NCBI GenBank assembly: GCA_029866215.1
Contig: JARWZU010000075.1
Span: forward strand, 1-64,000
DNA from: Akkermansiaceae bacterium
GTDB taxonomy: Bacteria; Verrucomicrobiota; Verrucomicrobiia; Verrucomicrobiales; Akkermansiaceae
DNA length: 64,000 nucleotides
Reading direction: 5' to 3'
Shown here: piece by piece, positions 1 to 64,000 of the stretch
How positions within the stretch are numbered: position 1 is the first letter of the stretch
How the letters are laid out: every line of letters begins with the position of its first letter
Position numbers and translations under genes: made by a program
Notes under the pieces: generated by a model
Told to the model about the DNA's origin: nothing
The model's input: the letters and a program-made list of their open reading frames with translations, nothing else
The model's database searches: none

Positions 1-76
1 GGCTTTCCGGTGTTGATGAGTTCAACGGCTTGGGCTTTGAACTCTGGGGTGTAGCGTTTGCGTGGTTTGGGATTCA
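1..76 (-). CDS. IS3-family transposase OrfA, N-terminal part (runs off left edge)
   Basis: The reading frame starts with ATG at 76 and runs off the left edge, so only about 25 residues are visible. It opens MNPKPRKRYTPEFKAQAVEL, the typical start of the small helix-turn-helix protein (OrfA) of IS3-family insertion sequences, which binds the element ends and is usually fused to the OrfB integrase by programmed frameshift. A candidate terminal repeat lies just upstream at 99-123, so this is probably the left part of an element whose body lies outside the window. Whether the element is intact cannot be seen. Confidence 0.75.
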
Positions 77-98
77 TCTGGGCTGATTATGGAGGTGG

Positions 99-123
99 TG
101 GTCCAAAAATCTAGCTCACCTCA
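99..123 (-). repeat. Candidate terminal inverted repeat of the IS3-type element
   Basis: Read on the minus strand the stretch begins TGAGGTGAGCTAG and ends TTTTTGGACC, and lies 23 bp before the transposase ATG. IS3-family ends often begin with TG/TGA and carry a T-rich block followed by GGACC. The partner end and any target duplication are outside the window, so this is inferred from position and composition. Confidence 0.4.
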
Positions 124-186
124 GACGGATTCCGCTGCTCCATAGAGAAGAGGGGACAAGAATGTCCCCTCTTCCTATTATTGAGA

Positions 187-927
187 TCAGGCGGGTGGGG
201 TCAGGGGGCTGTCTGCGGGTTTTTTCGGGTCTTTTTCCTTGGCCTCACGGACGGGGGCGCGCTCGATGTGGGAGGCGCTTTGCCAGGCACGGAGCTTCTC
301 AGGGGCGCGGCGGAAGGGGTTTTGCATGACGGCGTCCAGACGGGTGACGACGCTCTGGATCTGGCCGAGGACGACATCGATTTCCTTGGTGCTGAGGACG
401 CCTTGGAAGTTGTCATGATGTTTGTCCGTGTTTCGCTCATCGATGGCGTCACGATCCTCGCGGAGGTCTTCGACGAAGTCGGCAGGTAGGGCGAAGGCGA
501 CGAACTTGGCGCGGAGGGCGGCCTTGGCGGCTTTTTCCGCTGGGGTGTCACCGCCGTCTGCGACGGGGGCAGCGTTATCTTCTAGCAGGGTGAGGAGGGC
601 ATCCGCATGGGTGGTGCAGGTTTTTTCTGAATAGTCCGCTGGGAACCGGAAGGGAGCGGCGGCGAATCCGGGCTCGTCGAGGGCGATGGAGCGCGCGGTG
701 CGGGCGATGTCCTTGAAATCGAGGAACAGGGCATCGAGCAGGGCTTGCTTGCCGACGGGGTCGCGGAGCTGGCCGACTTGGGCGACGGGGAGCTTGGCCA
801 CGAGTGGATCAAGCTCGCCGAAAAGTTGGGCAGCCTTGGGCAGGGCGGCGATGGTTTACTGATGGAGGAGGCCGAAGTTTTTCACGCGGAGGGCGCGGTC
901 GGCACGGCGGATGTCACGGTCATTCAT
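187..927 (-). pseudogene. MNDRD-family hypothetical protein, interrupted by an in-frame TAA
   Basis: From ATG at 927 the frame reads MNDRDIRRADRALRVKNFG, then LLHQ and a TAA at 856-858. It continues open in the same frame for 223 more codons to the stop at 187-189. Removing the stop gives a protein of about 246 residues. I recognise this opening and the Pro/Lys/Thr-rich tail from a hypothetical family common in Verrucomicrobiota and Planctomycetes; its function is not known to me. The downstream part has a GTG at 801 that could allow a shortened product. Possible readings are a real nonsense mutation, stop read-through or a sequencing error. A degenerate repeat array lies directly upstream and an IS end directly downstream. 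Confidence 0.6.
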
Positions 928-1096
928 AGGGTGGGGTGGTATTGGGGTTAGTTTGTCGTTAGGGGATGGGAACGGCTTTTCGCCGATCACGGAGCTAACG
1001 CCTCCAAATTGCGGGGGGAAAGGGAAGCCACAAAGCTGGCGAAGGATCAATTTCCACAAGTGGCTGGAGGTAGATGATTTACGCTGGGGCGGCGTG

Positions 1097-1414
1097 CAGT
1101 TTCACACGCACCTAGGGTGAATTTACACTTACCTAGGGCCGTTTTGTGCAAACCTAGAGGCGCATTTACACGCACCTTGGGCCGTTCTGTACGAACCTTG
1201 GCATCAACTCGCACGGACCTTGGGCCGTTCTGCACGGAGGTAGAGCGGTTCTGCACTCACTTGTGGCGGGGCTGCCACGACCTGGGGGAGGACTCGCACG
1301 CACCTTGAGGCTTTTTCGCATGCACCTTGGCACGTTCTGCAAGCACCTTAAGGCCCGCTGCCATCACCTTCTAACAGACTGCGCTCACCTTGGGCGAGGC
1401 TGTCATGACCGCGC
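1097..1414. repeat. Degenerate tandem array, 21-bp period (array 1)
   Basis: About 15 consecutive units can be laid out with a spacing of 21 bp (one of 22 and one of 23). The best kept part of each unit is the end, a variant of cacgcaccttgg, usually preceded by gccgttctg. Unit boundaries fall near 1118, 1139, 1160, 1181, 1202, 1224, 1245, 1266, 1287, 1308, 1331, 1352, 1373 and 1394. Units differ from each other at many positions. The short reading frames here merely repeat every seven residues and I do not call them genes. The array fills most of the gap between tRNA-Thr and the interrupted MNDRD gene. I see no gene in the rest of that gap (928-1096 and 1415-1550). Confidence 0.8.
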
Positions 1415-1550
1415 TTGGGGGTGGGAGAGGGCGCAGACCGCGTGGCATCGCCGGTGCGGATGAAACGAGTGAATCATTGACTGCCCAAATACCTCAAAAA
1501 ACACATCTTCGCCAAACATTGGTGTGGACCCGGGATGGTGGGGGAAGTGG

Positions 1551-1622
1551 AGCCGCTGGTCGGAATTGAACCGACGACCTATTCATTACGAATGAATTGC
1601 TCTACCCCTGAGCTACAGCGGC
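1551..1622 (-). tRNA. tRNA-Thr (CGT)
   Basis: The minus strand folds as a standard cloverleaf. The acceptor GCCGCTG pairs with CAGCGGC, the D arm starts GCTCAGGGGTAGAGC, the anticodon loop is TTCGTAA (anticodon CGT), and the T arm is GTCGG-TTCAATT-CCGAC. The discriminator is T and no CCA is encoded. Anticodon CGT reads the threonine codon ACG. Confidence 0.93.
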
Positions 1623-1872
1623 CTTGGAAAGGTTTTACCTCCCGTGGTTGCTTGCCGATTTGGTAGGAAAATCCCAACCGCCATGGCAACGGTGTTTTGA
1701 TACCACCTCAGGCTGGCTTGGCAAATTCAAAATCGGCAATCCCGCTAAATTTGAGATAGGCTGCTCACTTCATTTTGGTTAGCAGCGGGTTTTAGGCGGT
1801 TTTTTCAGCAGAGTGTCGATTTTTTGCGCTTGGCAGGCTTGACATCGCGCGGCGTTTTGATGAATTGTCCCT

Positions 1873-2202
1873 ATGGCTAAGAAATCAGCACCCGTTAAAG
1901 ATAGATTCAACAAAACCCAAATCCTCGATGCAATTGCATCGGAAACCTCGCTCAGCCGCAAGCAAGTGGCATCCGTCATCGACGGGTTGGCAGGCGTGAT
2001 CAAGTCGCACATCAGCAAGAATGCCGTTGGTGAGTTCGTTCTTCCAGGCATGCTCAAGATCAGCACGGTCCGCAAGCCAGCAGTGAAGGCGCGCAAGGGC
2101 ATCAATCCTTTCACCAAGGAAGAAGTGACCTTCAAGGCCAAGCCAGCCTCCACGGCTGTCAAAGTGCGTCCTTTGAAGGCTCTCAAGGATATGGCAGTCT
2201 AA
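1873..2202 (+). CDS. HU/IHF-family DNA-binding protein
   Basis: A small basic protein of 109 residues that binds and bends DNA as a dimer, a nucleoid-associated protein. The N-terminal helices begin at about residue 12 (NKTQILDAIASETSLSRKQV). The beta-arm signature ARKGINPFTKEEVTFKAK is at about 73-90, followed by the usual closing VRPLKALK. The extra 11 lysine-rich N-terminal residues make it slightly longer than typical HU (90 residues). It stands alone, with a strong terminator 45 bp after the stop. A weak TTGACA at 1839-1844 lies upstream, but no convincing -10 box is visible. It could be called HU-like or IHF-like; the sequence does not decide between them. Confidence 0.92.
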   Translation: MAKKSAPVKDRFNKTQILDAIASETSLSRKQVASVIDGLAGVIKSHISKNAVGEFVLPGMLKISTVRKPAVKARKGINPFTKEEVTFKAKPASTAVKVRPLKALKDMAV

Positions 2203-2245
2203 ATCGTCAAGGGTTTGCGGCTCGTCCGAAACCATTGAAAACCTA

Positions 2246-2279
2246 AGCGGTCCCGGTTTTTCCGAGGGCCGCTTTTTTT
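2246..2279 (+). terminator. Rho-independent terminator of the HU-like gene
   Basis: The arms AGCGG-CCCGG and CCG-GGG-CCGCT form a stem around a T-rich loop, followed by seven Ts. It lies about 45 bp after the stop codon of the HU-like gene. Confidence 0.85.
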
Positions 2280-2421
2280 GTCTGATCGGCGTGGAGTGCA
2301 ACTTTGATTTTCGATGAGTTGCGATTGAGGTGGAGCTGTGGTAGGCTGAATCGCTCGTTTCCAAATTGGAGTAACCTAGAAGGCTAGGAGCGAGCGCCCC
2401 CCAAAAAAAATCCTGCCCACC

Positions 2422-3096
2422 ATGAATGCCTACCTATCGACCTTAAGTGAACACGAGGTTCGAATCCCCTGCGCTGGGGCGATCCTTCATGGCGATGTGA
2501 GCATTCCGGCTGGCGCCACTGCGCTGGTCGTTTTCGCACATGGTAGTGGTAGCAGTCGCCTAAGTCCGCGGAACCGTTTGGTTGCAGGTGAAATGCACCG
2601 ACGAAATCTTGCGACGTTGTGCTTTGATTTTCTGACGCCCGAAGAGTCCATGTCGGAGGCTCGCTCTGGTGCGTTGAGGCTCAACATTCCACTGCTCACC
2701 GAGCGGCTACTGGCGGCGACCCATTGGGCGAAGCAAGATGAGCATGTCGGGAAAATGGCCTTGGGCTACTGTGGCGCAAGTACGGGTGCGGCCGCAGCTC
2801 TCGTGGCCGCGTCGAAGTCCCCTGAGGTCAAAGCCGTCGTTTCTCGTGGGGGAAGGACTGACTTGGCAGGGGATGCCATCGCCCAGGTGGCGGTACCCAC
2901 CTTACTCATTGCTGGGGAGTTAGACTTTCCGGTGATTCGCTGGAACGAGGAGTCGCTTGCGCGTTTACGAGGTGCCAAGCGGCTCACCCTCATCAAGGGG
3001 GCCACCCATCTTTTCGGCGAGCCACATGCTTTGGAAGAGGTGGCTGTCTTGGCTGCCGATTGGTTCGATACCTATCTAATAAAAAACATAAAATAA
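2422..3096 (+). CDS. Dienelactone-hydrolase-like alpha/beta hydrolase
   Basis: A cytoplasmic serine hydrolase of 224 residues. The nucleophile elbow GYCGASTGAAAAL places Ser at about 120. The acid is probably Asp168 in GELDFPV and the base His196 in GATHLFGE; all three are in the usual order. Proteins of this type frequently accompany, or are fused to, a phosphoribosyltransferase of the kind encoded 15 bp downstream, so the two are probably cotranscribed. The natural substrate is unknown. I chose ATG 2422 because the next in-frame ATG (2592) lies well inside the fold. Confidence 0.85.
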   Translation: MNAYLSTLSEHEVRIPCAGAILHGDVSIPAGATALVVFAHGSGSSRLSPRNRLVAGEMHRRNLATLCFDFLTPEESMSEARSGALRLNIPLLTERLLAATHWAKQDEHVGKMALGYCGASTGAAAALVAASKSPEVKAVVSRGGRTDLAGDAIAQVAVPTLLIAGELDFPVIRWNEESLARLRGAKRLTLIKGATHLFGEPHALEEVAVLAADWFDTYLIKNIK

Positions 3097-3110
3097 GAAA
3101 GTTCACTATC

Positions 3111-5141
3111 ATGAATGCTACATCTATCATCCGTACCTTTTCCAATCGCCGGGACGCCGGTCGTCAACTTGCTGAGTCGCTGTCGAAGTTTGCTGTTGAT
3201 GAAAACCTCATCATTCTTGCATTGCCGCGTGGGGGAGTTCCGGTCGCCGCCGAAATTTCCAAGGCACTCGGCAAGCCATTCGATATTCTGATTGTGAGAA
3301 AACTTGGGGTTCCAGGGCATGAAGAAGTCGCCATGGGTGCCATCGCGAGTGGCGGCTTCCGGGTGATGAGTGATGAGATTTGCTCCATGCTTGGGCTAAC
3401 CCAGGCCGAGATCGACGAGGTCGTGCGGCGCGAGACTGCTGAAATTATTCGACGAGAAAAGCTCTATCGGGGTAACCGCGCGGTGCCATCGGTGGCAGGG
3501 CGCACGGTCATCATGGTGGATGATGGCATCGCCACTGGGTCGACCGTTTCTGCAGCCATCGAGCTGCTACGCTACGAGGGTGCAAAAAAGATCGTGATTG
3601 CAGTGCCCGTCGCCCCTCCTTCGACCGCGGAGCGTCTGCGTGAAGAGGCGGATGAGGTGGTGACTCTAATCGAGCCGGAGCCATTCCTTTCCGTTGGACA
3701 ATGGTATGATCAGTTTGCGCAGACCAGCGACGATGAGGTTCGAGCGCTTTTGAAAGAGCATCATCCGGAGATCGAGTTGCCTCGGGTAAAGACGGGGGAA
3801 TCTTTGGATGGCAAGAACGTCCTCCATCAGATTCGTGAGCACGCAAAGCCTCTAACGGGTGCCGCAACAGATTACGATGAACTGGTCGAGATGATCGGCG
3901 ATGCGAGCGTGGTTTTGTTAGGAGAGGCGTCGCATGGGACGCATGAGTTTTACCGCGAGCGGGCGGAGATCACCAAGCGGTTGATTCTTGAGAAAGGCTT
4001 CATCGCCGTGGCCGTTGAGGGTGACTGGCCCGATGCTTACCGTGTGAATCGATACGTGCGAGGCGAAGCGGGTGACCACGACAGCGTTGAAGCGCTCGGC
4101 GGGTTTGATCGATTTCCCGCATGGATGTGGCGCAATGCTGACGTGCTTGATTTCATCGGATGGCTGCGGGATCACAACGATCACGTCTTTTCGCTAGGGC
4201 ATCAGGCTGGGTTTTACGGCCTTGATTTGTATAGTCTTCACAAATCCATGAACGAGGTCATCGCGTATCTCGAGCGCAAGGATCCTGAGGAAGCGGCCAA
4301 GGCGAGGACCCTCTATGGGTGCATGGATCGCTTCGGCAGCGATCCGCAAAATTATGGGCTCATGGTGGGTTCTGGTGTGAGTGACAGTTGCCGAGCCGAG
4401 GTGATTCAGCAGTTGACGGACCTGAGAGCGAAGGAAGTGGAATACCTCGCGGATCATGGGCCAGCTGCGGCGGATGAATTTTTCTTTGCGGAGCAAAATG
4501 CTCGATTGGTGAAGAATGCCGAGCAGTACTATCGGAAGATGTTCCGATCGAATGCGTCTTCATGGAACCAGCGTGACGAGCACATGATGGAAACCTTGGT
4601 GGAGCTGGTGGCGCATCTGCAATCGCAGCAAGGATCTGCCAAAGTGGTGGTCTGGGCGCACAATAGCCATTTGGGCGACGCCCGTGCGACGGAGCTGTCA
4701 CAGCGGGGCGAATTGAATATCGGCCAGTTGGTTCGGCAGGCGTTTCCCTATCAGAGCAAGCTGATCGGCTTTACCAGTTACACGGGCACCGTGACTGCGG
4801 CCTCGGGTTGGCATTTGCCGGCTGAGAGGAAGAACGTGCCACCGGGCATCGAAGGGAGCTACGAGAAATTGTTCCATCAGGTTGGGATTCCCAACTTTTG
4901 GCTCGATTTTAGCCGAGAAAACTCAGCGGTAGAGGCATTGAGAAGTGCGAGATTGGAGCGGGCCATTGGCGTCGTTTATTTGCCCGAATCCGAGCGTCAG
5001 AGCCACTATTTCAAGGCCGATTTGGTTGCGCAGTTCGATGCGATTTTACACTTCGACCTGACACGGGCCGTTGAGCCGCTCGAGCGGACCGCCGAGTGGG
5101 CGAAAGACGAGGCCCCGGAAACATATCCGGTGGGATTGTGA
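3111..5141 (+). CDS. Phosphoribosyltransferase / erythromycin-esterase fusion protein
   Basis: A two-domain protein of 676 residues. Residues 1-220 are a type I phosphoribosyltransferase with the PRPP-binding loop VDDGIATGST at 136-145. Residues 250-676 belong to the erythromycin-esterase family, with GEASHGTHEFYRER from 271 and a second conserved block VVVWAHNSHLGDA near 510. Family members include macrolide esterases, but most are uncharacterised, so resistance should not be assumed. I start at ATG 3111 rather than further upstream because an earlier start would overlap the hydrolase gene and add unconserved residues. The hydrolase plus fused PRTase/esterase pair recurs in environmental bacteria and may act on a nucleotide-like or stress metabolite; that is inference. 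Confidence 0.88.
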   Translation: MNATSIIRTFSNRRDAGRQLAESLSKFAVDENLIILALPRGGVPVAAEISKALGKPFDILIVRKLGVPGHEEVAMGAIASGGFRVMSDEICSMLGLTQAEIDEVVRRETAEIIRREKLYRGNRAVPSVAGRTVIMVDDGIATGSTVSAAIELLRYEGAKKIVIAVPVAPPSTAERLREEADEVVTLIEPEPFLSVGQWYDQFAQTSDDEVRALLKEHHPEIELPRVKTGESLDGKNVLHQIREHAKPLTGAATDYDELVEMIGDASVVLLGEASHGTHEFYRERAEITKRLILEKGFIAVAVEGDWPDAYRVNRYVRGEAGDHDSVEALGGFDRFPAWMWRNADVLDFIGWLRDHNDHVFSLGHQAGFYGLDLYSLHKSMNEVIAYLERKDPEEAAKARTLYGCMDRFGSDPQNYGLMVGSGVSDSCRAEVIQQLTDLRAKEVEYLADHGPAAADEFFFAEQNARLVKNAEQYYRKMFRSNASSWNQRDEHMMETLVELVAHLQSQQGSAKVVVWAHNSHLGDARATELSQRGELNIGQLVRQAFPYQSKLIGFTSYTGTVTAASGWHLPAERKNVPPGIEGSYEKLFHQVGIPNFWLDFSRENSAVEALRSARLERAIGVVYLPESERQSHYFKADLVAQFDAILHFDLTRAVEPLERTAEWAKDEAPETYPVGL

Positions 5142-5185
5142 TTTCCGCTTGCGCATGGCCATTTGCGGGGTGAAAACTCCTGACG

Positions 5186-5809
5186 ATGACAGCTTCGATT
5201 TGGACACACCCACTTTCAGCCTTCGTTGTGGGCATGGCGGTAGCATTGGTAGTAGTTCTCTTGCTGCTCAATGCCAGTCAGGCTCCTAACCAGAGTGCTG
5301 CCAGTGTTGCAGCCTATCGGGCACAGATGCAAAAGGTCGCACCCAGCGGCCTGGTTGCTGGTAGTCCGGGCGAGAAGGCGGCATTGGAGCGTTTTTCGTC
5401 GTTTCTTCGGGGGATTGGTGACATCAATTCCGTTAGGGAAAATACCCTCAAGGTTTACGCTGCGGATGCTTTTTTGGATGACACCTTAGTGGTTCACCAC
5501 GGGGCAGCTGAGATCGAAGCGTATTTCGCAAAGACCAGCGAGACGATGACCCACTATGAAGTGGAGGTTGAAAACATCGCGCGGTCTGGGGATGATTACT
5601 ATGTGCGGTGGACCATGGTTTTTGCGGCTCCCGCACTGAGTCGGGGCCAGCCGTTGCACTCGGTGGGGATCAGCCAGGTACGTTTCAATCGTGACGGCAA
5701 GGTTGCCTTTCACCAGGACTTCTGGGACTCTGGGAAAAACTTCTTCGCGCATCTGCCGGTCATTGGGGGGGCGGTGGGATTCGTCCGAAAGCGCTTGGAA
5801 TCGAACTAA
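5186..5809 (+). CDS. Membrane-anchored NTF2/SnoaL-like protein of the lipid operon
   Basis: 207 residues. One hydrophobic segment lies at about 10-29 near the N-terminus, then comes an NTF2-like/SnoaL-like fold from about 65 to 190 (ENTLKVYAADAFLDDTLVVH, EIEAYFAKTSETM, and a late YVRWTMVF strand). The fold forms a pocket used by varied enzymes and binding proteins, and no catalytic residue can be assigned. It is the first gene of a run of eight plus-strand genes with very short gaps or overlaps. In other bacteria an NTF2-like gene often opens clusters containing the DUF1365 and Cfa genes found here, so a role in handling a modified acyl chain is plausible but inferred. Confidence 0.7.
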   Translation: MTASIWTHPLSAFVVGMAVALVVVLLLLNASQAPNQSAASVAAYRAQMQKVAPSGLVAGSPGEKAALERFSSFLRGIGDINSVRENTLKVYAADAFLDDTLVVHHGAAEIEAYFAKTSETMTHYEVEVENIARSGDDYYVRWTMVFAAPALSRGQPLHSVGISQVRFNRDGKVAFHQDFWDSGKNFFAHLPVIGGAVGFVRKRLESN

Positions 5810-5824
5810 CTCCAGGTACCGCCT

Positions 5825-6826
5825 ATGAAATCCATTCGAATGTCATTGTTTGCTAGAATAGTCCACGTATGGCAGGTTTTTGTTTTAACCTTTTGTCGGT
5901 GGCTTGACTCGGACTATCGGCGTGAGGATTTGCCGGATCCAGCAGAGCTTCCGGCAGTGGTCAATTGGCAGCGGACCTTGCCATTCATTTTTTTGCATGC
6001 AGGGTGCTTTGCGGTGATCTGGGTGGGATTTAGCAAGGTGTCATTGTTGGCGGCTGCGTTCCTTTATGTCGTCCGGATGTTTGCCATTACGGGTTTCTAT
6101 CATCGGTATTTTTCCCACCGCACCTTCAAGACCTCCCGCGCGGCACAATTTGTGTTTGCGGTGATTGGCAATAGCTCAATGCAGCGGGGGCCATTGTGGT
6201 GGGCGGCGACCCATCGGCATCATCACAAGCACTCGGATCATGAGGAGGATGTGCATTCACCCGTTGTTAGCGGGTTTGTTTGGTCGCACATCGGATGGCT
6301 CACCTCGATGAAAAATTTCCCGACAGCATACAAGAGCATCCCTGATTTGAGCAAGTATCCTGAATTGGTATTTCTCAATCGCTATGATCAGACGGTTCCA
6401 TTCGCTTATGGTTTTTTGATGTTAGGGATTGGCTGGGCACTTGAGTTCTTCGTGCCTGAGCTTGGCGTGACCATGGCTCAGTTTTTTGTTTGGACGTTTT
6501 TTGTGAGCACCACGGTTCTTCTGCATGGCACGTTGTTCATCAACTCGCTCGCTCACGTTTGGGGCCGTCGGCGTTATGAGACCGACGACGATAGTCGCAA
6601 TAGCTGGCTATTGACGCTGATCACCCTTGGGGAAGGGTGGCACAACAATCACCATCGCTACCCGCACTCGGTGAGGCAGGGCTTTCGCTGGTGGGAGTTG
6701 GATCTGACTTACTATGGATTGAAAACGCTTTCTCTGTTTGGGATCATCTGGGATTTAAGGCCAGTCCCTAAGGCAGTGATCCAAGAAGGAGCGATCGGTC
6801 GTGTGCCGCAAAAACAAAGTGCATGA
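5825..6826 (+). CDS. Fatty acid desaturase (delta-9 type, acyl-CoA/acyl-lipid)
   Basis: An integral membrane di-iron desaturase of 333 residues that introduces a cis double bond into a saturated acyl chain. All three histidine boxes are present: HRYFSH at 93-98, HRHHHKHSD at 130-138 and HNNHHRYPH from 273. Hydrophobic segments occur at about 50-90, 105-120 and 190-245. It lies 15 bp after the NTF2-like gene and overlaps the next gene by four bases (ATGA). In this operon it would supply the double bond on which the Cfa-type enzymes act. The nature of the acyl carrier (CoA, ACP or lipid) cannot be read from the sequence. Confidence 0.9.
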   Translation: MKSIRMSLFARIVHVWQVFVLTFCRWLDSDYRREDLPDPAELPAVVNWQRTLPFIFLHAGCFAVIWVGFSKVSLLAAAFLYVVRMFAITGFYHRYFSHRTFKTSRAAQFVFAVIGNSSMQRGPLWWAATHRHHHKHSDHEEDVHSPVVSGFVWSHIGWLTSMKNFPTAYKSIPDLSKYPELVFLNRYDQTVPFAYGFLMLGIGWALEFFVPELGVTMAQFFVWTFFVSTTVLLHGTLFINSLAHVWGRRRYETDDDSRNSWLLTLITLGEGWHNNHHRYPHSVRQGFRWWELDLTYYGLKTLSLFGIIWDLRPVPKAVIQEGAIGRVPQKQSA

Positions 6827-8100
6827 GTCGACAGCGGATTGCCATCATCGGAACGGGGATCTCAGGTTTGGCGTCGGCTCGTTTTTTGAGTAGGGAGCAT
6901 GATGTTACCTTATTCGAAAAAGATGACCGATTAGGTGGTCACTCTAATACCGTTATGGTGGACGAAGGGGCTTCCGAAATCCCCATCGATACGGGGTTCA
7001 TGGTGTACAATGAGGTGACCTACCCATTCCTCACCAGATTGTTCCGGGAGTTGGAAGTGGTGACTAAACCGACTTCAATGTCGTTTAGCGTGCAACACGT
7101 CGGGGAGGGTCTTGAGTTCAATGGCGGGAGTCTCAACCTGTTGTTTGGCCAGCGCCGCAACCTCTTCAGTTTGCGCTATTGGAAGATGCTCACGCAGATC
7201 AACCGCTTCAATGAGGAAACCGTCGAAGAGTTAGAAAACCCAAAGTTCGGTGACATGTCCTTGCGGGATTATGTCAGAGCCCGCGGCTATGGTCAGGACT
7301 TTCTGCATTGGTATCTTTCGCCGATGGCGGCAGCGGTGTGGTCCAGCCCTCCGGAGAGGATTGAAGAGTTTCCTGCGAGGACGCTCATGCGGTTCTGGCA
7401 CAACCATGGCTTTTTGGGGCTCAATACCCAACACCCGTGGCGCACGGTTAGTGGTGGGTCGCGGTGTTATGTCGAAAAGTTGATTCGTCCGTTTGAGTCT
7501 TGCATCCACGTCGGAGCAGGAGTGAAGTCCGTTATTCTAACGGGAAATGGAGTTGATCTTGTATTGAGCGATGGCACCCAGTTGGCATTTGATCGAGTGG
7601 TGATTGCGGCTCACGGTGACCAGGCCTTGAGGCTGCTAGGTGACCCGACTCCGTTGGAGAGCGAAGTGCTAGGATGTTTCCACTATCAGCAAAATGAAGC
7701 CGTACTTCACACGGATCCTCGATTCATGCCGAAGACTCGCCGTTGTTGGGCATCATGGAATTATCGTATTGATCGTGTTCCAGGACAGGGCAATCGCTAC
7801 TCAACGCACTATTGGATGAACGAGTTGCAGGGTGTATCAGAGCGTGAGCAGTATTTTGTCACCATCAACCCACCCTCATCGCCTGCAGAGGAATCGGTCA
7901 AACGTCGGTTGTCATATGAGCATCCTTTGTTCGACCTTAGGGCGATCGCGGCGCAAGACCGCTTGCCCGTGCTTCATGCAGCGGGCGATAAAACACGCAG
8001 GTATTTCTGCGGGGCATGGCAGCGCTATGGATTTCATGAAGACGGCTTGTGGTCAGCGGTGAATGTTTGCAGGCAAATCCTTGGGAGGGACCCCTGGTGA
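6823..8100 (+). CDS. FAD-dependent oxidoreductase of the Cfa cluster
   Basis: A flavoprotein of 425 residues from the amine-oxidase/protoporphyrinogen-oxidase-like group. The Rossmann motif IIGTGISGLASARFL is at about 8-22, followed by LFEKDDRLGGHSNTV, the usual ribose-binding continuation. The C-terminal FAD motif includes FCGAWQRYGFHEDGLWSAV. Homologues sit next to DUF1365 and cyclopropane synthase genes in many bacteria and are thought to oxidise or rearrange a lipid-bound acyl chain. The start overlaps the desaturase stop by ATGA and its stop overlaps the next ATG by one base, indicating translational coupling. Confidence 0.88.
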   Translation: MSRQRIAIIGTGISGLASARFLSREHDVTLFEKDDRLGGHSNTVMVDEGASEIPIDTGFMVYNEVTYPFLTRLFRELEVVTKPTSMSFSVQHVGEGLEFNGGSLNLLFGQRRNLFSLRYWKMLTQINRFNEETVEELENPKFGDMSLRDYVRARGYGQDFLHWYLSPMAAAVWSSPPERIEEFPARTLMRFWHNHGFLGLNTQHPWRTVSGGSRCYVEKLIRPFESCIHVGAGVKSVILTGNGVDLVLSDGTQLAFDRVVIAAHGDQALRLLGDPTPLESEVLGCFHYQQNEAVLHTDPRFMPKTRRCWASWNYRIDRVPGQGNRYSTHYWMNELQGVSEREQYFVTINPPSSPAEESVKRRLSYEHPLFDLRAIAAQDRLPVLHAAGDKTRRYFCGAWQRYGFHEDGLWSAVNVCRQILGRDPW

Positions 8101-8888
8101 TGAATTCCCTCTACGAATGCACCGTTGCTCATTCGAGGCTGCTGCCTAAGAAGCATTCGTTTATCTATCAGGTGTTCATGTTCTCCGTGGATCTTGACGA
8201 TCTCCCAAACTTGGCAAAACGGATTTTTGGATTTAGCCACAATCGATTCAACTGGTTTTCGATCGATGACCGAGACCACATCGATTTGGAGCAGGAGGGA
8301 GGCATCCGGGGGAACCTGGTCCATTGGCTCGCGGGCGAGGGCTTCGACTGCCCCGCGGAGGCTCGGATTCGGTTAGTGACTTTCCCGAGGGTGCTTGGGT
8401 ATGGATTCAATCCGGTATCCTTTTATTATGTAACCGACAAGACCGGTGAGCCTCTCGCTGCCATTGCAGAAGTGGTGAACACATTTCGAGAAATGAAGCT
8501 CTACTGGGTCGGCAAGGTTGGCCACGATGGACGGTGGCATCGGCGGGTGGCAAAAAACTTTTACGTTTCTCCATTTTCCGACCCAGGCATGGAGTTTGAC
8601 TTCAGACTGGGCAACCCCGCAGCGACTTGGGAGGTGAACATCGACATCTTCGCGAATGGCGAAAAAACGTTACTGAGTTCCATCCGTGGCGATCGGCGCG
8701 CCCTTACAAGTGCAAGGTTGTTGGGGTATTCTTTCAAATATCCGCTGCTTTCGCTGAAAATCATTGCCCTTATCCATTGGCACGCATTCCTTTTATGGCT
8801 GCGCCGAGTGCCCTTCGTGCGGAAGTCAGATCGCACCGAGGTGCAACTTGACGTAATGCGGCCCCATTCCACTCTGAAAAAATCATGA
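8100..8888 (+). CDS. DUF1365 family protein
   Basis: 262 residues from ATG 8100, whose A is also the last base of the upstream stop. It has the family features: an opening SLYECTVAHSRLLPKKHSF, then RVLGYGFNPVSFYYVTD near 115-130 and AEVVNTFREMKLYWV, ending in a basic hydrophobic region (about 215-245). DUF1365 has no established biochemical activity but nearly always pairs with a Cfa methyltransferase and an FAD oxidoreductase, as here. In Rhodobacter a cluster of this kind belongs to the singlet-oxygen (sigma-E/ChrR) regulon, as I recall. I prefer ATG 8100 over an upstream start because conserved sequence begins there. Confidence 0.87.
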   Translation: MNSLYECTVAHSRLLPKKHSFIYQVFMFSVDLDDLPNLAKRIFGFSHNRFNWFSIDDRDHIDLEQEGGIRGNLVHWLAGEGFDCPAEARIRLVTFPRVLGYGFNPVSFYYVTDKTGEPLAAIAEVVNTFREMKLYWVGKVGHDGRWHRRVAKNFYVSPFSDPGMEFDFRLGNPAATWEVNIDIFANGEKTLLSSIRGDRRALTSARLLGYSFKYPLLSLKIIALIHWHAFLLWLRRVPFVRKSDRTEVQLDVMRPHSTLKKS

Positions 8889-10192
8889 CCATTGACTCAC
8901 CGAAAGAGCTGATAGCTGAGCGCGTGCCGACTGAATTCGTCGCCCATGCAGCGGCAGGATTTGCGGAACGGATGGTCATTCGGTTACTGCGGATGATGCC
9001 TGCAGGGGGACTGCGTTTGGAATATGCTGATGGCCGAGTCTGCTACTTTGGAAAGCCTGCTGCACCTGTGACCGCGCGGGTGATTTTGAGGAATGATGAA
9101 GGTTTCTTCAAGCGCTGCGCCTTCTACGGCAACATCGGCATGGGCGAGGCATACACGGACGGGCTTTGGGATACCGATGATATTGCTGCGGTCATTTCTT
9201 GGTTCATCGAAAACATGAATGTGCTTCAAGGTTCGGACACTTCATCTGGCAGCTTGCCCGGAGTTAACTTGCTGAAGATCGTCAATTGGTTTCGCCATCT
9301 TCGCCGTGAGAATACCGTTGAGACCAGCCGTCGCAACATCGCCGAACACTACGACCTCGGAAATGAGTTCTATCAGCTCTGGCTGGATCCAAGCATGACT
9401 TACTCGAGTGCACGGTTCGAGAGTGTGGAGCAGTCACTCGAAGCCGCACAACAAGGGAAATATGATGCGTTGTGCCGCAAACTAAAGTTGAGGCAGAGTG
9501 ATCATGTGTTAGAAATTGGATGCGGCTGGGGTGGGTTCGCAGTGCATGCGGCGAAAACCTACGGCTGCCGTGTGACGGGAGTGACAATTTCTGAAGCGCA
9601 AGCGGCCTACGCCCGCAAGCGAATCGTAGATGCAGGATTGCAAGATCAGATAGAGATTTGCATCCAAGATTACCGTCACATCACTGGCCGTTTCGACAAG
9701 ATCGCCTCGATCGAGATGCTCGAGGCGGTTGGGGATAAGTATCATGAATCGTTCTTCGCCAAGTGCGCCGAGGTTCTGACGCCGAATGGTCTGTTAGGTG
9801 TCCAAATGATCACCGTTCCAGATTGCCGCTATGACAGCTTAACGAAAGGAGTTGATTGGATTCAGCGACACATTTTTCCAGGATCTTTGCTTTTGAGTGT
9901 CGGAAGGATCAACCAGGTCCTGATGAAAACTGGCGATTTATTCATGCACGATCTTGAAGATCTTGGGGCGGATTATGCACGAACGCTTTCGACTTGGTAT
10001 GATCAATTCAATGCAGCCTCTGACCGAGTGCTTTCCCTTGGGTTCGACGTACCTTTCATCCGGACATGGAATTATTACTTGAAATACTGTGAAGCGGGCT
10101 TCGCGACGCGAAATATCTCGGTGGTTCAGGCGATTTACACCCGGCCGAACAATGCTGATTTGCATCACCGATTCGAGGAGGGGCGGGGTTAA
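8885..10192 (+). CDS. cfa: Cyclopropane-fatty-acyl-phospholipid synthase
   Basis: 435 residues. Class I SAM-dependent methyltransferase acting on unsaturated acyl chains of membrane phospholipids. The Cfa signature EHYDLGNEFYQLWLDPSM is at 154-171 and the SAM loop EIGCGWGGF at 210-218. The N-terminal 140 residues form the lipid-binding part typical of the family (MGEAYTDGLWD near 86-96). The length fits true Cfa (about 380-440). It overlaps the DUF1365 gene by ATGA and the DUF2062 gene by TAATG. The product may be a cyclopropane ring or, given the flavoprotein next door, another modified chain such as a methylated or furan-type fatty acid; this is inference. Confidence 0.9.
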   Translation: MTIDSPKELIAERVPTEFVAHAAAGFAERMVIRLLRMMPAGGLRLEYADGRVCYFGKPAAPVTARVILRNDEGFFKRCAFYGNIGMGEAYTDGLWDTDDIAAVISWFIENMNVLQGSDTSSGSLPGVNLLKIVNWFRHLRRENTVETSRRNIAEHYDLGNEFYQLWLDPSMTYSSARFESVEQSLEAAQQGKYDALCRKLKLRQSDHVLEIGCGWGGFAVHAAKTYGCRVTGVTISEAQAAYARKRIVDAGLQDQIEICIQDYRHITGRFDKIASIEMLEAVGDKYHESFFAKCAEVLTPNGLLGVQMITVPDCRYDSLTKGVDWIQRHIFPGSLLLSVGRINQVLMKTGDLFMHDLEDLGADYARTLSTWYDQFNAASDRVLSLGFDVPFIRTWNYYLKYCEAGFATRNISVVQAIYTRPNNADLHHRFEEGRG

Positions 10193-10707
10193 TGCCTATG
10201 GATGAAATGACGATTCACGACCGCTCGACTTGGTGGAGACGTTTGTTTGTCGCCCCCTTGGTGGATCAGCTCACGCGGGGAATTTCGCCCCGCCAGATTT
10301 CTTGGGCAATTGCTGTTGGCGCGGTCCTTGGGGTTTTCCCTGTGATGGGAACGACGACCGTGCTTTGCCTGTTCGTGGGCTGGATTTTTCACTTGAACCA
10401 GCCGTTGCTTCAGATGTCTAAGGTGTTGGTCTATCCGGTTCACCTCTCGATGATCCTCGTTTTTATCCATGTGGGCGATCGCCTTTATGGGGTCGCCCCC
10501 ATTTCATATTCGCTGCGGGAGCTGTTAAATCGGTTTTGGATCGATCCATTGCAATTCGGCATCGATTTTGGGGTCCGTGCTTTGCATGGTGTCAGTGCAT
10601 GGATTTTAATCGCACCATTCGCGGTACTCATCATTCAATGGATCACTTTGCCAATTTTGAATCGGTTTTCTCTGGTGATTAGCAAGAGCAAGGAGGCAGC
10701 AAATTGA
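10192..10707 (+). CDS. DUF2062 membrane protein
   Basis: 171 residues. The recognisable DUF2062 core SWAIAVGAVLGVFPVMGTTT is at about 38-57, followed by a hydrophobic helix and SKVLVYPVHLSMILVFIHVG near 85-105. A further membrane segment lies at about 130-160. DUF2062 proteins are small inner-membrane proteins of unknown function, often associated with lipid or polysaccharide genes. Its start codon overlaps the cfa stop (TAATG) and its end overlaps the next gene by four bases, so it is part of the same transcript. Confidence 0.8.
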   Translation: MPMDEMTIHDRSTWWRRLFVAPLVDQLTRGISPRQISWAIAVGAVLGVFPVMGTTTVLCLFVGWIFHLNQPLLQMSKVLVYPVHLSMILVFIHVGDRLYGVAPISYSLRELLNRFWIDPLQFGIDFGVRALHGVSAWILIAPFAVLIIQWITLPILNRFSLVISKSKEAAN

Positions 10708-11531
10708 ATGAGTGGGTGTCATTCTTGTTGGGTAGTGGTGCGATGATGGGAGTTTTTGCGCTCGCTTGGGCGTTTGCACATCGCGTGAACAACTTCTCCT
10801 GTGTCGATGCCATTTGGGCGTTTGGCGTGGGCATGCTTGGTTTGTTTTGGCTTGGCTTCGGTGATGGATTCGGGGTGAAGCAGATTGGGGCAGGGGTGAT
10901 CCTTGGGTTTTGGAGTTTCAGGCTTGGCTGGCATCTGCAGCGGCGGATCCGAAGGATTCACCCAGAGGAGGATGCGCGCTATGTTGCCCTTCGTGAAATT
11001 TGGTCAGGGCGTGAGGCTTCGGCGTTTTTCTGGTTCTTTGAAGCACAGGCGGTTTCAGTGATCTTGTTGGCCTTGCCCTTTTGGTGCATCGCCGTGGATC
11101 AAGATCGTTCATGGAGTGGTTGGGAGTCCATTGGTTTATCCGTTGCCTTGTTAGGGGTTGTTGGCGAGGGAATCGCTGATTGGCAAATGTCTCGATTCAA
11201 GGCGCGTGGTGTTGGATCGAGTGCGGTTTGTTCGGAGGGGTTATGGCGTTACTCGCGTCATCCTAACTATTTTTTTGAGGCAGTGATCTGGGTTGGTTTT
11301 TATACTTATGCATGCGGCTCCGAGTGGGGGTGGACAACTTTGCATGCTCCGGTCATGATTATTTTTCTTCTTCTTAAAGTGACAGGTATTCCTCCGACTG
11401 AGGTGGCTGCCGTTCGTCGGAAGGGGCAGGCCTACCGAGTCTATCAACAAACCACGAGTGCATTCATTCCGTGGCCACCCAAGCAACTCATTTCCTCTAA
11501 CATTGTAGCAAACGAACATGATCCATATTAA
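10704..11531 (+). CDS. DUF1295 membrane protein (steroid 5-alpha-reductase-like)
   Basis: 275 residues with six or more hydrophobic segments. The C-terminal signature [20 protein letters not shown], near 174-193, is characteristic of the DUF1295/steroid-reductase/isoprenylcysteine-methyltransferase superfamily; the closing block is [21 protein letters not shown]. Relatives reduce double bonds or methylate hydrophobic substrates using cofactors bound at the cytoplasmic face. In this operon a reductase acting on a modified acyl chain is an attractive guess, not shown. It overlaps the preceding gene by ATGA and the following methyltransferase by 14 bases. Confidence 0.82.
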
Positions 11532-12558
11532 CGATATCATCGCGAAAGACATCATTCCGGACGCCTTGCTCCGGATCGGAATCCGCAGTAGACTTGCCAG
11601 CACGCTCGTGCCTTTCGAAAAGCTGCAGTGTGAGCAACGCCAAGCATTGGTAATGAAACATGTGGCTGAGTTGCTTGATAGCCCGATCGCCATTGCTACG
11701 GATGAGGCGAACGAACAGCACTATGAATTGCCGACGCGGTTTTTTGAACGCGTGTTAGGTAAACACCTGAAGTATAGCTCGGGCTACTGGGATGACGGCA
11801 TTACCAATATCGACGAGTCGGAGGCTCGGATGCTTGGGATCAGTTGCGAGCGGGCGCAATTGCAAGATGGGCAGCGGATCCTCGAACTCGGATGTGGATG
11901 GGGGTCGCTCACCCTGTGGATGGCGGCCCACTATCCAAATTCCAAAATCACCGCAGTTTCCAATTCGCGGACGCAGAAGATCCACATCGAAGCCCAACTG
12001 GCTGCTCGTGGCTTGAACAATGTCGAGGTTCGTACGGCCAACATGATTCACTACGCGGGTGAGGGTGAAGCGGTTTTTGACCGAGTGGTTTCAGTGGAGA
12101 TGTTCGAGCATATGAAAAATTATCAGATGCTGCTTGAGCGAATTTCAACATGGCTGAAGCCTGGTGGGGCTTTATTCGTGCATATTTTCACTCATCGGGA
12201 ATACGCGTACCACTACGAAGCGGAGAATGAGGACGACTGGATGGCGCGCTACTTTTTCACGGGAGGTCAAATGCCCTCCGATGACTTGTTGCTCTACTTT
12301 CAGGACCACCTGAAGATCGAAGGGCACTGGCATGTCAATGGTGCACACTACCAAAAGACATCAGAGGCGTGGCTAGCACGCATGGATGCCGCACGTGACG
12401 AGCTTTTGCCATTGATCGGAGAGACCTATGGTGCTGACCAGCAAACGCGTTGGTGGGCCTACTGGCGGATTTTCTTCATGGCGTGTGCAGAACTGTGGGG
12501 CTACCGGAATGGCGAAGAATGGATTGTGTCCCACTACCGATTTCGTAAACCCATTTGA
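11518..12558 (+). CDS. Second Cfa-like SAM-dependent methyltransferase
   Basis: 346 residues of the cyclopropane-synthase/coclaurine-N-methyltransferase-like group. The SAM loop ELGCGWGS is at 123-130, preceded by [17 protein letters not shown] at 65-81, the counterpart of the Cfa EHYDLGN motif. The N-terminal lipid-binding domain of true Cfa is replaced by a shorter helical segment. It ends the eight-gene lipid operon, overlapping the DUF1295 gene by 14 bases and facing rpoN across a 26-bp convergent gap. The substrate may be the same acyl chain or a small molecule; the pairing with DUF1295 is recurrent in my memory of such clusters. Confidence 0.85.
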
Positions 12559-12584
12559 GCGGTCATAGTATCTACTAGAAAGTA

Positions 12585-13982
12585 TTAGAATGTCTTGCGT
12601 AAATGCGATGGCAGAATATTTAGCTGTTCACGATATTTCGCGACGGTTCGGCGGGCAACTTTGATGCCCTGTTTGTCGAGAGCCTTCATGATGACCTCAT
12701 CGGATAAGGGTTTTTCGGGATTTTCCGAACTGACAAGTTGTTGAATGGCTTCGCGGACGCCTGCGTTTGATATCTCAGCGCCATCGCTGGTTTGGTAACC
12801 AGTGGCAAAGAATGCGCGCATTTCCATTAGGCCGTGGGGGGTCAATACGTACTTGCCAGCGACTGCCCGCGAGATGGTCGTTGCGTGCAGGCTGAGTTCG
12901 TCCGCAATGTCACTCATCGTCAGGGGGCAAAGGTGGCGATGGCCCTTTTTGAGGAACAATGGTTGGTGCTCGATGAGCTTGTGAGCGATGGCAAGGATGG
13001 TTTCTTGGCGGAGGGAAATCGCATGGATGAGACTCCGTCCGTCGCGGATTTGGTCGCGTAAAAACTGCCTGGCCTTGCTGTCGGTGCCGTTTTTCCCGAT
13101 CATGTCCTTGTAGAAATCATTAATGCGCAGCGTCGGCAAGTGCTCTCCAGTAAGGCGCGCGCTCCAATTCAAGTCCTCATCGCGCTCGATAATCGCATCT
13201 GGCAGTACGTATGGATTTCCTGTTGGATCAAACTCACCGCCTGGATTTGGCGTCAAGCGTCCGATCCGTGATGCAGCTTCGGCGATGCGTTCGACGGTGG
13301 TTCCTAATATGCGAGCGATCTGGGGGTGGCGCTTGCGGGCAAGGTCCCCCAAGTGGTCCCTGACAATCTTGTACTCGATCGTTTCCTCGCCGTCCGATCG
13401 CGCCAACTGAAGTAAGAGCGATTCTTGGATTCCAGAGGCACCGATGCCAGCAGGTTCGAAGGATTGGACAAGGGACAGTGCTGCTTGCAGATCTTTTGGT
13501 CTCAGAGCCAACTGGACGCCGAGCGTTTTGAGGGGCTGGTCAAGAAACCCACGCTCATCGAGATTGCCCAAGATCGCTCTGGCGGCCTCGCGAACGTTTG
13601 GATCCACCATCGAAAGGTCGAGTTGATGCTGGAGGTGTTGCTGAAGTGTCTCGGGTGCAACGATCGAATCATAAACGCGCTGGCGCCTTTCTTCATCATC
13701 TTGAGTCCATGGGGATGATTTCCCCTCAAGGATCGATCGCTCGCGCCAATCGTCATCCGTCGTGTTTAGATACTCCAGCGAATCCAAGTCTTCAGCATCT
13801 ACCTCATCATCGAGTGACTGGATTTCTGTTAGATCTTCCAGCACTGGGTTGGTCTCGAGCGCCTGGCGCACCAATTGAGAAAGCTCCAAGGTCCCTGCTT
13901 GGAGAATCTCCAAGCTCTTACGCATTTGTGGTGCGAGCGTTTGCTGCTGGGAGAGCGACTGGTAGAGGAATGTGTCTGGCAT
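12585..13982 (-). CDS. rpoN: RNA polymerase sigma-54 factor
   Basis: 465 residues from ATG 13982. Region I is the glutamine-rich activator-contact segment QSLSQQQTLAPQMRKSLEIL at the N-terminus, followed by an acidic region II. Region III contains the core-binding and DNA-binding parts and the RpoN box ARRTVAKYRE at about 443-452. This sigma factor recognises -24/-12 promoters and needs an AAA+ activator, none of which lies in the window. A TTG start at 14021 would add 13 unconserved residues; I prefer the ATG, which places the glutamine-rich region at the normal position. It converges on the lipid operon and is unlikely to be transcribed with purL, from which it is separated by about 190 bp. 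Confidence 0.93.
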   Translation of the reverse strand: MPDTFLYQSLSQQQTLAPQMRKSLEILQAGTLELSQLVRQALETNPVLEDLTEIQSLDDEVDAEDLDSLEYLNTTDDDWRERSILEGKSSPWTQDDEERRQRVYDSIVAPETLQQHLQHQLDLSMVDPNVREAARAILGNLDERGFLDQPLKTLGVQLALRPKDLQAALSLVQSFEPAGIGASGIQESLLLQLARSDGEETIEYKIVRDHLGDLARKRHPQIARILGTTVERIAEAASRIGRLTPNPGGEFDPTGNPYVLPDAIIERDEDLNWSARLTGEHLPTLRINDFYKDMIGKNGTDSKARQFLRDQIRDGRSLIHAISLRQETILAIAHKLIEHQPLFLKKGHRHLCPLTMSDIADELSLHATTISRAVAGKYVLTPHGLMEMRAFFATGYQTSDGAEISNAGVREAIQQLVSSENPEKPLSDEVIMKALDKQGIKVARRTVAKYREQLNILPSHLRKTF

Positions 13983-14172
13983 AGCCGGCACTTGGGTGCG
14001 GAGCCACGATAATTTACCCAACGGAGCTAGTGAAGCAAAAAACGTGCCATTCTGAAAACTTAAATCAGAACAAGCCTTTATGCCAGCACGCAGCGGCTAT
14101 ATTTGACAGCGATTTACCGAAAGCACTGTGGCAAAGCTCGGAGCGTGGGCCTAAATAAACAATAGGTGAACC

Positions 14173-17100
14173 TTAGCGGAAGTAGGTGACCCCAGCGGTG
14201 AAGAGGGGTTGAATTTTGTTACCGGGAATGTTCGTCGCCACGCGAGAACCTGCGCGTTCGGAATGAGCCATTTTTCCGAAAACACGTCCGCAGGGGCTGG
14301 TAATGCCCTCGATGGCGGCGAGTGAGCCGTTCGGGTTGACCGTGATGTCCATGGCGGATTGACCGTCTGCATCGCAGTATTGCGTGGCGATTTGACCTTT
14401 GCTCGCGAGTTCAGTGATGAGGGTGGGGGATGCGTAGAACTTCCCTTCGCCATGCGAAACGGGAATGCGGTGGATGTCACCGACCGTGCTTTCGGCAAGC
14501 CACGGGGAGAGATTGCTGATCACACGGGTGCGAGCGTAGCAGGAAATGTGGCGGCCGATCTGGTTATGGACGAGAGTTGGGGCATCCGCGCTGGCATCCC
14601 GAATTTCCCCGTAAGGCACGAGGCCCGTTTTCACGAGGGCTTGAAAGCCGTTGCAGATGCCGAGGATGAGCCCGTCGCGATTTTGAATTAGATCCATGAT
14701 GGCATCTGCGATGCGAGGGCTGCGAATGATGGTTGCGATGAACTTGGCCGAGCCATCGGGTTCGTCGCCGGCGCTGAAGCCACCCGGAAACATCAGAATC
14801 TGCGACTCACGGATTCGGTCAGCGAGAGCAAGGAGAGATTCCTCGATGTCGCTGGCGGATCGATTACGGAACACAAGAATCTCTGCATCCGCGCCTGCTT
14901 CTCCGAAGGCCTTGGCAGAATCATACTCGCTGTTCGTTCCGGGGAAACTGGGGATGACGACCTTCGGCACGGTACCCATCGATTTACGCCGGAGGGTTTT
15001 GCTCGAATGAAACATGGGAAATGCCTGAGCTGCACCCGCTGGTTCACCATGCATCGGCCTCGTGGGATACACCGCCTCAAGTGGCTCGGTCCAAACCGAT
15101 TGTAGTTCTGTTAAGTCGTAGGATTGGCCGTTGATCGCAAATGAAGCGGAGTCGGTCGTTTGCCCGATTTCAAACGCACCGAGTGTGTCAGGGAGTGTCA
15201 CGCTGTGCTCGATGATGAAGGCAAAATAGCGTTCATGGTTCACATCGAGCGCGGTCGTGATTTCTGCGCCGATATGATTTCCAAAGCTCATTTTCGCGAT
15301 CGCTGCCGCTATCCCTGCTTGTCCGATGTGATGAAGTGCGAGGATTTTCCGATCGGAATTTAGATCATGGAGAATGGCCGCGATTTTCCGGAGTTGATCG
15401 AAATCTGGCAAATGATTCACGTCGCGTGAAATTTCTACTAGAGAGATTTTGGATGCCGTTTGTTTAAATTCCGGGGACAGCGCGAGGCTCGCATTTCCGG
15501 GCGCGAGGGCGAAGGAGACCAAGGTGGGAGGTACATCGAGATCGTTGAATGAGCCGGACATCGAGTCCTTGCCACCGATGGCCGCGAGGCGGAGTGAATG
15601 TTGTGCTTGGTAGGCGCCGAGGAGTGCAGAAAGTGGCAGCCCCCAACGCGATGGATCATTACCAAGTTTTGGAAAATATTCCTGAAGCGTGAGGCGAATG
15701 TCCGAGAGTTTTGCACCTGCAGCTACTGCTTTGCACACCGACTCGGTCACTGCGTACAGCGCGCCATGGAACGGTGACCATGAAGAAATCTCCGGATTGA
15801 AGCCCCAGCTCATGTAGGTGCAAGCATCGGTGTTGCCTTCTAACAGAGGGATTTTTGCGACCATCGCGTCGGGTGGAGTGAGCTGCCGATCTCCGCCAAA
15901 AGGCCAGAGCACGGTACCAGCACCCACCGAACCGTCGAACATTTCGCCAAGGCCTTTTTGGGAACACACATTGAGTGAGGCGAGGGTTTGATGGAGCCGT
16001 GAGGCCTCATTTGAAATGGGTCGACGATCCGCTTCCTTCGGTGCCAATGGAGTGGTGCCAGATGGTGACGCCACATGGATTGCTGTCGATTGTTGGACAC
16101 CGTTGGTATCGAGGAAGGCGCGGGAGAGATTGACGATGGTTTTTCCGCGCCATGTCATTATGAGCCGGCCGGTATCGGTCACGTTTGCGACGTGATTGCA
16201 CTCGAGGTTTTCGCGCGCGGATTCCGCGATGAAGTAAGCGATCTCTGAGTGATCGACACAGATGGCCATGCGCTCTTGGGACTCTGAAATCGCGAGTTCC
16301 GTGCCGTCTAGGCCGTCGTATTTCTTTGATACCGCATCGAGGTTGATCTCAAGCGATGGGGCGATTTCACCGATGGCCACCGAAATCCCGCCAGCTCCGA
16401 AATCATTGCAGATCTTGATTTTACGAGTCAGCTCAGGATTGCGGAAGAGCCGCTGGATCTTGCGTTCCGTCGGCGCGTCGCCTTTTTGGACCTCTGCCGA
16501 ATTTTCGAGTGCGGTGTCGGTGTGTTCCTTTGAGGAACCAGTGGCCCCCCCCACGCCATCGCGACCGGTGCGTCCGCCGATGAGAAGAATCACATCACCC
16601 GGCGAAGGGCTACCACGGAAAACCTGCGCGCGCGGTGCTGCGGCGACCACCGCACCAATTTCCAAGCGCTTCGCGACGTAGCCTGGGTGGTAGACCTCCG
16701 CAACTTGTCCCGTGGCGAGCCCAATCTGGTTGCCATACGACGAATAGCCGCGAGCGGCCACTTGGCAGATTTTTTTCTGAGGCAACTTTCCGGGAAGCGT
16801 CTCGGCAAATGCGGTCCGGGGATCGGCAGCTCCGGTGACCCGCATCGCCTGATAGACATAGGATCGGCCTGAAAGGGGATCGCGGATGCACCCGCCCAAG
16901 CACGTTGCGGCACCGCCGAATGGTTCGATTTCGGTGGGGTGGTTGTGCGTTTCGTTTTTAAACATTACCAACCATTCCTCCTCAGGGGCGCCATCGACCG
17001 AGACAGGCACGACGATCGACGCTGCATTGACTTCCTCGGAGACTTCAAGGTTGTCGAGCTCACCGGATTTTTTCAACTCACGCATGCCGATGAGGGCGAT

Positions 17101-17895
17101 ATCCATGAGGGTGATCGGCTTGTCCTCACGGCCAAGATCTTTGCGGGTTTGCTGATAGATTTCCCATGCGCGTTGCACCGATTCTGTTCCATCGCTGAAG
17201 GTGACGGCGTCGATCTTTGTCAGAAATGTCGTGTGTCTGCAATGGTCAGACCAGTAGGTGTCTAACATCCGTAACTCGGTGATGCTTGGGTCACGCTGTT
17301 CCTCGTTCCGGAAATAGGTTTGGCAAAACGCGACATCTTCAGCCGACATCGCAAGGCCGAGCGTCTTGCGAATCGACGAAGGCTCTTGGCTGGCGAAGTC
17401 CTTGAGAGTGGCCACGTCTTCGGGTGCCGATGGCGCGCTGCGTTCGATAAACTTTGAGACGGGCACCTCGTGCGAATCCACCGCATTGATCACAAACGCT
17501 TTGATGCTTCGAATTTCTTCTGGGGTGAGACCGCCTTGAAGAACGATGATTTTTGCGGATGTGATCAGTGGGCGTTCCTTGCCAGTGAGGATCTGGACGC
17601 ATTGGGCGGCCGAGTCGGCACGTTGATCAAATTGGCCGGGTAGAAACTCGACTCCGAAGGCGATTTCATGATCCTCAAGCGCAAGGGTGGGGGAAATAGC
17701 ATCCACCTGGGGCTCCGAGAGGATCAGGCGGGTGGCGGATTCAAACTCGACGTCCGTAAGACCTTGGCAATCGTAGCGTTGCAAAATGCGGACCCCCGAA
17801 AGAGCGGGAATCACCAGAGAGGCTTGAAGTTCCTGGAAGAGGTGTGCGGCGTCGGCTTGGTGGCCGGGCTTTTTTTCGACAAAAATGCGATTCAT
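14173..17895 (-). CDS. purL: Phosphoribosylformylglycinamidine synthase, single-chain
   Basis: 1240 residues. It converts FGAR, ATP and glutamine to FGAM in purine synthesis. Domains in order are a PurS-like N-terminal part, two ATP-binding AIR-synthase-type halves (SDHCRHTTFL near 230, HNHPTEIEPFGGAA near 330, and GRDGVGGATGSSKEHT), and a C-terminal glutaminase with nucleophile Cys in LILGICNGFQALVKTG and the terminal AHSER histidine/glutamate block. The one-chain form at this length matches the large bacterial and eukaryotic type rather than the PurS/PurQ/PurL three-protein form. The first ATG (MNRIFVEKKPG) is followed at once by conserved sequence. No other purine genes are near. Confidence 0.95.
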   Translation of the reverse strand: MNRIFVEKKPGHQADAAHLFQELQASLVIPALSGVRILQRYDCQGLTDVEFESATRLILSEPQVDAISPTLALEDHEIAFGVEFLPGQFDQRADSAAQCVQILTGKERPLITSAKIIVLQGGLTPEEIRSIKAFVINAVDSHEVPVSKFIERSAPSAPEDVATLKDFASQEPSSIRKTLGLAMSAEDVAFCQTYFRNEEQRDPSITELRMLDTYWSDHCRHTTFLTKIDAVTFSDGTESVQRAWEIYQQTRKDLGREDKPITLMDIALIGMRELKKSGELDNLEVSEEVNAASIVVPVSVDGAPEEEWLVMFKNETHNHPTEIEPFGGAATCLGGCIRDPLSGRSYVYQAMRVTGAADPRTAFAETLPGKLPQKKICQVAARGYSSYGNQIGLATGQVAEVYHPGYVAKRLEIGAVVAAAPRAQVFRGSPSPGDVILLIGGRTGRDGVGGATGSSKEHTDTALENSAEVQKGDAPTERKIQRLFRNPELTRKIKICNDFGAGGISVAIGEIAPSLEINLDAVSKKYDGLDGTELAISESQERMAICVDHSEIAYFIAESARENLECNHVANVTDTGRLIMTWRGKTIVNLSRAFLDTNGVQQSTAIHVASPSGTTPLAPKEADRRPISNEASRLHQTLASLNVCSQKGLGEMFDGSVGAGTVLWPFGGDRQLTPPDAMVAKIPLLEGNTDACTYMSWGFNPEISSWSPFHGALYAVTESVCKAVAAGAKLSDIRLTLQEYFPKLGNDPSRWGLPLSALLGAYQAQHSLRLAAIGGKDSMSGSFNDLDVPPTLVSFALAPGNASLALSPEFKQTASKISLVEISRDVNHLPDFDQLRKIAAILHDLNSDRKILALHHIGQAGIAAAIAKMSFGNHIGAEITTALDVNHERYFAFIIEHSVTLPDTLGAFEIGQTTDSASFAINGQSYDLTELQSVWTEPLEAVYPTRPMHGEPAGAAQAFPMFHSSKTLRRKSMGTVPKVVIPSFPGTNSEYDSAKAFGEAGADAEILVFRNRSASDIEESLLALADRIRESQILMFPGGFSAGDEPDGSAKFIATIIRSPRIADAIMDLIQNRDGLILGICNGFQALVKTGLVPYGEIRDASADAPTLVHNQIGRHISCYARTRVISNLSPWLAESTVGDIHRIPVSHGEGKFYASPTLITELASKGQIATQYCDADGQSAMDITVNPNGSLAAIEGITSPCGRVFGKMAHSERAGSRVATNIPGNKIQPLFTAGVTYFR

Positions 17896-18172
17896 GAGAG
17901 AGGCGAGCGACAGAACTTTGGAAAGCGCTAGATGCTAAGATGTCAGGCAGTAAGCGCAAGCCTTTCAAGTGTCCGACGGGCGTTGGGGCGAGGGAATTGC
18001 ACGATTTAATGTGCAATGGCGGTGGTGGGGCTGACTCACCTGCTGCGTGCATTATTAATGTATTGAGGGCCGATGCGGATACTTGGAGGTTCAATTGTTC
18101 TATTTTCTCAAGATGATCGGAAGTCCACGCGGATAAGCAGCAAGATATCGTGGGAGAGGGTGGTTTCGATGA

Positions 18173-18379
18173 GGGAATCGCTGGTGTATTGCCTACGAAG
18201 GCTTGCTCAAAAATGCATGGGGGTTGAATGCCAATGCTGGGCTTTCTGCGATCATTTACACCCTGCTTACCGATGTGGAGACCGAGTGCAATGGATTGAT
18301 GACGTACGACCGTGAGGTTTGCAAAATTCCAGGCGATCGGACTGCCGCCGCGAACAGAGGGAAGGCGGATTCGTCGTGA
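18173..18379 (+). pseudogene. Remnant of a glycoside hydrolase family 2 C-terminal region
   Basis: The frame containing 18197-18379 reads EGLLKNAWGLNANAGLSAII, then TLLTDVETECNGLMTYDRE and a stop. In GH2-type hydrolases the stretch YTQLTDVExExNGLMTYDR near the end of the catalytic barrel is highly conserved, so this looks like the last 60 or so codons of such an enzyme with the rest deleted. An in-frame stop lies just upstream at 18170-18172 and no start codon fits. Nothing else gene-like is seen in the 17.9-18.46 kb gap. Confidence 0.6.
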
Positions 18380-18461
18380 GAATGATCTGCCTTGCGATTC
18401 GAGGGACTTGATCTCTTAAGATCGCCAGCCTAGAAGCGGTGAAACTTACGCCCAATTACCG

Positions 18462-19187
18462 ATGAATGTGAGCGATCCGATTTTACCCGAATATCTTCAA
18501 GCTAGGTTTATTCCCAAGGACAAGGGCGGCGAGTGGCCAGACGAGTTCTGGATCATCACGGCCTGCAATCCATACTCGTCTGGAATGTTAGATGGCGATC
18601 AAGATGCCGATCGAAGGCTACGAAGGCATCTTAACAAAAATGGTTACCCAAAGTTTCGGATCAAGGGGATTTCTGCTGATTGGCAACACGAGGAAAAGTC
18701 TTATGGAGTTAGCGGCATTGCGAAAGATGCTTTGTTAGAATTGGGCCGTGAGTTCCAGCAGAACGCAGTTTTCCACATTGTTGGGGACCGATTGAGTGTG
18801 GTCGCTTGCGTCGATGGCCGCGAGGTCACGATTGGATCCTTCCGTGAGCGGATTCGGAGCAGTGAAGATCGGCCCTGTGCTAGGGTCTATGTGATTCGTC
18901 TGGATGAAGCTGTGCTTCAAGTGAAACGGTTTCAGCGAGCCAATCCCTGCCATGTTACAGGAATGGCATGTTATTATGTTGGCATGACCACCTGCAGTGT
19001 CGAAGAGCGATTTGAGCAGCACCAACGTGGGTATAAGGCCGCTGCCTTCGCCAAGCGGTTTGGGGTTGAGTTAGCGTATGAGCGGTTTCCGACTCAAGAA
19101 TTGTTGAGTCTAGAAGCTGCGAAGCGCCTTGAGGCCGACCATGCGGAGTGGTTGCGAGGGCAGGGGTACGCCGTGTGGCAGCATTGA
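18462..19187 (+). CDS. DUF3293 domain fused to a GIY-YIG-like domain
   Basis: 241 residues. Residues about 28-130 match DUF3293 (EFWIITACNPYSS, then GISADWQHEEKSYGV and FQQNAVFHI), a domain of unknown function usually found alone. Residues 140-241 look like a GIY-YIG nuclease fold: VYVIRL at 142-147 and YYVGMTTCSVEERFEQHQRG at 171-190, with a candidate catalytic Arg183 and late acidic residues (EAAKRLEADH, 218-227). A stretch of about 23 residues separates the VYV and YYVG strands, longer than usual. The reading is good but the nuclease activity is inferred. It follows a GH2 remnant and has no obvious operon partner. Confidence 0.7.
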   Translation: MNVSDPILPEYLQARFIPKDKGGEWPDEFWIITACNPYSSGMLDGDQDADRRLRRHLNKNGYPKFRIKGISADWQHEEKSYGVSGIAKDALLELGREFQQNAVFHIVGDRLSVVACVDGREVTIGSFRERIRSSEDRPCARVYVIRLDEAVLQVKRFQRANPCHVTGMACYYVGMTTCSVEERFEQHQRGYKAAAFAKRFGVELAYERFPTQELLSLEAAKRLEADHAEWLRGQGYAVWQH

Positions 19188-19363
19188 CCTACCGCGTTAC
19201 GCGAGAACTAAAAACATTGGCAGTATTATGAGGCGAGTGGCAATGGAAATGCTGGAAATTCGACAAAGCTTGTTAAGAAATGAGAAGAATTTCCAAACCA
19301 AATCAAACCGAATACCCCCCTGTAGAACACGCGATGGGGTAAGCTGATGGAGTCATTAATCTT

Positions 19364-20890
19364 TCAAGAATTTCCCGGCTTAATGAACTTGATGAGGTCC
19401 TCGCGGCACTTTGTTCGGTCGGGCGGGTTGAGGTAGAACATGTGTCCTCCATCGTAATAGGTGGTCGATATGTTAGACCTCACCCCAGCGGGAAGATCCC
19501 GCATGTGTCGCACTGAATAGGCTGTGCCGGCGGGTGGGGTGGCAAGGTCGGTGTGCCCACCCATGATGAGCACTCTGAGATGCGGGTTGTCGGCCATCGC
19601 ATTCGCTAAGCGGTCGCTGACATCGACCACTTGGTTGCCGCCGGTCCAACGCCATGGTTGCACTTTGCGGGAAAGAATCTCGTAAGGCTGATCCTCTTTG
19701 CACCCGAGGTCGCGCCCAAGATAGTCGAGCATGGCCGAAGAAAATGCGCCAAATGAAAGTGCGTATGAGGGGTCATATTCAGCGGAGGCGGCTGATTTGT
19801 CGGTGGTGTCCCATGCGACCCGTGCGTCAAAGCGGCCTATGACCTTGCCCTCCTTGCGGAGAAGTTCTGCACGGAAAAACGTAGGGTGCATCCGAAGATC
19901 ATGATTCAACCAAGTCGTGGCGCTGACGCCCGTCAACCTCGCCAATTTCTCGGCCAAGCCTTGCCGCGCTGCAGCATCGAGGTCATTTCCCTTCAGAAGC
20001 GCGGTGGCATACTCGCCGAACGCGAATTCATTGCTTTCCTTGATGATGGCTTCGCGATCGCCTTGGATCTTGTGGTGGTAGTGAGCGGCCCCAGTGAACG
20101 AGCCAAGGAATGTGGCATAAGAAATTTCATTGCTGCGACTGGGTTGGATCGTCGCGTAATCCATCAACGACGACAGCAGGACCACGCCGTTGAGGTTCAT
20201 GCCATAGCGGGTTTGAAGATGGTTAGACAGACCGGCTGCACGGATTCCGCCGTAGGACTCGCCCAGAACAAACTTGGGCGATGACCAGCGGCTGTGCTCG
20301 GTCACCCAGCGGCGGATGAAATTCCCAACCGCCTCGATGTCCTCGTCCACACCATGGAACTCATCGGCCTTCACCTCTTTGTCAGCACGACTGTAACCTG
20401 TGGAAACAGGGTCGATGAAAACTAAGTCACAAACGTCCAGGATGCTGTGAGGGTTTTCAACCACGACGGCAGGGGGAATGGCTGCGGTGGTCCCATCGCC
20501 GGGGAGATTGACGATTTTTGGACCCAGCACACCGATATGGAGCCAAACGGATGAGGATCCCGGTCCGCCGTTGAAAGCAAAGAGCACTGGGCGGGTCGAG
20601 GGCTCCTTGGTGTCGGTGCGGGTGTAACTCACATGAAAAATCGAGGCTCGCGGCTTTCCATCATCACCCTTAATCTGAATTTTTGCGGTGGTGACTTGAT
20701 AGGGGACTTTCTTGCCAGCGATCATCACTGCGCCCTCGCGAACGATCGGTTCCATGAGTTTTTCGGCAACCTCTTTTGCGGGAGCTTCTGTAGCAGGTTT
20801 CTCAACGGAGTCGGCGGGTTTTTCCGGCGTCTGAGCTCCGAGGAGGCTCATATGGGCGGAAAGGAGAACGGAGATCAGATAGCGTTGCAT
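19364..20890 (-). CDS. Secreted S10-type serine carboxypeptidase
   Basis: 508 residues with an N-terminal signal peptide (cleavage probably after LLGA near residue 19) and a Pro/Glu/Lys-rich linker to about 50. The S10 features are NGGPGSSSVW at 107-116, the nucleophile Ser212 in LGESYGG, Asp448 in GGHTDLATP and His483 in DGGHMFYL, so the catalytic triad is complete. Such enzymes release C-terminal amino acids in the periplasm or outside the cell. The gene stands alone on the minus strand. Confidence 0.88.
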   Translation of the reverse strand: MQRYLISVLLSAHMSLLGAQTPEKPADSVEKPATEAPAKEVAEKLMEPIVREGAVMIAGKKVPYQVTTAKIQIKGDDGKPRASIFHVSYTRTDTKEPSTRPVLFAFNGGPGSSSVWLHIGVLGPKIVNLPGDGTTAAIPPAVVVENPHSILDVCDLVFIDPVSTGYSRADKEVKADEFHGVDEDIEAVGNFIRRWVTEHSRWSSPKFVLGESYGGIRAAGLSNHLQTRYGMNLNGVVLLSSLMDYATIQPSRSNEISYATFLGSFTGAAHYHHKIQGDREAIIKESNEFAFGEYATALLKGNDLDAAARQGLAEKLARLTGVSATTWLNHDLRMHPTFFRAELLRKEGKVIGRFDARVAWDTTDKSAASAEYDPSYALSFGAFSSAMLDYLGRDLGCKEDQPYEILSRKVQPWRWTGGNQVVDVSDRLANAMADNPHLRVLIMGGHTDLATPPAGTAYSVRHMRDLPAGVRSNISTTYYDGGHMFYLNPPDRTKCREDLIKFIKPGNS

Positions 20891-21020
20891 GATGGAAATT
20901 GAGTGGTGGAGAGCTCGGCCGACGAATTTACTTGGTACGAGTTTGGCTGTCGATCGAATCCATGAGCAAGCGGTGATAGATGTGGCGATTTGTTCAGAAA
21001 AATCTTTCGAAATCCCGCCG

Positions 21021-22052
21021 TCACGTCTGCATCGCTTTCACCTCAGAATGAACCATACGAAGCAACTCGGGCGGACCTATCACTTTTGCTTGTCGGCCAA
21101 AGCTCAGGACCCACCGCAAAACTTCCTCCAGTCGGCCGATCTCAAACCTTACCTCGACACGAGTACCTTTGGCATTCAGAGCTTCGACCTCTTGAGTGGG
21201 ATGCCAACGGCGCTCTTGCGCGAGGCGTGCGGCGTAGTCGCGGAGTTCAACCCGCACCAGTTGCCGCGTCTCGTCACCATCGACATTCCAGATTCCAAAC
21301 GATTGCTTTAAATAGCTACTTCCATCAAAGCCTTGAGGCCTTTCAAAATGTGCACTGCCGACCTTGAAGCGGCTGATGCGCGGGAGGGCAAAGGTACGTA
21401 GCGCATCGCGTTTCAGATCGTGTGCGATCAGGTACCAGCCACCCTCGACCTGACCCAAATGCAGAGGCTGCACCTGTCGAGCCTCAAACTGATCCGCTCC
21501 TAGTTTTCTATAATAAAAAGACGTAACATGTTGATTCAAAATAGAATGCGCTATTTTTCCAAATAATTCAATGCTTGTAGCATTCGCCTCGGTGGATTTG
21601 CGGGTGAATGCCTCATCAAGATCGCCCCAAGAGAACTGAACTTCGCCAAGGATCCCGTGAGTGATTCGCTCAAATGCCTCGTTGAGGACATTGGCCAAGG
21701 CGGTTCCTCGGATCGATTCGAGCGCGGTTCGAGCCAGAAATAGGCCCGCAAGATCTTGGACCGTGGTCTGAAACACCGGAAAGTATGAGACATCTTTGCG
21801 GTAGTAGTAGCCGTGCAGCGAATCATTGTAAACCAGCGGCAACTTGAGCTCGTCGCGCATGAATGTGATGTCGCGCTGAACAGTTTTGCGCTGGACACTG
21901 AGTTGCGCCGCCAGTTGAGAGCAATTTGGATACGTACCCGAGCTGATGGCTGCATGAATCTCATAGATTCGAAAAATCGGCCGACGTGTCTTTGCACTCC
22001 GCGTTTTAGCGTCCGCGATGAGCTTCACAAGGGTTCGTTGACTCGTGTTCAT
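21021..22052 (-). CDS. WYL-domain transcriptional regulator
   Basis: 343 residues. Residues 1-80 form a DeoR-like winged helix (SGTYPNCSQLAAQLSVQRKT followed by VQRDITFMRDEL), and residues 150-240 a WYL domain (SFYYRKLGADQFEARQVQPL, then GGWYLIAHDLKRDALRTFAL). A C-terminal extension (WHPTQEVEAL onward) matches the WCX part. WYL proteins bind nucleic acids or nucleotides as ligands and often control DNA repair or phage defence genes. A perfect 15-bp inverted repeat lies 75 bp upstream and could be its operator. The neighbouring target is not obvious. Confidence 0.85.
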   Translation of the reverse strand: MNTSQRTLVKLIADAKTRSAKTRRPIFRIYEIHAAISSGTYPNCSQLAAQLSVQRKTVQRDITFMRDELKLPLVYNDSLHGYYYRKDVSYFPVFQTTVQDLAGLFLARTALESIRGTALANVLNEAFERITHGILGEVQFSWGDLDEAFTRKSTEANATSIELFGKIAHSILNQHVTSFYYRKLGADQFEARQVQPLHLGQVEGGWYLIAHDLKRDALRTFALPRISRFKVGSAHFERPQGFDGSSYLKQSFGIWNVDGDETRQLVRVELRDYAARLAQERRWHPTQEVEALNAKGTRVEVRFEIGRLEEVLRWVLSFGRQAKVIGPPELLRMVHSEVKAMQT

Positions 22053-22126
22053 GTCCGAGACATCGAAGCAGGTCTAGTAGACGCTCTCCAGCCCAGATTG
22101 CAGAGCTTGGGCTAAATCACAACTTG

Positions 22127-22141
22127 TTACAATATATGTAA
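22127..22141. promoter_or_regulatory. Inverted repeat, possible operator of the WYL regulator
   Basis: TTACA-ATATA-TGTAA is a perfect inverted repeat, 75 bp upstream of the regulator's ATG. Autoregulation through such a site is common for winged-helix regulators, but nothing here proves it. Confidence 0.3.
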
Positions 22142-22262
22142 TACGAAACGAAGAAGCATGACTGTGATGGAATGTCCCGGCGCACCATACTCGCGCCATT
22201 ATCCCAACTCACTGTTCTGCTGAGAACCGCCCACAAAGCGATCCGACTCAGCCTGCGCAGGA

Positions 22263-23138
22263 TTAGGAACCAGCGAGTTTAGCAAGCGTGGCGGCGTCCA
22301 CGACGAATGAGCCCGACGCCGACTTTGGCTTTTGACCCTCAGTGAGTTGGTATTCGAAAACCTTTAGGGGTTTCGAAGTTGAAATCTGAGGCATGAGATA
22401 GACCCGCACGGTCATCGCCTCTTTGCCGGTGCTACCAGGCAGCTTTTTGATCGTGTATTTGACCTCATTTGCGCCATCGAGTGCACCGCCGATGACGACC
22501 TCGGCTTCCTTGGCGTTGGCAAAATGATGCCGACTTACTTTGTTGACCTCGACTTCGACCTCGCGGCCTGGGCAGAAAACGTAAACTTTCGCCACGTGCT
22601 TTGCGGGTTGGACTGCAACTGGGATCGTTGGAATTTTGCCGGATGGCTGAGTTTCAGGAGTTTCTTTGAGGTACTTGAGGTTGCCAGTTGCCAGTTCTTT
22701 ACGGACGGTTGGGAGTGCTTCCAGATTAACGAATTCCGCGCGATCGTAGAGCCATCCCCCATTGCCCTTGACGAATGACAGGACTAGGAGGTTGTCGGAC
22801 GGCGTACCCCCGACCCCGAAGTCAATTTTCCCGAAGTACGAGGCCTTGGCGGTCGGGCCGTTTGCTTTCGCTTCGAGCAACTTGAGGCCCCTAACAGTCG
22901 GCGGCACGGTGGGCAACTCGAAGACAGATGCTGGGAATGGCAATTTTTCCGAGACGATGCGATTGCGTACCTCCACGCGGCGGTGTTCCGCGGTCACCCG
23001 CTGCCAGATCGATGCGTCACGCCGGATCATCGATTCACGCCAAGCGCTGTAGGTCGTCTCAAGAGCGGGCTGAAGCGTCTCATCCGCAAGAGCCAGCGCG
23101 CTGGAGATCAACGAAAATGCAAAAAATAGACACTTCAT
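22263..23138 (-). CDS. Secreted protein of unknown function
   Basis: 291 residues beginning with a clear signal peptide (MKCLFFAFSLISSALALADE, cleavage near residue 18). The first half after the signal (TYSAWRESMIRRDASIWQRV) resembles the opening helix of NTF2-like folds, with a later WLYDRAEFVN strand. A threonine/proline linker (ETPETQPSGKIPTIPVAV) leads to a C-terminal beta-rich domain (about 180-291). I do not recognise a named family. It is probably periplasmic. It stands alone between the WYL regulator and a divergent hydrolase-like gene. Confidence 0.7.
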   Translation of the reverse strand: MKCLFFAFSLISSALALADETLQPALETTYSAWRESMIRRDASIWQRVTAEHRRVEVRNRIVSEKLPFPASVFELPTVPPTVRGLKLLEAKANGPTAKASYFGKIDFGVGGTPSDNLLVLSFVKGNGGWLYDRAEFVNLEALPTVRKELATGNLKYLKETPETQPSGKIPTIPVAVQPAKHVAKVYVFCPGREVEVEVNKVSRHHFANAKEAEVVIGGALDGANEVKYTIKKLPGSTGKEAMTVRVYLMPQISTSKPLKVFEYQLTEGQKPKSASGSFVVDAATLAKLAGS

Positions 23139-23222
23139 GACTGAAACGATTGGACAAGATGGCCAATATCACAACAAACAAATTGCACGACGCGTGTGAA
23201 TGAGTGCTCGAAATAATCAACC

Positions 23223-24071
23223 ATGAGTCAAATTTTGCAAAAAGTGGTGCCAATTGGCGAGGCGCGGGACCGCGAAGTCCTCAAGGACGCAGCCACTTAC
23301 GTTTACGCACGGCGTCCAGAGGGCGATGCGCTGGCTCACCTGTTTTTTCCAGATGGACGCGACGGCCCACCGCGAGCGGTTGTCATATTTTTTCATGGCG
23401 GACTTTGGGACTCCCCCACACCGACGCAGTTTGTCCCCCACTGCCTTCACTTTGCGAGCCGTGGCGCGCTCGCCGTCGCCGCTGAAACCCGCACTCTGGG
23501 CAAACATGGAACCAGCGCGATGGAGGCGATCGACGATGCTCGTGAATTGATCCGCTGGTTGCGTCAGAACGCGGACACGTTCAACATAGACCCTAAGAAA
23601 GTCGTAATTGGTGGTGCTGGCGGTGGCGCGCTTCTGGCCCTCCTTGCGGCAATGCCCAAGCCCAAGCACCTGCCGGCGGTTGATGGTGTCGATTGTTTTC
23701 CACAGGCGTTGATTTTGTTCAGCGCCTTGGTAGACCCTGCGAGTAAAGATGCCGCATCCGCTCGGTTTCCTGATCGGCGCACCGCCAAACGCATGAGTCC
23801 AACACGGCTGATGCGCCGAAAGCTGCCTCCGATGCTTTTTTTCCACGGAAAATCAGATCGGATCACGCCTTTTTCCGAAGTCGAAAAATTTCGTCGACGC
23901 CTCCGTTGGCGCGGCAATTCCTGTGAGTTAGTCGACTTCGTAGGTGCAGATCATTCGTTTTTCAATTTCAACGTGAGCCACCGGAACTTCGAACTGACGG
24001 TTCTCGCAGCCGATCGATTTCTAGTAGATCGTGGGTTCCTCGAGCCGGACGGCAGGTCTAGTGAGTTCTAG
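23223..24071 (+). CDS. Alpha/beta-hydrolase-fold protein lacking the nucleophile serine
   Basis: 282 residues with the layout of an esterase/dienelactone-hydrolase-like protein: the oxyanion HGG in VVIFFHGGLWDS near 55-65, the elbow region KKVVIGGAGGGALLALLAA near 125, LFFHGKSDRITPF near 205 and a late GADHSFF with histidine. The elbow reads GGAGGGA where active relatives have GGSAGG or GxSxG, so the catalytic Ser appears to be replaced by Gly. Asp and His are retained. It may be inactive, have a shifted nucleophile, or carry a sequencing error. Confidence 0.75.
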   Translation: MSQILQKVVPIGEARDREVLKDAATYVYARRPEGDALAHLFFPDGRDGPPRAVVIFFHGGLWDSPTPTQFVPHCLHFASRGALAVAAETRTLGKHGTSAMEAIDDARELIRWLRQNADTFNIDPKKVVIGGAGGGALLALLAAMPKPKHLPAVDGVDCFPQALILFSALVDPASKDAASARFPDRRTAKRMSPTRLMRRKLPPMLFFHGKSDRITPFSEVEKFRRRLRWRGNSCELVDFVGADHSFFNFNVSHRNFELTVLAADRFLVDRGFLEPDGRSSEF

Positions 24072-24095
24072 TTAATTTCTACAAAGTTCTCATTT

Positions 24096-24401
24096 TCATG
24101 AAGGATTCGCCCAGAAGTGATATTGTGGTGGGCTGTCGTCACACAGTGAAAGGTTGCGCAGCTTGAGCTTTTCACCAGTGGGCAGTGCAAAGAACTTCGC
24201 GGTCGACAGTCGGTCGGCTGCGGGCATCGGGCAGCTTGGCCAGAAAACCCCCACCCCAAGCACGAGTGGAAGCACGGCGGCACCACGAGCAAGCGGCAGG
24301 TTGTCGCGATCTAACAAAGTCACGCTGACTCTGACGGGATCCACTGCTTGATCAAGGATTTGCTGGTAAGGCACGGGTAGTTCATAGGTGTCGTTGTACA
24401 T
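24096..24401 (-). CDS. Small hypothetical protein
   Basis: 101 residues, opening MYNDTYELPVPYQQILDQAV and continuing with alternating hydrophobic strands (VSVTLLDRDNLPLARGAAVL, then LKLRNLSLCDDSPPQYHFW). It looks like a compact beta-rich cytoplasmic protein. No signal peptide or family is recognised. Its end faces the end of the hydrolase-like gene 24 bp away. I keep it because the composition looks protein-like and the gap would otherwise be unexplained. Confidence 0.5.
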   Translation of the reverse strand: MYNDTYELPVPYQQILDQAVDPVRVSVTLLDRDNLPLARGAAVLPLVLGVGVFWPSCPMPAADRLSTAKFFALPTGEKLKLRNLSLCDDSPPQYHFWANPS

Positions 24402-24494
24402 GGGGGTGAGGGAAAATCGAATTTCTCACGGTACTACAGTTTCCATCGTTGACGAGATCATTTTGCATCGACGTGGGCGATTTTTTTTCGACGC

Positions 24495-24532
24495 AAAAAT
24501 CCCGCGAAATGGAGGCCCATCACGCGGGATTT
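24495..24532 (-). terminator. Rho-independent terminator of mdh
   Basis: On the minus strand the arms AAATCCCGCG and CGCGGGATTT flank a 17-base loop and are followed by further T-rich sequence, 36 bp after the mdh stop. Confidence 0.75.
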
Positions 24533-24567
24533 GAGAAGATCGAGAAACTGAATGGCGTCGCTCGTTC

Positions 24568-25557
24568 TTAGCCGGGAAGCAAGCCCTTCACGGCGTCGCG
24601 CTCTTCCTTGAGCTCGTTGATTGTCAGGTCGATTTTCGCTTGGCTAAACGCGTCGACTGGCACTCCTTGGACCACAGACCATGAGCCATCCGCATCGGTC
24701 CGGATCGGCATGGATGCCATGAGACCCTCCTCGATGCCATAGGAGCCGTCCGAGCACACTGCTACCGAATACCAATCACCGGCTGGGGTTGGAGTGATCA
24801 GGCTCTTGACGGTGTCTAGCGCGGCATTTGCCGCAGAGGCTGCCGAGGAGAGGCCGCGTGCCTTGATGACGGCGGCGCCGCGTTGTTGCACGGTGGCGAT
24901 GAATTCGCCCTTCAGCCATTCGGTGTCGGTGATCACCTCGGTCGCGGGACGACCATCGATCTTGGCGTTGGTAAAATCGGGGTATTGAGTGGCCGAGTGA
25001 TTTCCCCAAATGCAGAGGTTGGTCACCTTGGATTGATGAACACCCGCCTTCTGGGCGAGCTGGCTTTTTGCACGATTTTCATCCAGACGCGTCATGGCGA
25101 AGAACCGGTATTTGCAGATGCCGGTCGCATTGTTCATGGCGATGAGTGCATTGGTATTGCACGGGTTGCCGACGACCAACACGCGGACGTCCTTGGCCGC
25201 ATTGCGCGCGATGGCTTGGCCTTGACCGGTGAAAATCTTGCCGTTGATCCCGAGCAAGTCGGCGCGCTCCATTCCGGCCTTGCGCGGCACCGAGCCAACC
25301 AACAAACACCAGTTGGCATCTTTGAAGCCTTCATCAAGATCAGCAGTTCCCACCACCTCGTTGAGCAGCGGAAATGCGCAGTCGTCGAGCTCCATCATGA
25401 CGCCTTGGAGAGCGGGCAGGCCAGGCTCGATCTCGATCAAGCGAAGATTGACCGGTTGATCCGGTCCGAAGACGAAACCGGAAGCGATGCGGAAAAGTAG
25501 GGCGTAGCCGATCTGGCCAGCGGCACCCGTGATGGATACGGTAATTGGTGTTTTCAT
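24568..25557 (-). CDS. mdh: Malate dehydrogenase
   Basis: 329 residues. NAD-dependent oxidation of malate to oxaloacetate in the TCA cycle. The N-terminal nucleotide-binding motif [10 protein letters not shown] is at 11-20. The mobile loop arginines are in [19 protein letters not shown], near 90-107. [10 protein letters not shown] is followed by the catalytic histidine in [12 protein letters not shown], near 190. The length and the motif order match the large (type 2, eukaryotic-cytosolic-like) malate dehydrogenases. It has its own terminator and no operon partner. Confidence 0.95.
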
Positions 25558-25739
25558 AGGGTAAAATGCAAGAGCGCGCGGAAGCTACTCGGCTAGAGCG
25601 ACGGGGTCAACTGGCAAGCCGCACGATCTGATTCCCGCGTGGCATTTTTCTTGCGGTTAGGGTGACATTCGCGAGGCAGGATTAGGAATTGCCATAAATC
25701 GAGCTTTGCGAATCGGTCCTGTCTCGTTTTACTCCTTTC

Positions 25740-26210
25740 ATGATAGACATGCTCGTCCGCCTCTATGATTTGCCGAGTTCCACCGCGCTCGATGAATCCG
25801 CAATCGCACAGGGAGTGACGCTGCGGCGTGCTCGGGCCTTTGAAAAGCACACGGTTTCAGCCTTTGTTCGGGCGCACTTTTCAGAAAAATGGGTGAGCGA
25901 GGTCGAGGTCGCAATGACCCGGCAGCCGATCAGTTGCTTCATCGCTACCAAGGAAAAGCAGATCCTCGGATTTGCCTGCTACGAGACCACGCAACGCGGT
26001 TTTTTTGGTCCCACCGGTGTGGTGGAAACCGCTCGGGGCATGGGCTTGGGAAAAGCTCTGCTTTTAAAATCGCTCGAAGGGCTGCGCGACATCGGCTACA
26101 CTTATGCGATCATCGGAGGTGTCGGCCCAAAAGAATTTTACGCGAAAACGTGCGGCGCAATCGAGATCCCGGGCAGTGACCCAGGAACCTACATCGATTT
26201 ATTGCCCTGA
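25740..26210 (+). CDS. GNAT-family acetyltransferase
   Basis: 156 residues. The GNAT core includes the acceptor-side strand ISCFIATKEKQILGFACYE at 60-78, then the acetyl-CoA binding motif A (VVETARGMGLGKALLLKSLE, about 97-116), with the R/Q-x-x-G-x-G/A pattern seen as ARGMGLGKA. The C-terminus, YAIIGGVGPKEFYAKTCGA, is the usual final strand and helix. The substrate is unknown. A second ATG at 25749 is an equally good start. It is alone and divergent from mdh. Confidence 0.82.
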   Translation: MIDMLVRLYDLPSSTALDESAIAQGVTLRRARAFEKHTVSAFVRAHFSEKWVSEVEVAMTRQPISCFIATKEKQILGFACYETTQRGFFGPTGVVETARGMGLGKALLLKSLEGLRDIGYTYAIIGGVGPKEFYAKTCGAIEIPGSDPGTYIDLLP

Positions 26211-26238
26211 GTGAACGGTGGATCTTTGACAGATTTAG

Positions 26239-27054
26239 TTAGATCGCGTGGATTCCAATCTTGAATTGGTCGCAGAGCTCAGCGACCCTATCTTTTTCTA
26301 ATAGAATGGTCTTCCCTGCCTCGATGGCGATCCCCCCTACCCCAGCTGCCGCACAATTCTCAATGGTGTCCGGCCCGATCACTGGCACATCAAACCGGAA
26401 ATCTTGGTTGGGCTTGGAGACCTTCACGAGCAGCACCTCCTTGCCGCGGCCAAGCTCGCCGCCGCGCTTGATGCAAGCGTTGGTGCCCTCAAACGCCTCG
26501 GCGGCAAGGACCGTGCCGTGACGCACCACCACGCTCTGACCGATGTCGAGCGCACTGGTTTGCTTCGCAATACGAAAGCCAAACGCCGCATCGGAAATTT
26601 GGCGCTTTTTGAAGGCTGGCCCACAGACATGCCCTGGCCCAGGGAGGTGATCCTCCAGAAAGGTGGTGGCCGGCAGCAGCGTGATGCCGTCTTTGGCGAG
26701 CTCATCACCGATCGCGCCAAACAAGGTTTCGGCGTTCCGCTCTTTCACTCTGGCGAGCATCATCAAGGTCCTCAGGTCTGGCCGCAAATCGAATAGATTC
26801 TTCGGTGAAATCTGGCCCATCATCACCGCCTGATTCGCACCCTGTTTTCGGAAGAACTGGATCAACTTGGACAACTGCCCTACGCGAACCCACTCGGTGG
26901 CGTCGGCCAATGTCTCCAAGGTCGGCCGCGTCTCTCCATGAAATGCCGCGACCACCAAGCGGATGCCTGGCGATTTTTTACGGGCCTCGGCGATGAAGGT
27001 TTCGGGATAAACTCCGTTGCCTGCAATGATGCCGATGGTTCGAAGTGGGGTCAT
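26239..27054 (-). CDS. lpxI: UDP-2,3-diacylglucosamine pyrophosphatase LpxI
   Basis: 271 residues of the LpxI (DUF1009) family, which hydrolyses UDP-2,3-diacylglucosamine to lipid X in lipid A synthesis in bacteria lacking LpxH. The N-terminal Rossmann-like IGIIAGNGVYPETF is at 7-20, then VMMGQISPKNLFDLRPD near 77-93, and the C-terminal domain carries RIAKQTSALDIGQSVVVRHG and IEAGKTILLEKD. It supports an outer membrane containing lipid A. It is monocistronic here; the other lpx genes are not in the window. Confidence 0.93.
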   Translation of the reverse strand: MTPLRTIGIIAGNGVYPETFIAEARKKSPGIRLVVAAFHGETRPTLETLADATEWVRVGQLSKLIQFFRKQGANQAVMMGQISPKNLFDLRPDLRTLMMLARVKERNAETLFGAIGDELAKDGITLLPATTFLEDHLPGPGHVCGPAFKKRQISDAAFGFRIAKQTSALDIGQSVVVRHGTVLAAEAFEGTNACIKRGGELGRGKEVLLVKVSKPNQDFRFDVPVIGPDTIENCAAAGVGGIAIEAGKTILLEKDRVAELCDQFKIGIHAI

Positions 27055-27304
27055 GCTGCTTGGATTGAGGAAAAACGCGGTTGAATTGATTCAATCGAAG
27101 TCCCACCAAGACTCCAACCCCAAAATGGGCTTTCGTAGGGTGCGGAGGGTGGCGGAAATCTTGCACCACGGGGAGCACACGCGCCCTCGGGTGCGGGATG
27201 GGTTGGCGAAAATAAATCTCCAGCTTGCCAGCAAATACTCCGGCGAGGGCGCCGAAGCCAACACGCGAGAGAGCGCGTTCATCCCGTGGGCATGTGCACT
27301 GAAG

Positions 27305-27384
27305 TAGCGGCTGTGGGACTCGAACCCACACTCGTTAGAACTCGATTTTGAGTCGAGCGCGTCTACCAATTCCGCCAAGCCGCC
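27305..27384 (-). tRNA. tRNA-Leu (CAA)
   Basis: Cloverleaf on the minus strand: acceptor GGCGGCT pairs with AGCCGCT (first pair G-U), the D arm contains GAATTGGTAGACGC, the anticodon loop is CTCAAAA (anticodon CAA, reads TTG), and the T arm is GTGGG-TTCGAGT-CCCAC. The variable arm is about 11 bases, short for a leucine tRNA. The discriminator is A, with no encoded CCA. Confidence 0.92.
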
Positions 27385-27462
27385 TCGGGGGCGCACAGAA
27401 TGGATGGACAATCCGGTGAGGGCAAGAGGATTTCTCCCTCATCAGTGGATTTTCAGGCATGA

Positions 27463-27496
27463 AAAACGCCGTCCTGCACGAAGCTGGACGGCGTTT
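27463..27496 (-). terminator. Rho-independent terminator of rpmI-rplT
   Basis: On the minus strand AAACGCCGTCC and GGACGGCGTTT form an 11-bp stem with a short loop and end in TTTTTC, 25 bp after the rplT stop. Confidence 0.88.
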
Positions 27497-27520
27497 GATG
27501 GTTTTCAGGTTCTGGGCTGC

Positions 27521-27901
27521 TTAGGCGGCCTTGGAAGCGGATTTCGCTTCAAGGGCATTCTTCGCTTGCGCAACGATGGCTGAAAATGCGGCAGCGTCAT
27601 TGACCGCGAGATCCGAGAGGATCTTGCGGTCAGCTTCGATTCCGGCAGCTTTCAGGCCTTCGATGAAGCGCGAGTAAGTCAGATCCTCGTTGCGGCATGC
27701 AGCGTTGATACGCTGAGTCCACAAGCGGCGGAATTGACCCTTGCGCCTTTTGCGATCCCGATACTCGTAGGTCAACGCCTTGCGGACAGCGTCCTTGGCG
27801 TAGCGAAAGAGTTTCGAGCGGAAACCGCGGAAACCCTTGGCACGGAGCAGCGTCCGCTTGCGGCGGGCACGGCTGGCCGGTGAGTTAGTGGCACGTGGCA
27901 T
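27521..27901 (-). CDS. rplT: 50S ribosomal protein L20
   Basis: 126 residues. L20 binds 23S rRNA early in assembly of the large subunit. The family pattern is clear: a basic N-terminal helix opening [37 protein letters not shown], and [20 protein letters not shown] in the globular part. The C-terminal Ala/Lys tail extends slightly past the usual 118 residues. It lies 139 bp after rpmI, a larger gap than usual, which could hold a control element. infC, normally before rpmI, is not adjacent here. Confidence 0.97.
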
Positions 27902-28040
27902 ATGGTATTATTGGTTTGAACAGACCGTTATTTTCAATTCCTTCCACAGTCTCGACTGTTCTTGTCTCCCTCTCAGGATCAGGCTGTGTAAAGGCCGTCC
28001 GATTCGCGGACGGGGCGTATTATTCGTTGATGCGATTCAG

Positions 28041-28253
28041 TTAGCGGGAAAAAGGAAGATTCTCCCTGACGTTGCGAAGGTCAGCATCGGAGACGAGAGC
28101 AGCTTGCCCAAGACGACGCTTGCGCTTACTGTTCTTGCCTTGCAACAAGTGGCGAGCCCCTTGTTTCCGACGAAGAATTTTCCCTGTCCCAGTGACTTTG
28201 AAACGCTTGGCAACGGCTTTCCGTGTTTTTGCTTTTCCTCCGACTCTTGGCAT
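28041..28253 (-). CDS. rpmI: 50S ribosomal protein L35
   Basis: 70 residues, strongly basic. The core [20 protein letters not shown] followed by [19 protein letters not shown] is diagnostic for L35. The N-terminus [10 protein letters not shown] differs from the common MPKxKTKKAA. It precedes rplT, as in most bacteria, and is divergent from a helicase gene. Confidence 0.95.
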
Positions 28254-28390
28254 GGGACGGGCAACCTAAGGATCAGGCCCGTATTGGCAAGGCAAAAATG
28301 GTTATTTTCGTCCGAAAGCACGCAGAAGGCGAATTCTCACGATTTCCAACTCCGCACTCGCCACCTTGCCGCCGTCCCGCTTTGCTCCGC

Positions 28391-30406
28391 ATGCCTATGG
28401 CTTCCTCATTTTCTTTTGATTCCCTCAATCAAGCCCAGCGCGAAGCCGTAGGCTCTTTGGACGGGCCGGTGATGCTTCTCGCGGGGGCTGGCACGGGAAA
28501 GACTCGGACGGTCACCTGCCGGATCGCCCACATGCTCGAAAAACGAATCCCCGCCTCGGAAATTCTCGCGGTGACCTTCACCAACAAAGCCGCCAGTGAA
28601 ATGCGCGAGCGGATCGCTGGCATGGTTTCCAAGAAATCGGCGGAGGAAATGACCGTTTGCACCTTCCACTCGCTTTGCGTCCGCATCCTCCGGGGTGGTA
28701 TTGAAAAACTCGGCTACAAGAAGAACTTCTCGATCTGTTCGCACTCCGACCAAGTTGGGTTGATGAAACAACTCCTCGTGCGCAAGGGTGGCACGTCCGA
28801 AAAGGTGAAGCCTGAGGAGGTGCTTTCCGCGATCTCTAAGGGGAAAAACAAGGGCATCGACCCGGCAAGTTTGGAAGATGAATACTTCGCCATGCTTGCG
28901 GTCGCCTACCAGAACGAGCTGCGAGCGCAAAATGCCGTGGATTTCGATGACCTTCTGCTCCTCGCCGAGCAAATCCTCCGAGAACACGCCGATGTCCGCG
29001 ATATGTTCCGCCAGCGCTTCACCCGCGTCACGGTCGACGAGTTCCAGGACACCAACGCACTCCAGATGCAGCTGCTCCAACAGCTCGTCGGCCCGCCCAA
29101 CTACCACGTCTGTGTCGTCGGGGATGACGACCAATCAATCTACGGCTGGCGCGGCGCGGAAGTCGCAAACATCCTGCAGTTTGAGAAATTTTTCCCGAAC
29201 CCCAAGGTGATCCGCCTTGAGGAAAATTATCGCTCGACCCATGCCGTGCTGCACACCGCCAACAGCTTGATCAAGCACAACACCGGCCGGCGTGAGAAAA
29301 TCCTGCGATCCACCCGCAAGGCTGGCGACCCTGTTCGAATTGTGGCGATGCCTGGGGACGAGGAGGAAGCGGAGTTCATCGCCGAGGAAATCATGGCGGA
29401 CAAAGGAGCCGTCGGTCGTGAGTGGGAAGACTTCGCGATCCTGTTCCGCACGAACAGCCAGAGCCGCAAGCTGGAGTTGGCGATGCGTGAGCGCAAAATC
29501 CCCTACCGAATGGTCGGCGCTCAAAGTTTCTATGATCGCCGGGAAGTTAGAGATGTGTTAGGTTATGCGCAGTTGCTGGCATCGCCCGATGCGGATGTAC
29601 CATTGCTCCGCGTGCTCAATGCGCCTAACCGAGGCATCGGACAAACGACGGCCGTCCTTGCGACTGACTGGAGCCGCGAGCATGAACAATCGGTCTGGCA
29701 GGCACTATGTGATCCCAATTTCACCGACCAGTTAGGCCCCAAGGCGACAAACGCCGTCCAAGAGTTTGTCGCAACCATCGCCGGTGCCAAGAACCGCATC
29801 GAGATCGCCAAGGAGAACCCTGCGGATGTCCTGCATGCACTCATCAAGCAGATCGAGTACCTCCCATGGATCGAGCGGGCTTGCAAGACCGACAGCGAAC
29901 GCCAACAACGCGGCGAAGGAATCGCCAGCGTGATCGATAGCCTACGCAAGCACACGGAGAAGGGCAAAGGACTGCAGTCGTTTATCGACCACAGCGCACT
30001 GGCGTCGGAGCGCGAGGATGACGATCTTGAAAAAAAACACGGCGTCACGCTCATCACTCTACACGCCTCGAAAGGGCTCGAGTTTCCCATCGTTTTCCTA
30101 GTAGGGCTTGAGGAGGGATTCCTCCCCCACACCCGCAGCATCGCCGAGGGCACCAAGGATGAGGAGCGCCGACTGCTGTACGTCGGCATCACTCGGGCCC
30201 AGGACAATCTCACCATGACCTACTGCGCCACTCGCATCAAGTGGGGCCAAGAAACGGGTTGTCAACCCAGCTCATTCATCGGCGAGCTCGATGACGAGTT
30301 TCTCGATCATACCACTTACGACGATATCCTCGGTGCGGCCCCAAGCACCGATGAACTCGCAGATTTCTTCGGCGGATTGAAGAATCTACTAGATGATAAT
30401 GACTAG
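28391..30406 (+). CDS. UvrD/PcrA/Rep-type ATP-dependent DNA helicase
   Basis: 671 residues from ATG 28391 (another ATG lies at 28397). SF1A helicase motifs are in order: the Q motif LNQAQREAV, Walker A LLAGAGTGKTRTVT near 35, FTNKAASEMRERI, VDEFQDTNALQMQLLQ (motif II), VGDDDQSIYGWRGAE (III), LEENYRS, VTLITLHASKGLEFPIVFLV (V) and RLLYVGITRAQ (VI). Such enzymes unwind DNA 3'-5' in repair and replication restart. The C-terminus lacks an obvious RNA-polymerase-binding tail. It is tail-to-tail with a second, diverged helicase of the same family. Confidence 0.93.
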   Translation: MPMASSFSFDSLNQAQREAVGSLDGPVMLLAGAGTGKTRTVTCRIAHMLEKRIPASEILAVTFTNKAASEMRERIAGMVSKKSAEEMTVCTFHSLCVRILRGGIEKLGYKKNFSICSHSDQVGLMKQLLVRKGGTSEKVKPEEVLSAISKGKNKGIDPASLEDEYFAMLAVAYQNELRAQNAVDFDDLLLLAEQILREHADVRDMFRQRFTRVTVDEFQDTNALQMQLLQQLVGPPNYHVCVVGDDDQSIYGWRGAEVANILQFEKFFPNPKVIRLEENYRSTHAVLHTANSLIKHNTGRREKILRSTRKAGDPVRIVAMPGDEEEAEFIAEEIMADKGAVGREWEDFAILFRTNSQSRKLELAMRERKIPYRMVGAQSFYDRREVRDVLGYAQLLASPDADVPLLRVLNAPNRGIGQTTAVLATDWSREHEQSVWQALCDPNFTDQLGPKATNAVQEFVATIAGAKNRIEIAKENPADVLHALIKQIEYLPWIERACKTDSERQQRGEGIASVIDSLRKHTEKGKGLQSFIDHSALASEREDDDLEKKHGVTLITLHASKGLEFPIVFLVGLEEGFLPHTRSIAEGTKDEERRLLYVGITRAQDNLTMTYCATRIKWGQETGCQPSSFIGELDDEFLDHTTYDDILGAAPSTDELADFFGGLKNLLDDND

Positions 30407-30449
30407 GAGCTACCGGTGCCACAAGGTACGCCGCCCGCCTGCTCAATGA

Positions 30450-32492
30450 TCAAAACGGCTCATCGTCGTTCCATGGGTCTGGCTCGCCGACCTGCCACTC
30501 TTCGACAAGTTCAGGAGGGAAATCCTCAAGAAATCTTGAAGGCCGACAAATGACATCGCCGGTGTATGACTTGGGATTCATCATCGGAAAGCTCAGGTAA
30601 AGTTCATCCTTCGCTCGGGTAATTGCCACATAGAACAAGCGTCGTTCTTCTTCAAGCAGTGGCACATCGTCTGCCTCAAGAATTCGTCCGTTAGGAAATT
30701 GTCCATCCACTAACCAAATCAAGAAAACCACCTTCCATTCCAAGCCTTTTGCCTGGTGGATCGATGATAGCGTAACCTTCTCATCGTCGCGCTCGTTCTT
30801 GTCGCCAGAGGGATCACCATCCACCGAACTCATCAGCGAGAGTTGTGCGAGAAACTCAGAAATGTCGTCGAAGGTGCCGCCATACTGCGAGAGTTGTTCG
30901 ATGTCGCTGCGGCGGTTTTCGAAGTTATCAAAACTCGCTTGCAAGTAGTCATCGTAGATCCCCTCAAGGATGCTGAAGATCATGTCGGAGGGTCGGGCAA
31001 AGTTGCCATCGGGCGTAAGTTCATCTAGCACGAAACAGAGTTGTTCCCAGTGCTTGATCGCCTTCTTCGGTACCTTAAATTTTAGTAATACCTCAGACCA
31101 TTTCGCTGGCACTTCATCCTTGGTGGCCCAACCGCTGTTCAGCCATTCGGACCACAATTTTTGCGCAGCAATCGGGCCGCAGCCAGGCAAGAGATTCACC
31201 ATCCGCAAGAAGCACACTTCGTCACGTCGGTTCACCACGAAGCGCATGAATGCGGAAATATCCTTGATGTGCGCCTGTTCGAAAAACCGTAGCCCACTGG
31301 TGATCCCGAATGGAATCCCACGCACGGTCAGCTCCATCTGAATCTCGAGGCTCTGGAAATGTGCTCGATACAGCACCGCCATTTGCTCTAACGGAATCCC
31401 CTCATCTCTCAACTCCAGCATCCGCTGCGCGACAAATGATGCTTGGCTGCGTGGGTCAGTAACGGCGACGAGCGCCGGCTTCACTCCCGTGGACTCACGG
31501 GATGATCGCAGGTCCTTCTCAAAACGCCCCGAGTTCGCGCGAATCGCCGCGTTCGAGAGATCGAGAATTTCTGGCACACTCCGGTAATTCGTCTCAATGG
31601 TGAAGACTTTCGCGCCCGGGTAACGCACTGGAAAGCCAAGGATGTGCGCCATGTCAGCACCCCGCCACGAGTAGATCGATTGTGCATCGTCGCCGACGGC
31701 CATGAGGCTGTTTGTCTTCCCAACGAGTAGATCAATCATCTGGCCCTGCACCGCATTGGTGTCCTGATACTCATCAACGAGAACATGCCGAAATTTTTGC
31801 TGATAGAGCTCTAACACATCTGGGCGCTCGTCAAACAATCGAACGGTCATGACCAAGAGATCATCGAAGTCCATCGAGTTGGTCGCGAGCTTTTTGGCGA
31901 TGTAGCCCATGCGGACCAACTCGATTTTTTCCGTCCAATCGTAAAAATGATCGTATCGTGCCGCGATGATCTCCTCGAGAGAATCACCCGTATTTTCGAT
32001 GAGGCTAAACATCGATGCTAACACATCGGGCTTGGGAAATCGGCGCACTTTCGTATCGATGTCGCAACTCGCAATGACCGATGACAGCATCGACTTTTGA
32101 TCATCGCGGTCGAGGATCGAGAACGACCGAGTGAATCCAAGATCCTCCGCATGTCGGCGGAGAATGCGGCTACCGATCGAGTGGAAGGTTCCCGCCCAAA
32201 GGTCCGAAGTATCATGAGGCACGAGATCCCTCACCCGTTCGGTCATTTCTCGCGCGGCTTTATTGGTGAATGTCAGCAGCAAGACCTGCTTGGACTCGAT
32301 GCCGTGATCTAATAGCCATGCGACTCGATAAGTGAGCGTGCGGGTCTTTCCAGAGCCTGCGCCAGCGATCACGAGTGCCTTGCCCGGCGGAGATGACACG
32401 GCCTCGTATTGCTCGGCATTCAGCGCGGCCACGTAATCGATGCCAGAGGCGGCAACCGAAGATGAGCGGTGAAGGGTGTATTGACGGGCCAT
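30450..32492 (-). CDS. Second UvrD/Rep-type ATP-dependent DNA helicase
   Basis: 680 residues from ATG 32492 (ATG 32504 is the alternative). All SF1A motifs are present: VIAGAGSGKTRTLTYRVAWL, LTFTNKAAREMTERV, VLVDEYQDTNAVQGQMID, GDDAQSIYSWRGAD, IETNYRS, VTLSSIHQAKGLEWKVVFLI and RLFYVAITRAKDELYLSF. It differs clearly from the neighbouring helicase, so they are diverged paralogues rather than a recent copy. The C-terminus ends with an acidic-aromatic tail (EEWQVGEPDPWNDDEPF). The exact roles of the two cannot be separated from sequence alone. The 43-bp convergent gap to the other helicase shows no clear terminator. Confidence 0.92.
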   Translation of the reverse strand: MARQYTLHRSSSVAASGIDYVAALNAEQYEAVSSPPGKALVIAGAGSGKTRTLTYRVAWLLDHGIESKQVLLLTFTNKAAREMTERVRDLVPHDTSDLWAGTFHSIGSRILRRHAEDLGFTRSFSILDRDDQKSMLSSVIASCDIDTKVRRFPKPDVLASMFSLIENTGDSLEEIIAARYDHFYDWTEKIELVRMGYIAKKLATNSMDFDDLLVMTVRLFDERPDVLELYQQKFRHVLVDEYQDTNAVQGQMIDLLVGKTNSLMAVGDDAQSIYSWRGADMAHILGFPVRYPGAKVFTIETNYRSVPEILDLSNAAIRANSGRFEKDLRSSRESTGVKPALVAVTDPRSQASFVAQRMLELRDEGIPLEQMAVLYRAHFQSLEIQMELTVRGIPFGITSGLRFFEQAHIKDISAFMRFVVNRRDEVCFLRMVNLLPGCGPIAAQKLWSEWLNSGWATKDEVPAKWSEVLLKFKVPKKAIKHWEQLCFVLDELTPDGNFARPSDMIFSILEGIYDDYLQASFDNFENRRSDIEQLSQYGGTFDDISEFLAQLSLMSSVDGDPSGDKNERDDEKVTLSSIHQAKGLEWKVVFLIWLVDGQFPNGRILEADDVPLLEEERRLFYVAITRAKDELYLSFPMMNPKSYTGDVICRPSRFLEDFPPELVEEWQVGEPDPWNDDEPF

Positions 32493-32554
32493 GCGCGGGC
32501 GCATCGTGACACCGAAATCGAGACAGAGCAACCCGCGGCTGCGGCTGAGGCAAA

Positions 32555-33310
32555 CTACGCGCCCAAGTAAGCGGCTTGGACCTGCGGATCGGCCTTCACC
32601 ACGGCGGATGGGCCTTCCAATAGGATTTTCCCCGTCTCCAGCACATAGGCGTAGCTGGAAACATCGAGCGCCAAATTCGCGTTTTGCTCGACGAGTAAAA
32701 TCGTCAGGCCCTGCTCTCGGTTGATCTCCACGATCCGCTGGAAAATGGTTTTCACCAACAGCGGCGCAATCCCGAGCGAGGGTTCGTCGAGCATGAGAAA
32801 TTTCGGCTTGCTCAGGAGTGCGCGACCGATCGCCAGCATTTGCTGTTCACCACCCGAAAGCGTGCCGGCCGATTGAACCTCCCGCTCCTTCAGGCGAGGA
32901 AACAACCCGAAGACATAGTCCGTTTGCTCGGCGATCCACTTGCGATCCTTTTGCAGGTAGGCTCCCATCTTGAGATTCTCGCGGACGGTTAGGTTCGCAA
33001 AAACCATCCGCCCCTCAGGCACGTGACACAACCCGCGCGACACCACCTTCTCTGGCGGCAGCTTTGAAACTTCGTGACCGTCGTAGTGAATGGAACCAGC
33101 GGTCGGCTTCACCAAACCCGAGAGCGCTCGGAGGGTCGTCGACTTCCCTGCCCCGTTGGCCCCGATGAGCGTGACGATGCTCCCCTGTGGCACTTTCAGG
33201 CTCACGCCGTGGAGCGCTTTGATCGAGCCATAGGAGACATGAAGATTTTCGACCGTGAGCAAGGTAGCTGATTGGGTTAAAGGTAAACCAGAGCGGCGGA
33301 CATTAGACAT
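32555..33310 (-). CDS. livF: Branched-chain amino acid ABC transporter, ATPase LivF
   Basis: 251 residues. One of the two cytoplasmic ATPases powering high-affinity leucine/isoleucine/valine uptake. Walker A is LIGANGAGKST near 47, the signature is TLSGGEQQMLAIGRALL near 147, Walker B is PKFLMLDEPSLGIAP, and LLVEQNANLALDVSSYAYVL is typical of LivF. It is the last gene of the liv operon. Its ATG overlaps the end of the four-helix-bundle gene by eight bases rather than adjoining livG directly. A shorter start near the MLTVENLHVSY-like region is possible. Confidence 0.93.
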   Translation of the reverse strand: MSNVRRSGLPLTQSATLLTVENLHVSYGSIKALHGVSLKVPQGSIVTLIGANGAGKSTTLRALSGLVKPTAGSIHYDGHEVSKLPPEKVVSRGLCHVPEGRMVFANLTVRENLKMGAYLQKDRKWIAEQTDYVFGLFPRLKEREVQSAGTLSGGEQQMLAIGRALLSKPKFLMLDEPSLGIAPLLVKTIFQRIVEINREQGLTILLVEQNANLALDVSSYAYVLETGKILLEGPSAVVKADPQVQAAYLGA

Positions 33311-33662
33311 CCCCGGGTAGCGAGCGCCTCAGATGGCCGAGCAGTCGGTTCTGGTGCGCGGCTGCGATGCAAATCGACCTGAGGGCATCAGCTGTTAGAA
33401 AGCCACGGCTCGTCGCAAGGTGTGAATGCACGATGACATCCTGCAAGGAATCGGATGCCATTTCGATCCGGCGCACCAAGCTGCTGCGGGACCCTGTCGA
33501 ACTTCCGTCTGCGATGAACGTGCTAACGGAAACTGCTGCTAGACGGATCGATTGCATCAGCCCGAAGCATTCATCCGCGGCAGAAACTCGAGTGCAAGAA
33601 TACACGACATCGGTGAAGTCGACCGACTTTTCCCAAACATCCAATTTTTCAAATCCAAACAT
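33303..33662 (-). CDS. Four-helix-bundle protein (23S rRNA IVS-type) inside the liv operon
   Basis: 119 residues from ATG 33662. The opening GFEKLDVWEKSVDFTDVVY and the middle LMQSIRLAAVSVSTFIADGS, followed by RRIEMASDSLQDVIVHSHLA, match the TIGR02436-type four-helix-bundle family, first noticed in intervening sequences of 23S rRNA genes. Function is unknown; members form small homo-oligomers. The canonical N-IAEG motif reads FIADGS here. It sits between livG (16 bp upstream) and livF (8-base overlap), so it is cotranscribed and perhaps translationally coupled with the transporter. No link to amino acid uptake is known to me. Confidence 0.85.
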   Translation of the reverse strand: MFGFEKLDVWEKSVDFTDVVYSCTRVSAADECFGLMQSIRLAAVSVSTFIADGSSTGSRSSLVRRIEMASDSLQDVIVHSHLATSRGFLTADALRSICIAAAHQNRLLGHLRRSLPGDV

Positions 33663-33678
33663 GATCGTGTAATTCTTC

Positions 33679-34470
33679 CTACCCCATCGCACTCGATGAT
33701 TCAGTGGCAGCACCCAGATACGCCTCGATCACCTTCGGATGAACTTGGATCTCCTTGGGAGTACCCTCGGCGATCTTTACGCCATATTCAAGCACCGCAA
33801 TTCGCTCACAGATGCCCATGACCACCTTCATGTCGTGTTCGACCAGAAGCACAGCGAGGTCGTAGCGCTCCTTCACGAAGCGGATCAACCGCATGAGGTC
33901 ATCCTTTTCCGAGGGATTCATCCCCGCTGCAGGCTCATCGAGCAATAAAAGCTTCGGACGTGTGGCAAGCGCCCGTACGATCTCGAGACGCCGTTGATCT
34001 CCGTAAGGCAGCGATACCGCGAGTTCATCACGCTGAGACGCGAGATTGAAAATTTCTAAAAGCTCGATGGCATTCCTCTCTGTCGCTGCCTCGGCGTTTC
34101 GCCATTTTTTCCCGCGCCAAAAAGCGCTGAAATAACCCTCGTCGTTGTGCAAACGAGCCGCAACTCGGATATTGTCGATCACGCTCATGCTGCGGAATAG
34201 ACGAATATTTTGAAACGTCCGAGCGATCCCCGAGGCTGCCAAGCGATTCGGCTTCACTCCACGTGTGTCCTTACCTGAGAGTCGAATCGAGCCTGAGGTC
34301 GGTTGATAAACCCCGGTGATCATGTTGAAGGCGGTCGTCTTGCCAGCTCCATTCGGGCCGATGAGTCCGACGAGTTCGCCATCGCCGACGCTGAGATTCA
34401 GTGCCGAAACAGCCGTTAGACCACCAAAGCGGATGGTGGCCTGTTCGAGTGAGAGAAGCGGCGCATTCAT
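33679..34470 (-). CDS. livG: Branched-chain amino acid ABC transporter, ATPase LivG
   Basis: 263 residues. Cytoplasmic ATPase partner of LivF. Walker A is LIGPNGAGKTTAFNMITG near 36, then GIARTFQNIRLFRSMSVIDN, characteristic of LivG. The signature region reads LPYGDQRRLEIVRALATRP, Walker B is LLLLDEPAAGMNP and the switch is VLLVEHDMKVVMGICERI. The ATG overlaps the livM stop by four bases. The C-terminus (ATESSSAMG) is unremarkable. Confidence 0.93.
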   Translation of the reverse strand: MNAPLLSLEQATIRFGGLTAVSALNLSVGDGELVGLIGPNGAGKTTAFNMITGVYQPTSGSIRLSGKDTRGVKPNRLAASGIARTFQNIRLFRSMSVIDNIRVAARLHNDEGYFSAFWRGKKWRNAEAATERNAIELLEIFNLASQRDELAVSLPYGDQRRLEIVRALATRPKLLLLDEPAAGMNPSEKDDLMRLIRFVKERYDLAVLLVEHDMKVVMGICERIAVLEYGVKIAEGTPKEIQVHPKVIEAYLGAATESSSAMG

Positions 34471-35390
34471 GATTGAGAGCGTCGTTTGAAGTGAAATGAG
34501 AACAATCCCGCTGGCCGCAACAGCATCAGAAGGATGATGAGCAGCGAATAAATGATCATTCGATATTCCGAAAAATCCCGAAGAAGCTCCGGCATCACCG
34601 TGAGCAGAATCGCTGCAGCGACCACGCCCACTGTGCGACCCATTCCTCCGAGGATAACCATGACCACGATCTCGATCGATTTCAGCCAGTCGAATCCAGT
34701 AGGTGAGAGGAACTGCTTGTGGTGGGCGTACAAGCCTCCGGCAATTCCTGCAAAAAACGCCCCAGTGACGAATGCGGTCACCTTCGTCCGGGTGGTATCA
34801 ACCCCATTCGACTCGGCAGCGATTTCATCATCGTGCACCGCAATGAATCCGCGCCCATAGGTGGAATTCACCAAGGTTGAAATGGCATAGATCGTGATGG
34901 CCGCAAAACTAAAGGTCCATCCGAGCGTGGTAAGTTTTGGAATCCCCTTCAGTCCGCTGGCCGCACCGATGGCTTCGGTGTTTTGCGCGACTACGCGGAT
35001 GATTTCTCCGAACCCAAGCGTTACGATCGCCAGGTAGTCACCGCGCAAGCGAAGCGACGGAACACCGACCAACAACCCGACCAGCGCCGCAAGTAAACCA
35101 CCCGCGACGAGCGACAGCGGAAAGTACCAGAACGCGTGGCTCAGATTGCCCACATAAAGTGAGACCCAAGCAGAGAAAAATCCGCCCACGGCCATGAATC
35201 CCGCGTGCCCCAAACTGAATTGACCGGTGTGGCCGTTGATCAAGTTCAGGCTGGTCGCAAGGATGATTGCGATTCCCACATCGATCGCGACCCCGAGGTA
35301 GTAGCGATTGAATTGTGGGCTGAAGTAAGATGCGACGATCGCGAGTGCGATGCCCACCAGCAGCCAGCGTTTTGCTCCAACCAAAGGCAT
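34467..35390 (-). CDS. livM: Branched-chain amino acid ABC transporter, permease LivM
   Basis: 307 residues with about eight hydrophobic segments. LivM features are LNLINGHTGQFSLGHAGFMA near 47-66, LRGDYLAIVTLGFGEIIRVV near 115-134, and the C-terminal EIVVMVILGGMGRTVGVVAAA, the cytoplasmic loop that couples to the ATPases. It forms the transmembrane pore with LivH. Its start lies one base from the livH stop and its end overlaps livG by four bases. Confidence 0.92.
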   Translation of the reverse strand: MPLVGAKRWLLVGIALAIVASYFSPQFNRYYLGVAIDVGIAIILATSLNLINGHTGQFSLGHAGFMAVGGFFSAWVSLYVGNLSHAFWYFPLSLVAGGLLAALVGLLVGVPSLRLRGDYLAIVTLGFGEIIRVVAQNTEAIGAASGLKGIPKLTTLGWTFSFAAITIYAISTLVNSTYGRGFIAVHDDEIAAESNGVDTTRTKVTAFVTGAFFAGIAGGLYAHHKQFLSPTGFDWLKSIEIVVMVILGGMGRTVGVVAAAILLTVMPELLRDFSEYRMIIYSLLIILLMLLRPAGLFSFHFKRRSQS

Positions 35391-36298
35391 TAGACTTTCT
35401 CAACGGATGAGCGGCCTAACAGGCCAGCAGGTTTCACAAGAAGAATCAAGATCAGGATGCCAAAGGCGAAGGCGTCGCGGTAGTTCGACCATCCCTCGAT
35501 GCCACCCGCGAAGGTCTCTAGCAATCCGAGCAGAAAGCCCCCAAGCACTGCGCCAGGAAGATTTCCAATCCCACCAAGAACCGCGGCAACGAATGCCCGC
35601 AATCCCGGCTGCACGCCCATGAGAGGCTCGATGCTCGAGTTGAGCGAATAAAGAATGCCCGCGACAGCTGCCAGCGCCGACCCCAGTCCGAACGTGAACG
35701 AGATGATGCGATTCACCGGCACCCCCATCAACGCTGCAGCCTGCTGATTGAAGGAAACCGCACGCATGGCCGTGCCGATACGAGTTTTTTGAACGATGAA
35801 CCACATGCCACCTAGCAAAACTAAAGTAACCAGCACCGTGATGAGATCCTTGCTAGAAATCACGAGATTCCCGAGATGAATCGCGCGTTCCGTGATGAGT
35901 TGTGGGAATGCCTGCGGGGCTGAACCCAACACCCTCTCGTTTTGTGCGGTGTTCTCGATCAAAAGCGAAACGCCGATCGCAGTGATCAGTACCGTGAGCT
36001 TCGGACGATTTCTCAGAGGTCGGTATGCAAGGCGCTCGATGGTCATGCCGATCACGGCACAAACGGCGGCCGCCAAAATGAATACCATGACGCAGGCCAA
36101 AACGGACTGCGACCCAAAGACCTTCTCAATCTTCGGCGCGATGTAAAATGCGGAGAATGCCCCAAGCATGAGCACATCGCTGTGTGCGAAATTGATAAAC
36201 CGCAGCACCCCATAGACCATCGTGTAACCCAAGGCGATCAGCGCATAAATCGCCCCAAGCCCGAGGCCATTGATCAACTGCTGAAAAAACCAATCCAC
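35390..36298 (-). CDS. livH: Branched-chain amino acid ABC transporter, permease LivH
   Basis: 302 residues with about eight membrane segments. The typical LivH opening is QQLINGLGLGAIYALIALGY followed by TMVYGVLRFINFAHSDVLML. The coupling region near the C-terminus reads GLRAFVAAVLGGIGNLPGAV. It pairs with LivM. The gene follows the binding-protein gene by 51 bp and adjoins livM directly. Confidence 0.93.
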   Translation of the reverse strand: MDWFFQQLINGLGLGAIYALIALGYTMVYGVLRFINFAHSDVLMLGAFSAFYIAPKIEKVFGSQSVLACVMVFILAAAVCAVIGMTIERLAYRPLRNRPKLTVLITAIGVSLLIENTAQNERVLGSAPQAFPQLITERAIHLGNLVISSKDLITVLVTLVLLGGMWFIVQKTRIGTAMRAVSFNQQAAALMGVPVNRIISFTFGLGSALAAVAGILYSLNSSIEPLMGVQPGLRAFVAAVLGGIGNLPGAVLGGFLLGLLETFAGGIEGWSNYRDAFAFGILILILLVKPAGLLGRSSVEKV

Positions 36299-36349
36299 AA
36301 ATTGTTAGAACTTTGGTACTATGAGAATGTTAGAGTTCGCTTGGAATCC

Positions 36350-37492
36350 TCAAGGATTGACGGTCGCGCTGTAGGTAAACTTCCCGCCCTTGATTTGAAT
36401 GAAAACCAAGGCCTTCACCGCATCGCGATCGGCGTTGAGTGAAATCTTACCGCTGGCACCCGCGAAGTCTTTGGTCGCGGCGATCGCATCTCGCAGGGCA
36501 CCCGACTCGGTGGAATTTGCGCGTTTGATGGCATCCACCAACACCATTGCGGAATCGTATCCGAGAACCGCCATGGCATCAGGCGACTTGCCGTTGAAGC
36601 GCTTTTTATAAGAAGCGACAAATGAGGTCATTTCCGGTGTCGGCTGCTCGATGGAGCAATGAGTGGAAAAATAATGGCCCTCCACCGCATCCTTGCCGAT
36701 CTCCAGCAGACTTTCGCTTTCCCAACCGTCGCCACCGAAGATCGGAATGCTCATGCCAAGTTGCTTTGCCTGAATGCAGATGAGTGCGACATCGTTGTAG
36801 TAACCCGGGAGAAAGATCGCATCAGGAGCGTCGCTCTTGATCGCCGTAAGCTGTCCTTTGAAATCCTTATCGCCACCGTTGAAATCGAGCTCAGTGCCGA
36901 CCACTCCGCCGCTCGCCGCGTACTTTTCCTTGAAGCTCTTTGCGAGACCTTTGCTATAATCGCTCTTCACGTCGGTTAGAATCGCGACCTTTTTTGCCTT
37001 CAGCGTGCCACTCGCGAAGTTCGCAAGTGCACCGCCTTGGAAATCGTCGTTGAAGCAGACGCGGAAAATGTAGTCACCCTCACGAGTCACGCTTGGGTTC
37101 GTGGAGGCTGGTGAGATCATCGGCACCTTGTTGAGCTGGCAGATGGGGGCAGCCTCAAGCGAGCGGCTGGAGGCAACTTCTCCGAGAATCGCGACCACGC
37201 CGTCTTTCGAAATGAGTTTATTGACGGCATTGGCGGGTTCACCGGCCTTGGTTTGGTCATCCTCGGTGAGCAGCTCAAGTTTTTTGCCAAGCACCCCGCC
37301 GGCAGCATTGACCTGCTCGATGGCAAGCAAGGTGCCCTCATGGGAAGATGTGCCAAACGTCGCTTCTTTGCCGGTCAGCGAGGCGAACTCGCCGACCTTG
37401 ATCGAGTCTCCTCCGCCCGACTTGCAGCTCGAGACCGAGAACAGCCCGCCCACGGAAGCGGCGGCGACGAAGATCAATTTGGACAGTTTCAT
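36350..37492 (-). CDS. Branched-chain amino acid ABC transporter, substrate-binding lipoprotein
   Basis: 380 residues from ATG 37492. The signal ends in a lipobox, LFSVSSC, with Cys near residue 24, so it is probably a lipoprotein facing the periplasm. The LivJ/LivK fold follows: IKVGEFASLTGKEATFGTSS, VNAAGGVLGKKLELLTEDDQ, and SPASTNPSVT. It is the first gene of the operon livK-H-M-G-(four-helix gene)-F. Ligand specificity (branched-chain amino acids, amides or urea) cannot be fixed from sequence; no urease or amidase genes are near. An earlier non-ATG start would bury the signal peptide, so ATG 37492 is preferred. Confidence 0.9.
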   Translation of the reverse strand: MKLSKLIFVAAASVGGLFSVSSCKSGGGDSIKVGEFASLTGKEATFGTSSHEGTLLAIEQVNAAGGVLGKKLELLTEDDQTKAGEPANAVNKLISKDGVVAILGEVASSRSLEAAPICQLNKVPMISPASTNPSVTREGDYIFRVCFNDDFQGGALANFASGTLKAKKVAILTDVKSDYSKGLAKSFKEKYAASGGVVGTELDFNGGDKDFKGQLTAIKSDAPDAIFLPGYYNDVALICIQAKQLGMSIPIFGGDGWESESLLEIGKDAVEGHYFSTHCSIEQPTPEMTSFVASYKKRFNGKSPDAMAVLGYDSAMVLVDAIKRANSTESGALRDAIAATKDFAGASGKISLNADRDAVKALVFIQIKGGKFTYSATVNP

Positions 37493-37666
37493 GTGACGTA
37501 AGGTAAGGGAAGGCTTGGTGAAACTAGGAAACCCAACGCCTGAGTGCAACAGCATATTGTCCTCTGATCCGCAGTTAAGAGTGATGACGAGGCTCGCAAG
37601 TGGTGATCTTGTCGGCGGTTGAAGACGAAAACCAATGCACCACGGGATCACCCAATCGGTTTAAGA

Positions 37667-37786
37667 GATCTGAATTTCAAATTCCTCCCTGTAAAAGGGC
37701 AATCTCACCTCCGTGGCAGCGACGAGGCGCTCACTCCCTATGACGGATTGGTGGCGTGGTATCACTGTTGGAGCACTTCAGGGTTT
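37667..37786 (+). pseudogene. Possible N-terminal scrap of a transposase
   Basis: The frame reads KFLPVKGQSHLRGSDEALTP, then YDGLVAWYHCWSTSGF. This resembles the N-terminus of IS1380-like or IS4-like transposases I have seen in Verrucomicrobiota, where a phrase like LTPYGGLVAWDHFL opens the protein. The similarity stops at about 37786, where the frame becomes low-complexity, so only about 40 residues survive. No inverted repeats are recognised. The call is tentative. I see nothing else in 37.5-37.9 kb. Confidence 0.35.
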
Positions 37787-37938
37787 TCGATGTTTGGCCG
37801 GGGTCCGGGTCGGGATGGATCGTCATCATTCTCGCTTGCTCTGCCATGCGCACGGGGGGGAGCGGGTTGAAACTTGGCGACCTTCCTGACCGAGAATGGG
37901 TGGGCGACTGCCTCGACGACGGAGCCCCCCTGCGTCGG

Positions 37939-38127
37939 ACACGGCTTCCGTTACGCGATGTAAAACAACTTTTACATCATGTTCGGGTGCTTGTGCGCGA
38001 TGTAAAGGTACCCGTACATCATGTTCGGGTGCTTGTGCGCGATGTAAAACTGCCCGTGCACGATGTTCGGGTGCTTGTGCGCGATGTAAAATTGCCCGTG
38101 CACGATGTACAGGCACCCGTGCACAAC
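37939..38127. repeat. Tandem array, 21-bp period with 42-bp dimer (array 2)
   Basis: Nine units of exactly 21 bp start at 37939, 37960, 37981, 38002, 38023, 38044, 38065, 38086 and 38107. Two unit types alternate from 37960: one starting gtaaaa/gtaaag and ending in gtgcacgat or gtacatcat, and one starting gttcgggtgc and ending gtgcgcgat. The three copies of the second type (37981, 38023, 38065) are identical, so a 42-bp dimer was amplified recently. Partial units may continue to about 38150. Short reading frames cross it on both strands but only repeat every seven residues. The rest of the gap to 38316 shows no gene. Confidence 0.88.
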
Positions 38128-38316
38128 GGGACGGAACCCCGGTGCACGAGACATGCAGAGGTAAATCCACCGCCACGCGTGGATTAACCATCAACGAGTT
38201 GCACCTGAAATAGGTTGAGAGCCATCTCGCCGAGCCTCCGCTGCCCGTGCCCGCGCCAGCCCCATCCGCTCAAACCACCCGCATCCTAGCTGCGGATTCT
38301 AGGATGATCCGCCTCC

Positions 38317-38670
38317 TCACTCGAAATAAGTGTCCGCGTGCGAATAGGGCGGCGAGCAGCAGCAAAGAAATTCCAACGCCTCGACCGCCCGGACTCGGTG
38401 CCAAGCACCCGGCGGAATCAAAATGGCATCGCCAGGCAAAACCTTACGCTCGATCCCCTCGACTTCCATGACGCCAGAACCCGCAGTGATGTAGTAGAAC
38501 TCCTCGCTGACGCGGTGGTAATGCCGCTCGATCACGCCACCCGCCACCAAACTTGCCTCGGCAAGGCTTTGCTTTGAAACGGGAGCGTTTGACAGATCTA
38601 AAAGACTTCGGATCGTCGAACCATCCTTCGTGATGAAAGGAACTTGTTCGTCGCGCTTGCGAACCTCCAT
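38317..38670 (-). CDS. Small cupin-domain protein
   Basis: 117 residues, one conserved cupin barrel. Motif 1 is GGVIERHYHRVSEEFYYI, near 45-62, with two His and a Glu as likely metal ligands; motif 2 is LPGDAILIPPGAWHRVRA, near 78-95. It probably binds a metal and a small ligand or sugar derivative; the reaction is unknown. It lies six bases after the clpC stop on the same strand, so it may be the last gene of that operon. Confidence 0.82.
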   Translation of the reverse strand: MEVRKRDEQVPFITKDGSTIRSLLDLSNAPVSKQSLAEASLVAGGVIERHYHRVSEEFYYITAGSGVMEVEGIERKVLPGDAILIPPGAWHRVRAVEALEFLCCCSPPYSHADTYFE

Positions 38671-38676
38671 CGTGCG

Positions 38677-41223
38677 TCAGGCTTGAGCTTCGCTGACCTC
38701 TTGGACTGCCTCCGCGCGCTTGGTGATGAAGTCCAGCTCCTCAGAGTCGGGCTTGAGCGCGACGTTCACCGAGTCACCCGCCTTGACCTCACCTCGGAGC
38801 AGGGACTCCGCAAGCGGATCCTCGAGGAAACGTTCCACCGCGCGGCGCATCGGCCGAGCCCCATAAGCCGGATCAAAGCCCTTGGCCGAAAGCAAGTCGC
38901 GAGCCTCAGCGGACAGCGTCAGCGCGATGTCTTTTTCCTTCAGGCGTTTGACCAACTTCGAGACTTCGAGGTCGACGATCTGATTGAGATCCACTTTTTC
39001 GAGCATGTGGAACACCACCAAGCTATCCAAGCGATTGAGGAACTCGGGCTTAAAGTAGCGCTTCGCCTCCTCGATGATCTTGTCCTTCATGCCGTCGTGG
39101 TCAGCATCGTCCGCAGCCATGGCCCCAAATCCGAGCGTGGTCTGGCGCTTGATCGTCGAGGCACCGACGTTCGAAGTCATGATGATGATGGTGTTGCGGA
39201 AATCGATTTTGCGGCCGAGTGAATCGGTCACCGTCCCCTCTTCCAAAATCTGGAGCATCAAATTCATCACGTCCGGATGCGCCTTCTCGACCTCGTCAAA
39301 GAGGACCACCGAGTAAGGGCGACGGCGAACGGCTTCGGAGAGCTGGCCGCCCTCTTCGTAGCCCACATAGCCCGGAGGCGAACCGATGAGTCGGCTCGCG
39401 GTGAATTTCTCCATGTATTCCGACATGTCGATCTGGATCAAGGCATCCGCGTCGCCAAACATGAACTCGGCAAGATTGCGAGCCAAGTAGGTTTTGCCAA
39501 CCCCTGTGGGCCCGAGGAAAAGGAACGAGCCGATCGGACGACGTGGATCCTTGAGGTCCGCACGCGAGCGGCGGAGTGCCTTGGAAATGGCGACCACCGC
39601 TTCGTTCTGGCCGATGACACGACTTTTCAATTCATCCTCCATCTTCAGGAGCTTCTCAGTCTCCTTCTCCTCCATGCGGCGGAGAGGGACCCCCGTCCAC
39701 TTGGAGACGACCGCCATGATGTCGTCGTCGGTCACGGTGACGATGGTCTCTTCGGACGATGAACGCCATGCCTTCAAGGTCTCGTCGAGCTCGCTCTTGG
39801 CGCGCTTCTCATCGTCCCGGAGCGATGCTGCCTTCTCGAAATTTTGCTCAGCGATTGCAGCGACTTTGTCGCGGTTGATGTGCACGATGGCCGCTTCCAG
39901 CTCCTTGATTGAGCTTGGGCGCGTCATCGTCCCGATGCGTGCGCGTGCTCCCGCCTCGTCGAGGACATCGATCGCTTTATCCGGCAGGAACCGCGCGGTA
40001 AGATAGCGTGAGGTCAACTTCACCGCCGCCACGATCGCCTCGGGGGTGAACTGCGCCTTGTGATGCGATTCGTACTTTTCTTGGAGGCCTTGGAGAATTT
40101 TGATCGCATCATCCACCGACGGTTCGTCCACCTTGACCTGCTGGAATCGGCGCTCAAGTGCCGAATCCTTCTCAATGTGCTTGCGGTATTCGTTGAGGGT
40201 GGTGGCACCCACACACTGCAACTCCGCACGGCTCAAGGCCGGTTTAATGATGTTCGAGGCATCCATCGCCCCCTCAGCGGAACCTGCACCCACGATCGTG
40301 TGGAGCTCATCGATGAAAAGAATGACATTCTTGACCTTCCGGATCTCGTCCATGACCGCCTTGATGCGCTCTTCAAACTGGCCGCGGTACTTGGTGCCGG
40401 CCACCATCAATGCGAGGTCGAGGGTGATCACTTTTTTCTCCCGCAGGATTTCTGGGACATTGCCAGAAGCGATCTCTTGGGCCAAGCCCTCGACGATGGC
40501 CGTCTTGCCCACACCCGCCTCGCCGATGAGCACGGGGTTGTTCTTGGTGCGGCGGCAAAGAATTTGAATCACCCGCTCGATCTCGCTTTCGCGACCGATC
40601 ACCGGGTCAAGTCCACCTTCACGCGCCACCTTGGTCAAATCGCGGCCGAACGCTTTCAGCGCAGGGGTCTTGGATTTCGCCTCCTGCCCTGCGGCAGCAG
40701 CTTGGGGAGCGGCCTCCTCTTCGAAAGGCCCCTCTTCGATCTCATCATCATCGTCGTCGTCTGGCTCGTCGTGGTCGTCCGGTGAAAAATTCGGATCGAT
40801 TTCGGCAAGGATCTCGTTTCGCGTCCGTTGGATGTCCACTTCCAAGCGCTTGAGTACTCTAGCAGCGACACCCTCGCCCTCCCGCAAGAGTCCGAGCAAA
40901 AGATGCTCAGTGCCGACATAAGAATGATTGAGCGCCTTCGCCTCCTTGTTGGCGAGAGCCAGAACTTTTTTCACCCTTGGGGTGTAAGGGATGTTGCCAG
41001 TGGCCTTTTGAGGTGGCCCGGAGCCGACCTCTTTTTCGACCTCCATGCGAACCGCTTCCAGTTCGAGGCCCATCCGCTCGAGGACGTTCACGGCGACTCC
41101 TTGACCGAGCTTGATCAAGCCGAGCAACAAGTGTTCGGTGCCGACGTAAGAGTGGCTAAAGCGGTCTGCCTCCTTGCGGGCGAGAGCGAGAACTTGTTGG
41201 GCGCGTGGGGTGAAGTTGTTCAT
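38677..41223 (-). CDS. clpC: ClpC-type AAA+ unfoldase
   Basis: 848 residues. Hsp100 ATPase that unfolds proteins for ClpP. It has two N-terminal repeats, each with [12 protein letters not shown] (near 25 and 101), an acidic linker (about 150-165), AAA-1 with [14 protein letters not shown], a middle domain containing a UVR-like helix ([20 protein letters not shown]), and AAA-2 with [14 protein letters not shown]. Glu30 and Glu106 occupy the places of the phospho-arginine-docking glutamates known in B. subtilis ClpC (Glu32 and Glu106, from memory). The start overlaps the mcsB stop by four bases, so it is coexpressed with the arginine kinase. clpP is not in the window. Confidence 0.95.
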
Positions 41224-42347
41224 GTGTTCTCTGGGTTGGAATGGTCAAGTGGTTCGGAATTCCCTTTTAATGAAGTACCAATATCAGGGGATTCGAGAGA
41301 ATGCAAACGAGAGCGTAAAATTTCCGCACGGCTGCAATCCCGTTCCTCGGGTGAGAGTTTGCTGCCCGCATGGAGTTGCAGGTGGGCCGGCTGGATGTCC
41401 ATCAGCAATGCGTCGCACAAAAGCACGGTTTCACGCGGGAAAAACTCAAGATTTCCTCCAAGCCGCAGCAGCGAAAGGTGATTGAGCGCTTCCTTGGAAT
41501 CAATGATGTGCGCGTGGCGCAGCACCCCGTAGGCCCTGCCAACTTTGTCCGCTACCATCGCGGGGTCGTCCTCCAGCAGCTTTTCTCGGGCGTTTTGCTC
41601 GTGGCTTGCAACTTGGGAAATCACGCGCTCCAAGCGACGGATGATCATTTCCTCGCTCTCACCCAAGGTCGATTGATTCGAAATCTGGTAGAGATTGCCG
41701 AGGGATTCCGTCCCTTCGCCGTAAAGTCCGCGGACGGCGAGTCCGATCTTGTTCACGGCTTGGAGGACCTGACCGATCTGATCGCTCAAGACCAATCCCG
41801 GCAGATGCAGCATCGCTGAAGCGCGCAGGCCGGTGCCCAAGTTGGTGGGGCAAGTCGTCAGGTAGCCAAGCGATGCGTCAAAAGCGAATTCCAGCGACTT
41901 CTCCAATTCGGAATCCAGCGCGGACAGCGCCTCAAATGCGGCCGAAAGCTGCAACCCAGGCCGGATCGCCTGCATCCTGAGGTGGTCCTCCTCATTGATC
42001 ATCAGGCTGAAACTCTGCCGACGCTCGATGACCGCTGCCGACCCGTGACCCCGAGCGGCATGCTCACGGGAAATCAAGTGCCGCTCGACCAGCACCTGCT
42101 TCTGGACCGAGCTAAGATCATCCAGCTCATGAGAAAATGCATCCTTCATCACCGCCAATGCCTCGATTGCGGGGCGCATCACCCCGAGGGCAGTGGCACG
42201 TTGTTCACGCTTTGCCCAACCGGGAAATGGATGGTGGCGGAGATTCCGAGCGAGGCGAATCCGCGACGTCAGAACGGCGCCATGCGACCCATGCCCGCCC
42301 GTCATCCAATCGGCGGGATGTTTGATGAGGGTGGCGAAGCGCATCAT
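41220..42347 (-). CDS. mcsB: Protein arginine kinase McsB
   Basis: 375 residues from ATG 42347 (42344 is equally possible; a TTG at 42380 is less likely). ATP:guanido phosphotransferase fold. It phosphorylates arginines in proteins, marking them for ClpC/ClpP. Conserved features seen: TSRIRLARNLRHHPFPGW at the start, LMINEEDHLRMQ, the catalytic-cysteine loop CPTNLGTGLRA and the late DALLMDIQPAHLQL. RDCSRA at about 336-341 matches the RDxxRA phospho-arginine allosteric motif described for McsB. It follows mcsA and overlaps clpC by ATGA. Confidence 0.93.
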   Translation of the reverse strand: MMRFATLIKHPADWMTGGHGSHGAVLTSRIRLARNLRHHPFPGWAKREQRATALGVMRPAIEALAVMKDAFSHELDDLSSVQKQVLVERHLISREHAARGHGSAAVIERRQSFSLMINEEDHLRMQAIRPGLQLSAAFEALSALDSELEKSLEFAFDASLGYLTTCPTNLGTGLRASAMLHLPGLVLSDQIGQVLQAVNKIGLAVRGLYGEGTESLGNLYQISNQSTLGESEEMIIRRLERVISQVASHEQNAREKLLEDDPAMVADKVGRAYGVLRHAHIIDSKEALNHLSLLRLGGNLEFFPRETVLLCDALLMDIQPAHLQLHAGSKLSPEERDCSRAEILRSRLHSLESPDIGTSLKGNSEPLDHSNPENT

Positions 42348-42408
42348 AAGGTGATCAGTGGTTGGAACTCTGGGGGGCAATTTTTCTTTAACATCGAGTT
42401 TCGGAATT

Positions 42409-42915
42409 TCAATGATTCACCTCGTCTAAAGTGCGGATTTCATCGCGGATACCGGCGGCTTCTTCGTAGCTTTCCGCCGCGATCGCTTGATCAAGGCGTG
42501 AGCGAAGTTCTTCGAGCCGCTGGGTACGAATTTGGTTGGCCATGAGGCCCTCGGGCACCTTGCCGATGTGGGTGGCTCCCTTGTGCATCCCTCGCAGCAT
42601 CTGGCCAACTTCATCGCTGAAGGTGCCATAGCATTCGCTGCAACCAAATCGCCGTACCTTTTTCAAGTCGTCCATGGTGAACCCGCAGCTGGGGCATTTT
42701 TTACCACCACTCGAGACCGTCGTAGGGTTACCGATCGCAAGCCCTGGCCCGCCCGGCAAACCGCCCAGCAGAAGATCCGCCAACGAGAAACCCGTAGGAT
42801 CAGTGACTCCACGCTCTTTCGCGCAAGCGTTACAAAGACAAATTTTCTTCATCTCCCCCTCCACGAGTTGCGTGAGGAAGACGGTTGCCTTGGTATCGCA
42901 GAAATCACATTTCAT
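42409..42915 (-). CDS. mcsA: McsA-type zinc-binding activator of McsB
   Basis: 168 residues. Four pairs of zinc-binding cysteines: KCDFCD near 2-7, CLCNAC near 26-31, KCPSCG near 73-78 and GCSECYG near 91-97. A C-terminal UVR helix pair (LEELRSRLDQAIAAESYEEA followed by AGIRDEIRTLDE) completes the McsA pattern. McsA activates McsB and helps target substrates. It lies 61 bp upstream of mcsB on the same strand. No ctsR is found next to it, unlike in Firmicutes. Confidence 0.92.
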   Translation of the reverse strand: MKCDFCDTKATVFLTQLVEGEMKKICLCNACAKERGVTDPTGFSLADLLLGGLPGGPGLAIGNPTTVSSGGKKCPSCGFTMDDLKKVRRFGCSECYGTFSDEVGQMLRGMHKGATHIGKVPEGLMANQIRTQRLEELRSRLDQAIAAESYEEAAGIRDEIRTLDEVNH

Positions 42916-42938
42916 TTTGATTCAGTCCGGTGGTCAAC

Positions 42939-43808
42939 TTAAGCAAATGGCGTACCCGTATTCATCGCCAATTCATGGAAGGCTGCGAGGAAACGGGCGG
43001 TGAACGGGCCAGGCTTGCCGGTGCCGATCACCCGACGATCCAGCGCGACGACCGGAATGACCTCCGCCGCCGTACCAGTGAGGAAGCATTCATCTGCGGT
43101 GAAAATGTCGTAGCGCGTGAGGGAACATTCCTTGAAGGGAACCTCCAGCTTTGCGGCGATCTCAATAATCACTGCTCGCGTGATGCCATCGAGCGCACCA
43201 TCACAAATCAACGGAGTGAGCAGAACTCCATTTTTGATGAGGAACAAATTATCTCCGGTGCACTCGGCCACGTAGCCTTGCTCGTTGAGCATCACCGCCT
43301 CAAGCGCGTTGGCTTGGATCGCCTCGACCTTGGCCATGATGTTGTTGAGGTAGTTCAGCGACTTGACCTGAGGCATCAAGGCGCCCGGCGCTGGCCGACG
43401 AGTCGCACAGGTGATGATGGAGAGCCCATTTTGATAGGTCTCATCTGGGTAAAGCTTGATGGTCGAGGCGATGATAAACATCGACGGCGTCGGACACAGG
43501 TAAGGGTTAAGCCCGAGCTCACCCGCACCACGCGTGATCACCAACCGGATGTACCCGTCGGTGAGGCCGTTCGCCGCGACGGTCTCGCAGGTGAACTTGC
43601 AAACCTCTTCTTGGGTCCATGGCAGATCGAGAATGATCGCACGGGCTGAATCAAACAGCCGCCGGATGTGTTCTTCCAGACGGAAGATCCGTCCGTTGTA
43701 GAAACGAATCCCTTCAAAAACACCGTCGCCGTAGAGAAGTCCGTGGTCAAAGACCGACACCTTCGCTTCGGATTCATCAACTAATTTACCGTCGAGCCAG
43801 ATTTTCAT
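42939..43808 (-). CDS. Branched-chain-type aminotransferase (class IV)
   Basis: 289 residues, fold-type IV PLP aminotransferase, probably interconverting branched-chain amino acids and their keto acids. Visible features: VFDHGLLYGDGVFEGIRFYN near 20-39, SIITCATRRPAPGALMPQ, the PLP-lysine region QVKSLNYLNNIMAKVEA near 152-168, VAECTGDNLFLIKNGVLLTP and FLTGTAAEVIPVVALD. Length and motifs favour IlvE, but the class also includes D-amino acid and aminodeoxychorismate enzymes. It is 23 bp upstream of mcsA, so probably in one transcript with mcsA-mcsB-clpC. Confidence 0.85.
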   Translation of the reverse strand: MKIWLDGKLVDESEAKVSVFDHGLLYGDGVFEGIRFYNGRIFRLEEHIRRLFDSARAIILDLPWTQEEVCKFTCETVAANGLTDGYIRLVITRGAGELGLNPYLCPTPSMFIIASTIKLYPDETYQNGLSIITCATRRPAPGALMPQVKSLNYLNNIMAKVEAIQANALEAVMLNEQGYVAECTGDNLFLIKNGVLLTPLICDGALDGITRAVIIEIAAKLEVPFKECSLTRYDIFTADECFLTGTAAEVIPVVALDRRVIGTGKPGPFTARFLAAFHELAMNTGTPFA

Positions 43809-43889
43809 GTGAGTTGCTGAAGCAAGGGTAAGTGGATGACGCCCGCTGGCAAGCGGGAGATTGTAGAATCCTCAAGATTCTCAAATCGT

Positions 43890-44360
43890 TCACGAATCCG
43901 CCCATTTTCCGTAGGGAAACGAGGCAAGGCAGGAGTTGAAATATCGTGGATCGGCAGAAACCTCGCGATCAACCCACGCCGGAAGCGGTGGTTCGATCGA
44001 TTCGTCCACAAGCTCGACCTCCGCGAGCACCAATCCTTGGCTGTCGCCATGGAACACGTCGACCTCCCACACATGGCCGCCAAAGGGAACTCGGTATCGG
44101 GTTTTATCAATCACTGAGGGTAAACAAAGCCCAAGGAGTGCCTTGGCATCCGCGAGCGGGATCGGATATTCAAATTCCTGCCGAGTGATGCCCTCGGTGC
44201 ACCCCTTGATGGTCAGCCATCCAGTTTCCCCGGCAATCCGAACCCGAACCGTTCGGCTTGGGTCTTGGGAGAGATAACCCTGCGCGATCCGAACGCCCAC
44301 AGCGCCCTCCAACCACGAATCACCCCGCACGAGGAACTTCCGCTCAATTTCTGCCGCCAT
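43890..44360 (-). CDS. CYTH-domain protein
   Basis: 156 residues. The opening EIERKFLVRGDSW contains the diagnostic ExExK, near residues 4-8. Alternating basic and acidic strands follow (RVRIAGETGWLTIKG, EFEYPIPLADAKALL, IDKTRYRVPFGG, WEVDVFHGDSQGLVLAEVEL), forming the tunnel of CYTH triphosphatases that hydrolyse tripolyphosphate or related substrates with a divalent cation. This single-domain form is like the small bacterial CYTH enzymes. It stands 81 bp upstream of the aminotransferase gene. Confidence 0.9.
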   Translation of the reverse strand: MAAEIERKFLVRGDSWLEGAVGVRIAQGYLSQDPSRTVRVRIAGETGWLTIKGCTEGITRQEFEYPIPLADAKALLGLCLPSVIDKTRYRVPFGGHVWEVDVFHGDSQGLVLAEVELVDESIEPPLPAWVDREVSADPRYFNSCLASFPYGKWADS

Positions 44361-44373
44361 CGTTGTTTTTCAA

Positions 44374-44937
44374 TTACGGTTGCTTTGAGCTGCCTTGGCC
44401 AAGTCGCTCCCAATCGACCGGCCCCTTCTCCAGCAGAAATGCTTCGGCCGCACGCGCCAACTCGGCGTTGGTCGGGTCAATCTCAAACGCAAGCTGAACA
44501 AAATAGCGGGCAAGTTCCTCGTTTTCCTCTCCGCCTTGTTTGACCAATAATTTTCCACGCGCGACGAGAACCCTTGCCAGCGCCGGTGGCTGATAGTTGG
44601 CCTCGACCGGTTTTGGAACAAGTCCCTTGGAAAGCTCTGCATTCAGCGCCGTGGCCCGTTTATTCTTGGGCGAAAGCTGCAGGGCCAATGCCACGAACCG
44701 ATGCGCCACGGCCAGCGAAGCCGCATCGCCCTCGACGCTTTGCACGCGGTACGTCGCGTAATCGGCGAGATTGGTCGCGTGGTCGTCCCGCTCGGAATCA
44801 ATCATGCCTAGGCTCTCGGAAAACACGCTCGCCACGATCTTCGGCGCAACCCAACGCACGCGCTTTTCTGCTTCGGCGGCATGGACCACCGAAACCAAAG
44901 CACAAAAAGCGGCGACAGCTTGCCAACAACGAGTCAT
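44374..44937 (-). CDS. Secreted helical-repeat (TPR-like) protein of unknown function
   Basis: 187 residues from ATG 44937. A signal peptide is likely (MTRCWQAVAAFCALVSVVHA, cleavage after HAAE). The mature part is helical, with repeats such as AHRFVALALQLSPKNKRATA and LARYFVQLAFEIDPTNAELA, which fit tetratricopeptide pairs. No enzymatic motif is seen. The gene lies 13 bp upstream of the CYTH gene on the same strand and is divergent from the cyclo-ligase gene with only 36 bp between starts, so the two promoters must overlap. Confidence 0.65.
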   Translation of the reverse strand: MTRCWQAVAAFCALVSVVHAAEAEKRVRWVAPKIVASVFSESLGMIDSERDDHATNLADYATYRVQSVEGDAASLAVAHRFVALALQLSPKNKRATALNAELSKGLVPKPVEANYQPPALARVLVARGKLLVKQGGEENEELARYFVQLAFEIDPTNAELARAAEAFLLEKGPVDWERLGQGSSKQP

Positions 44938-44973
44938 CGGCGTTAAACATGGGAAAAGTCCTCCGCATAGCAA

Positions 44974-45516
44974 GTGACAATTCCCAATTCTTCTCTCAAC
45001 AAGCCCGAGCTCCGCAAGGCCATGCGGAAGGCCATTCAGACCCCAGCTTCATCCGCTAAGGCAAATACCGCTCTCACACAGTGGCTCGCCGATCGCCCAA
45101 ATCTACGCACCATCGCGATTTACTCACCGCTCGCCGGCGAGGTGGACTTCGCGGAAACGATCGCCCACCGCAGCGACCTCCGCTGGGTGTTCCCACGTGT
45201 CACCGGCACCACGTTGACTCTCCACGAAGTGGCGAACCCACCCGAGGGATTGCAGCTCGGCGCGTTCAATATCCTCGAACCCGACGCCGCCCTTCCCGAA
45301 ATCGAAATTGCCGAAATCGATGCGTTCATTTGCCCCGGCCTCGCCTTTGATCCCCTCGGTGGCCGACTCGGACGTGGCCGCGGGTTTTACGATCGCCTGC
45401 TGGCAAACGCCCGCCCAAACGCCCTCAAGGTCGGCGCCTGCTTCGCAAATCAATGGGTCACCACCACCCACCCAGACCCGCACGACATCCACATGGATCA
45501 TGTGATCGTCGGGTAA
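44974..45516 (+). CDS. 5-formyltetrahydrofolate cyclo-ligase
   Basis: 180 residues from a GTG at 44974. It converts 5-formyl-THF to 5,10-methenyl-THF with ATP, a folate salvage step. The conserved C-terminal motif GGRLGRGRGFYDRLLA, near 128-143, and the C-terminal HDIHMDHVI are diagnostic; the basic N-terminal NKPELRKAMRKAI is also typical. The GTG start is needed to include NKPELRK; the first ATG lies inside conserved sequence. Confidence 0.92.
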   Translation: MTIPNSSLNKPELRKAMRKAIQTPASSAKANTALTQWLADRPNLRTIAIYSPLAGEVDFAETIAHRSDLRWVFPRVTGTTLTLHEVANPPEGLQLGAFNILEPDAALPEIEIAEIDAFICPGLAFDPLGGRLGRGRGFYDRLLANARPNALKVGACFANQWVTTTHPDPHDIHMDHVIVG

Positions 45517-45539
45517 TCCGTAGAATCGCTAAATCGCTC

Positions 45540-45929
45540 TCATTGCGGCAGTTCCAGCCGAAAATCCGGAATTCTCGCAAAAATCCAATCGCCCACTGCG
45601 GTCTCTCCAAAGAACGCCCCGGAGACCTCCGCCCCACCGTCAGCGACGACGTGGTAGCTATTGTAGGAAAAGTGCTCGCCGGGCGCGATCGTGGGTGTCT
45701 GACCGACGACTCCCTCGCCCTCCACGACCGTCGTGTCTCCCTCCGCATCACGAACCACCCACTTGCGGCCACGGATGGTCACGGGCACCGGAGACTCGTT
45801 GTGGATGGAAATGAAATACACGAATGGATGTGGCTTGTCCGCAGGAGCATCAAGGTTCGGCATGTAAATGATGTCATCCACCATGACACGCAAACCCTCC
45901 ATTTCCTGAATCACCTTCGCCATCTCCAT
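45540..45929 (-). CDS. apaG: ApaG/Co2+-Mg2+ homeostasis protein-like
   Basis: 129 residues from ATG 45929 (an upstream ATG at 45950 adds seven residues). Immunoglobulin-like ApaG fold: VYFISIHNESPVPVTIRGRK near 38-57, WVVRDAEGDTTVVEGEGVVG, and QTPTIAPGEHFSYNSYHVV with GAEVSGAFFGE. ApaG proteins are linked to metal resistance in enterics, but their molecular role is not settled. The upstream reading in the same frame, up to 46415, is antisense to aroB and is not part of the gene. The gene is divergent from aroB. Confidence 0.88.
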   Translation of the reverse strand: MEMAKVIQEMEGLRVMVDDIIYMPNLDAPADKPHPFVYFISIHNESPVPVTIRGRKWVVRDAEGDTTVVEGEGVVGQTPTIAPGEHFSYNSYHVVADGGAEVSGAFFGETAVGDWIFARIPDFRLELPQ

Positions 45930-46031
45930 CGATGATTCCCCAGCATCCATGCACTGCCAAGCACGAAACAGCCCACACCGGCAGACGCGAGATGGTCTGG
46001 ACATGTGCAACCGTTGTTTCATGCTCCGCCC

Positions 46032-47138
46032 ATGCCTTCTGTCCATGTCGATCTCGGCGAACGCGCCTACACCGTCCTCGTTCAAACCGGTCTTCTCGCC
46101 CAAACCGGCGAGACGCTTTCTCAACTCGGCATCAGAGGCCAACGCGCAGCGATCATCAGCGACGAAACGGTCGCACGCTTCCACGCCAGCGCGCTGCTGG
46201 CCTCGCTTGAATCCAGCGGGTTCCATCCGACCCTGCACACGGTCGCTGCGGGCGAGGCTTCCAAGTCGATGACACAAGCGGAAACTCTTTGCCGGGAAAT
46301 GATCCGAGCAGGCCATGACCGCAAGTCGATCGTCGTCGCTCTGGGCGGCGGGGTGGTCGGTGACCTCGCAGGATTCGTGGCGTCGATCTTTTATCGCGGC
46401 ATCCCATTCGTGCAAATCCCCACGACCATCGTGGCGCAGGTGGATTCATCCGTCGGCGGCAAAACCGGGGTGAACGTGGGCGAAGGAAAAAACCTTCTGG
46501 GCGCGTTTCACCAACCGCGCGCGGTGTTCATCGATCCAGAAACGCTCCGGACCCTGCCCGACCGCGAGTTCCGCGAGGGCTTCGCGGAGGCGATCAAACA
46601 CGCGGCCATCCGCGATGCGGCGATGCTCGATGAACTCGCCGCCCTCGATCCCAACGGACGCGAGGTGCCCGCAGCCTTGATTGCCCGCAACATCGCGATC
46701 AAGGCCCGCATCGTCGAGGCAGACGAGCATGAAACCCTTGGCATTCGGGCGCTGCTCAATTTCGGCCACACGATTGGCCACGGCATCGAGGCGTCCCTCC
46801 CCTATGGCGAGATGCTGCACGGCGAAGCCATCTCGCTCGGCATCCGAGCTGCCCTTTTTCTCTCCGAACGCCACGCGGGGCTCTCGCCGTCCGCAAGCGC
46901 GAAGGTCATCGGCCTACTAGAACACTACCGCTTGCCGCTGGTCTTGAACGACCGCATTACCACCGATTCGGTGATGGAAAAACTCGCTCGCGACAAGAAA
47001 TTCTCCGCTGGTGCCATCCGCTTCGTGGTGCTCGATGCCCTTGGCAGCGCAAAGGTGATCGACACCGTGACGGCGGACGACCTGCGCGAGGCGATCGACC
47101 ACTTGCGGACCTCAGTCGGGCCGACGCATCTCAAATAA
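46032..47138 (+). CDS. aroB: 3-dehydroquinate synthase
   Basis: 368 residues from ATG 46032. It makes 3-dehydroquinate from DAHP in the shikimate pathway, using NAD and a divalent metal. Seen: the nucleotide-binding block ALGGGVVGDLAGFVASIFYR near 110-129, IPTTIVAQVDSSVGGKTGVN near 137-156, and the metal-binding EGFAEAIKHAAIRD, later with LNFGHTIGHGIEA and GEMLHGEAISLGI. Everything expected is present. Its 3' end overlaps the end of the convergent flavin-reductase gene by 27 bases. Confidence 0.95.
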   Translation: MPSVHVDLGERAYTVLVQTGLLAQTGETLSQLGIRGQRAAIISDETVARFHASALLASLESSGFHPTLHTVAAGEASKSMTQAETLCREMIRAGHDRKSIVVALGGGVVGDLAGFVASIFYRGIPFVQIPTTIVAQVDSSVGGKTGVNVGEGKNLLGAFHQPRAVFIDPETLRTLPDREFREGFAEAIKHAAIRDAAMLDELAALDPNGREVPAALIARNIAIKARIVEADEHETLGIRALLNFGHTIGHGIEASLPYGEMLHGEAISLGIRAALFLSERHAGLSPSASAKVIGLLEHYRLPLVLNDRITTDSVMEKLARDKKFSAGAIRFVVLDALGSAKVIDTVTADDLREAIDHLRTSVGPTHLK

Positions 47139-47720
47139 ATCACTGGTCTTGCAGTACCAATTCGGCACGGACATCCGACCGATCGGATGAAACTTCTCGC
47201 CACGTACCCGCATGGTCTGCGGATCGAAAAACTCCTCGCGGACCTGCACGCGGTGAACGATTCCGAACACCAAGCGGTTGTTCCCGACGTATTGGATCGA
47301 ATGGACCTTGCATTCCAGCGCCACCGGTGCACCCACGATCCTGGGCGGGGCGACCACCGAAGAAGCGACGGTCTCGAGATTTTCCCTTAGGGTCTCACTC
47401 ACGCCGTAGGCCACCGACGCCGATGTCTGAACCATCACTTCTGCCATCGCTTCATCCACTAGATTGACGACAAATTCCCCACTGCGCTCGCAGTTGCGCG
47501 CCGTGTCTTTCGGCGCTCCATCTTCACGATTCCCCGGAGCGAAGATTACCAGCGGCGGATCGTCCCCGAAGAGATTGAAAAACGAAAATGGCGCGGCATT
47601 GGTGCTTCCATCCTCATTGAGGGTGGTCACCCATGCGACCGGCCGCGGCGTCACCAAACCCGCCAAAATTGCATACGCACGGTCGGCATGCGTTTCTAAT
47701 ACATCGATCTCAATCATCAT
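47112..47720 (-). CDS. Flavin reductase family protein
   Basis: 202 residues of the flavin-reductase-like FMN-binding split-barrel family. The pattern AILAGLVTPRPVAWVTTLNE followed by NAAPFSFFNLFGDDPPLVIF, near 18-60, is characteristic, with KDTARNCERSGEFVVNLVDE next. Members use FMN to reduce flavins or small substrates; the true substrate is unknown. It overlaps the xseA stop by four bases (ATGA) on the same strand, suggesting cotranscription. Confidence 0.88.
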   Translation of the reverse strand: MMIEIDVLETHADRAYAILAGLVTPRPVAWVTTLNEDGSTNAAPFSFFNLFGDDPPLVIFAPGNREDGAPKDTARNCERSGEFVVNLVDEAMAEVMVQTSASVAYGVSETLRENLETVASSVVAPPRIVGAPVALECKVHSIQYVGNNRLVFGIVHRVQVREEFFDPQTMRVRGEKFHPIGRMSVPNWYCKTSDLFEMRRPD

Positions 47721-49144
47721 TTGGATTCCTTCACCGTGCTGAGGGTTTCGCCATCGGCAAACTTGGTGCGAAGCTCATCGCCCGCCTTGAGCGAGGCGGC
47801 TGAGGTGATGATCCTTCCGTCTCCCCCGAGCGTGATGGAAAATCCACGCTGGAATGCAGACTCCGGCCCAAGCGCGCGAACCAGCCCACGCAGGCGGACG
47901 ATCCCATCGGCTCGCTGATCGATCGACCCCTTGGCGGCGCGCTCCAAACGTTGGCGCAATGCGATCACCCGATCCACCCGCCGTTCTAACACGGTCGCTG
48001 GATGATACGCACGGTGGCGCCCCTTCGCCTCCTGCACGCGCAACGCAATCCTCTCAAGCGATGCCCGAATCGACTGAGCCAACTGGCCACGCATCGCATC
48101 CACTCGCATGACGGACTCGCGCAAGACTCGCTCGCCATCGCGCCTGAGCACTCCACGTTTCAGCGTCTCCAACGCAAGATCAGCCCGCATCAGTCGCTCC
48201 TGGGTGACTCGCCCCATCCGGCGGCGAATCTGCTGCAGCCTCGCACGCAATTCGTTTCCATCAGGCACCGCCAGTTCCGCCGCCGCACTCGGTGTGGGTG
48301 CACGCAAATCCGCCACAAAATCGGCGATGGTGAAATCGATTTCATGCCCAACCGCCGAGATGATCGGCACCGGACACGCAGCGATCGCTCGTGCGACCAC
48401 CTCCTCGTTGAAGTTCCACAAGTCTTCGATCGACCCGCCACCACGCCCCACGATGAGGACATCGCACGTCGGGTAACCATACGCCTCAGGCCGCCCCAAT
48501 TTTTCGATGGCCTTGGCGATCTCCAATTCCGCACCCCTTCCTTGCACGCGGACCGGAAACAACACCGGCTGGATCCACGGAGCCCGCCTTCTGAGGACGT
48601 TGAGAATATCCTGCAGCGCCGCACCCGTGCCGGAACTCACGATGCCCACCACTTGCGGAAACGCAGGGATCGCTTGCTTGCGCTCCGCATCAAACAAGCC
48701 CTCTGCATGCAGCTTGCGCTTCAAGGCCTCAAATCGCGCCTGCAAGTCCCCCGCCCCCGCACGCTCGGCTTTCTGCACGATCATCTGCAACTGCCCGCGC
48801 GTCTCGTAAACACTCGCCTCCCCGAAGACCCGCACCTTCGCCCCATCCTCCAGCGCATCGGCACCCACCCGCTTTCGCGCCCCAAACATGGCACACGAAA
48901 CCTGCGCGCCCTCATCCTTCAGTGAAAAATACCAATGGCCGCTGCCCTGTTTTTTCAGATTCGACACCTCACCTTCGACCCAAACTTCGCCAATCTGGAT
49001 CTCCAACAGGTTCTTCATCCGTCGCATCAACTGCGTTACGGACAAGGCTTTCTCCTCAGGAGTCTTTGGCTTGGAAAATAAATCCACACGCGACTCTGGC
49101 ACAGCCTCAAACATTTTCGAGTCTGAAAAATCGGCCTCCACCAT
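47717..49144 (-). CDS. xseA: Exodeoxyribonuclease VII large subunit
   Basis: 475 residues from ATG 49144 (ATG 49165 adds seven). The large subunit of a single-strand DNA exonuclease. The N-terminal OB domain has EVWVEGEVSNLKKQGSGHWY followed by FSLKDEGAQVSCAMFG. The catalytic domain has VGIVSSGTGAALQDILNVLR, VLIVGRGGGSIEDLWNFNEE and AVGHEIDFTIADFVADLRAP. A long coiled-coil of Arg/Leu-rich helices follows and the C-terminus FQRGFSITLGGDGRII is typical. The small subunit xseB is not adjacent. Confidence 0.94.
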   Translation of the reverse strand: MVEADFSDSKMFEAVPESRVDLFSKPKTPEEKALSVTQLMRRMKNLLEIQIGEVWVEGEVSNLKKQGSGHWYFSLKDEGAQVSCAMFGARKRVGADALEDGAKVRVFGEASVYETRGQLQMIVQKAERAGAGDLQARFEALKRKLHAEGLFDAERKQAIPAFPQVVGIVSSGTGAALQDILNVLRRRAPWIQPVLFPVRVQGRGAELEIAKAIEKLGRPEAYGYPTCDVLIVGRGGGSIEDLWNFNEEVVARAIAACPVPIISAVGHEIDFTIADFVADLRAPTPSAAAELAVPDGNELRARLQQIRRRMGRVTQERLMRADLALETLKRGVLRRDGERVLRESVMRVDAMRGQLAQSIRASLERIALRVQEAKGRHRAYHPATVLERRVDRVIALRQRLERAAKGSIDQRADGIVRLRGLVRALGPESAFQRGFSITLGGDGRIITSAASLKAGDELRTKFADGETLSTVKESK

Positions 49145-49205
49145 CACGCGATCGGTGGGATGCACCCACCGATCAGGACATCATGGAATGTCTGCCGCCA
49201 TGGCC

Positions 49206-51497
<2,292 letters not shown>

Positions 51498-51659
51498 TTA
51501 GAGGTGCGACCGTAACGCCGCAAGCTTCATAGCACCATCTGACGCCTGCGCAAAAAAAATCGGCCGTTTCCCGAAGAACCTTTTTTCAGAGGAAATGCCC
51601 CCGACGGGTCGATCTGCCGCGGCAGATTCGAAGCACTTCTTTGTCCCATGTCAGCAATT

Positions 51660-51854
51660 TCAAGCCTCGCGAGCGAGCCAACCAAACGTAGGATGCTCGA
51701 AAAACTGCCGCAGCGCCTCGGGTGCCCGTGGATGGCGAGCCTCTTGGTGGATGGTGGCGGTGATCGTGACCGTGCCGTAAAGCCGATGAAGCAGATCCAG
51801 TTCCCCAAGTTCCGCAAGGCAGGAGAGGGCCGAGTTATCGCTGACGATGATCAC
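51660..51854 (-). pseudogene. Truncated PIN-like (DUF3368-type) toxin
   Basis: 64 residues before a stop, beginning MIIVSDNSALSCLAELGELD, then LLHRLYGTVTITATIHQEAR, the N-terminal half of DUF3368/PIN-like toxins, normally about 150-160 residues. The first acidic residue (Asp6) is kept. Close to the stop, another frame on the same strand reads ARSRGLKLLTWDKEVLRI (near 51640-51690), which has the flavour of a PIN C-terminus, so an internal deletion with frameshift is likely. Its ATG overlaps the antitoxin stop by four bases, as in intact pairs. Confidence 0.6.
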
Positions 51855-52123
51855 GGCAAGGTGGCGCGGAATCGTGAGGAAGTGTCGGCTTCAGCCAAAA
51901 TCTCGTCACCAGTCTGTCCCATCCACACGCCATGGCGGCTGAGCACCTCCTGTGCTCGCCAAATGGACTCCAATTCCAGCATCCGGCGCACTTGTTCCAG
52001 CGAGAGCACGTCCTTTGCATAAGCCTCCGCAGCCAGAGCCTCCAACGCAGCAAGCGCCAGATTCTCGAAGCCCGCGCCGAGATCTTGCGCGAGTTCGTCT
52101 GGAATCTTCACGGTGAGAATCAT
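51851..52123 (-). CDS. UPF0175-type antitoxin
   Basis: 90 residues from ATG 52123, opening MILTVKIPDELAQDLGAGFE, then LALAALEALAAEAYAKDVLS and LEQVRRMLELES. This is the UPF0175 antitoxin pattern, small and helical with a probable DNA-binding N-terminus. The partner is the truncated PIN-like toxin overlapping it by ATGA. An ATG at 52198 would add 25 unconserved residues. Since the toxin is broken, this is probably an orphan antitoxin. The block 52124-52298 shows nothing else. Confidence 0.72.
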   Translation of the reverse strand: MILTVKIPDELAQDLGAGFENLALAALEALAAEAYAKDVLSLEQVRRMLELESIWRAQEVLSRHGVWMGQTGDEILAEADTSSRFRATLP

Positions 52124-52367
52124 CGCAGAAGACCATAAACTTCCACCCGCATTGCGCAATGCCTGCACTCTCCCAGCACGGTGCCATCGAATCGACATTC
52201 ATTTGACCGGTCCATGTCCTGAGGCCTCAAAAACCACACTTCTGGCGACTTCGCCTCAGAGGTTAAAAGCAATCACCCCACCATGACCGCACCACGCCAT
52301 GAATGCGTCGAGGGCGCGTCTGCACCCCAGATCCAACCCTTGGCCAACTCCCCAAAATTCTTTGTTT

Positions 52368-52420
52368 AAAATTCAAGTTTCCAGACAAACTGAAGACCAC
52401 CCTGCAGCTAAAGAGGATTT
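52368..52420. repeat. Diverged direct repeat, copy A (partner at 53245-53297)
   Basis: 53 bp shared with 53245-53297 at an offset of 877 bp and about ten differences. On the minus strand it reads NPL, a TAG, then LQGGLQFVWKLEF, matching NPL, TAG, LQGGLQFIRELEF of copy B, so both are scraps of one gene family. Confidence 0.7.
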
Positions 52421-52539
52421 CTGCCTATCCCTCAGGATCTTCCAGCAAGCGGTTAGGAAGATCCCGTGTGCCGTGCGTGACGCGTTCGATACGAAGGGTA
52501 TCGCTTTCCAGGTAAAAGAGCAGGTGGCAGTCAAAAGGT

Positions 52540-52811
52540 CTTTTTACCTGAATGCTCCGAATGTGAGTGAGTTCGGGGAACTGGAGGAAATTTCAGTTGT
52601 TCGGCTATTCCGAACAACTGCCACGGACGGCAAGACCTACGAGGTTTCCCATTACAATCTGGACATGGTGCTAGCTCTCGGTTTCCGCGTGCGTAGCCCC
52701 ATGGCGGTGCGCTTCCGCCAGGGGGCGGCGGACAAGCTCAAGGAATACATCACCAAGGGCTTCGTGCTCGATGACGATCGCTCGAGAAAGGCTGGAAGGG
52801 ACCGAATTTAG
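52540..52811 (+). pseudogene. RhuM-family protein fragment
   Basis: A frame stays open from 52299, but recognisable RhuM sequence begins at about 52540: NVSEFGELEEISVVRLFRTT, ATDGKTYEVSHYNLDMVLAL, GFRVRSPMAVRFRQGA and LKEYITKGFVLDDDR. Intact RhuM proteins have about 330 residues and begin with a helix-turn-helix-like part; the beginning and the Fic-like C-terminal part are absent here. RhuM genes travel on genomic islands and their function is unclear. The fragment is probably not functional. A 21-bp array starts 19 bp after the stop. Confidence 0.7.
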
Positions 52812-52829
52812 ATAAGTCCTTGAACATCA

Positions 52830-53039
52830 ATCTCTCGCTCCGACACGAGAGCGTCTCGACTCCCAGCGAGAGCGTCTCGCTGAGACACGAGGAGTTCTCG
52901 CTGGGACACGAAAGCTTCTCGCTTGAGGCAGAGAGCGTCTCGCTGGCGGCGGTGGGAGTTCTGCTCCGAGCGGTGGGGGTTTTGCTGGCGGCAGTGGAGG
53001 TTTTGCTGTGGCAAGCGCGGGTTCTGCTCGGAGCAGTGG
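52830..53039. repeat. Degenerate tandem array, 21-bp period (array 3)
   Basis: Ten units of 21 bp start at 52830, 52851, 52872, 52893, 52914, 52935, 52956, 52977, 52998 and 53019. The early units carry gcgtctcgctgagacacga; later units drift to gttctgct/gttttgctgg followed by cggcggtgg. The progression along the array is gradual. Reading frames on both strands simply repeat seven residues (e.g. ESVSLRH). Together with the RhuM fragment, the gene scraps and the CRISPR relic this fills the gap from 52.8 to 53.9 kb. Confidence 0.85.
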
Positions 53040-53134
53040 TGGCAGTTTCATGAGAAGAGCGACTCGCGCAAAGGCGCAGATCCGCAAAGTTTCAAGCGAG
53101 AGAGGTCGAGACGATCCTACTTTTCGAGGCTCAC

Positions 53135-53400
53135 TCACGAAGCGGGTAGCTCACGCAGTTTCAGATTCCGAAGCCACACGATGGAGTCGTGATCTTGTAG
53201 CAGAAGCGGCGAGGGTAAGCGTTTGGCATAGTCTGGCACGTCCTTGAACTCAAGTTCCCGGATGAACTGAAGACCACCCTGCAGCTAAAGGGGATTTCCG
53301 GCCTGTGCGGGGAATTCCTTGCCATCGGCAGTGGAGGGCAGGCCAAGACGAGTCATCATGGCGGGCACGTGATGAATGAAGGTCGATCCGAGTGGCCACC
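53135..53400 (-). pseudogene. C-terminal scrap of a DUF1080-like protein
   Basis: On the minus strand the frame ending at the TGA (53135-53137) reads upstream LLLQDHDSIVWLRNLKLR, the typical last strand of DUF1080/3-keto-disaccharide-hydrolase domains (compare LQDHGxPVxFRNIxI), preceded by LQGGLQFIRELEFKDV and an in-frame TAG. Beyond the TAG it continues MMTRLGLPSTADGKEFPAQA up to about 53400, where the frame changes. No intact gene is left. The plus strand here has no credible gene. Confidence 0.55.
53245..53297. repeat. Diverged direct repeat, copy B (partner at 52368-52420)
   Basis: The second copy of the 53-bp repeat, inside the DUF1080-like scrap. It shares the in-frame TAG with copy A, so the premature stop may predate the duplication, or the copies may have been homogenised. 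Confidence 0.7.
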
Positions 53401-53418
53401 ACCTCACCAGCGGCGAAG

Positions 53419-53586
53419 CCGAACATTTCACGGGGGGCACGGATTGAAACATGGTTTGAGGGCAAACCGTTACAAATTGTAACGGCTTGCCCCCTTCACG
53501 GGGGGCGAGGGATGAAACTAAGGTTAGTCCTGCGGCGAGGGGCTTGGCGGTGTCGCCCCTCCTTAGGGGGAGGAATCGATGGACAG
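53419..53586 (+). CRISPR. Relict CRISPR array, about three degenerate type I-C-like repeats
   Basis: Three repeat-like blocks end at 53450, 53518 and about 53585, a spacing of 68 and about 67 bp, as expected for 32-base repeats with 34-36-base spacers. The first keeps the right half (cacggggggcacggattgaa, ending in ac). The second is nearly whole (gcccccttcacggggggc, then gagggatgaaac), with the usual short stem. The third keeps the left half (gtcgcccctccttagggg, then gaggaatcgatgg). They resemble the type I-C consensus GTCGCCCC-TTCACGGGG-CGTGGATTGAAAC. No cas gene lies in the window. The interval between the first two repeats contains a perfect palindrome. Confidence 0.5.
53460..53492. repeat. 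Near-perfect inverted repeat between CRISPR-like repeats
   Basis: The core ccgttacaaattgtaacgg (53467-53485) is a perfect inverted repeat around one central base; outer arms gggcaa and ttgccc extend it to 33 bp with one mismatch pair. It overlaps the left edge of the second CRISPR-like repeat. It could be an operator or a hairpin former; as a CRISPR spacer it would be unusual. Confidence 0.6.
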
Positions 53587-53892
53587 GAACGGGAAAGTGG
53601 CTGACAGCGACGGGTCTGGGGCTGACAGCTCCTGGGAATTGACTGACAGCTCTTGGGATTTCCCAAGGGGGGCGGCGGGTGGTGGAAGGATGAGCTTTAG
53701 GCTAGCGTTTTCAACTACCCGAGACCCCCACTGGGACGCGCGGACAGTGAATTCGACCCGCAATGACGGCACCACCATGGATGCGGCGAGGGTGCCCCAT
53801 CCGACACGCGTAGGCGCGTGTGCTCCCCTGATGCACGACCCGCCGAACTTCCTGACTGGCTTGCCAGTGGCGTGCCTCTCAGACGCGCCCAA

Positions 53893-53919
53893 CAAAAAAG
53901 GGAGCCTTTCGGCTCCCTC
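53893..53919 (-). terminator. Rho-independent terminator after tRNA-Tyr
   Basis: On the minus strand GGGAGCC-GAAA-GGCTCCC is followed by TTTTTTG, about 20 bp after the tRNA 3' end. Confidence 0.85.
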
Positions 53920-53937
53920 AATCGTCGCTTATGAAAA

Positions 53938-54023
53938 TGGTGGGTAGAGATGGATTCGAACCAACGTAAGCTTTCGCTAGCAGATTTACAGTCTGCCCCC
54001 TTTAGCCACTCGGGCATCTACCC
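53938..54023 (-). tRNA. tRNA-Tyr (GTA)
   Basis: Minus-strand cloverleaf with long variable arm: acceptor GGGTAGA pairs with TCTACCC, the anticodon loop is CTGTAAA with anticodon GTA, the variable arm holds GCTAGCGAAAGCTTAC, and the T arm contains GGTTCGAATCC. The 3' CCA is encoded (53938-53940). Confidence 0.93.
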
Positions 54024-54149
54024 ATTCCGCATTGCGCGGGGGCGGATGTATGGGGATCGGAACTGATTCTGACAAGGAGAATTTCGCAAGCGGCCGACAT
54101 TTTCTTTGATCGCTCCTCGGGTACCCTGCCCCACCCCGCCGATTCTAAA

Positions 54150-54917
54150 TCACCAGAGCCCGTAATGCCCCGTCTTCATGATGTAGACACCCATCAGGAA
54201 ATTCGCGGTGGCATGCATGGCGACGCAGGCTCCCAAGCTTTTGCTCCAGACACAGAGGAAATAGGTCAGGCTACCGTAGATGAGGGCAGCCGCGTAATCG
54301 GCCGGCGCGTGTGCAGTCATGAACAACCCCGTGACGACGGCATAGGAGAGCCAACGATGGCGGCCGAAGGGTTGTTTCCAATAGTCCCCTTCCCAATCGC
54401 ACACAAAGCGCATGAGGAACCCACGCCAGAAAATTTCCTCAACCAAGGCCACCACCACGGCGGCTCGGAAAAACCGGAGGACCAGGGAAAGCCAGTAGGC
54501 GGCGGGATGGTGAAAAATCCCGGGGTCGAAGCCTTCCTTGCGCTCGGCCACTCCCAACGACTTCAGCCAACCCGTCGTTTCACCCTGGAGCCCCCATGCG
54601 TCGTAAAGCGCAGTCGGCAACAACCAAAACCCGATACCGACCGCCCCAAACCCAATGCCGACGAGCGTCCACTTGAGTGAGCAGTCGAACGTGAAGCTGC
54701 GGCGGTAGTGGATGAGCACCCCGAGCGTCGCCAGCGTCTGGATCGGATAGATGAGCTGTGCAGGATCTTGCCGCCACCATGGGGCGTCTGGATGTTTCCA
54801 CTCGATGAAGCCGCTCGTCAGTTGGAGCAGGAGCATGAACCCCATGAAGACCGCGAAGGGAACCACATGCGCGTGGGTCAGGCGTGCTGGATCGCTGCTT
54901 TGCGCTTGCCCACTCAT
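54150..54917 (-). CDS. CPBP-family intramembrane glutamic endopeptidase
   Basis: 255 residues from ATG 54917 with about seven membrane segments. The CPBP/Abi motifs are clear: VEEIFWRGFLMRF (motif 1, Glu-Glu and Arg), then GLFMTAHAPADYAAALIYG (motif 2, His) and the late GACVAMHATANFLMGVYIM (motif 3, His/Asn). These proteases process prenylated or lipid-linked peptides in the membrane; substrates here are unknown. A related branch accompanies exosortases, but none is seen. Its start is five bases after the stop of the aminotransferase, so the two are likely cotranscribed. Confidence 0.85.
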   Translation of the reverse strand: MSGQAQSSDPARLTHAHVVPFAVFMGFMLLLQLTSGFIEWKHPDAPWWRQDPAQLIYPIQTLATLGVLIHYRRSFTFDCSLKWTLVGIGFGAVGIGFWLLPTALYDAWGLQGETTGWLKSLGVAERKEGFDPGIFHHPAAYWLSLVLRFFRAAVVVALVEEIFWRGFLMRFVCDWEGDYWKQPFGRHRWLSYAVVTGLFMTAHAPADYAAALIYGSLTYFLCVWSKSLGACVAMHATANFLMGVYIMKTGHYGLW

Positions 54918-54922
54918 GGCGC

Positions 54923-56098
54923 TTAAAGTCTGCCGACGAAGCGCTCGATCCTGTCGGTCGCGGTGCGGATGTCGTCGAAGGCGGTCGCATAGCAACACCG
55001 CAAGAACCCCTCGCCCGAGGCACCAAAGGCGCTGCCCGGCACGCAGGCGACACTTTCTTGCTCCAGCAACTGCATCGCAAATTCCTTGCTCGTCAGGCCG
55101 GTGCTACGGATGTCCGGGAACACATAAAACGCACCACCGGGAAGGTGGCAATCCAGCCCGATTTCATTGAGGCGTTTCACGAGGAAATCGCGCCGCTGGT
55201 GGTAGCTGTTGCGCATCTCGATCATCGCAGGCTGCCCGTTTTCCAACGCCTCGATCGCGGCGTTTTGACTCATGATCGGCGCGCAGAGCATCGAGTACTG
55301 GTGGATCTTCATCATCGCCTCGATGATCGGCTGCGGTGCGCACGCGTAGCCAAGCCGGAATCCGGTCATGGCGAAGGCTTTGGAAAATCCGTGCAGTAAA
55401 ATCGTGCGCTCCTTCATGCCCGGAAGCGCGGCGATGGAAACGTGTGGGTCGGTCTCGTCGTAACGAAGCTCGCTGTAGATCTCGTCCGTTAGGACAATCA
55501 GGTCATGCTCGATCGCAAGTTTTGCGATGCCCTCGAGGTCCTCGCGCGAGGCACAGGCACCGGTGGGATTCGTCGGGAAATTGATGAAAACCACTCGGGT
55601 CTTTGGTGTGATGGCGGCCGCAAGTTTTTCCGGCTTCATCGAGAATCCATCCTCCTTGGTGGTGAGGACGGGCACCGGCACACCGTGCGCCATCACGATG
55701 CTCGGGCTGTAGGAAACGTAACAAGGCTCGTGATAGATCACCTCGTCGCCGGGATTGAGCAGTGCGCGAAGTGCGATGTCGATGGCCTCCGAGACCCCGA
55801 CGGTCACGAGGACTTCGGTGGCTGGGTTGTACTCCACGTGGAAAAAGTCGCCGACGTATTTCGAGATCGATTTGCGCAGCGAGAGCAGGCCGAGGTTAGA
55901 AGTGTAGGTGGTCTGGCCTTTTTCGAGCGAGTAGATGGCAGCCTCTCGGATGTGCCATGGCGTGACGAAATCAGGCTCGCCCACGCCGAGCGAGATCACG
56001 TCATCGCGGCCTTGGACGAGTTCGAAGAAGTCGCGGATGCCGGAGCGCGGGATGGAGGCGACGTTGGTGGCAATTTTCGATTGGTAGTCCATGAACAA
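54923..56098 (-). CDS. Class I/II PLP-dependent aminotransferase
   Basis: 391 residues (ATG 56092 is an alternative). Fold-type I aminotransferase, aspartate/aromatic-type. Seen: VISLGVGEPDFVTPWHIREA near 34-53, VFINFPTNPTGACASREDLE near 172-191, DEIYSELRYDE, and the PLP lysine in LLHGFSKAFAMTGFRLGYA near 240. The substrate-carboxylate arginine lies in the C-terminal EGFLRCCYAT. It may act on aspartate, alanine or aromatic amino acids; the sequence alone does not decide. Confidence 0.9.
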   Translation of the reverse strand: MFMDYQSKIATNVASIPRSGIRDFFELVQGRDDVISLGVGEPDFVTPWHIREAAIYSLEKGQTTYTSNLGLLSLRKSISKYVGDFFHVEYNPATEVLVTVGVSEAIDIALRALLNPGDEVIYHEPCYVSYSPSIVMAHGVPVPVLTTKEDGFSMKPEKLAAAITPKTRVVFINFPTNPTGACASREDLEGIAKLAIEHDLIVLTDEIYSELRYDETDPHVSIAALPGMKERTILLHGFSKAFAMTGFRLGYACAPQPIIEAMMKIHQYSMLCAPIMSQNAAIEALENGQPAMIEMRNSYHQRRDFLVKRLNEIGLDCHLPGGAFYVFPDIRSTGLTSKEFAMQLLEQESVACVPGSAFGASGEGFLRCCYATAFDDIRTATDRIERFVGRL

Positions 56099-56176
56099 TC
56101 CGCCGGTGGCGGGCAGCGAGTGTCAGCGGGATCGACTGATTCCGTCAATCCTAGGGCGGGATTTTTTACACCCCGC

Positions 56177-56587
56177 TCACGGCAGGCCGAGAAAACTGCG
56201 CGCGGCGGAACGGATCTTGAGCTTTTCCTCGTCGCTGTAAGGCTTTTTCCCATCGAACCCCCAGACCGTGGCCGGCCATGCGGGATCATCGGCGGAGCGT
56301 CCCACGATGTGCAGGTGCATCTGCCGGACGACATTGCCGATGCAGGCGACGTTGAGCTTCTCGGGCTGGAAGTACGCTGCGACAAACTCCGAGACTCGGC
56401 GGACCGTGGCCATGACTTCATCGTACTGCGCTGCGGGAAGTTGGTGAAGATCCTCGATGCCGTCGACCTCTGGGACGAGAAGCAGCCATGGGAAAATCGC
56501 GTTGTTCTTCAGAAGAAGTCGGCAACCACCGAGCCTGCCGAGTTCGTCGCATCCAGCTTCAAGTTGTGGGTGGAGTTCGAATGCCAT
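56177..56587 (-). CDS. HIT-domain protein with Gln at the first triad position
   Basis: 136 residues from ATG 56587 (MAFELHPQLEAG). HIT-superfamily nucleotide hydrolase/transferase fold; the family motif reads VVRQMHLHIVGR near 95-106, so the first histidine of the HxHxHxx triad is Gln while the two later histidines are kept. That Q-x-H-x-H form is a known subgroup in bacteria, as I recall. CRLLLKNNAIFPWLLLVPEV (near 22) is the usual N-terminal strand pair. It is divergent from the MFS gene. The substrate is unknown. Confidence 0.82.
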   Translation of the reverse strand: MAFELHPQLEAGCDELGRLGGCRLLLKNNAIFPWLLLVPEVDGIEDLHQLPAAQYDEVMATVRRVSEFVAAYFQPEKLNVACIGNVVRQMHLHIVGRSADDPAWPATVWGFDGKKPYSDEEKLKIRSAARSFLGLP

Positions 56588-56680
56588 GAGACCCACACTG
56601 ACAGAATCCGTGCGGGTTGTCACTCACGGATGGCATATCTTGCCGTGCCCGCAAAACTCGCTATAACCGTGCCATTGCCA

Positions 56681-58006
56681 ATGAATATCCTCCGCCGACT
56701 TTATCCCTTGGATCAACTTCCCCGCCAACGGCAGTTGTGGGCATGGATCTCGTTCGACGTGGCAAACCAATCGTTCACGTTGATCATCAACACCCTGTTA
56801 TTCTCGATCTTTTTCTCTCAGGTGGTCGTGCGAAATGACGCCATCGACGACCGAATCTGGGCGCTCACCTATGGTGGCAGCATGCTGCTTACCGCACTCG
56901 TTTCGCCGCTGGCTGGAGCGGCGGCCGACGAACGTGCATGGAAAAAGCGGTTTTTGATCGGCTCAGGGCTGATTTGCGGACTGCTCACTTGTGCGCTTGG
57001 GTGGATTCGTCCGGGTCAGATCGGTTGGGCCGTGTTGATTTACATTCCGGCCAACTTTGCCTTTTCGATCGGTGAAAATTTTCTCGCGAGCTTTCTTCCG
57101 AGCTTGGCGAAACCCAATCAGGTCGGGCGGGTCAGCGGGTTCTCGTGGGCTTGCGCGTACGGGGCAGCACTCGTCCTCCTCATTCTAACAGCCGGCTCCA
57201 TGATCTTATTTCATCTTGAAGCGCCCAACGCATGGAGGCCGTTTTTTGTGTTTGCGGGGTTGTGGTTCATTGCCTTCACCATTCCAGCTTATCTGTGGTT
57301 AGAAGAGCCTCAAGTGGTGCAGACCCTCCATCCTCGGCGCAATCTTTTTACCGCAGGATTCGTTCGGCTTGCGGAAACCTTGCGGGAGTTCACCCGCTAC
57401 CGCGACCTCGGTTTGCTCATGCTCAGCTCGCTCTTTTACGGCACCGGCATGAGCGTGGTGGTCTTCTTCGCAAGCAAGCTCGCCGCGGAATACGGATTTC
57501 AGCAGGTCGACCTCGTGGTGTTTGTCGCCGTCATCACCGTTTCAGGGATCATTGGAACGATCGTCCCGACTCTCTATCAAGACCGGTTCGGCCACCGACG
57601 CTCGGTGGTGATTTTCCTCGTGATCTGGTTGCTGACGGCGCTGGGGTTTGCGCTTTACGCCCACCTTCATGAAGTCCATGCGCTGAGTGGAGCTGCAGGG
57701 AGTTACCCGACTTGGCCGCTTTGGGGGATTGGCAATTTGTTAGGATTCGGGCTCGGTTCGCTCGGCTCATCCAACCGCGCTTTCGTGAGCTACATGGCCC
57801 CGCCCAATCGCGAGGCTGAGGTTTTTGGGATTTGGGGGCTGATGTGGAAACTCTCCGCCGTGACCACATTTCCTTTCGCATGGGTCAAGGACACGGTCGG
57901 CACGGCACAGGCGCTCTTGGTTCTCGCTGCTTTCCTAACCGTCGGGCTGGTGCTCACACTCCGGATCGACGAACGCCGTGGACTTGCCGCAGCCAATGCG
58001 CCCTGA
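56681..58006 (+). CDS. MFS transporter, UMF1/Atg22-like
   Basis: 441 residues from ATG 56681, about 12 membrane segments. The Atg22/UMF1 pattern includes WAWISFDVANQSFTLIINTL near 18-37, LVSPLAGAAADERAWKKRFL and LASFLPSLAKPNQVGRVSGF, then SWACAYGAALVLLIL. Related proteins export amino acids or other small solutes; the substrate is unknown. The frame stays open far upstream, but that part lies antisense to the aminotransferase and HIT genes and lacks a credible start. It is convergent with ctaA. Confidence 0.88.
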   Translation: MNILRRLYPLDQLPRQRQLWAWISFDVANQSFTLIINTLLFSIFFSQVVVRNDAIDDRIWALTYGGSMLLTALVSPLAGAAADERAWKKRFLIGSGLICGLLTCALGWIRPGQIGWAVLIYIPANFAFSIGENFLASFLPSLAKPNQVGRVSGFSWACAYGAALVLLILTAGSMILFHLEAPNAWRPFFVFAGLWFIAFTIPAYLWLEEPQVVQTLHPRRNLFTAGFVRLAETLREFTRYRDLGLLMLSSLFYGTGMSVVVFFASKLAAEYGFQQVDLVVFVAVITVSGIIGTIVPTLYQDRFGHRRSVVIFLVIWLLTALGFALYAHLHEVHALSGAAGSYPTWPLWGIGNLLGFGLGSLGSSNRAFVSYMAPPNREAEVFGIWGLMWKLSAVTTFPFAWVKDTVGTAQALLVLAAFLTVGLVLTLRIDERRGLAAANAP

Positions 58007-58011
58007 TCAAC

Positions 58012-59019
58012 TCAGGCATCGCTCGCGCCTTTGCCCGACAGGCCGAAGCGCCACAGCCAGACGTAGGCAAGCAGAATGGCCGCTAGCCCCACATGAAGAA
58101 CCTGCACCCACGAGTAAATGTGGACCTGAGCCATCACGACACCCAATAGCATTTGGGCAAACACAATCCCTAACACCACCCGCTCGACGCCTCCGGCCCC
58201 ACCCGAGCGATGCCGCTTCGTTAGAACCCAGGCAACAAGGGATAGCGCCAATACCGCCCACGAGAAACTTCGGTGGGCGAGATACACCCAGGATTGCTCA
58301 AGCTCAAGCGCCCATGTCGAGCGTGGGGCTTTGCTGTGGGCTTTCGCCAACTCGTCGGTCATTTCCCGCACCTGAGTTCCGAGGATGCCTTCTGCGACGA
58401 TGACGACTAACAGCATCGTCACGACCCACTTCAAGCGCTGCCGCGACTTTTCATTGGCGACGATCCGCCACGGACGATCCGAGCCTGCCCAAGCCACATA
58501 AACGAGCATCCCGATCAAGCCCATCGCAAGTGCGAGGTGAGTCGTTAGAACCCCGGGAGCGAGTCCGCTGTAAACCACTCGGGCACCCATCCAAGCATTG
58601 GTGAAAACCGTCATCACCGCGCCAAATGAGCACCAAAACACCATGGGACGCTTCTCACGCTGCCAGAACGAGGCAACCAACGTGGCAATGACCAAAACCG
58701 CAACGGGCAGGGCCGTCAGGCGATTCAAAAACTCCGTCCAAACGTGGCGTGGGTTGAATTCTTGGCGCAGGCTCTCAACGCTGATCGTGGCGGGGTCCCG
58801 CCCCATGCGCTGTGCTTTTTGCTGAAATCGCTCGATCGGCAACTTCGAAAAGTCGACCTGTTCGATCTTGGTCGGCGGGATCAGGCAGCCCCAGCACGTC
58901 GGCCAATCCGGGCAACCCATGCCTGAGCCCGTCACCCGCACGACCGCGCCAACGAACATCAGCAGCAGCATCGAAACCAGACTGGCCGTCGCCAGTTTTT
59001 GAAATCGTGTCATCCCCAT
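58012..59019 (-). CDS. ctaA: Haem A synthase CtaA/Cox15-type
   Basis: 335 residues from ATG 59019 (59013 is an alternative). Membrane protein that oxidises haem O to haem A for cytochrome oxidase. It has eight hydrophobic segments, the opening LVSMLLLMFVGAVVRVTGSG followed by MGCPDWPTCWG (the Cys-containing loop), RLTALPVAVLVIATLVASFW, and the conserved histidines in LTTHLALAMGLIGM, LAHRSFSWAVLA and VLHVGLAAILLAY. Cytochrome oxidase genes are not in the window. Confidence 0.92.
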   Translation of the reverse strand: MGMTRFQKLATASLVSMLLLMFVGAVVRVTGSGMGCPDWPTCWGCLIPPTKIEQVDFSKLPIERFQQKAQRMGRDPATISVESLRQEFNPRHVWTEFLNRLTALPVAVLVIATLVASFWQREKRPMVFWCSFGAVMTVFTNAWMGARVVYSGLAPGVLTTHLALAMGLIGMLVYVAWAGSDRPWRIVANEKSRQRLKWVVTMLLVVIVAEGILGTQVREMTDELAKAHSKAPRSTWALELEQSWVYLAHRSFSWAVLALSLVAWVLTKRHRSGGAGGVERVVLGIVFAQMLLGVVMAQVHIYSWVQVLHVGLAAILLAYVWLWRFGLSGKGASDA

Positions 59020-59153
59020 GTGCTGACCATGCGTGGGCTTCTTGGGATTTCCAGCGAAATTCTGCCAAGATCGCAATGCGGGCATTCTGTGGCCCATCCC
59101 ACCGCGCATTTATCCCGTGCATTCCATGCAGATTTCAAGGTACCATCGCCGCC

Positions 59154-59930
59154 ATGTCTCAGCCATACCTGTCGCTTGAAGCCGAACTGCACGATGCGTT
59201 CTGGGACGCCGAAGACGACGCCTCCGAGGTCGCGCTGATGGCGGATTTCCTTCGTCTGCATCCCGGACCCGCACTGGAAATGGGCGCAGGCTCCGGCCGC
59301 TTGATGTTCCCGCTGCTTCAGATGGGTTTCAACGTCGAGGGCGTCGAGCTATCCAAGGACATGCTGCAGATCGCCAAGGCACGATCGCGAGCGCTGGGCC
59401 TCCATGCGCAGATCCACCTTGGCGACATGGCCGCTTGGCAAGGCGATAAGAAATTCGCGGCGTTGCTAGCCCCAGCATTTGCACTACAGCTTGCGGATGA
59501 TCCCGCAGCCGTCCTTGGTCACTGGTTCCAACTGCTCCAACACGGCGGCGGGCTTTATCTAACGGTCTTCATGCCCTACGCCGAATTGCTAGGCGATCTG
59601 CCCGAAAATGAATGGTACGACGACCACCGTGTCACCCTGCCCGATGGCCGGACCGGCTTGCTGGAATCCCGCCATCGCCTGGACCATTCGCAACAAATCG
59701 TCGAGCGCGACCACCGGTATTCCCTATCCGGAAACCCGCCTCAGCACCACGAATCCCACCAGTCGATCCGCTGGTTCGAGCATGCCCAAATGGTCGCATT
59801 GCTCGAAAGTCACGGGTTTGGAGTTGAGCGATTTTTCCTCGACTTTGACTCTGATTGGCAGGTGCCCGACCCCGATCTCGTCGATTTTGGTGGAATCATC
59901 ACTTACCACGCCGTCAAAAATGACAGGTGA
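59154..59930 (+). CDS. Class I SAM-dependent methyltransferase
   Basis: 258 residues from ATG 59154. SAM-binding motif I is ALEMGAGSGRLMFPLLQMGF near 40-59, followed by motif II (VEGVELSKDMLQIAKARSR), and LHLGDMAAW and LAPAFALQLADDP as motif III/IV equivalents. The C-terminal half (HHESHQSIRWFEHAQMVALL, then HGFGVERFFLDFD) fits methyltransferases of small metabolites. The substrate is unknown. It is divergent from ctaA with 134 bp between starts. Confidence 0.85.
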   Translation: MSQPYLSLEAELHDAFWDAEDDASEVALMADFLRLHPGPALEMGAGSGRLMFPLLQMGFNVEGVELSKDMLQIAKARSRALGLHAQIHLGDMAAWQGDKKFAALLAPAFALQLADDPAAVLGHWFQLLQHGGGLYLTVFMPYAELLGDLPENEWYDDHRVTLPDGRTGLLESRHRLDHSQQIVERDHRYSLSGNPPQHHESHQSIRWFEHAQMVALLESHGFGVERFFLDFDSDWQVPDPDLVDFGGIITYHAVKNDR

Positions 59931-60003
59931 AGCCCTTGAATTTTGAAAGAATTGCAAATCACGCTTCTTGACGTGAGGTCCCTATCCACACTATTTCCCT
60001 GCT

Positions 60004-61554
60004 GTGCCGAATAAACTCATTCTGATCGCGACACTTGGATCACTGACGTCTAGCGCAATCGCCCAGACATGGGAACGCGAGGATGTTGGCTTTGAAAGTG
60101 TCCAAAGCAGGGCCCGCGATCTAGCAAACAAACCTTACGTCGCGCCAGAGCATGACAGCTTGCCGGCTTGGATGAATCAGCTGAGTTACGACCAGTACCG
60201 CGATATTCGGTTCAACCCGAGCCAAGCGCTTTGGGCGTCTGAGAAACTGCCATTCCAGGCGATGTTTTTGCACCCTGGGTATTTGTTCCGCGACCCGGTC
60301 GCGCTGAATGAGTTCACGAGCACGCACCAACAGAAAATCCGTTTTTCTGAAGCCTATTTCAACTACGGCCCGCTGGTTAGTAAGCGCGGTGACTTGCCAA
60401 ACGATGGTGGCTTCGCGGGTTTCCGCCTTCATGCGCCGCTGAACAACCCCGACTACTTCGACGAGCTCGCCGTTTTCCAAGGGACGAGCTACTGGCGCGC
60501 CGTAGGGAAAAACCAGCATTATGGCATCTCATCACGCGGTGTCGCCGTGGACACCGGTGCCGAGGGGGTGAAGGAGGAGTTCCCTGGGTTCCGCGAATTT
60601 TGGCTTCGCAAGCCAGAGCCGAACGACGTGGAGGCAAGAATCTATGCACTGCTCGATGGGCCATCTTACTCGGGTGCTTTTGCGTTTCGGATCGATCCGG
60701 GTAATGTGACGATGGTCGACGTTCGCGTGGTTCTTTTTGCCCGCCGTGCCGTGCAGCGCCTCGGCATCGCACCGATGTCGAGCATGTTTTGGTTCGGCGA
60801 AAATTCGCGTCGTCGCTTCGATGACTTCCGTCCTGAAGTTCATGACTCCGATGGCCTCGCGATTCGCACAGGCACCGGCGAACGTCTCTGGCGACCGCTT
60901 GCGAATGACACCGACAAGTTAGAATTTAGCTTTTTCGACATGGAGAAATGCGATGGCTTCGGCCTGCTCCAGCGGGATCGACGCTTCAGTGCCTACGAAG
61001 ACGGCGAGGCATCCTACCATCTCAGGCCGTCACTGTGGATCGAGCCAACCTCCGACTGGGGCCCCGGCCGTGTGATGCTCATGGAAATCCCCGCCTCGAA
61101 TGAACTCACCGACAATGCCGTCGCCATGTGGGAACCTGCGCGCACCCCACAACCCGGCGACCGCATCGAATTTTCCTACCGCCAACATTGGACGCTGGAG
61201 GAAGATCCTTCGATCGCCGATGGCTATGTCGTCGCGACCCGGACGGGAGTGCATGACTGGCAACCCAACCAACGCACGATCACGGTGGATTTCACCGGCA
61301 GGGCGCTCTCCCAGTCAAGCGACGTCCCCCTCACCCCTCAGGTTCAAGCTACCGGCCCAGGCTCGGATCGGGTCAAAATCCAGTCGGTCACTGTTCAACC
61401 ACTACCGGATTCGCGCTACCGCGTCGCCTTTCAGATCGCACCAGCGACTGAAGGAGTCAAACTCTCAGACATCGGCCCCGTCGAGCTGCGATGCTGCCTG
61501 AAACGCGGAGAAAATTTCCTCACTGAAACATGGGTGCACCGCGTCATTCCCTAG
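60004..61554 (+). CDS. opgG: Periplasmic glucan biosynthesis protein OpgG/OpgD-type
   Basis: 516 residues from a GTG at 60004, with a signal peptide (cleavage after SSAIAQ, near 21). OpgG-family features: NQLSYDQYRDIRFNPSQALW near 58-77, AMFLHPGYLFRDPV, LPNDGGFAGFRLHAPLNNPD, FLGTSYWR-like QGTSYWRAVGKNQHYGISSR, and MSSMFWFGENSRRRFDDFRP. The C-terminal immunoglobulin-like domain ends at 516. OpgG shapes or transfers branches of osmoregulated periplasmic glucans made by OpgH. It begins a three-gene operon with the unknown membrane protein and opgH. Confidence 0.93.
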   Translation: MPNKLILIATLGSLTSSAIAQTWEREDVGFESVQSRARDLANKPYVAPEHDSLPAWMNQLSYDQYRDIRFNPSQALWASEKLPFQAMFLHPGYLFRDPVALNEFTSTHQQKIRFSEAYFNYGPLVSKRGDLPNDGGFAGFRLHAPLNNPDYFDELAVFQGTSYWRAVGKNQHYGISSRGVAVDTGAEGVKEEFPGFREFWLRKPEPNDVEARIYALLDGPSYSGAFAFRIDPGNVTMVDVRVVLFARRAVQRLGIAPMSSMFWFGENSRRRFDDFRPEVHDSDGLAIRTGTGERLWRPLANDTDKLEFSFFDMEKCDGFGLLQRDRRFSAYEDGEASYHLRPSLWIEPTSDWGPGRVMLMEIPASNELTDNAVAMWEPARTPQPGDRIEFSYRQHWTLEEDPSIADGYVVATRTGVHDWQPNQRTITVDFTGRALSQSSDVPLTPQVQATGPGSDRVKIQSVTVQPLPDSRYRVAFQIAPATEGVKLSDIGPVELRCCLKRGENFLTETWVHRVIP

Positions 61555-62117
61555 AAACACTGCGCCCCCTCAGCGAGGGTGAGCTCAATGAGTGGGAAGA
61601 AGCTTACGCCGCAGTCGAAGCATATCTTCAGGCATTGCGTCTTCGCAACCGTCTGCTCGTTGCGGAGCTGGTTCGCAGAATCCTCTGGCGCGCGTCCGAA
61701 CGCCGCGTCACCGAGCCTGAAAAGCCTGCCCGCTTGCTTGCCATGGAGGAGGCCCTCTCGGAAGTGGCCGACTGGACTCAAGATGTGCTCGATGTCCCGC
61801 TCGAGAATCGCCGCCTCGCCGCTCGCGGACGCCTCGCTCTGCTGCTTGCTGGCATGCCGGGGCAGTGGCAGGGCGTTTTCCTAACACCGCGTCCGTGGCC
61901 ATCAGAGTTTGTCGAAAGCATGAAGAAGTCCTACCTCGCTGCGGGGCCTCAGTTCGCGGAGTTGACCATGATCCCTAAGCCTCTCGAACTCAATTCGATC
62001 GGCAGTGGCGCGGCTCAATGGTGGGAAACCATGGACCGTAAACCCATCGTCGGCTTGATGTTTACCGGCGCCTTGTTAGCAGCGATTCTGATGATTGTTT
62101 GGTTCATACTGTTCTAA
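61530..62117 (+). CDS. Small membrane protein between opgG and opgH
   Basis: 195 residues. The cytoplasmic-looking helical N-terminal part is rich in Glu/Leu/Arg (NEWEEAYAAVEAYLQALRLR, near 20-40) and a single C-terminal hydrophobic segment (VGLMFTGALLAAILMIVWFI, near 173-192) probably anchors it, tail-anchored. I do not recognise a named family. It starts 25 bases before the opgG stop and its stop overlaps the opgH ATG (TAATG), which implies close coexpression and perhaps a structural role in the glucan synthase. Confidence 0.72.
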   Translation: MGAPRHSLETLRPLSEGELNEWEEAYAAVEAYLQALRLRNRLLVAELVRRILWRASERRVTEPEKPARLLAMEEALSEVADWTQDVLDVPLENRRLAARGRLALLLAGMPGQWQGVFLTPRPWPSEFVESMKKSYLAAGPQFAELTMIPKPLELNSIGSGAAQWWETMDRKPIVGLMFTGALLAAILMIVWFILF

Positions 62118-64000
62118 TGGAAAATCAACCTCCATCCAACCGCGAGAACACCAAGCCGTTTTTCAGCCCGGTGCGCACGGTTCTTCGCCGCACGATTTTC
62201 TTCGGGAGTGTGCTCACGGTGAACATCGTTGCCACGCTATGGCTCGCGGACCTGTTCTGGCGGATGGGCTTTCAGAAGGCTCACTTTCCGCTGCTGGCGA
62301 TCTTTGCGATTCTCAACGGTCTCCTCGTCCTCGGCTCATTCCATGCACTCTTCGGCGCGTTTGACACGCTCATGGGCCGGAAGCGTTCGGTTAGAATTAG
62401 TAAACTAGCCGAGGACAATGCCGGGCCCTTGCAGCAGCGCCACGCCGTGGTGATCCCCGTCTACAACGAGGACAGCGTGCGAGTGTGCGCCCGCATCGAG
62501 GCGATCTATCGGTCGATTGAGGCTACCGGCACGCTCGAGTCATTTGATTTTTTCATCCTCAGCGACACCCGCGACCTTGACCTGTGGGTCATGGAGGAAA
62601 CCTCATGGACCAACCTCTGCCGCCGTCTCGGCGGATTCGGGCGGATCTACTACCGCCGTCGTAAAACCAACGAGAACCGCAAGGCAGGTAACATCGGCGA
62701 CTTTGTCCGCACTTGGGGCGGTGGCTATGAGTCAATGCTGGTGCTTGATGCGGACAGCCTAATGGATGGCGCGGACGTCGTGAAGATGACGCGGGTGATG
62801 GAAGCCTACCCACGACTCGGAATTCTTCAAACGCCGCCCAAGTTGATTCGTGGAATCTCAGTCTTCACCCGCCTGCAACAATTTGCGATGCGGCTCTACG
62901 GACCGCTTTTCATTCGTGGATTAAACTATTGGCAACTGAGCGGCGGAAGCTACTGGGGCCACAACGCGCTAATCCGCGTGAAGCCATTTTCAGAATTTTG
63001 CGAGCTCCCCGCACTCCCCGGCCGGGAACCCTTCGGCGGTCGGATCCTTAGTCACGATTTCGTCGAAGCGGCTCTGATGGTTAGCCAAGGCTGGGAGGTC
63101 TGGCTCGCTTGGGACATCGAAGGGACCTACGAGGAAGCACCCCCTACCCTCATCGATCACCTCATCCGCGATCGTCGGTGGTGCCAAGGAAACCTCCAAC
63201 ACCTTTGGTTGATCTTTGCACGCAAGTTGCCATTTTCTGTTAGGATGCACTTGTTCATGGGGATCATGGCCTACCTCAGTAGTCCGCTTTGGTTCTTATT
63301 TCTTGCACTCGGAACTTGGGTGGCATGGGACCGCTTCTCAAGCCAACTCAGCGAGCTGCCGTTTGATAACTATTCCTCTCGCTGGCTTCATATCGATGGG
63401 ATTCAACAAAGTATCATTTTAACACTTTTTGTTTTCATCCTTCTCTTTCTGCCAAAAATTCTCGCAGTGATCGGTGCAATTTTATCCGGTCGCACTCGCC
63501 GCTCATTCGGTGGCGCGATCCCTATCATTTGCGGCGCGCTCATCGAGGTAATCGTTTCCATGCTACTGGCTTCCTGCGTCATGCTGGCGCACACCATGAT
63601 GGTGATGAGCATCATCCGCGGTCGCGCGGTCGGCTGGGGCAACCAAAACCGCGAGACCGACGGCACGGCTTGGTCTGACGCGTTCCGATTTCACTCGGCC
63701 CCAACGATTCTCGGAATCATCTGGGCTCTCATCGCCCTCAAAATCAACCTGAACTTTGCGGCGTGGATGAGCCCAATCCTTGCAGGCCTGATTTTGTCCG
63801 CACCCGTCTCAGTCTGGACCAGCCGCTCCCGCTACGGCCGTGCGCTCGGCAGACGCAACATCCTTTCGACACCCGAGGAAATCAATCCGCCCGAAATCAT
63901 CCGCCTCGCCGACCATGCGACGGCAGCAGTGGACCCGGCGCTTGATGCATCCATCGATGCTCGCCGCGGTGTGGTGGCTGCAATTGTGGATCCCTATGTG
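62117..64000 (+). CDS. opgH: Glucan biosynthesis glucosyltransferase OpgH (runs off right edge)
   Basis: 628 residues are visible, and the window ends before a stop. OpgH polymerises UDP-glucose into periplasmic glucan backbone and exports it. GT2 features in order: two N-terminal membrane segments (near 26-80), AVVIPVYNEDSVRVCARIEA near 115, FFILSDTRDLDLW, KAGNIGDFVRTWGGGYESML near 193 with the VLDADSLM aspartates, SHDFVEAALM and the product-binding RDRRWCQGNLQHLWL near 353 (the QxxRW-equivalent). Further membrane segments follow. Together with opgG this predicts osmoregulated periplasmic glucan synthesis. Confidence 0.94.
   Translation, partial: MENQPPSNRENTKPFFSPVRTVLRRTIFFGSVLTVNIVATLWLADLFWRMGFQKAHFPLLAIFAILNGLLVLGSFHALFGAFDTLMGRKRSVRISKLAEDNAGPLQQRHAVVIPVYNEDSVRVCARIEAIYRSIEATGTLESFDFFILSDTRDLDLWVMEETSWTNLCRRLGGFGRIYYRRRKTNENRKAGNIGDFVRTWGGGYESMLVLDADSLMDGADVVKMTRVMEAYPRLGILQTPPKLIRGISVFTRLQQFAMRLYGPLFIRGLNYWQLSGGSYWGHNALIRVKPFSEFCELPALPGREPFGGRILSHDFVEAALMVSQGWEVWLAWDIEGTYEEAPPTLIDHLIRDRRWCQGNLQHLWLIFARKLPFSVRMHLFMGIMAYLSSPLWFLFLALGTWVAWDRFSSQLSELPFDNYSSRWLHIDGIQQSIILTLFVFILLFLPKILAVIGAILSGRTRRSFGGAIPIICGALIEVIVSMLLASCVMLAHTMMVMSIIRGRAVGWGNQNRETDGTAWSDAFRFHSAPTILGIIWALIALKINLNFAAWMSPILAGLILSAPVSVWTSRSRYGRALGRRNILSTPEEINPPEIIRLADHATAAVDPALDASIDARRGVVAAIVDPYV

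Follow-up and report, generated by a model that had tools for sequence, protein, structure and literature searches.

An array of tandem repeats with a period of 21 or 22 bp was found at most 750 bp upstream of 22 MNDRD genes, out of a non-redundant set of 25 in which the start is intact, and since both the period and the unit sequence track the encoded protein, the array and the gene are concluded to be inherited as one unit. That the two would form one unit if other MNDRD genes also had an upstream array had been proposed in a preliminary description of the locus which prompted the test, and this proposal is well supported by the linkage and by the co-divergence of array and protein; with the prompting locus left out, the count is 21 out of 24. 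The locus in question lies in the window, i.e. the whole stretch of 64,000 nucleotides analyzed here, which makes up the first 64 kb of contig C65 in a draft genome of 3.03 Mb and 88 contigs. We suggest, tentatively and with more doubt than belief, that these loci represent an undescribed class of two-part units in one order, apparently the Verrucomicrobiales, in which a protein lacking known relatives co-evolves with an upstream array of two-turn repeats, the period (21 or 22) being kept for long and the unit sequence drifting, where the array can break free as a minisatellite, and which possibly acts as a switch or capture module for defense genes. No description of such a unit was found in the open-licence PMC literature, whose scope leaves out subscription papers and preprints.

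Members of the MNDRD family were sought among 240 genomes of the order using a single protein as the query and among 387 using an alignment, and further among 388 genomes of the phylum, in the family f4 and in the contigs of named genomes. Matches were obtained in 22 of the 387 genomes by the alignment search, were confined to the window's own family in the phylum search, and amounted to four loci when the named genome contigs were searched with the single protein. Because the named relatives are found in Verrucomicrobiaceae and Akkermansiaceae genome records, the order was taken to be Verrucomicrobiales. Loci were counted if the start of the protein was present together with at least 500 bp of upstream sequence, and L032, being the same as L167, was counted once. 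The top upstream period was exactly 21 in nine loci and 22 in 13. The arrays are spacerless and consist of 5 to 16 units, and the gene starts 60–485 bp later and is read away from the array. One of the loci counted as positive, L017, reached 0.48 as compared to a shuffle maximum of 0.44, with a repeat that is visible by eye. Among random 750-bp windows from four genomes and two further contig sets, 0–3.3% had such a period. In the downstream flanks, which served as a control, 0.50 at period 21 or 22 was reached by none of the first 13 loci, and in a second set of loci by L156 and the N-truncated L163. The predicted presence of an upstream array at other MNDRD genes was thus borne out in the order with three exceptions (L019, L025 and L154), in which no array was detectable. 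Upstream arrays were also absent from the 5'-truncated gene copies L163, L170, L171 and L033.

The co-inheritance was assessed on a tree of 24 MNDRD proteins, from which the partly read L030 was left out. On this tree, which was built quickly and has several weakly supported forks as well as a very long L028 branch, the array period needs two changes, as compared to 3–9 changes in 1000 label shuffles, none of which gave as few. Within one period, the similarity between unit consensuses drops with protein distance (Mantel rho -0.39, reached in 0 of 500 permutations). Furthermore, paralogues in the same genome differ in period, i.e. 21 for L016 and 22 for L006 in G107, and 21 for L024 and 22 for L018 in G052, and the period therefore follows the gene and not the relatedness of the hosts. 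A weak pattern runs through the 22-bp units, with a z of 6.2 that is partly owing to shared ancestry, the 21-bp arrays have no significant common motif (z 2.0), and the units are not palindromic. Tandem repeats in bacteria are usually taken for noise or typing markers; here, the length of the repeat is passed on along with a protein family in many species, raising the question of whether MNDRD reads a ruler of exactly two helical turns.

The genome holding the window is otherwise rich in 21-bp arrays. In 0.76 Mb, which were scanned for a census that also draws on whole-genome searches with single arrays, 27 regions at period 21 and three at period 22 were identified at the chosen cut-off, where shuffles give 0. 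Most other periods had 0–5 regions, the exceptions being 36 (eight regions), 66 and 69 (six each), and 42 and 63, which are multiples of 21 and partly represent the same arrays. Of the period-21 regions, a few lie in coding sequence, and several unrelated families are found among the 21-bp arrays, of which those without MNDRD are common. This abundance would be expected if the arrays were neutral, hitchhiking minisatellites, sharing with MNDRD a genomic address only. Such a reading is nevertheless strongly disfavored, and we consider it very improbable, given the gene-specific linkage, the agreement of period and unit sequence with the protein tree, and the near absence of such arrays from samples of other genomes.

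The array that belongs to the prompting locus, array 1 (family A), consists of about 16 tandem 21-bp units at positions of about 1087–1430 on the minus strand, with the unit consensus CACGCACCTTGGGCCGTTCTG. In the orientation of MNDRD, the array lies on the 5' side of the gene. Period scans gave 21 as the top period of the region, standing out over 1082–1408, and the self-identity at this period was 57% over the best 84 bp, with a mean of 0.42 and a maximum of 0.45 in shuffles. Its edges were derived from an alignment of nine copies in the genome. The array, which had been described at 1097–1414 with about 15 units, is consequently real and slightly wider. One 22-bp and one 23-bp unit noted at the time had been read as tolerance of indels; 22-bp steps were seen among the 21-bp steps, and the accompanying idea that a reading frame is unlikely gains support from the many sister arrays built of 22-bp units. 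Array 1 is non-coding, and a coding array was ruled out because some MNDRD-linked arrays mix 21 and 22 steps. A CRISPR array was also ruled out, as CRISPRs combine identical repeats with unique spacers, whereas the units of array 1 are contiguous. The only Rfam matches near the array were a tRNA and, below the threshold, an antisense match to this tRNA, and a blastn search of a plasmid collection gave no match.

The MNDRD gene of the window (187–927, minus strand) spans 246 codons and was delimited by translation and by its homologues in the order. It was rightly described as interrupted, with a single in-frame TAA at codon 24 (856–858). A 5' leader without any terminator-like site extends from the start codon to the array element (928–1015, minus strand). 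Directly 3' of the stop codon is a perfect 12-bp stem with a 4-nt loop (147–174, strand not assigned), followed by a REP-like palindromic motif, ACGGATTCCGCTGCTCCATA, at 121–145 on the plus strand, which was identified by a pattern search of the genome and the genus. The start of the contig (1–120) resembles the end of an insertion sequence and cuts the REP-like motif beside MNDRD. In the 25 bp 5' of the start codon, most of the 22 array-linked loci are A/C-rich with no evident Shine-Dalgarno sequence.

The proteins of the family are about 230–250 aa long and all-helical in prediction. No match was found in Pfam, NCBIfam, PADLOC, PHROGs or PDB sequences, and no relative in viral contigs; judged by its sequence, MNDRD is an undescribed protein family. 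The AlphaFold2 model has helices throughout but is poor (pLDDT 62, pTM 0.41, from a four-row alignment), and a Foldseek comparison to the PDB, meaningless at this quality, returned chance helical matches only. A DNA-binding fold was not recognizable in this poor model.

The reading that we favor, at slightly less than even confidence, is that array 1 and its MNDRD gene constitute a decayed member of the two-part unit, where the array would carry DNA sites bound by MNDRD or a partner. Each repeat unit would be one recognition site, and the period of two helical turns would display many such sites on one face of the helix. Binding by MNDRD or a partner may be cooperative, and the binding protein would most simply be MNDRD itself. 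The bound array could then control the expression of MNDRD, and perhaps that of the genes behind it, in an arrangement that by analogy would resemble operator, iteron or centromere arrays that are followed by the gene of the protein by which they are bound. In the window's genome, the gene has been broken and the array block, along with its leader and tail, has dispersed as a non-autonomous minisatellite element.

What separates this DNA-binding array from a structured RNA is first of all that the period is fixed at two helical turns (21 or 22 bp) while the unit sequence drifts, and the constancy of the unit length under changing sequence is the reason for favoring the former. The same preference is based on the mixed 21 and 22 steps of some arrays, on an array RNA that on average shows no excess folding as compared to shuffles (sense mean z -0.6, with the exceptions L156 at z -7.9 and L161 at z -4.2), and on array and gene being separated by a terminator-like site in just one out of 22 loci (0.5 expected). 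There are also observations against the DNA sites, namely that the units are non-palindromic, whereas a symmetric dimer would favor palindromes, that the 21-bp arrays have no significant motif in common, that three MNDRD genes have no detectable array, and that 21-bp arrays without MNDRD are common in this genome.

The RNA counterpart would be a type III-like toxin-antitoxin system, in which transcription of the array would yield repeat RNAs that hold the protein encoded just downstream in check by binding to it. The gross anatomy is the same, i.e. tandem repeats upstream of one gene, and some MNDRD genes adjoin defense-type genes. We still regard this plan as distinctly unlikely, and a structured RNA antitoxin as disfavored, in view of the folding and terminator results given above, the lack of a match between MNDRD and any known family, and the fixed unit length, which suggests the geometry of a DNA helix rather than RNA. 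Known type III antitoxin repeats are, moreover, 34–45 nt long. In described type III loci, the antitoxin is an RNA encoded by tandem repeats that precede the toxin gene, and these repeats vary widely from locus to locus in both sequence and length (PMC4627078). The MNDRD loci thus share with ToxIN, CptIN and TenpIN the position of the repeats directly upstream of one gene and their divergence between loci, but differ in the shorter, fixed unit of 21 or 22, the missing homology to known families, the general lack of a terminator between repeats and gene, and the average lack of excess RNA structure.

Returning to the DNA-binding array, its closest parallels in plan are the iteron and partition arrays of plasmids, which are followed by the gene of the protein that binds them, e.g. 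stbDR/StbA in R388 and parC/ParR. The direct repeats in helical register (21 or 22 bp, two turns) 5' of a gene are shared. MNDRD arrays are, unlike these, situated on chromosomal contigs, and MNDRD is a putative binding protein that co-diverges with its array. At the sensitivity used, MNDRD did not resemble any of the known Rep, ParR or StbA families. The gene-linked form therefore resembles both type III loci and iteron/partition arrays in plan, and in sequence corresponds to none of them.

A DNA search with window positions 1082–1432 identified nine copies of array 1 in the genome, 84–93% identical and two of them cut by contig ends. These copies constitute a dispersed minisatellite element of about 340–420 bp, and the array has spread alone to at least eight other places, as MNDRD is found beside the window copy only and no second MNDRD gene was found in the genome. 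The earlier suggestion of a mobile unit consequently holds in part: the array has dispersed here without the gene, whereas the MNDRD array is essentially single-copy in the four other genomes probed (G107, G132, G674 and G706). For seven copies besides that of the window, the alignment spans most or the full length of the array and shows an identical succession of diverged units. What distinguishes one unit from the next is common to the nine copies, position by position, and therefore older than the dispersal. The copies differ by single-unit gains only, with one extra 21-bp unit each in L120 and L121. The leader of the element (1016–1086, minus strand) is shared by four copies (blastn; contigs C86, C10, C42 and C38), and the tail is common to most copies but altered in that of the window. 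The REP-like motif has five copies in the genome, each flanking an array-A copy or, in the window, the far side of MNDRD, and is absent elsewhere in the 0.76 Mb sampled. In L123, window segments 124–154 and 1016–1232 are joined with a short overlap. This junction fits an internal deletion of a larger element consisting of motif, MNDRD, leader and array, and it also fits an insertion beside a preferred neighbor.

This dispersal is the basis for an alternative in which the locus is a mobile element, where MNDRD would aid the spread of the array and the array-only copies would be non-autonomous deletion derivatives of a unit composed of REP end, MNDRD, leader and array. It would account for the nine copies with their shared leader and tail, for the position of all five REP-like motifs, for the apparent deletion in L123, and for the copies L117, L119 and L120 beside or within another repeat family. 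We consider it unlikely, as the MNDRD array is essentially single-copy in the other genomes, MNDRD has no recombinase or transposase signature, and the arrays of family B have spread in the same genome with no MNDRD gene. Neither a target duplication nor an empty site was demonstrated upon inspection of the copies. Other species of the genus have the REP-like motif with no array next to it, and it may therefore be just a preferred insertion neighbor. Under the favored two-part reading, a class of dispersed minisatellites would be traced to array blocks that started out in a gene-array unit. In the left flanks of L120, L119 and L117, the array-A copies adjoin or are embedded in what remains of array family E (GTCGATTACGGAGGCTTAAGT), which looks as though repeats accumulate on top of each other. 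A truncated array-A copy without MNDRD is located about 330 bp 5' of hsdM at L122 1483–1687.

The dispersed form is comparable to BrickBuilt of Porphyromonas gingivalis, which has spacerless 23-nt tandem repeats with a non-repeat leader and tail in 19 intergenic copies, a varying number of units, IS5-like terminal inverted repeats and no linked protein gene (PMC4596501). Array A is similar in its spacerless repeats of about two turns with leader and tail, in its dispersal and in its variable unit number. The unit is, however, 21 bp (21 or 22 in the sister arrays) and of a different sequence, the host belongs to a different phylum, and related arrays are tied to MNDRD genes, which have no counterpart in BrickBuilt. 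Terminal inverted repeats of the BrickBuilt kind were not found across window positions 1–1500.

The genes downstream of MNDRD point to yet another alternative, i.e. a promoter-proximal regulatory cassette, mainly of defense genes, with MNDRD as the regulator. In eight loci, the next downstream gene on the same strand is of a defense type: an HmaA helicase (L031, 1710 bits), a ThsB TIR protein (L018), a C5 DNA methylase (L021), a type III-like restriction helicase with an AAA ATPase (L032), PIN_3 (L155), PDC-M30A (L156), PDC-S60 (L158) and Schlafen AlbA_2 (L161). Other loci have unrelated neighbors. Ten of the approximately 20 loci with downstream sequence were scored, picked for a same-strand gene and several of them for a defense-like look, and 7 of these 10 selected neighbors matched PADLOC as compared to 4 of 20 random genes, which matched weakly, at E up to 1e-6. 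Because the loci were selected and random genes also match PADLOC, the enrichment is suggestive only. We regard the neighborhood as a lead, and the cassette as quite improbable. Should the neighborhood be confirmed, the unit would offer a new way into the switching or assembly of defense islands.

A number of the other 21-bp arrays in this genome also have conspicuous surroundings. The family B array (21/42 bp) at 37940–38200 of the window has 22 matches in about 16 places in the genome, several of them at contig ends; it is dispersed without any MNDRD gene, and none is found near the window copy. At 52779–53072, a 21-bp array starts where a truncated RhuM-family gene (Pfam Virulence_RhuM, 52299–52808) ends, and remnants of type I restriction may surround it. 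Array family F (TGTCAGTCAATTCCCAGGCGC) is common to window positions 53546–53701 and L070 744–1092, where it is situated 3' of an HsdR gene. A short 21-bp array is also found at L070 4839–4983, within the 3' portion of a Schlafen AlbA_2 gene whose neighborhood is of the restriction-modification type. Lastly, the 21-bp array at L064 12201–12398 lies in frame within an alanyl-tRNA synthetase gene (1013 aa), the catalytic-domain match of which is split in two; a unit length that is a multiple of three could allow arrays to enter genes without a frameshift.
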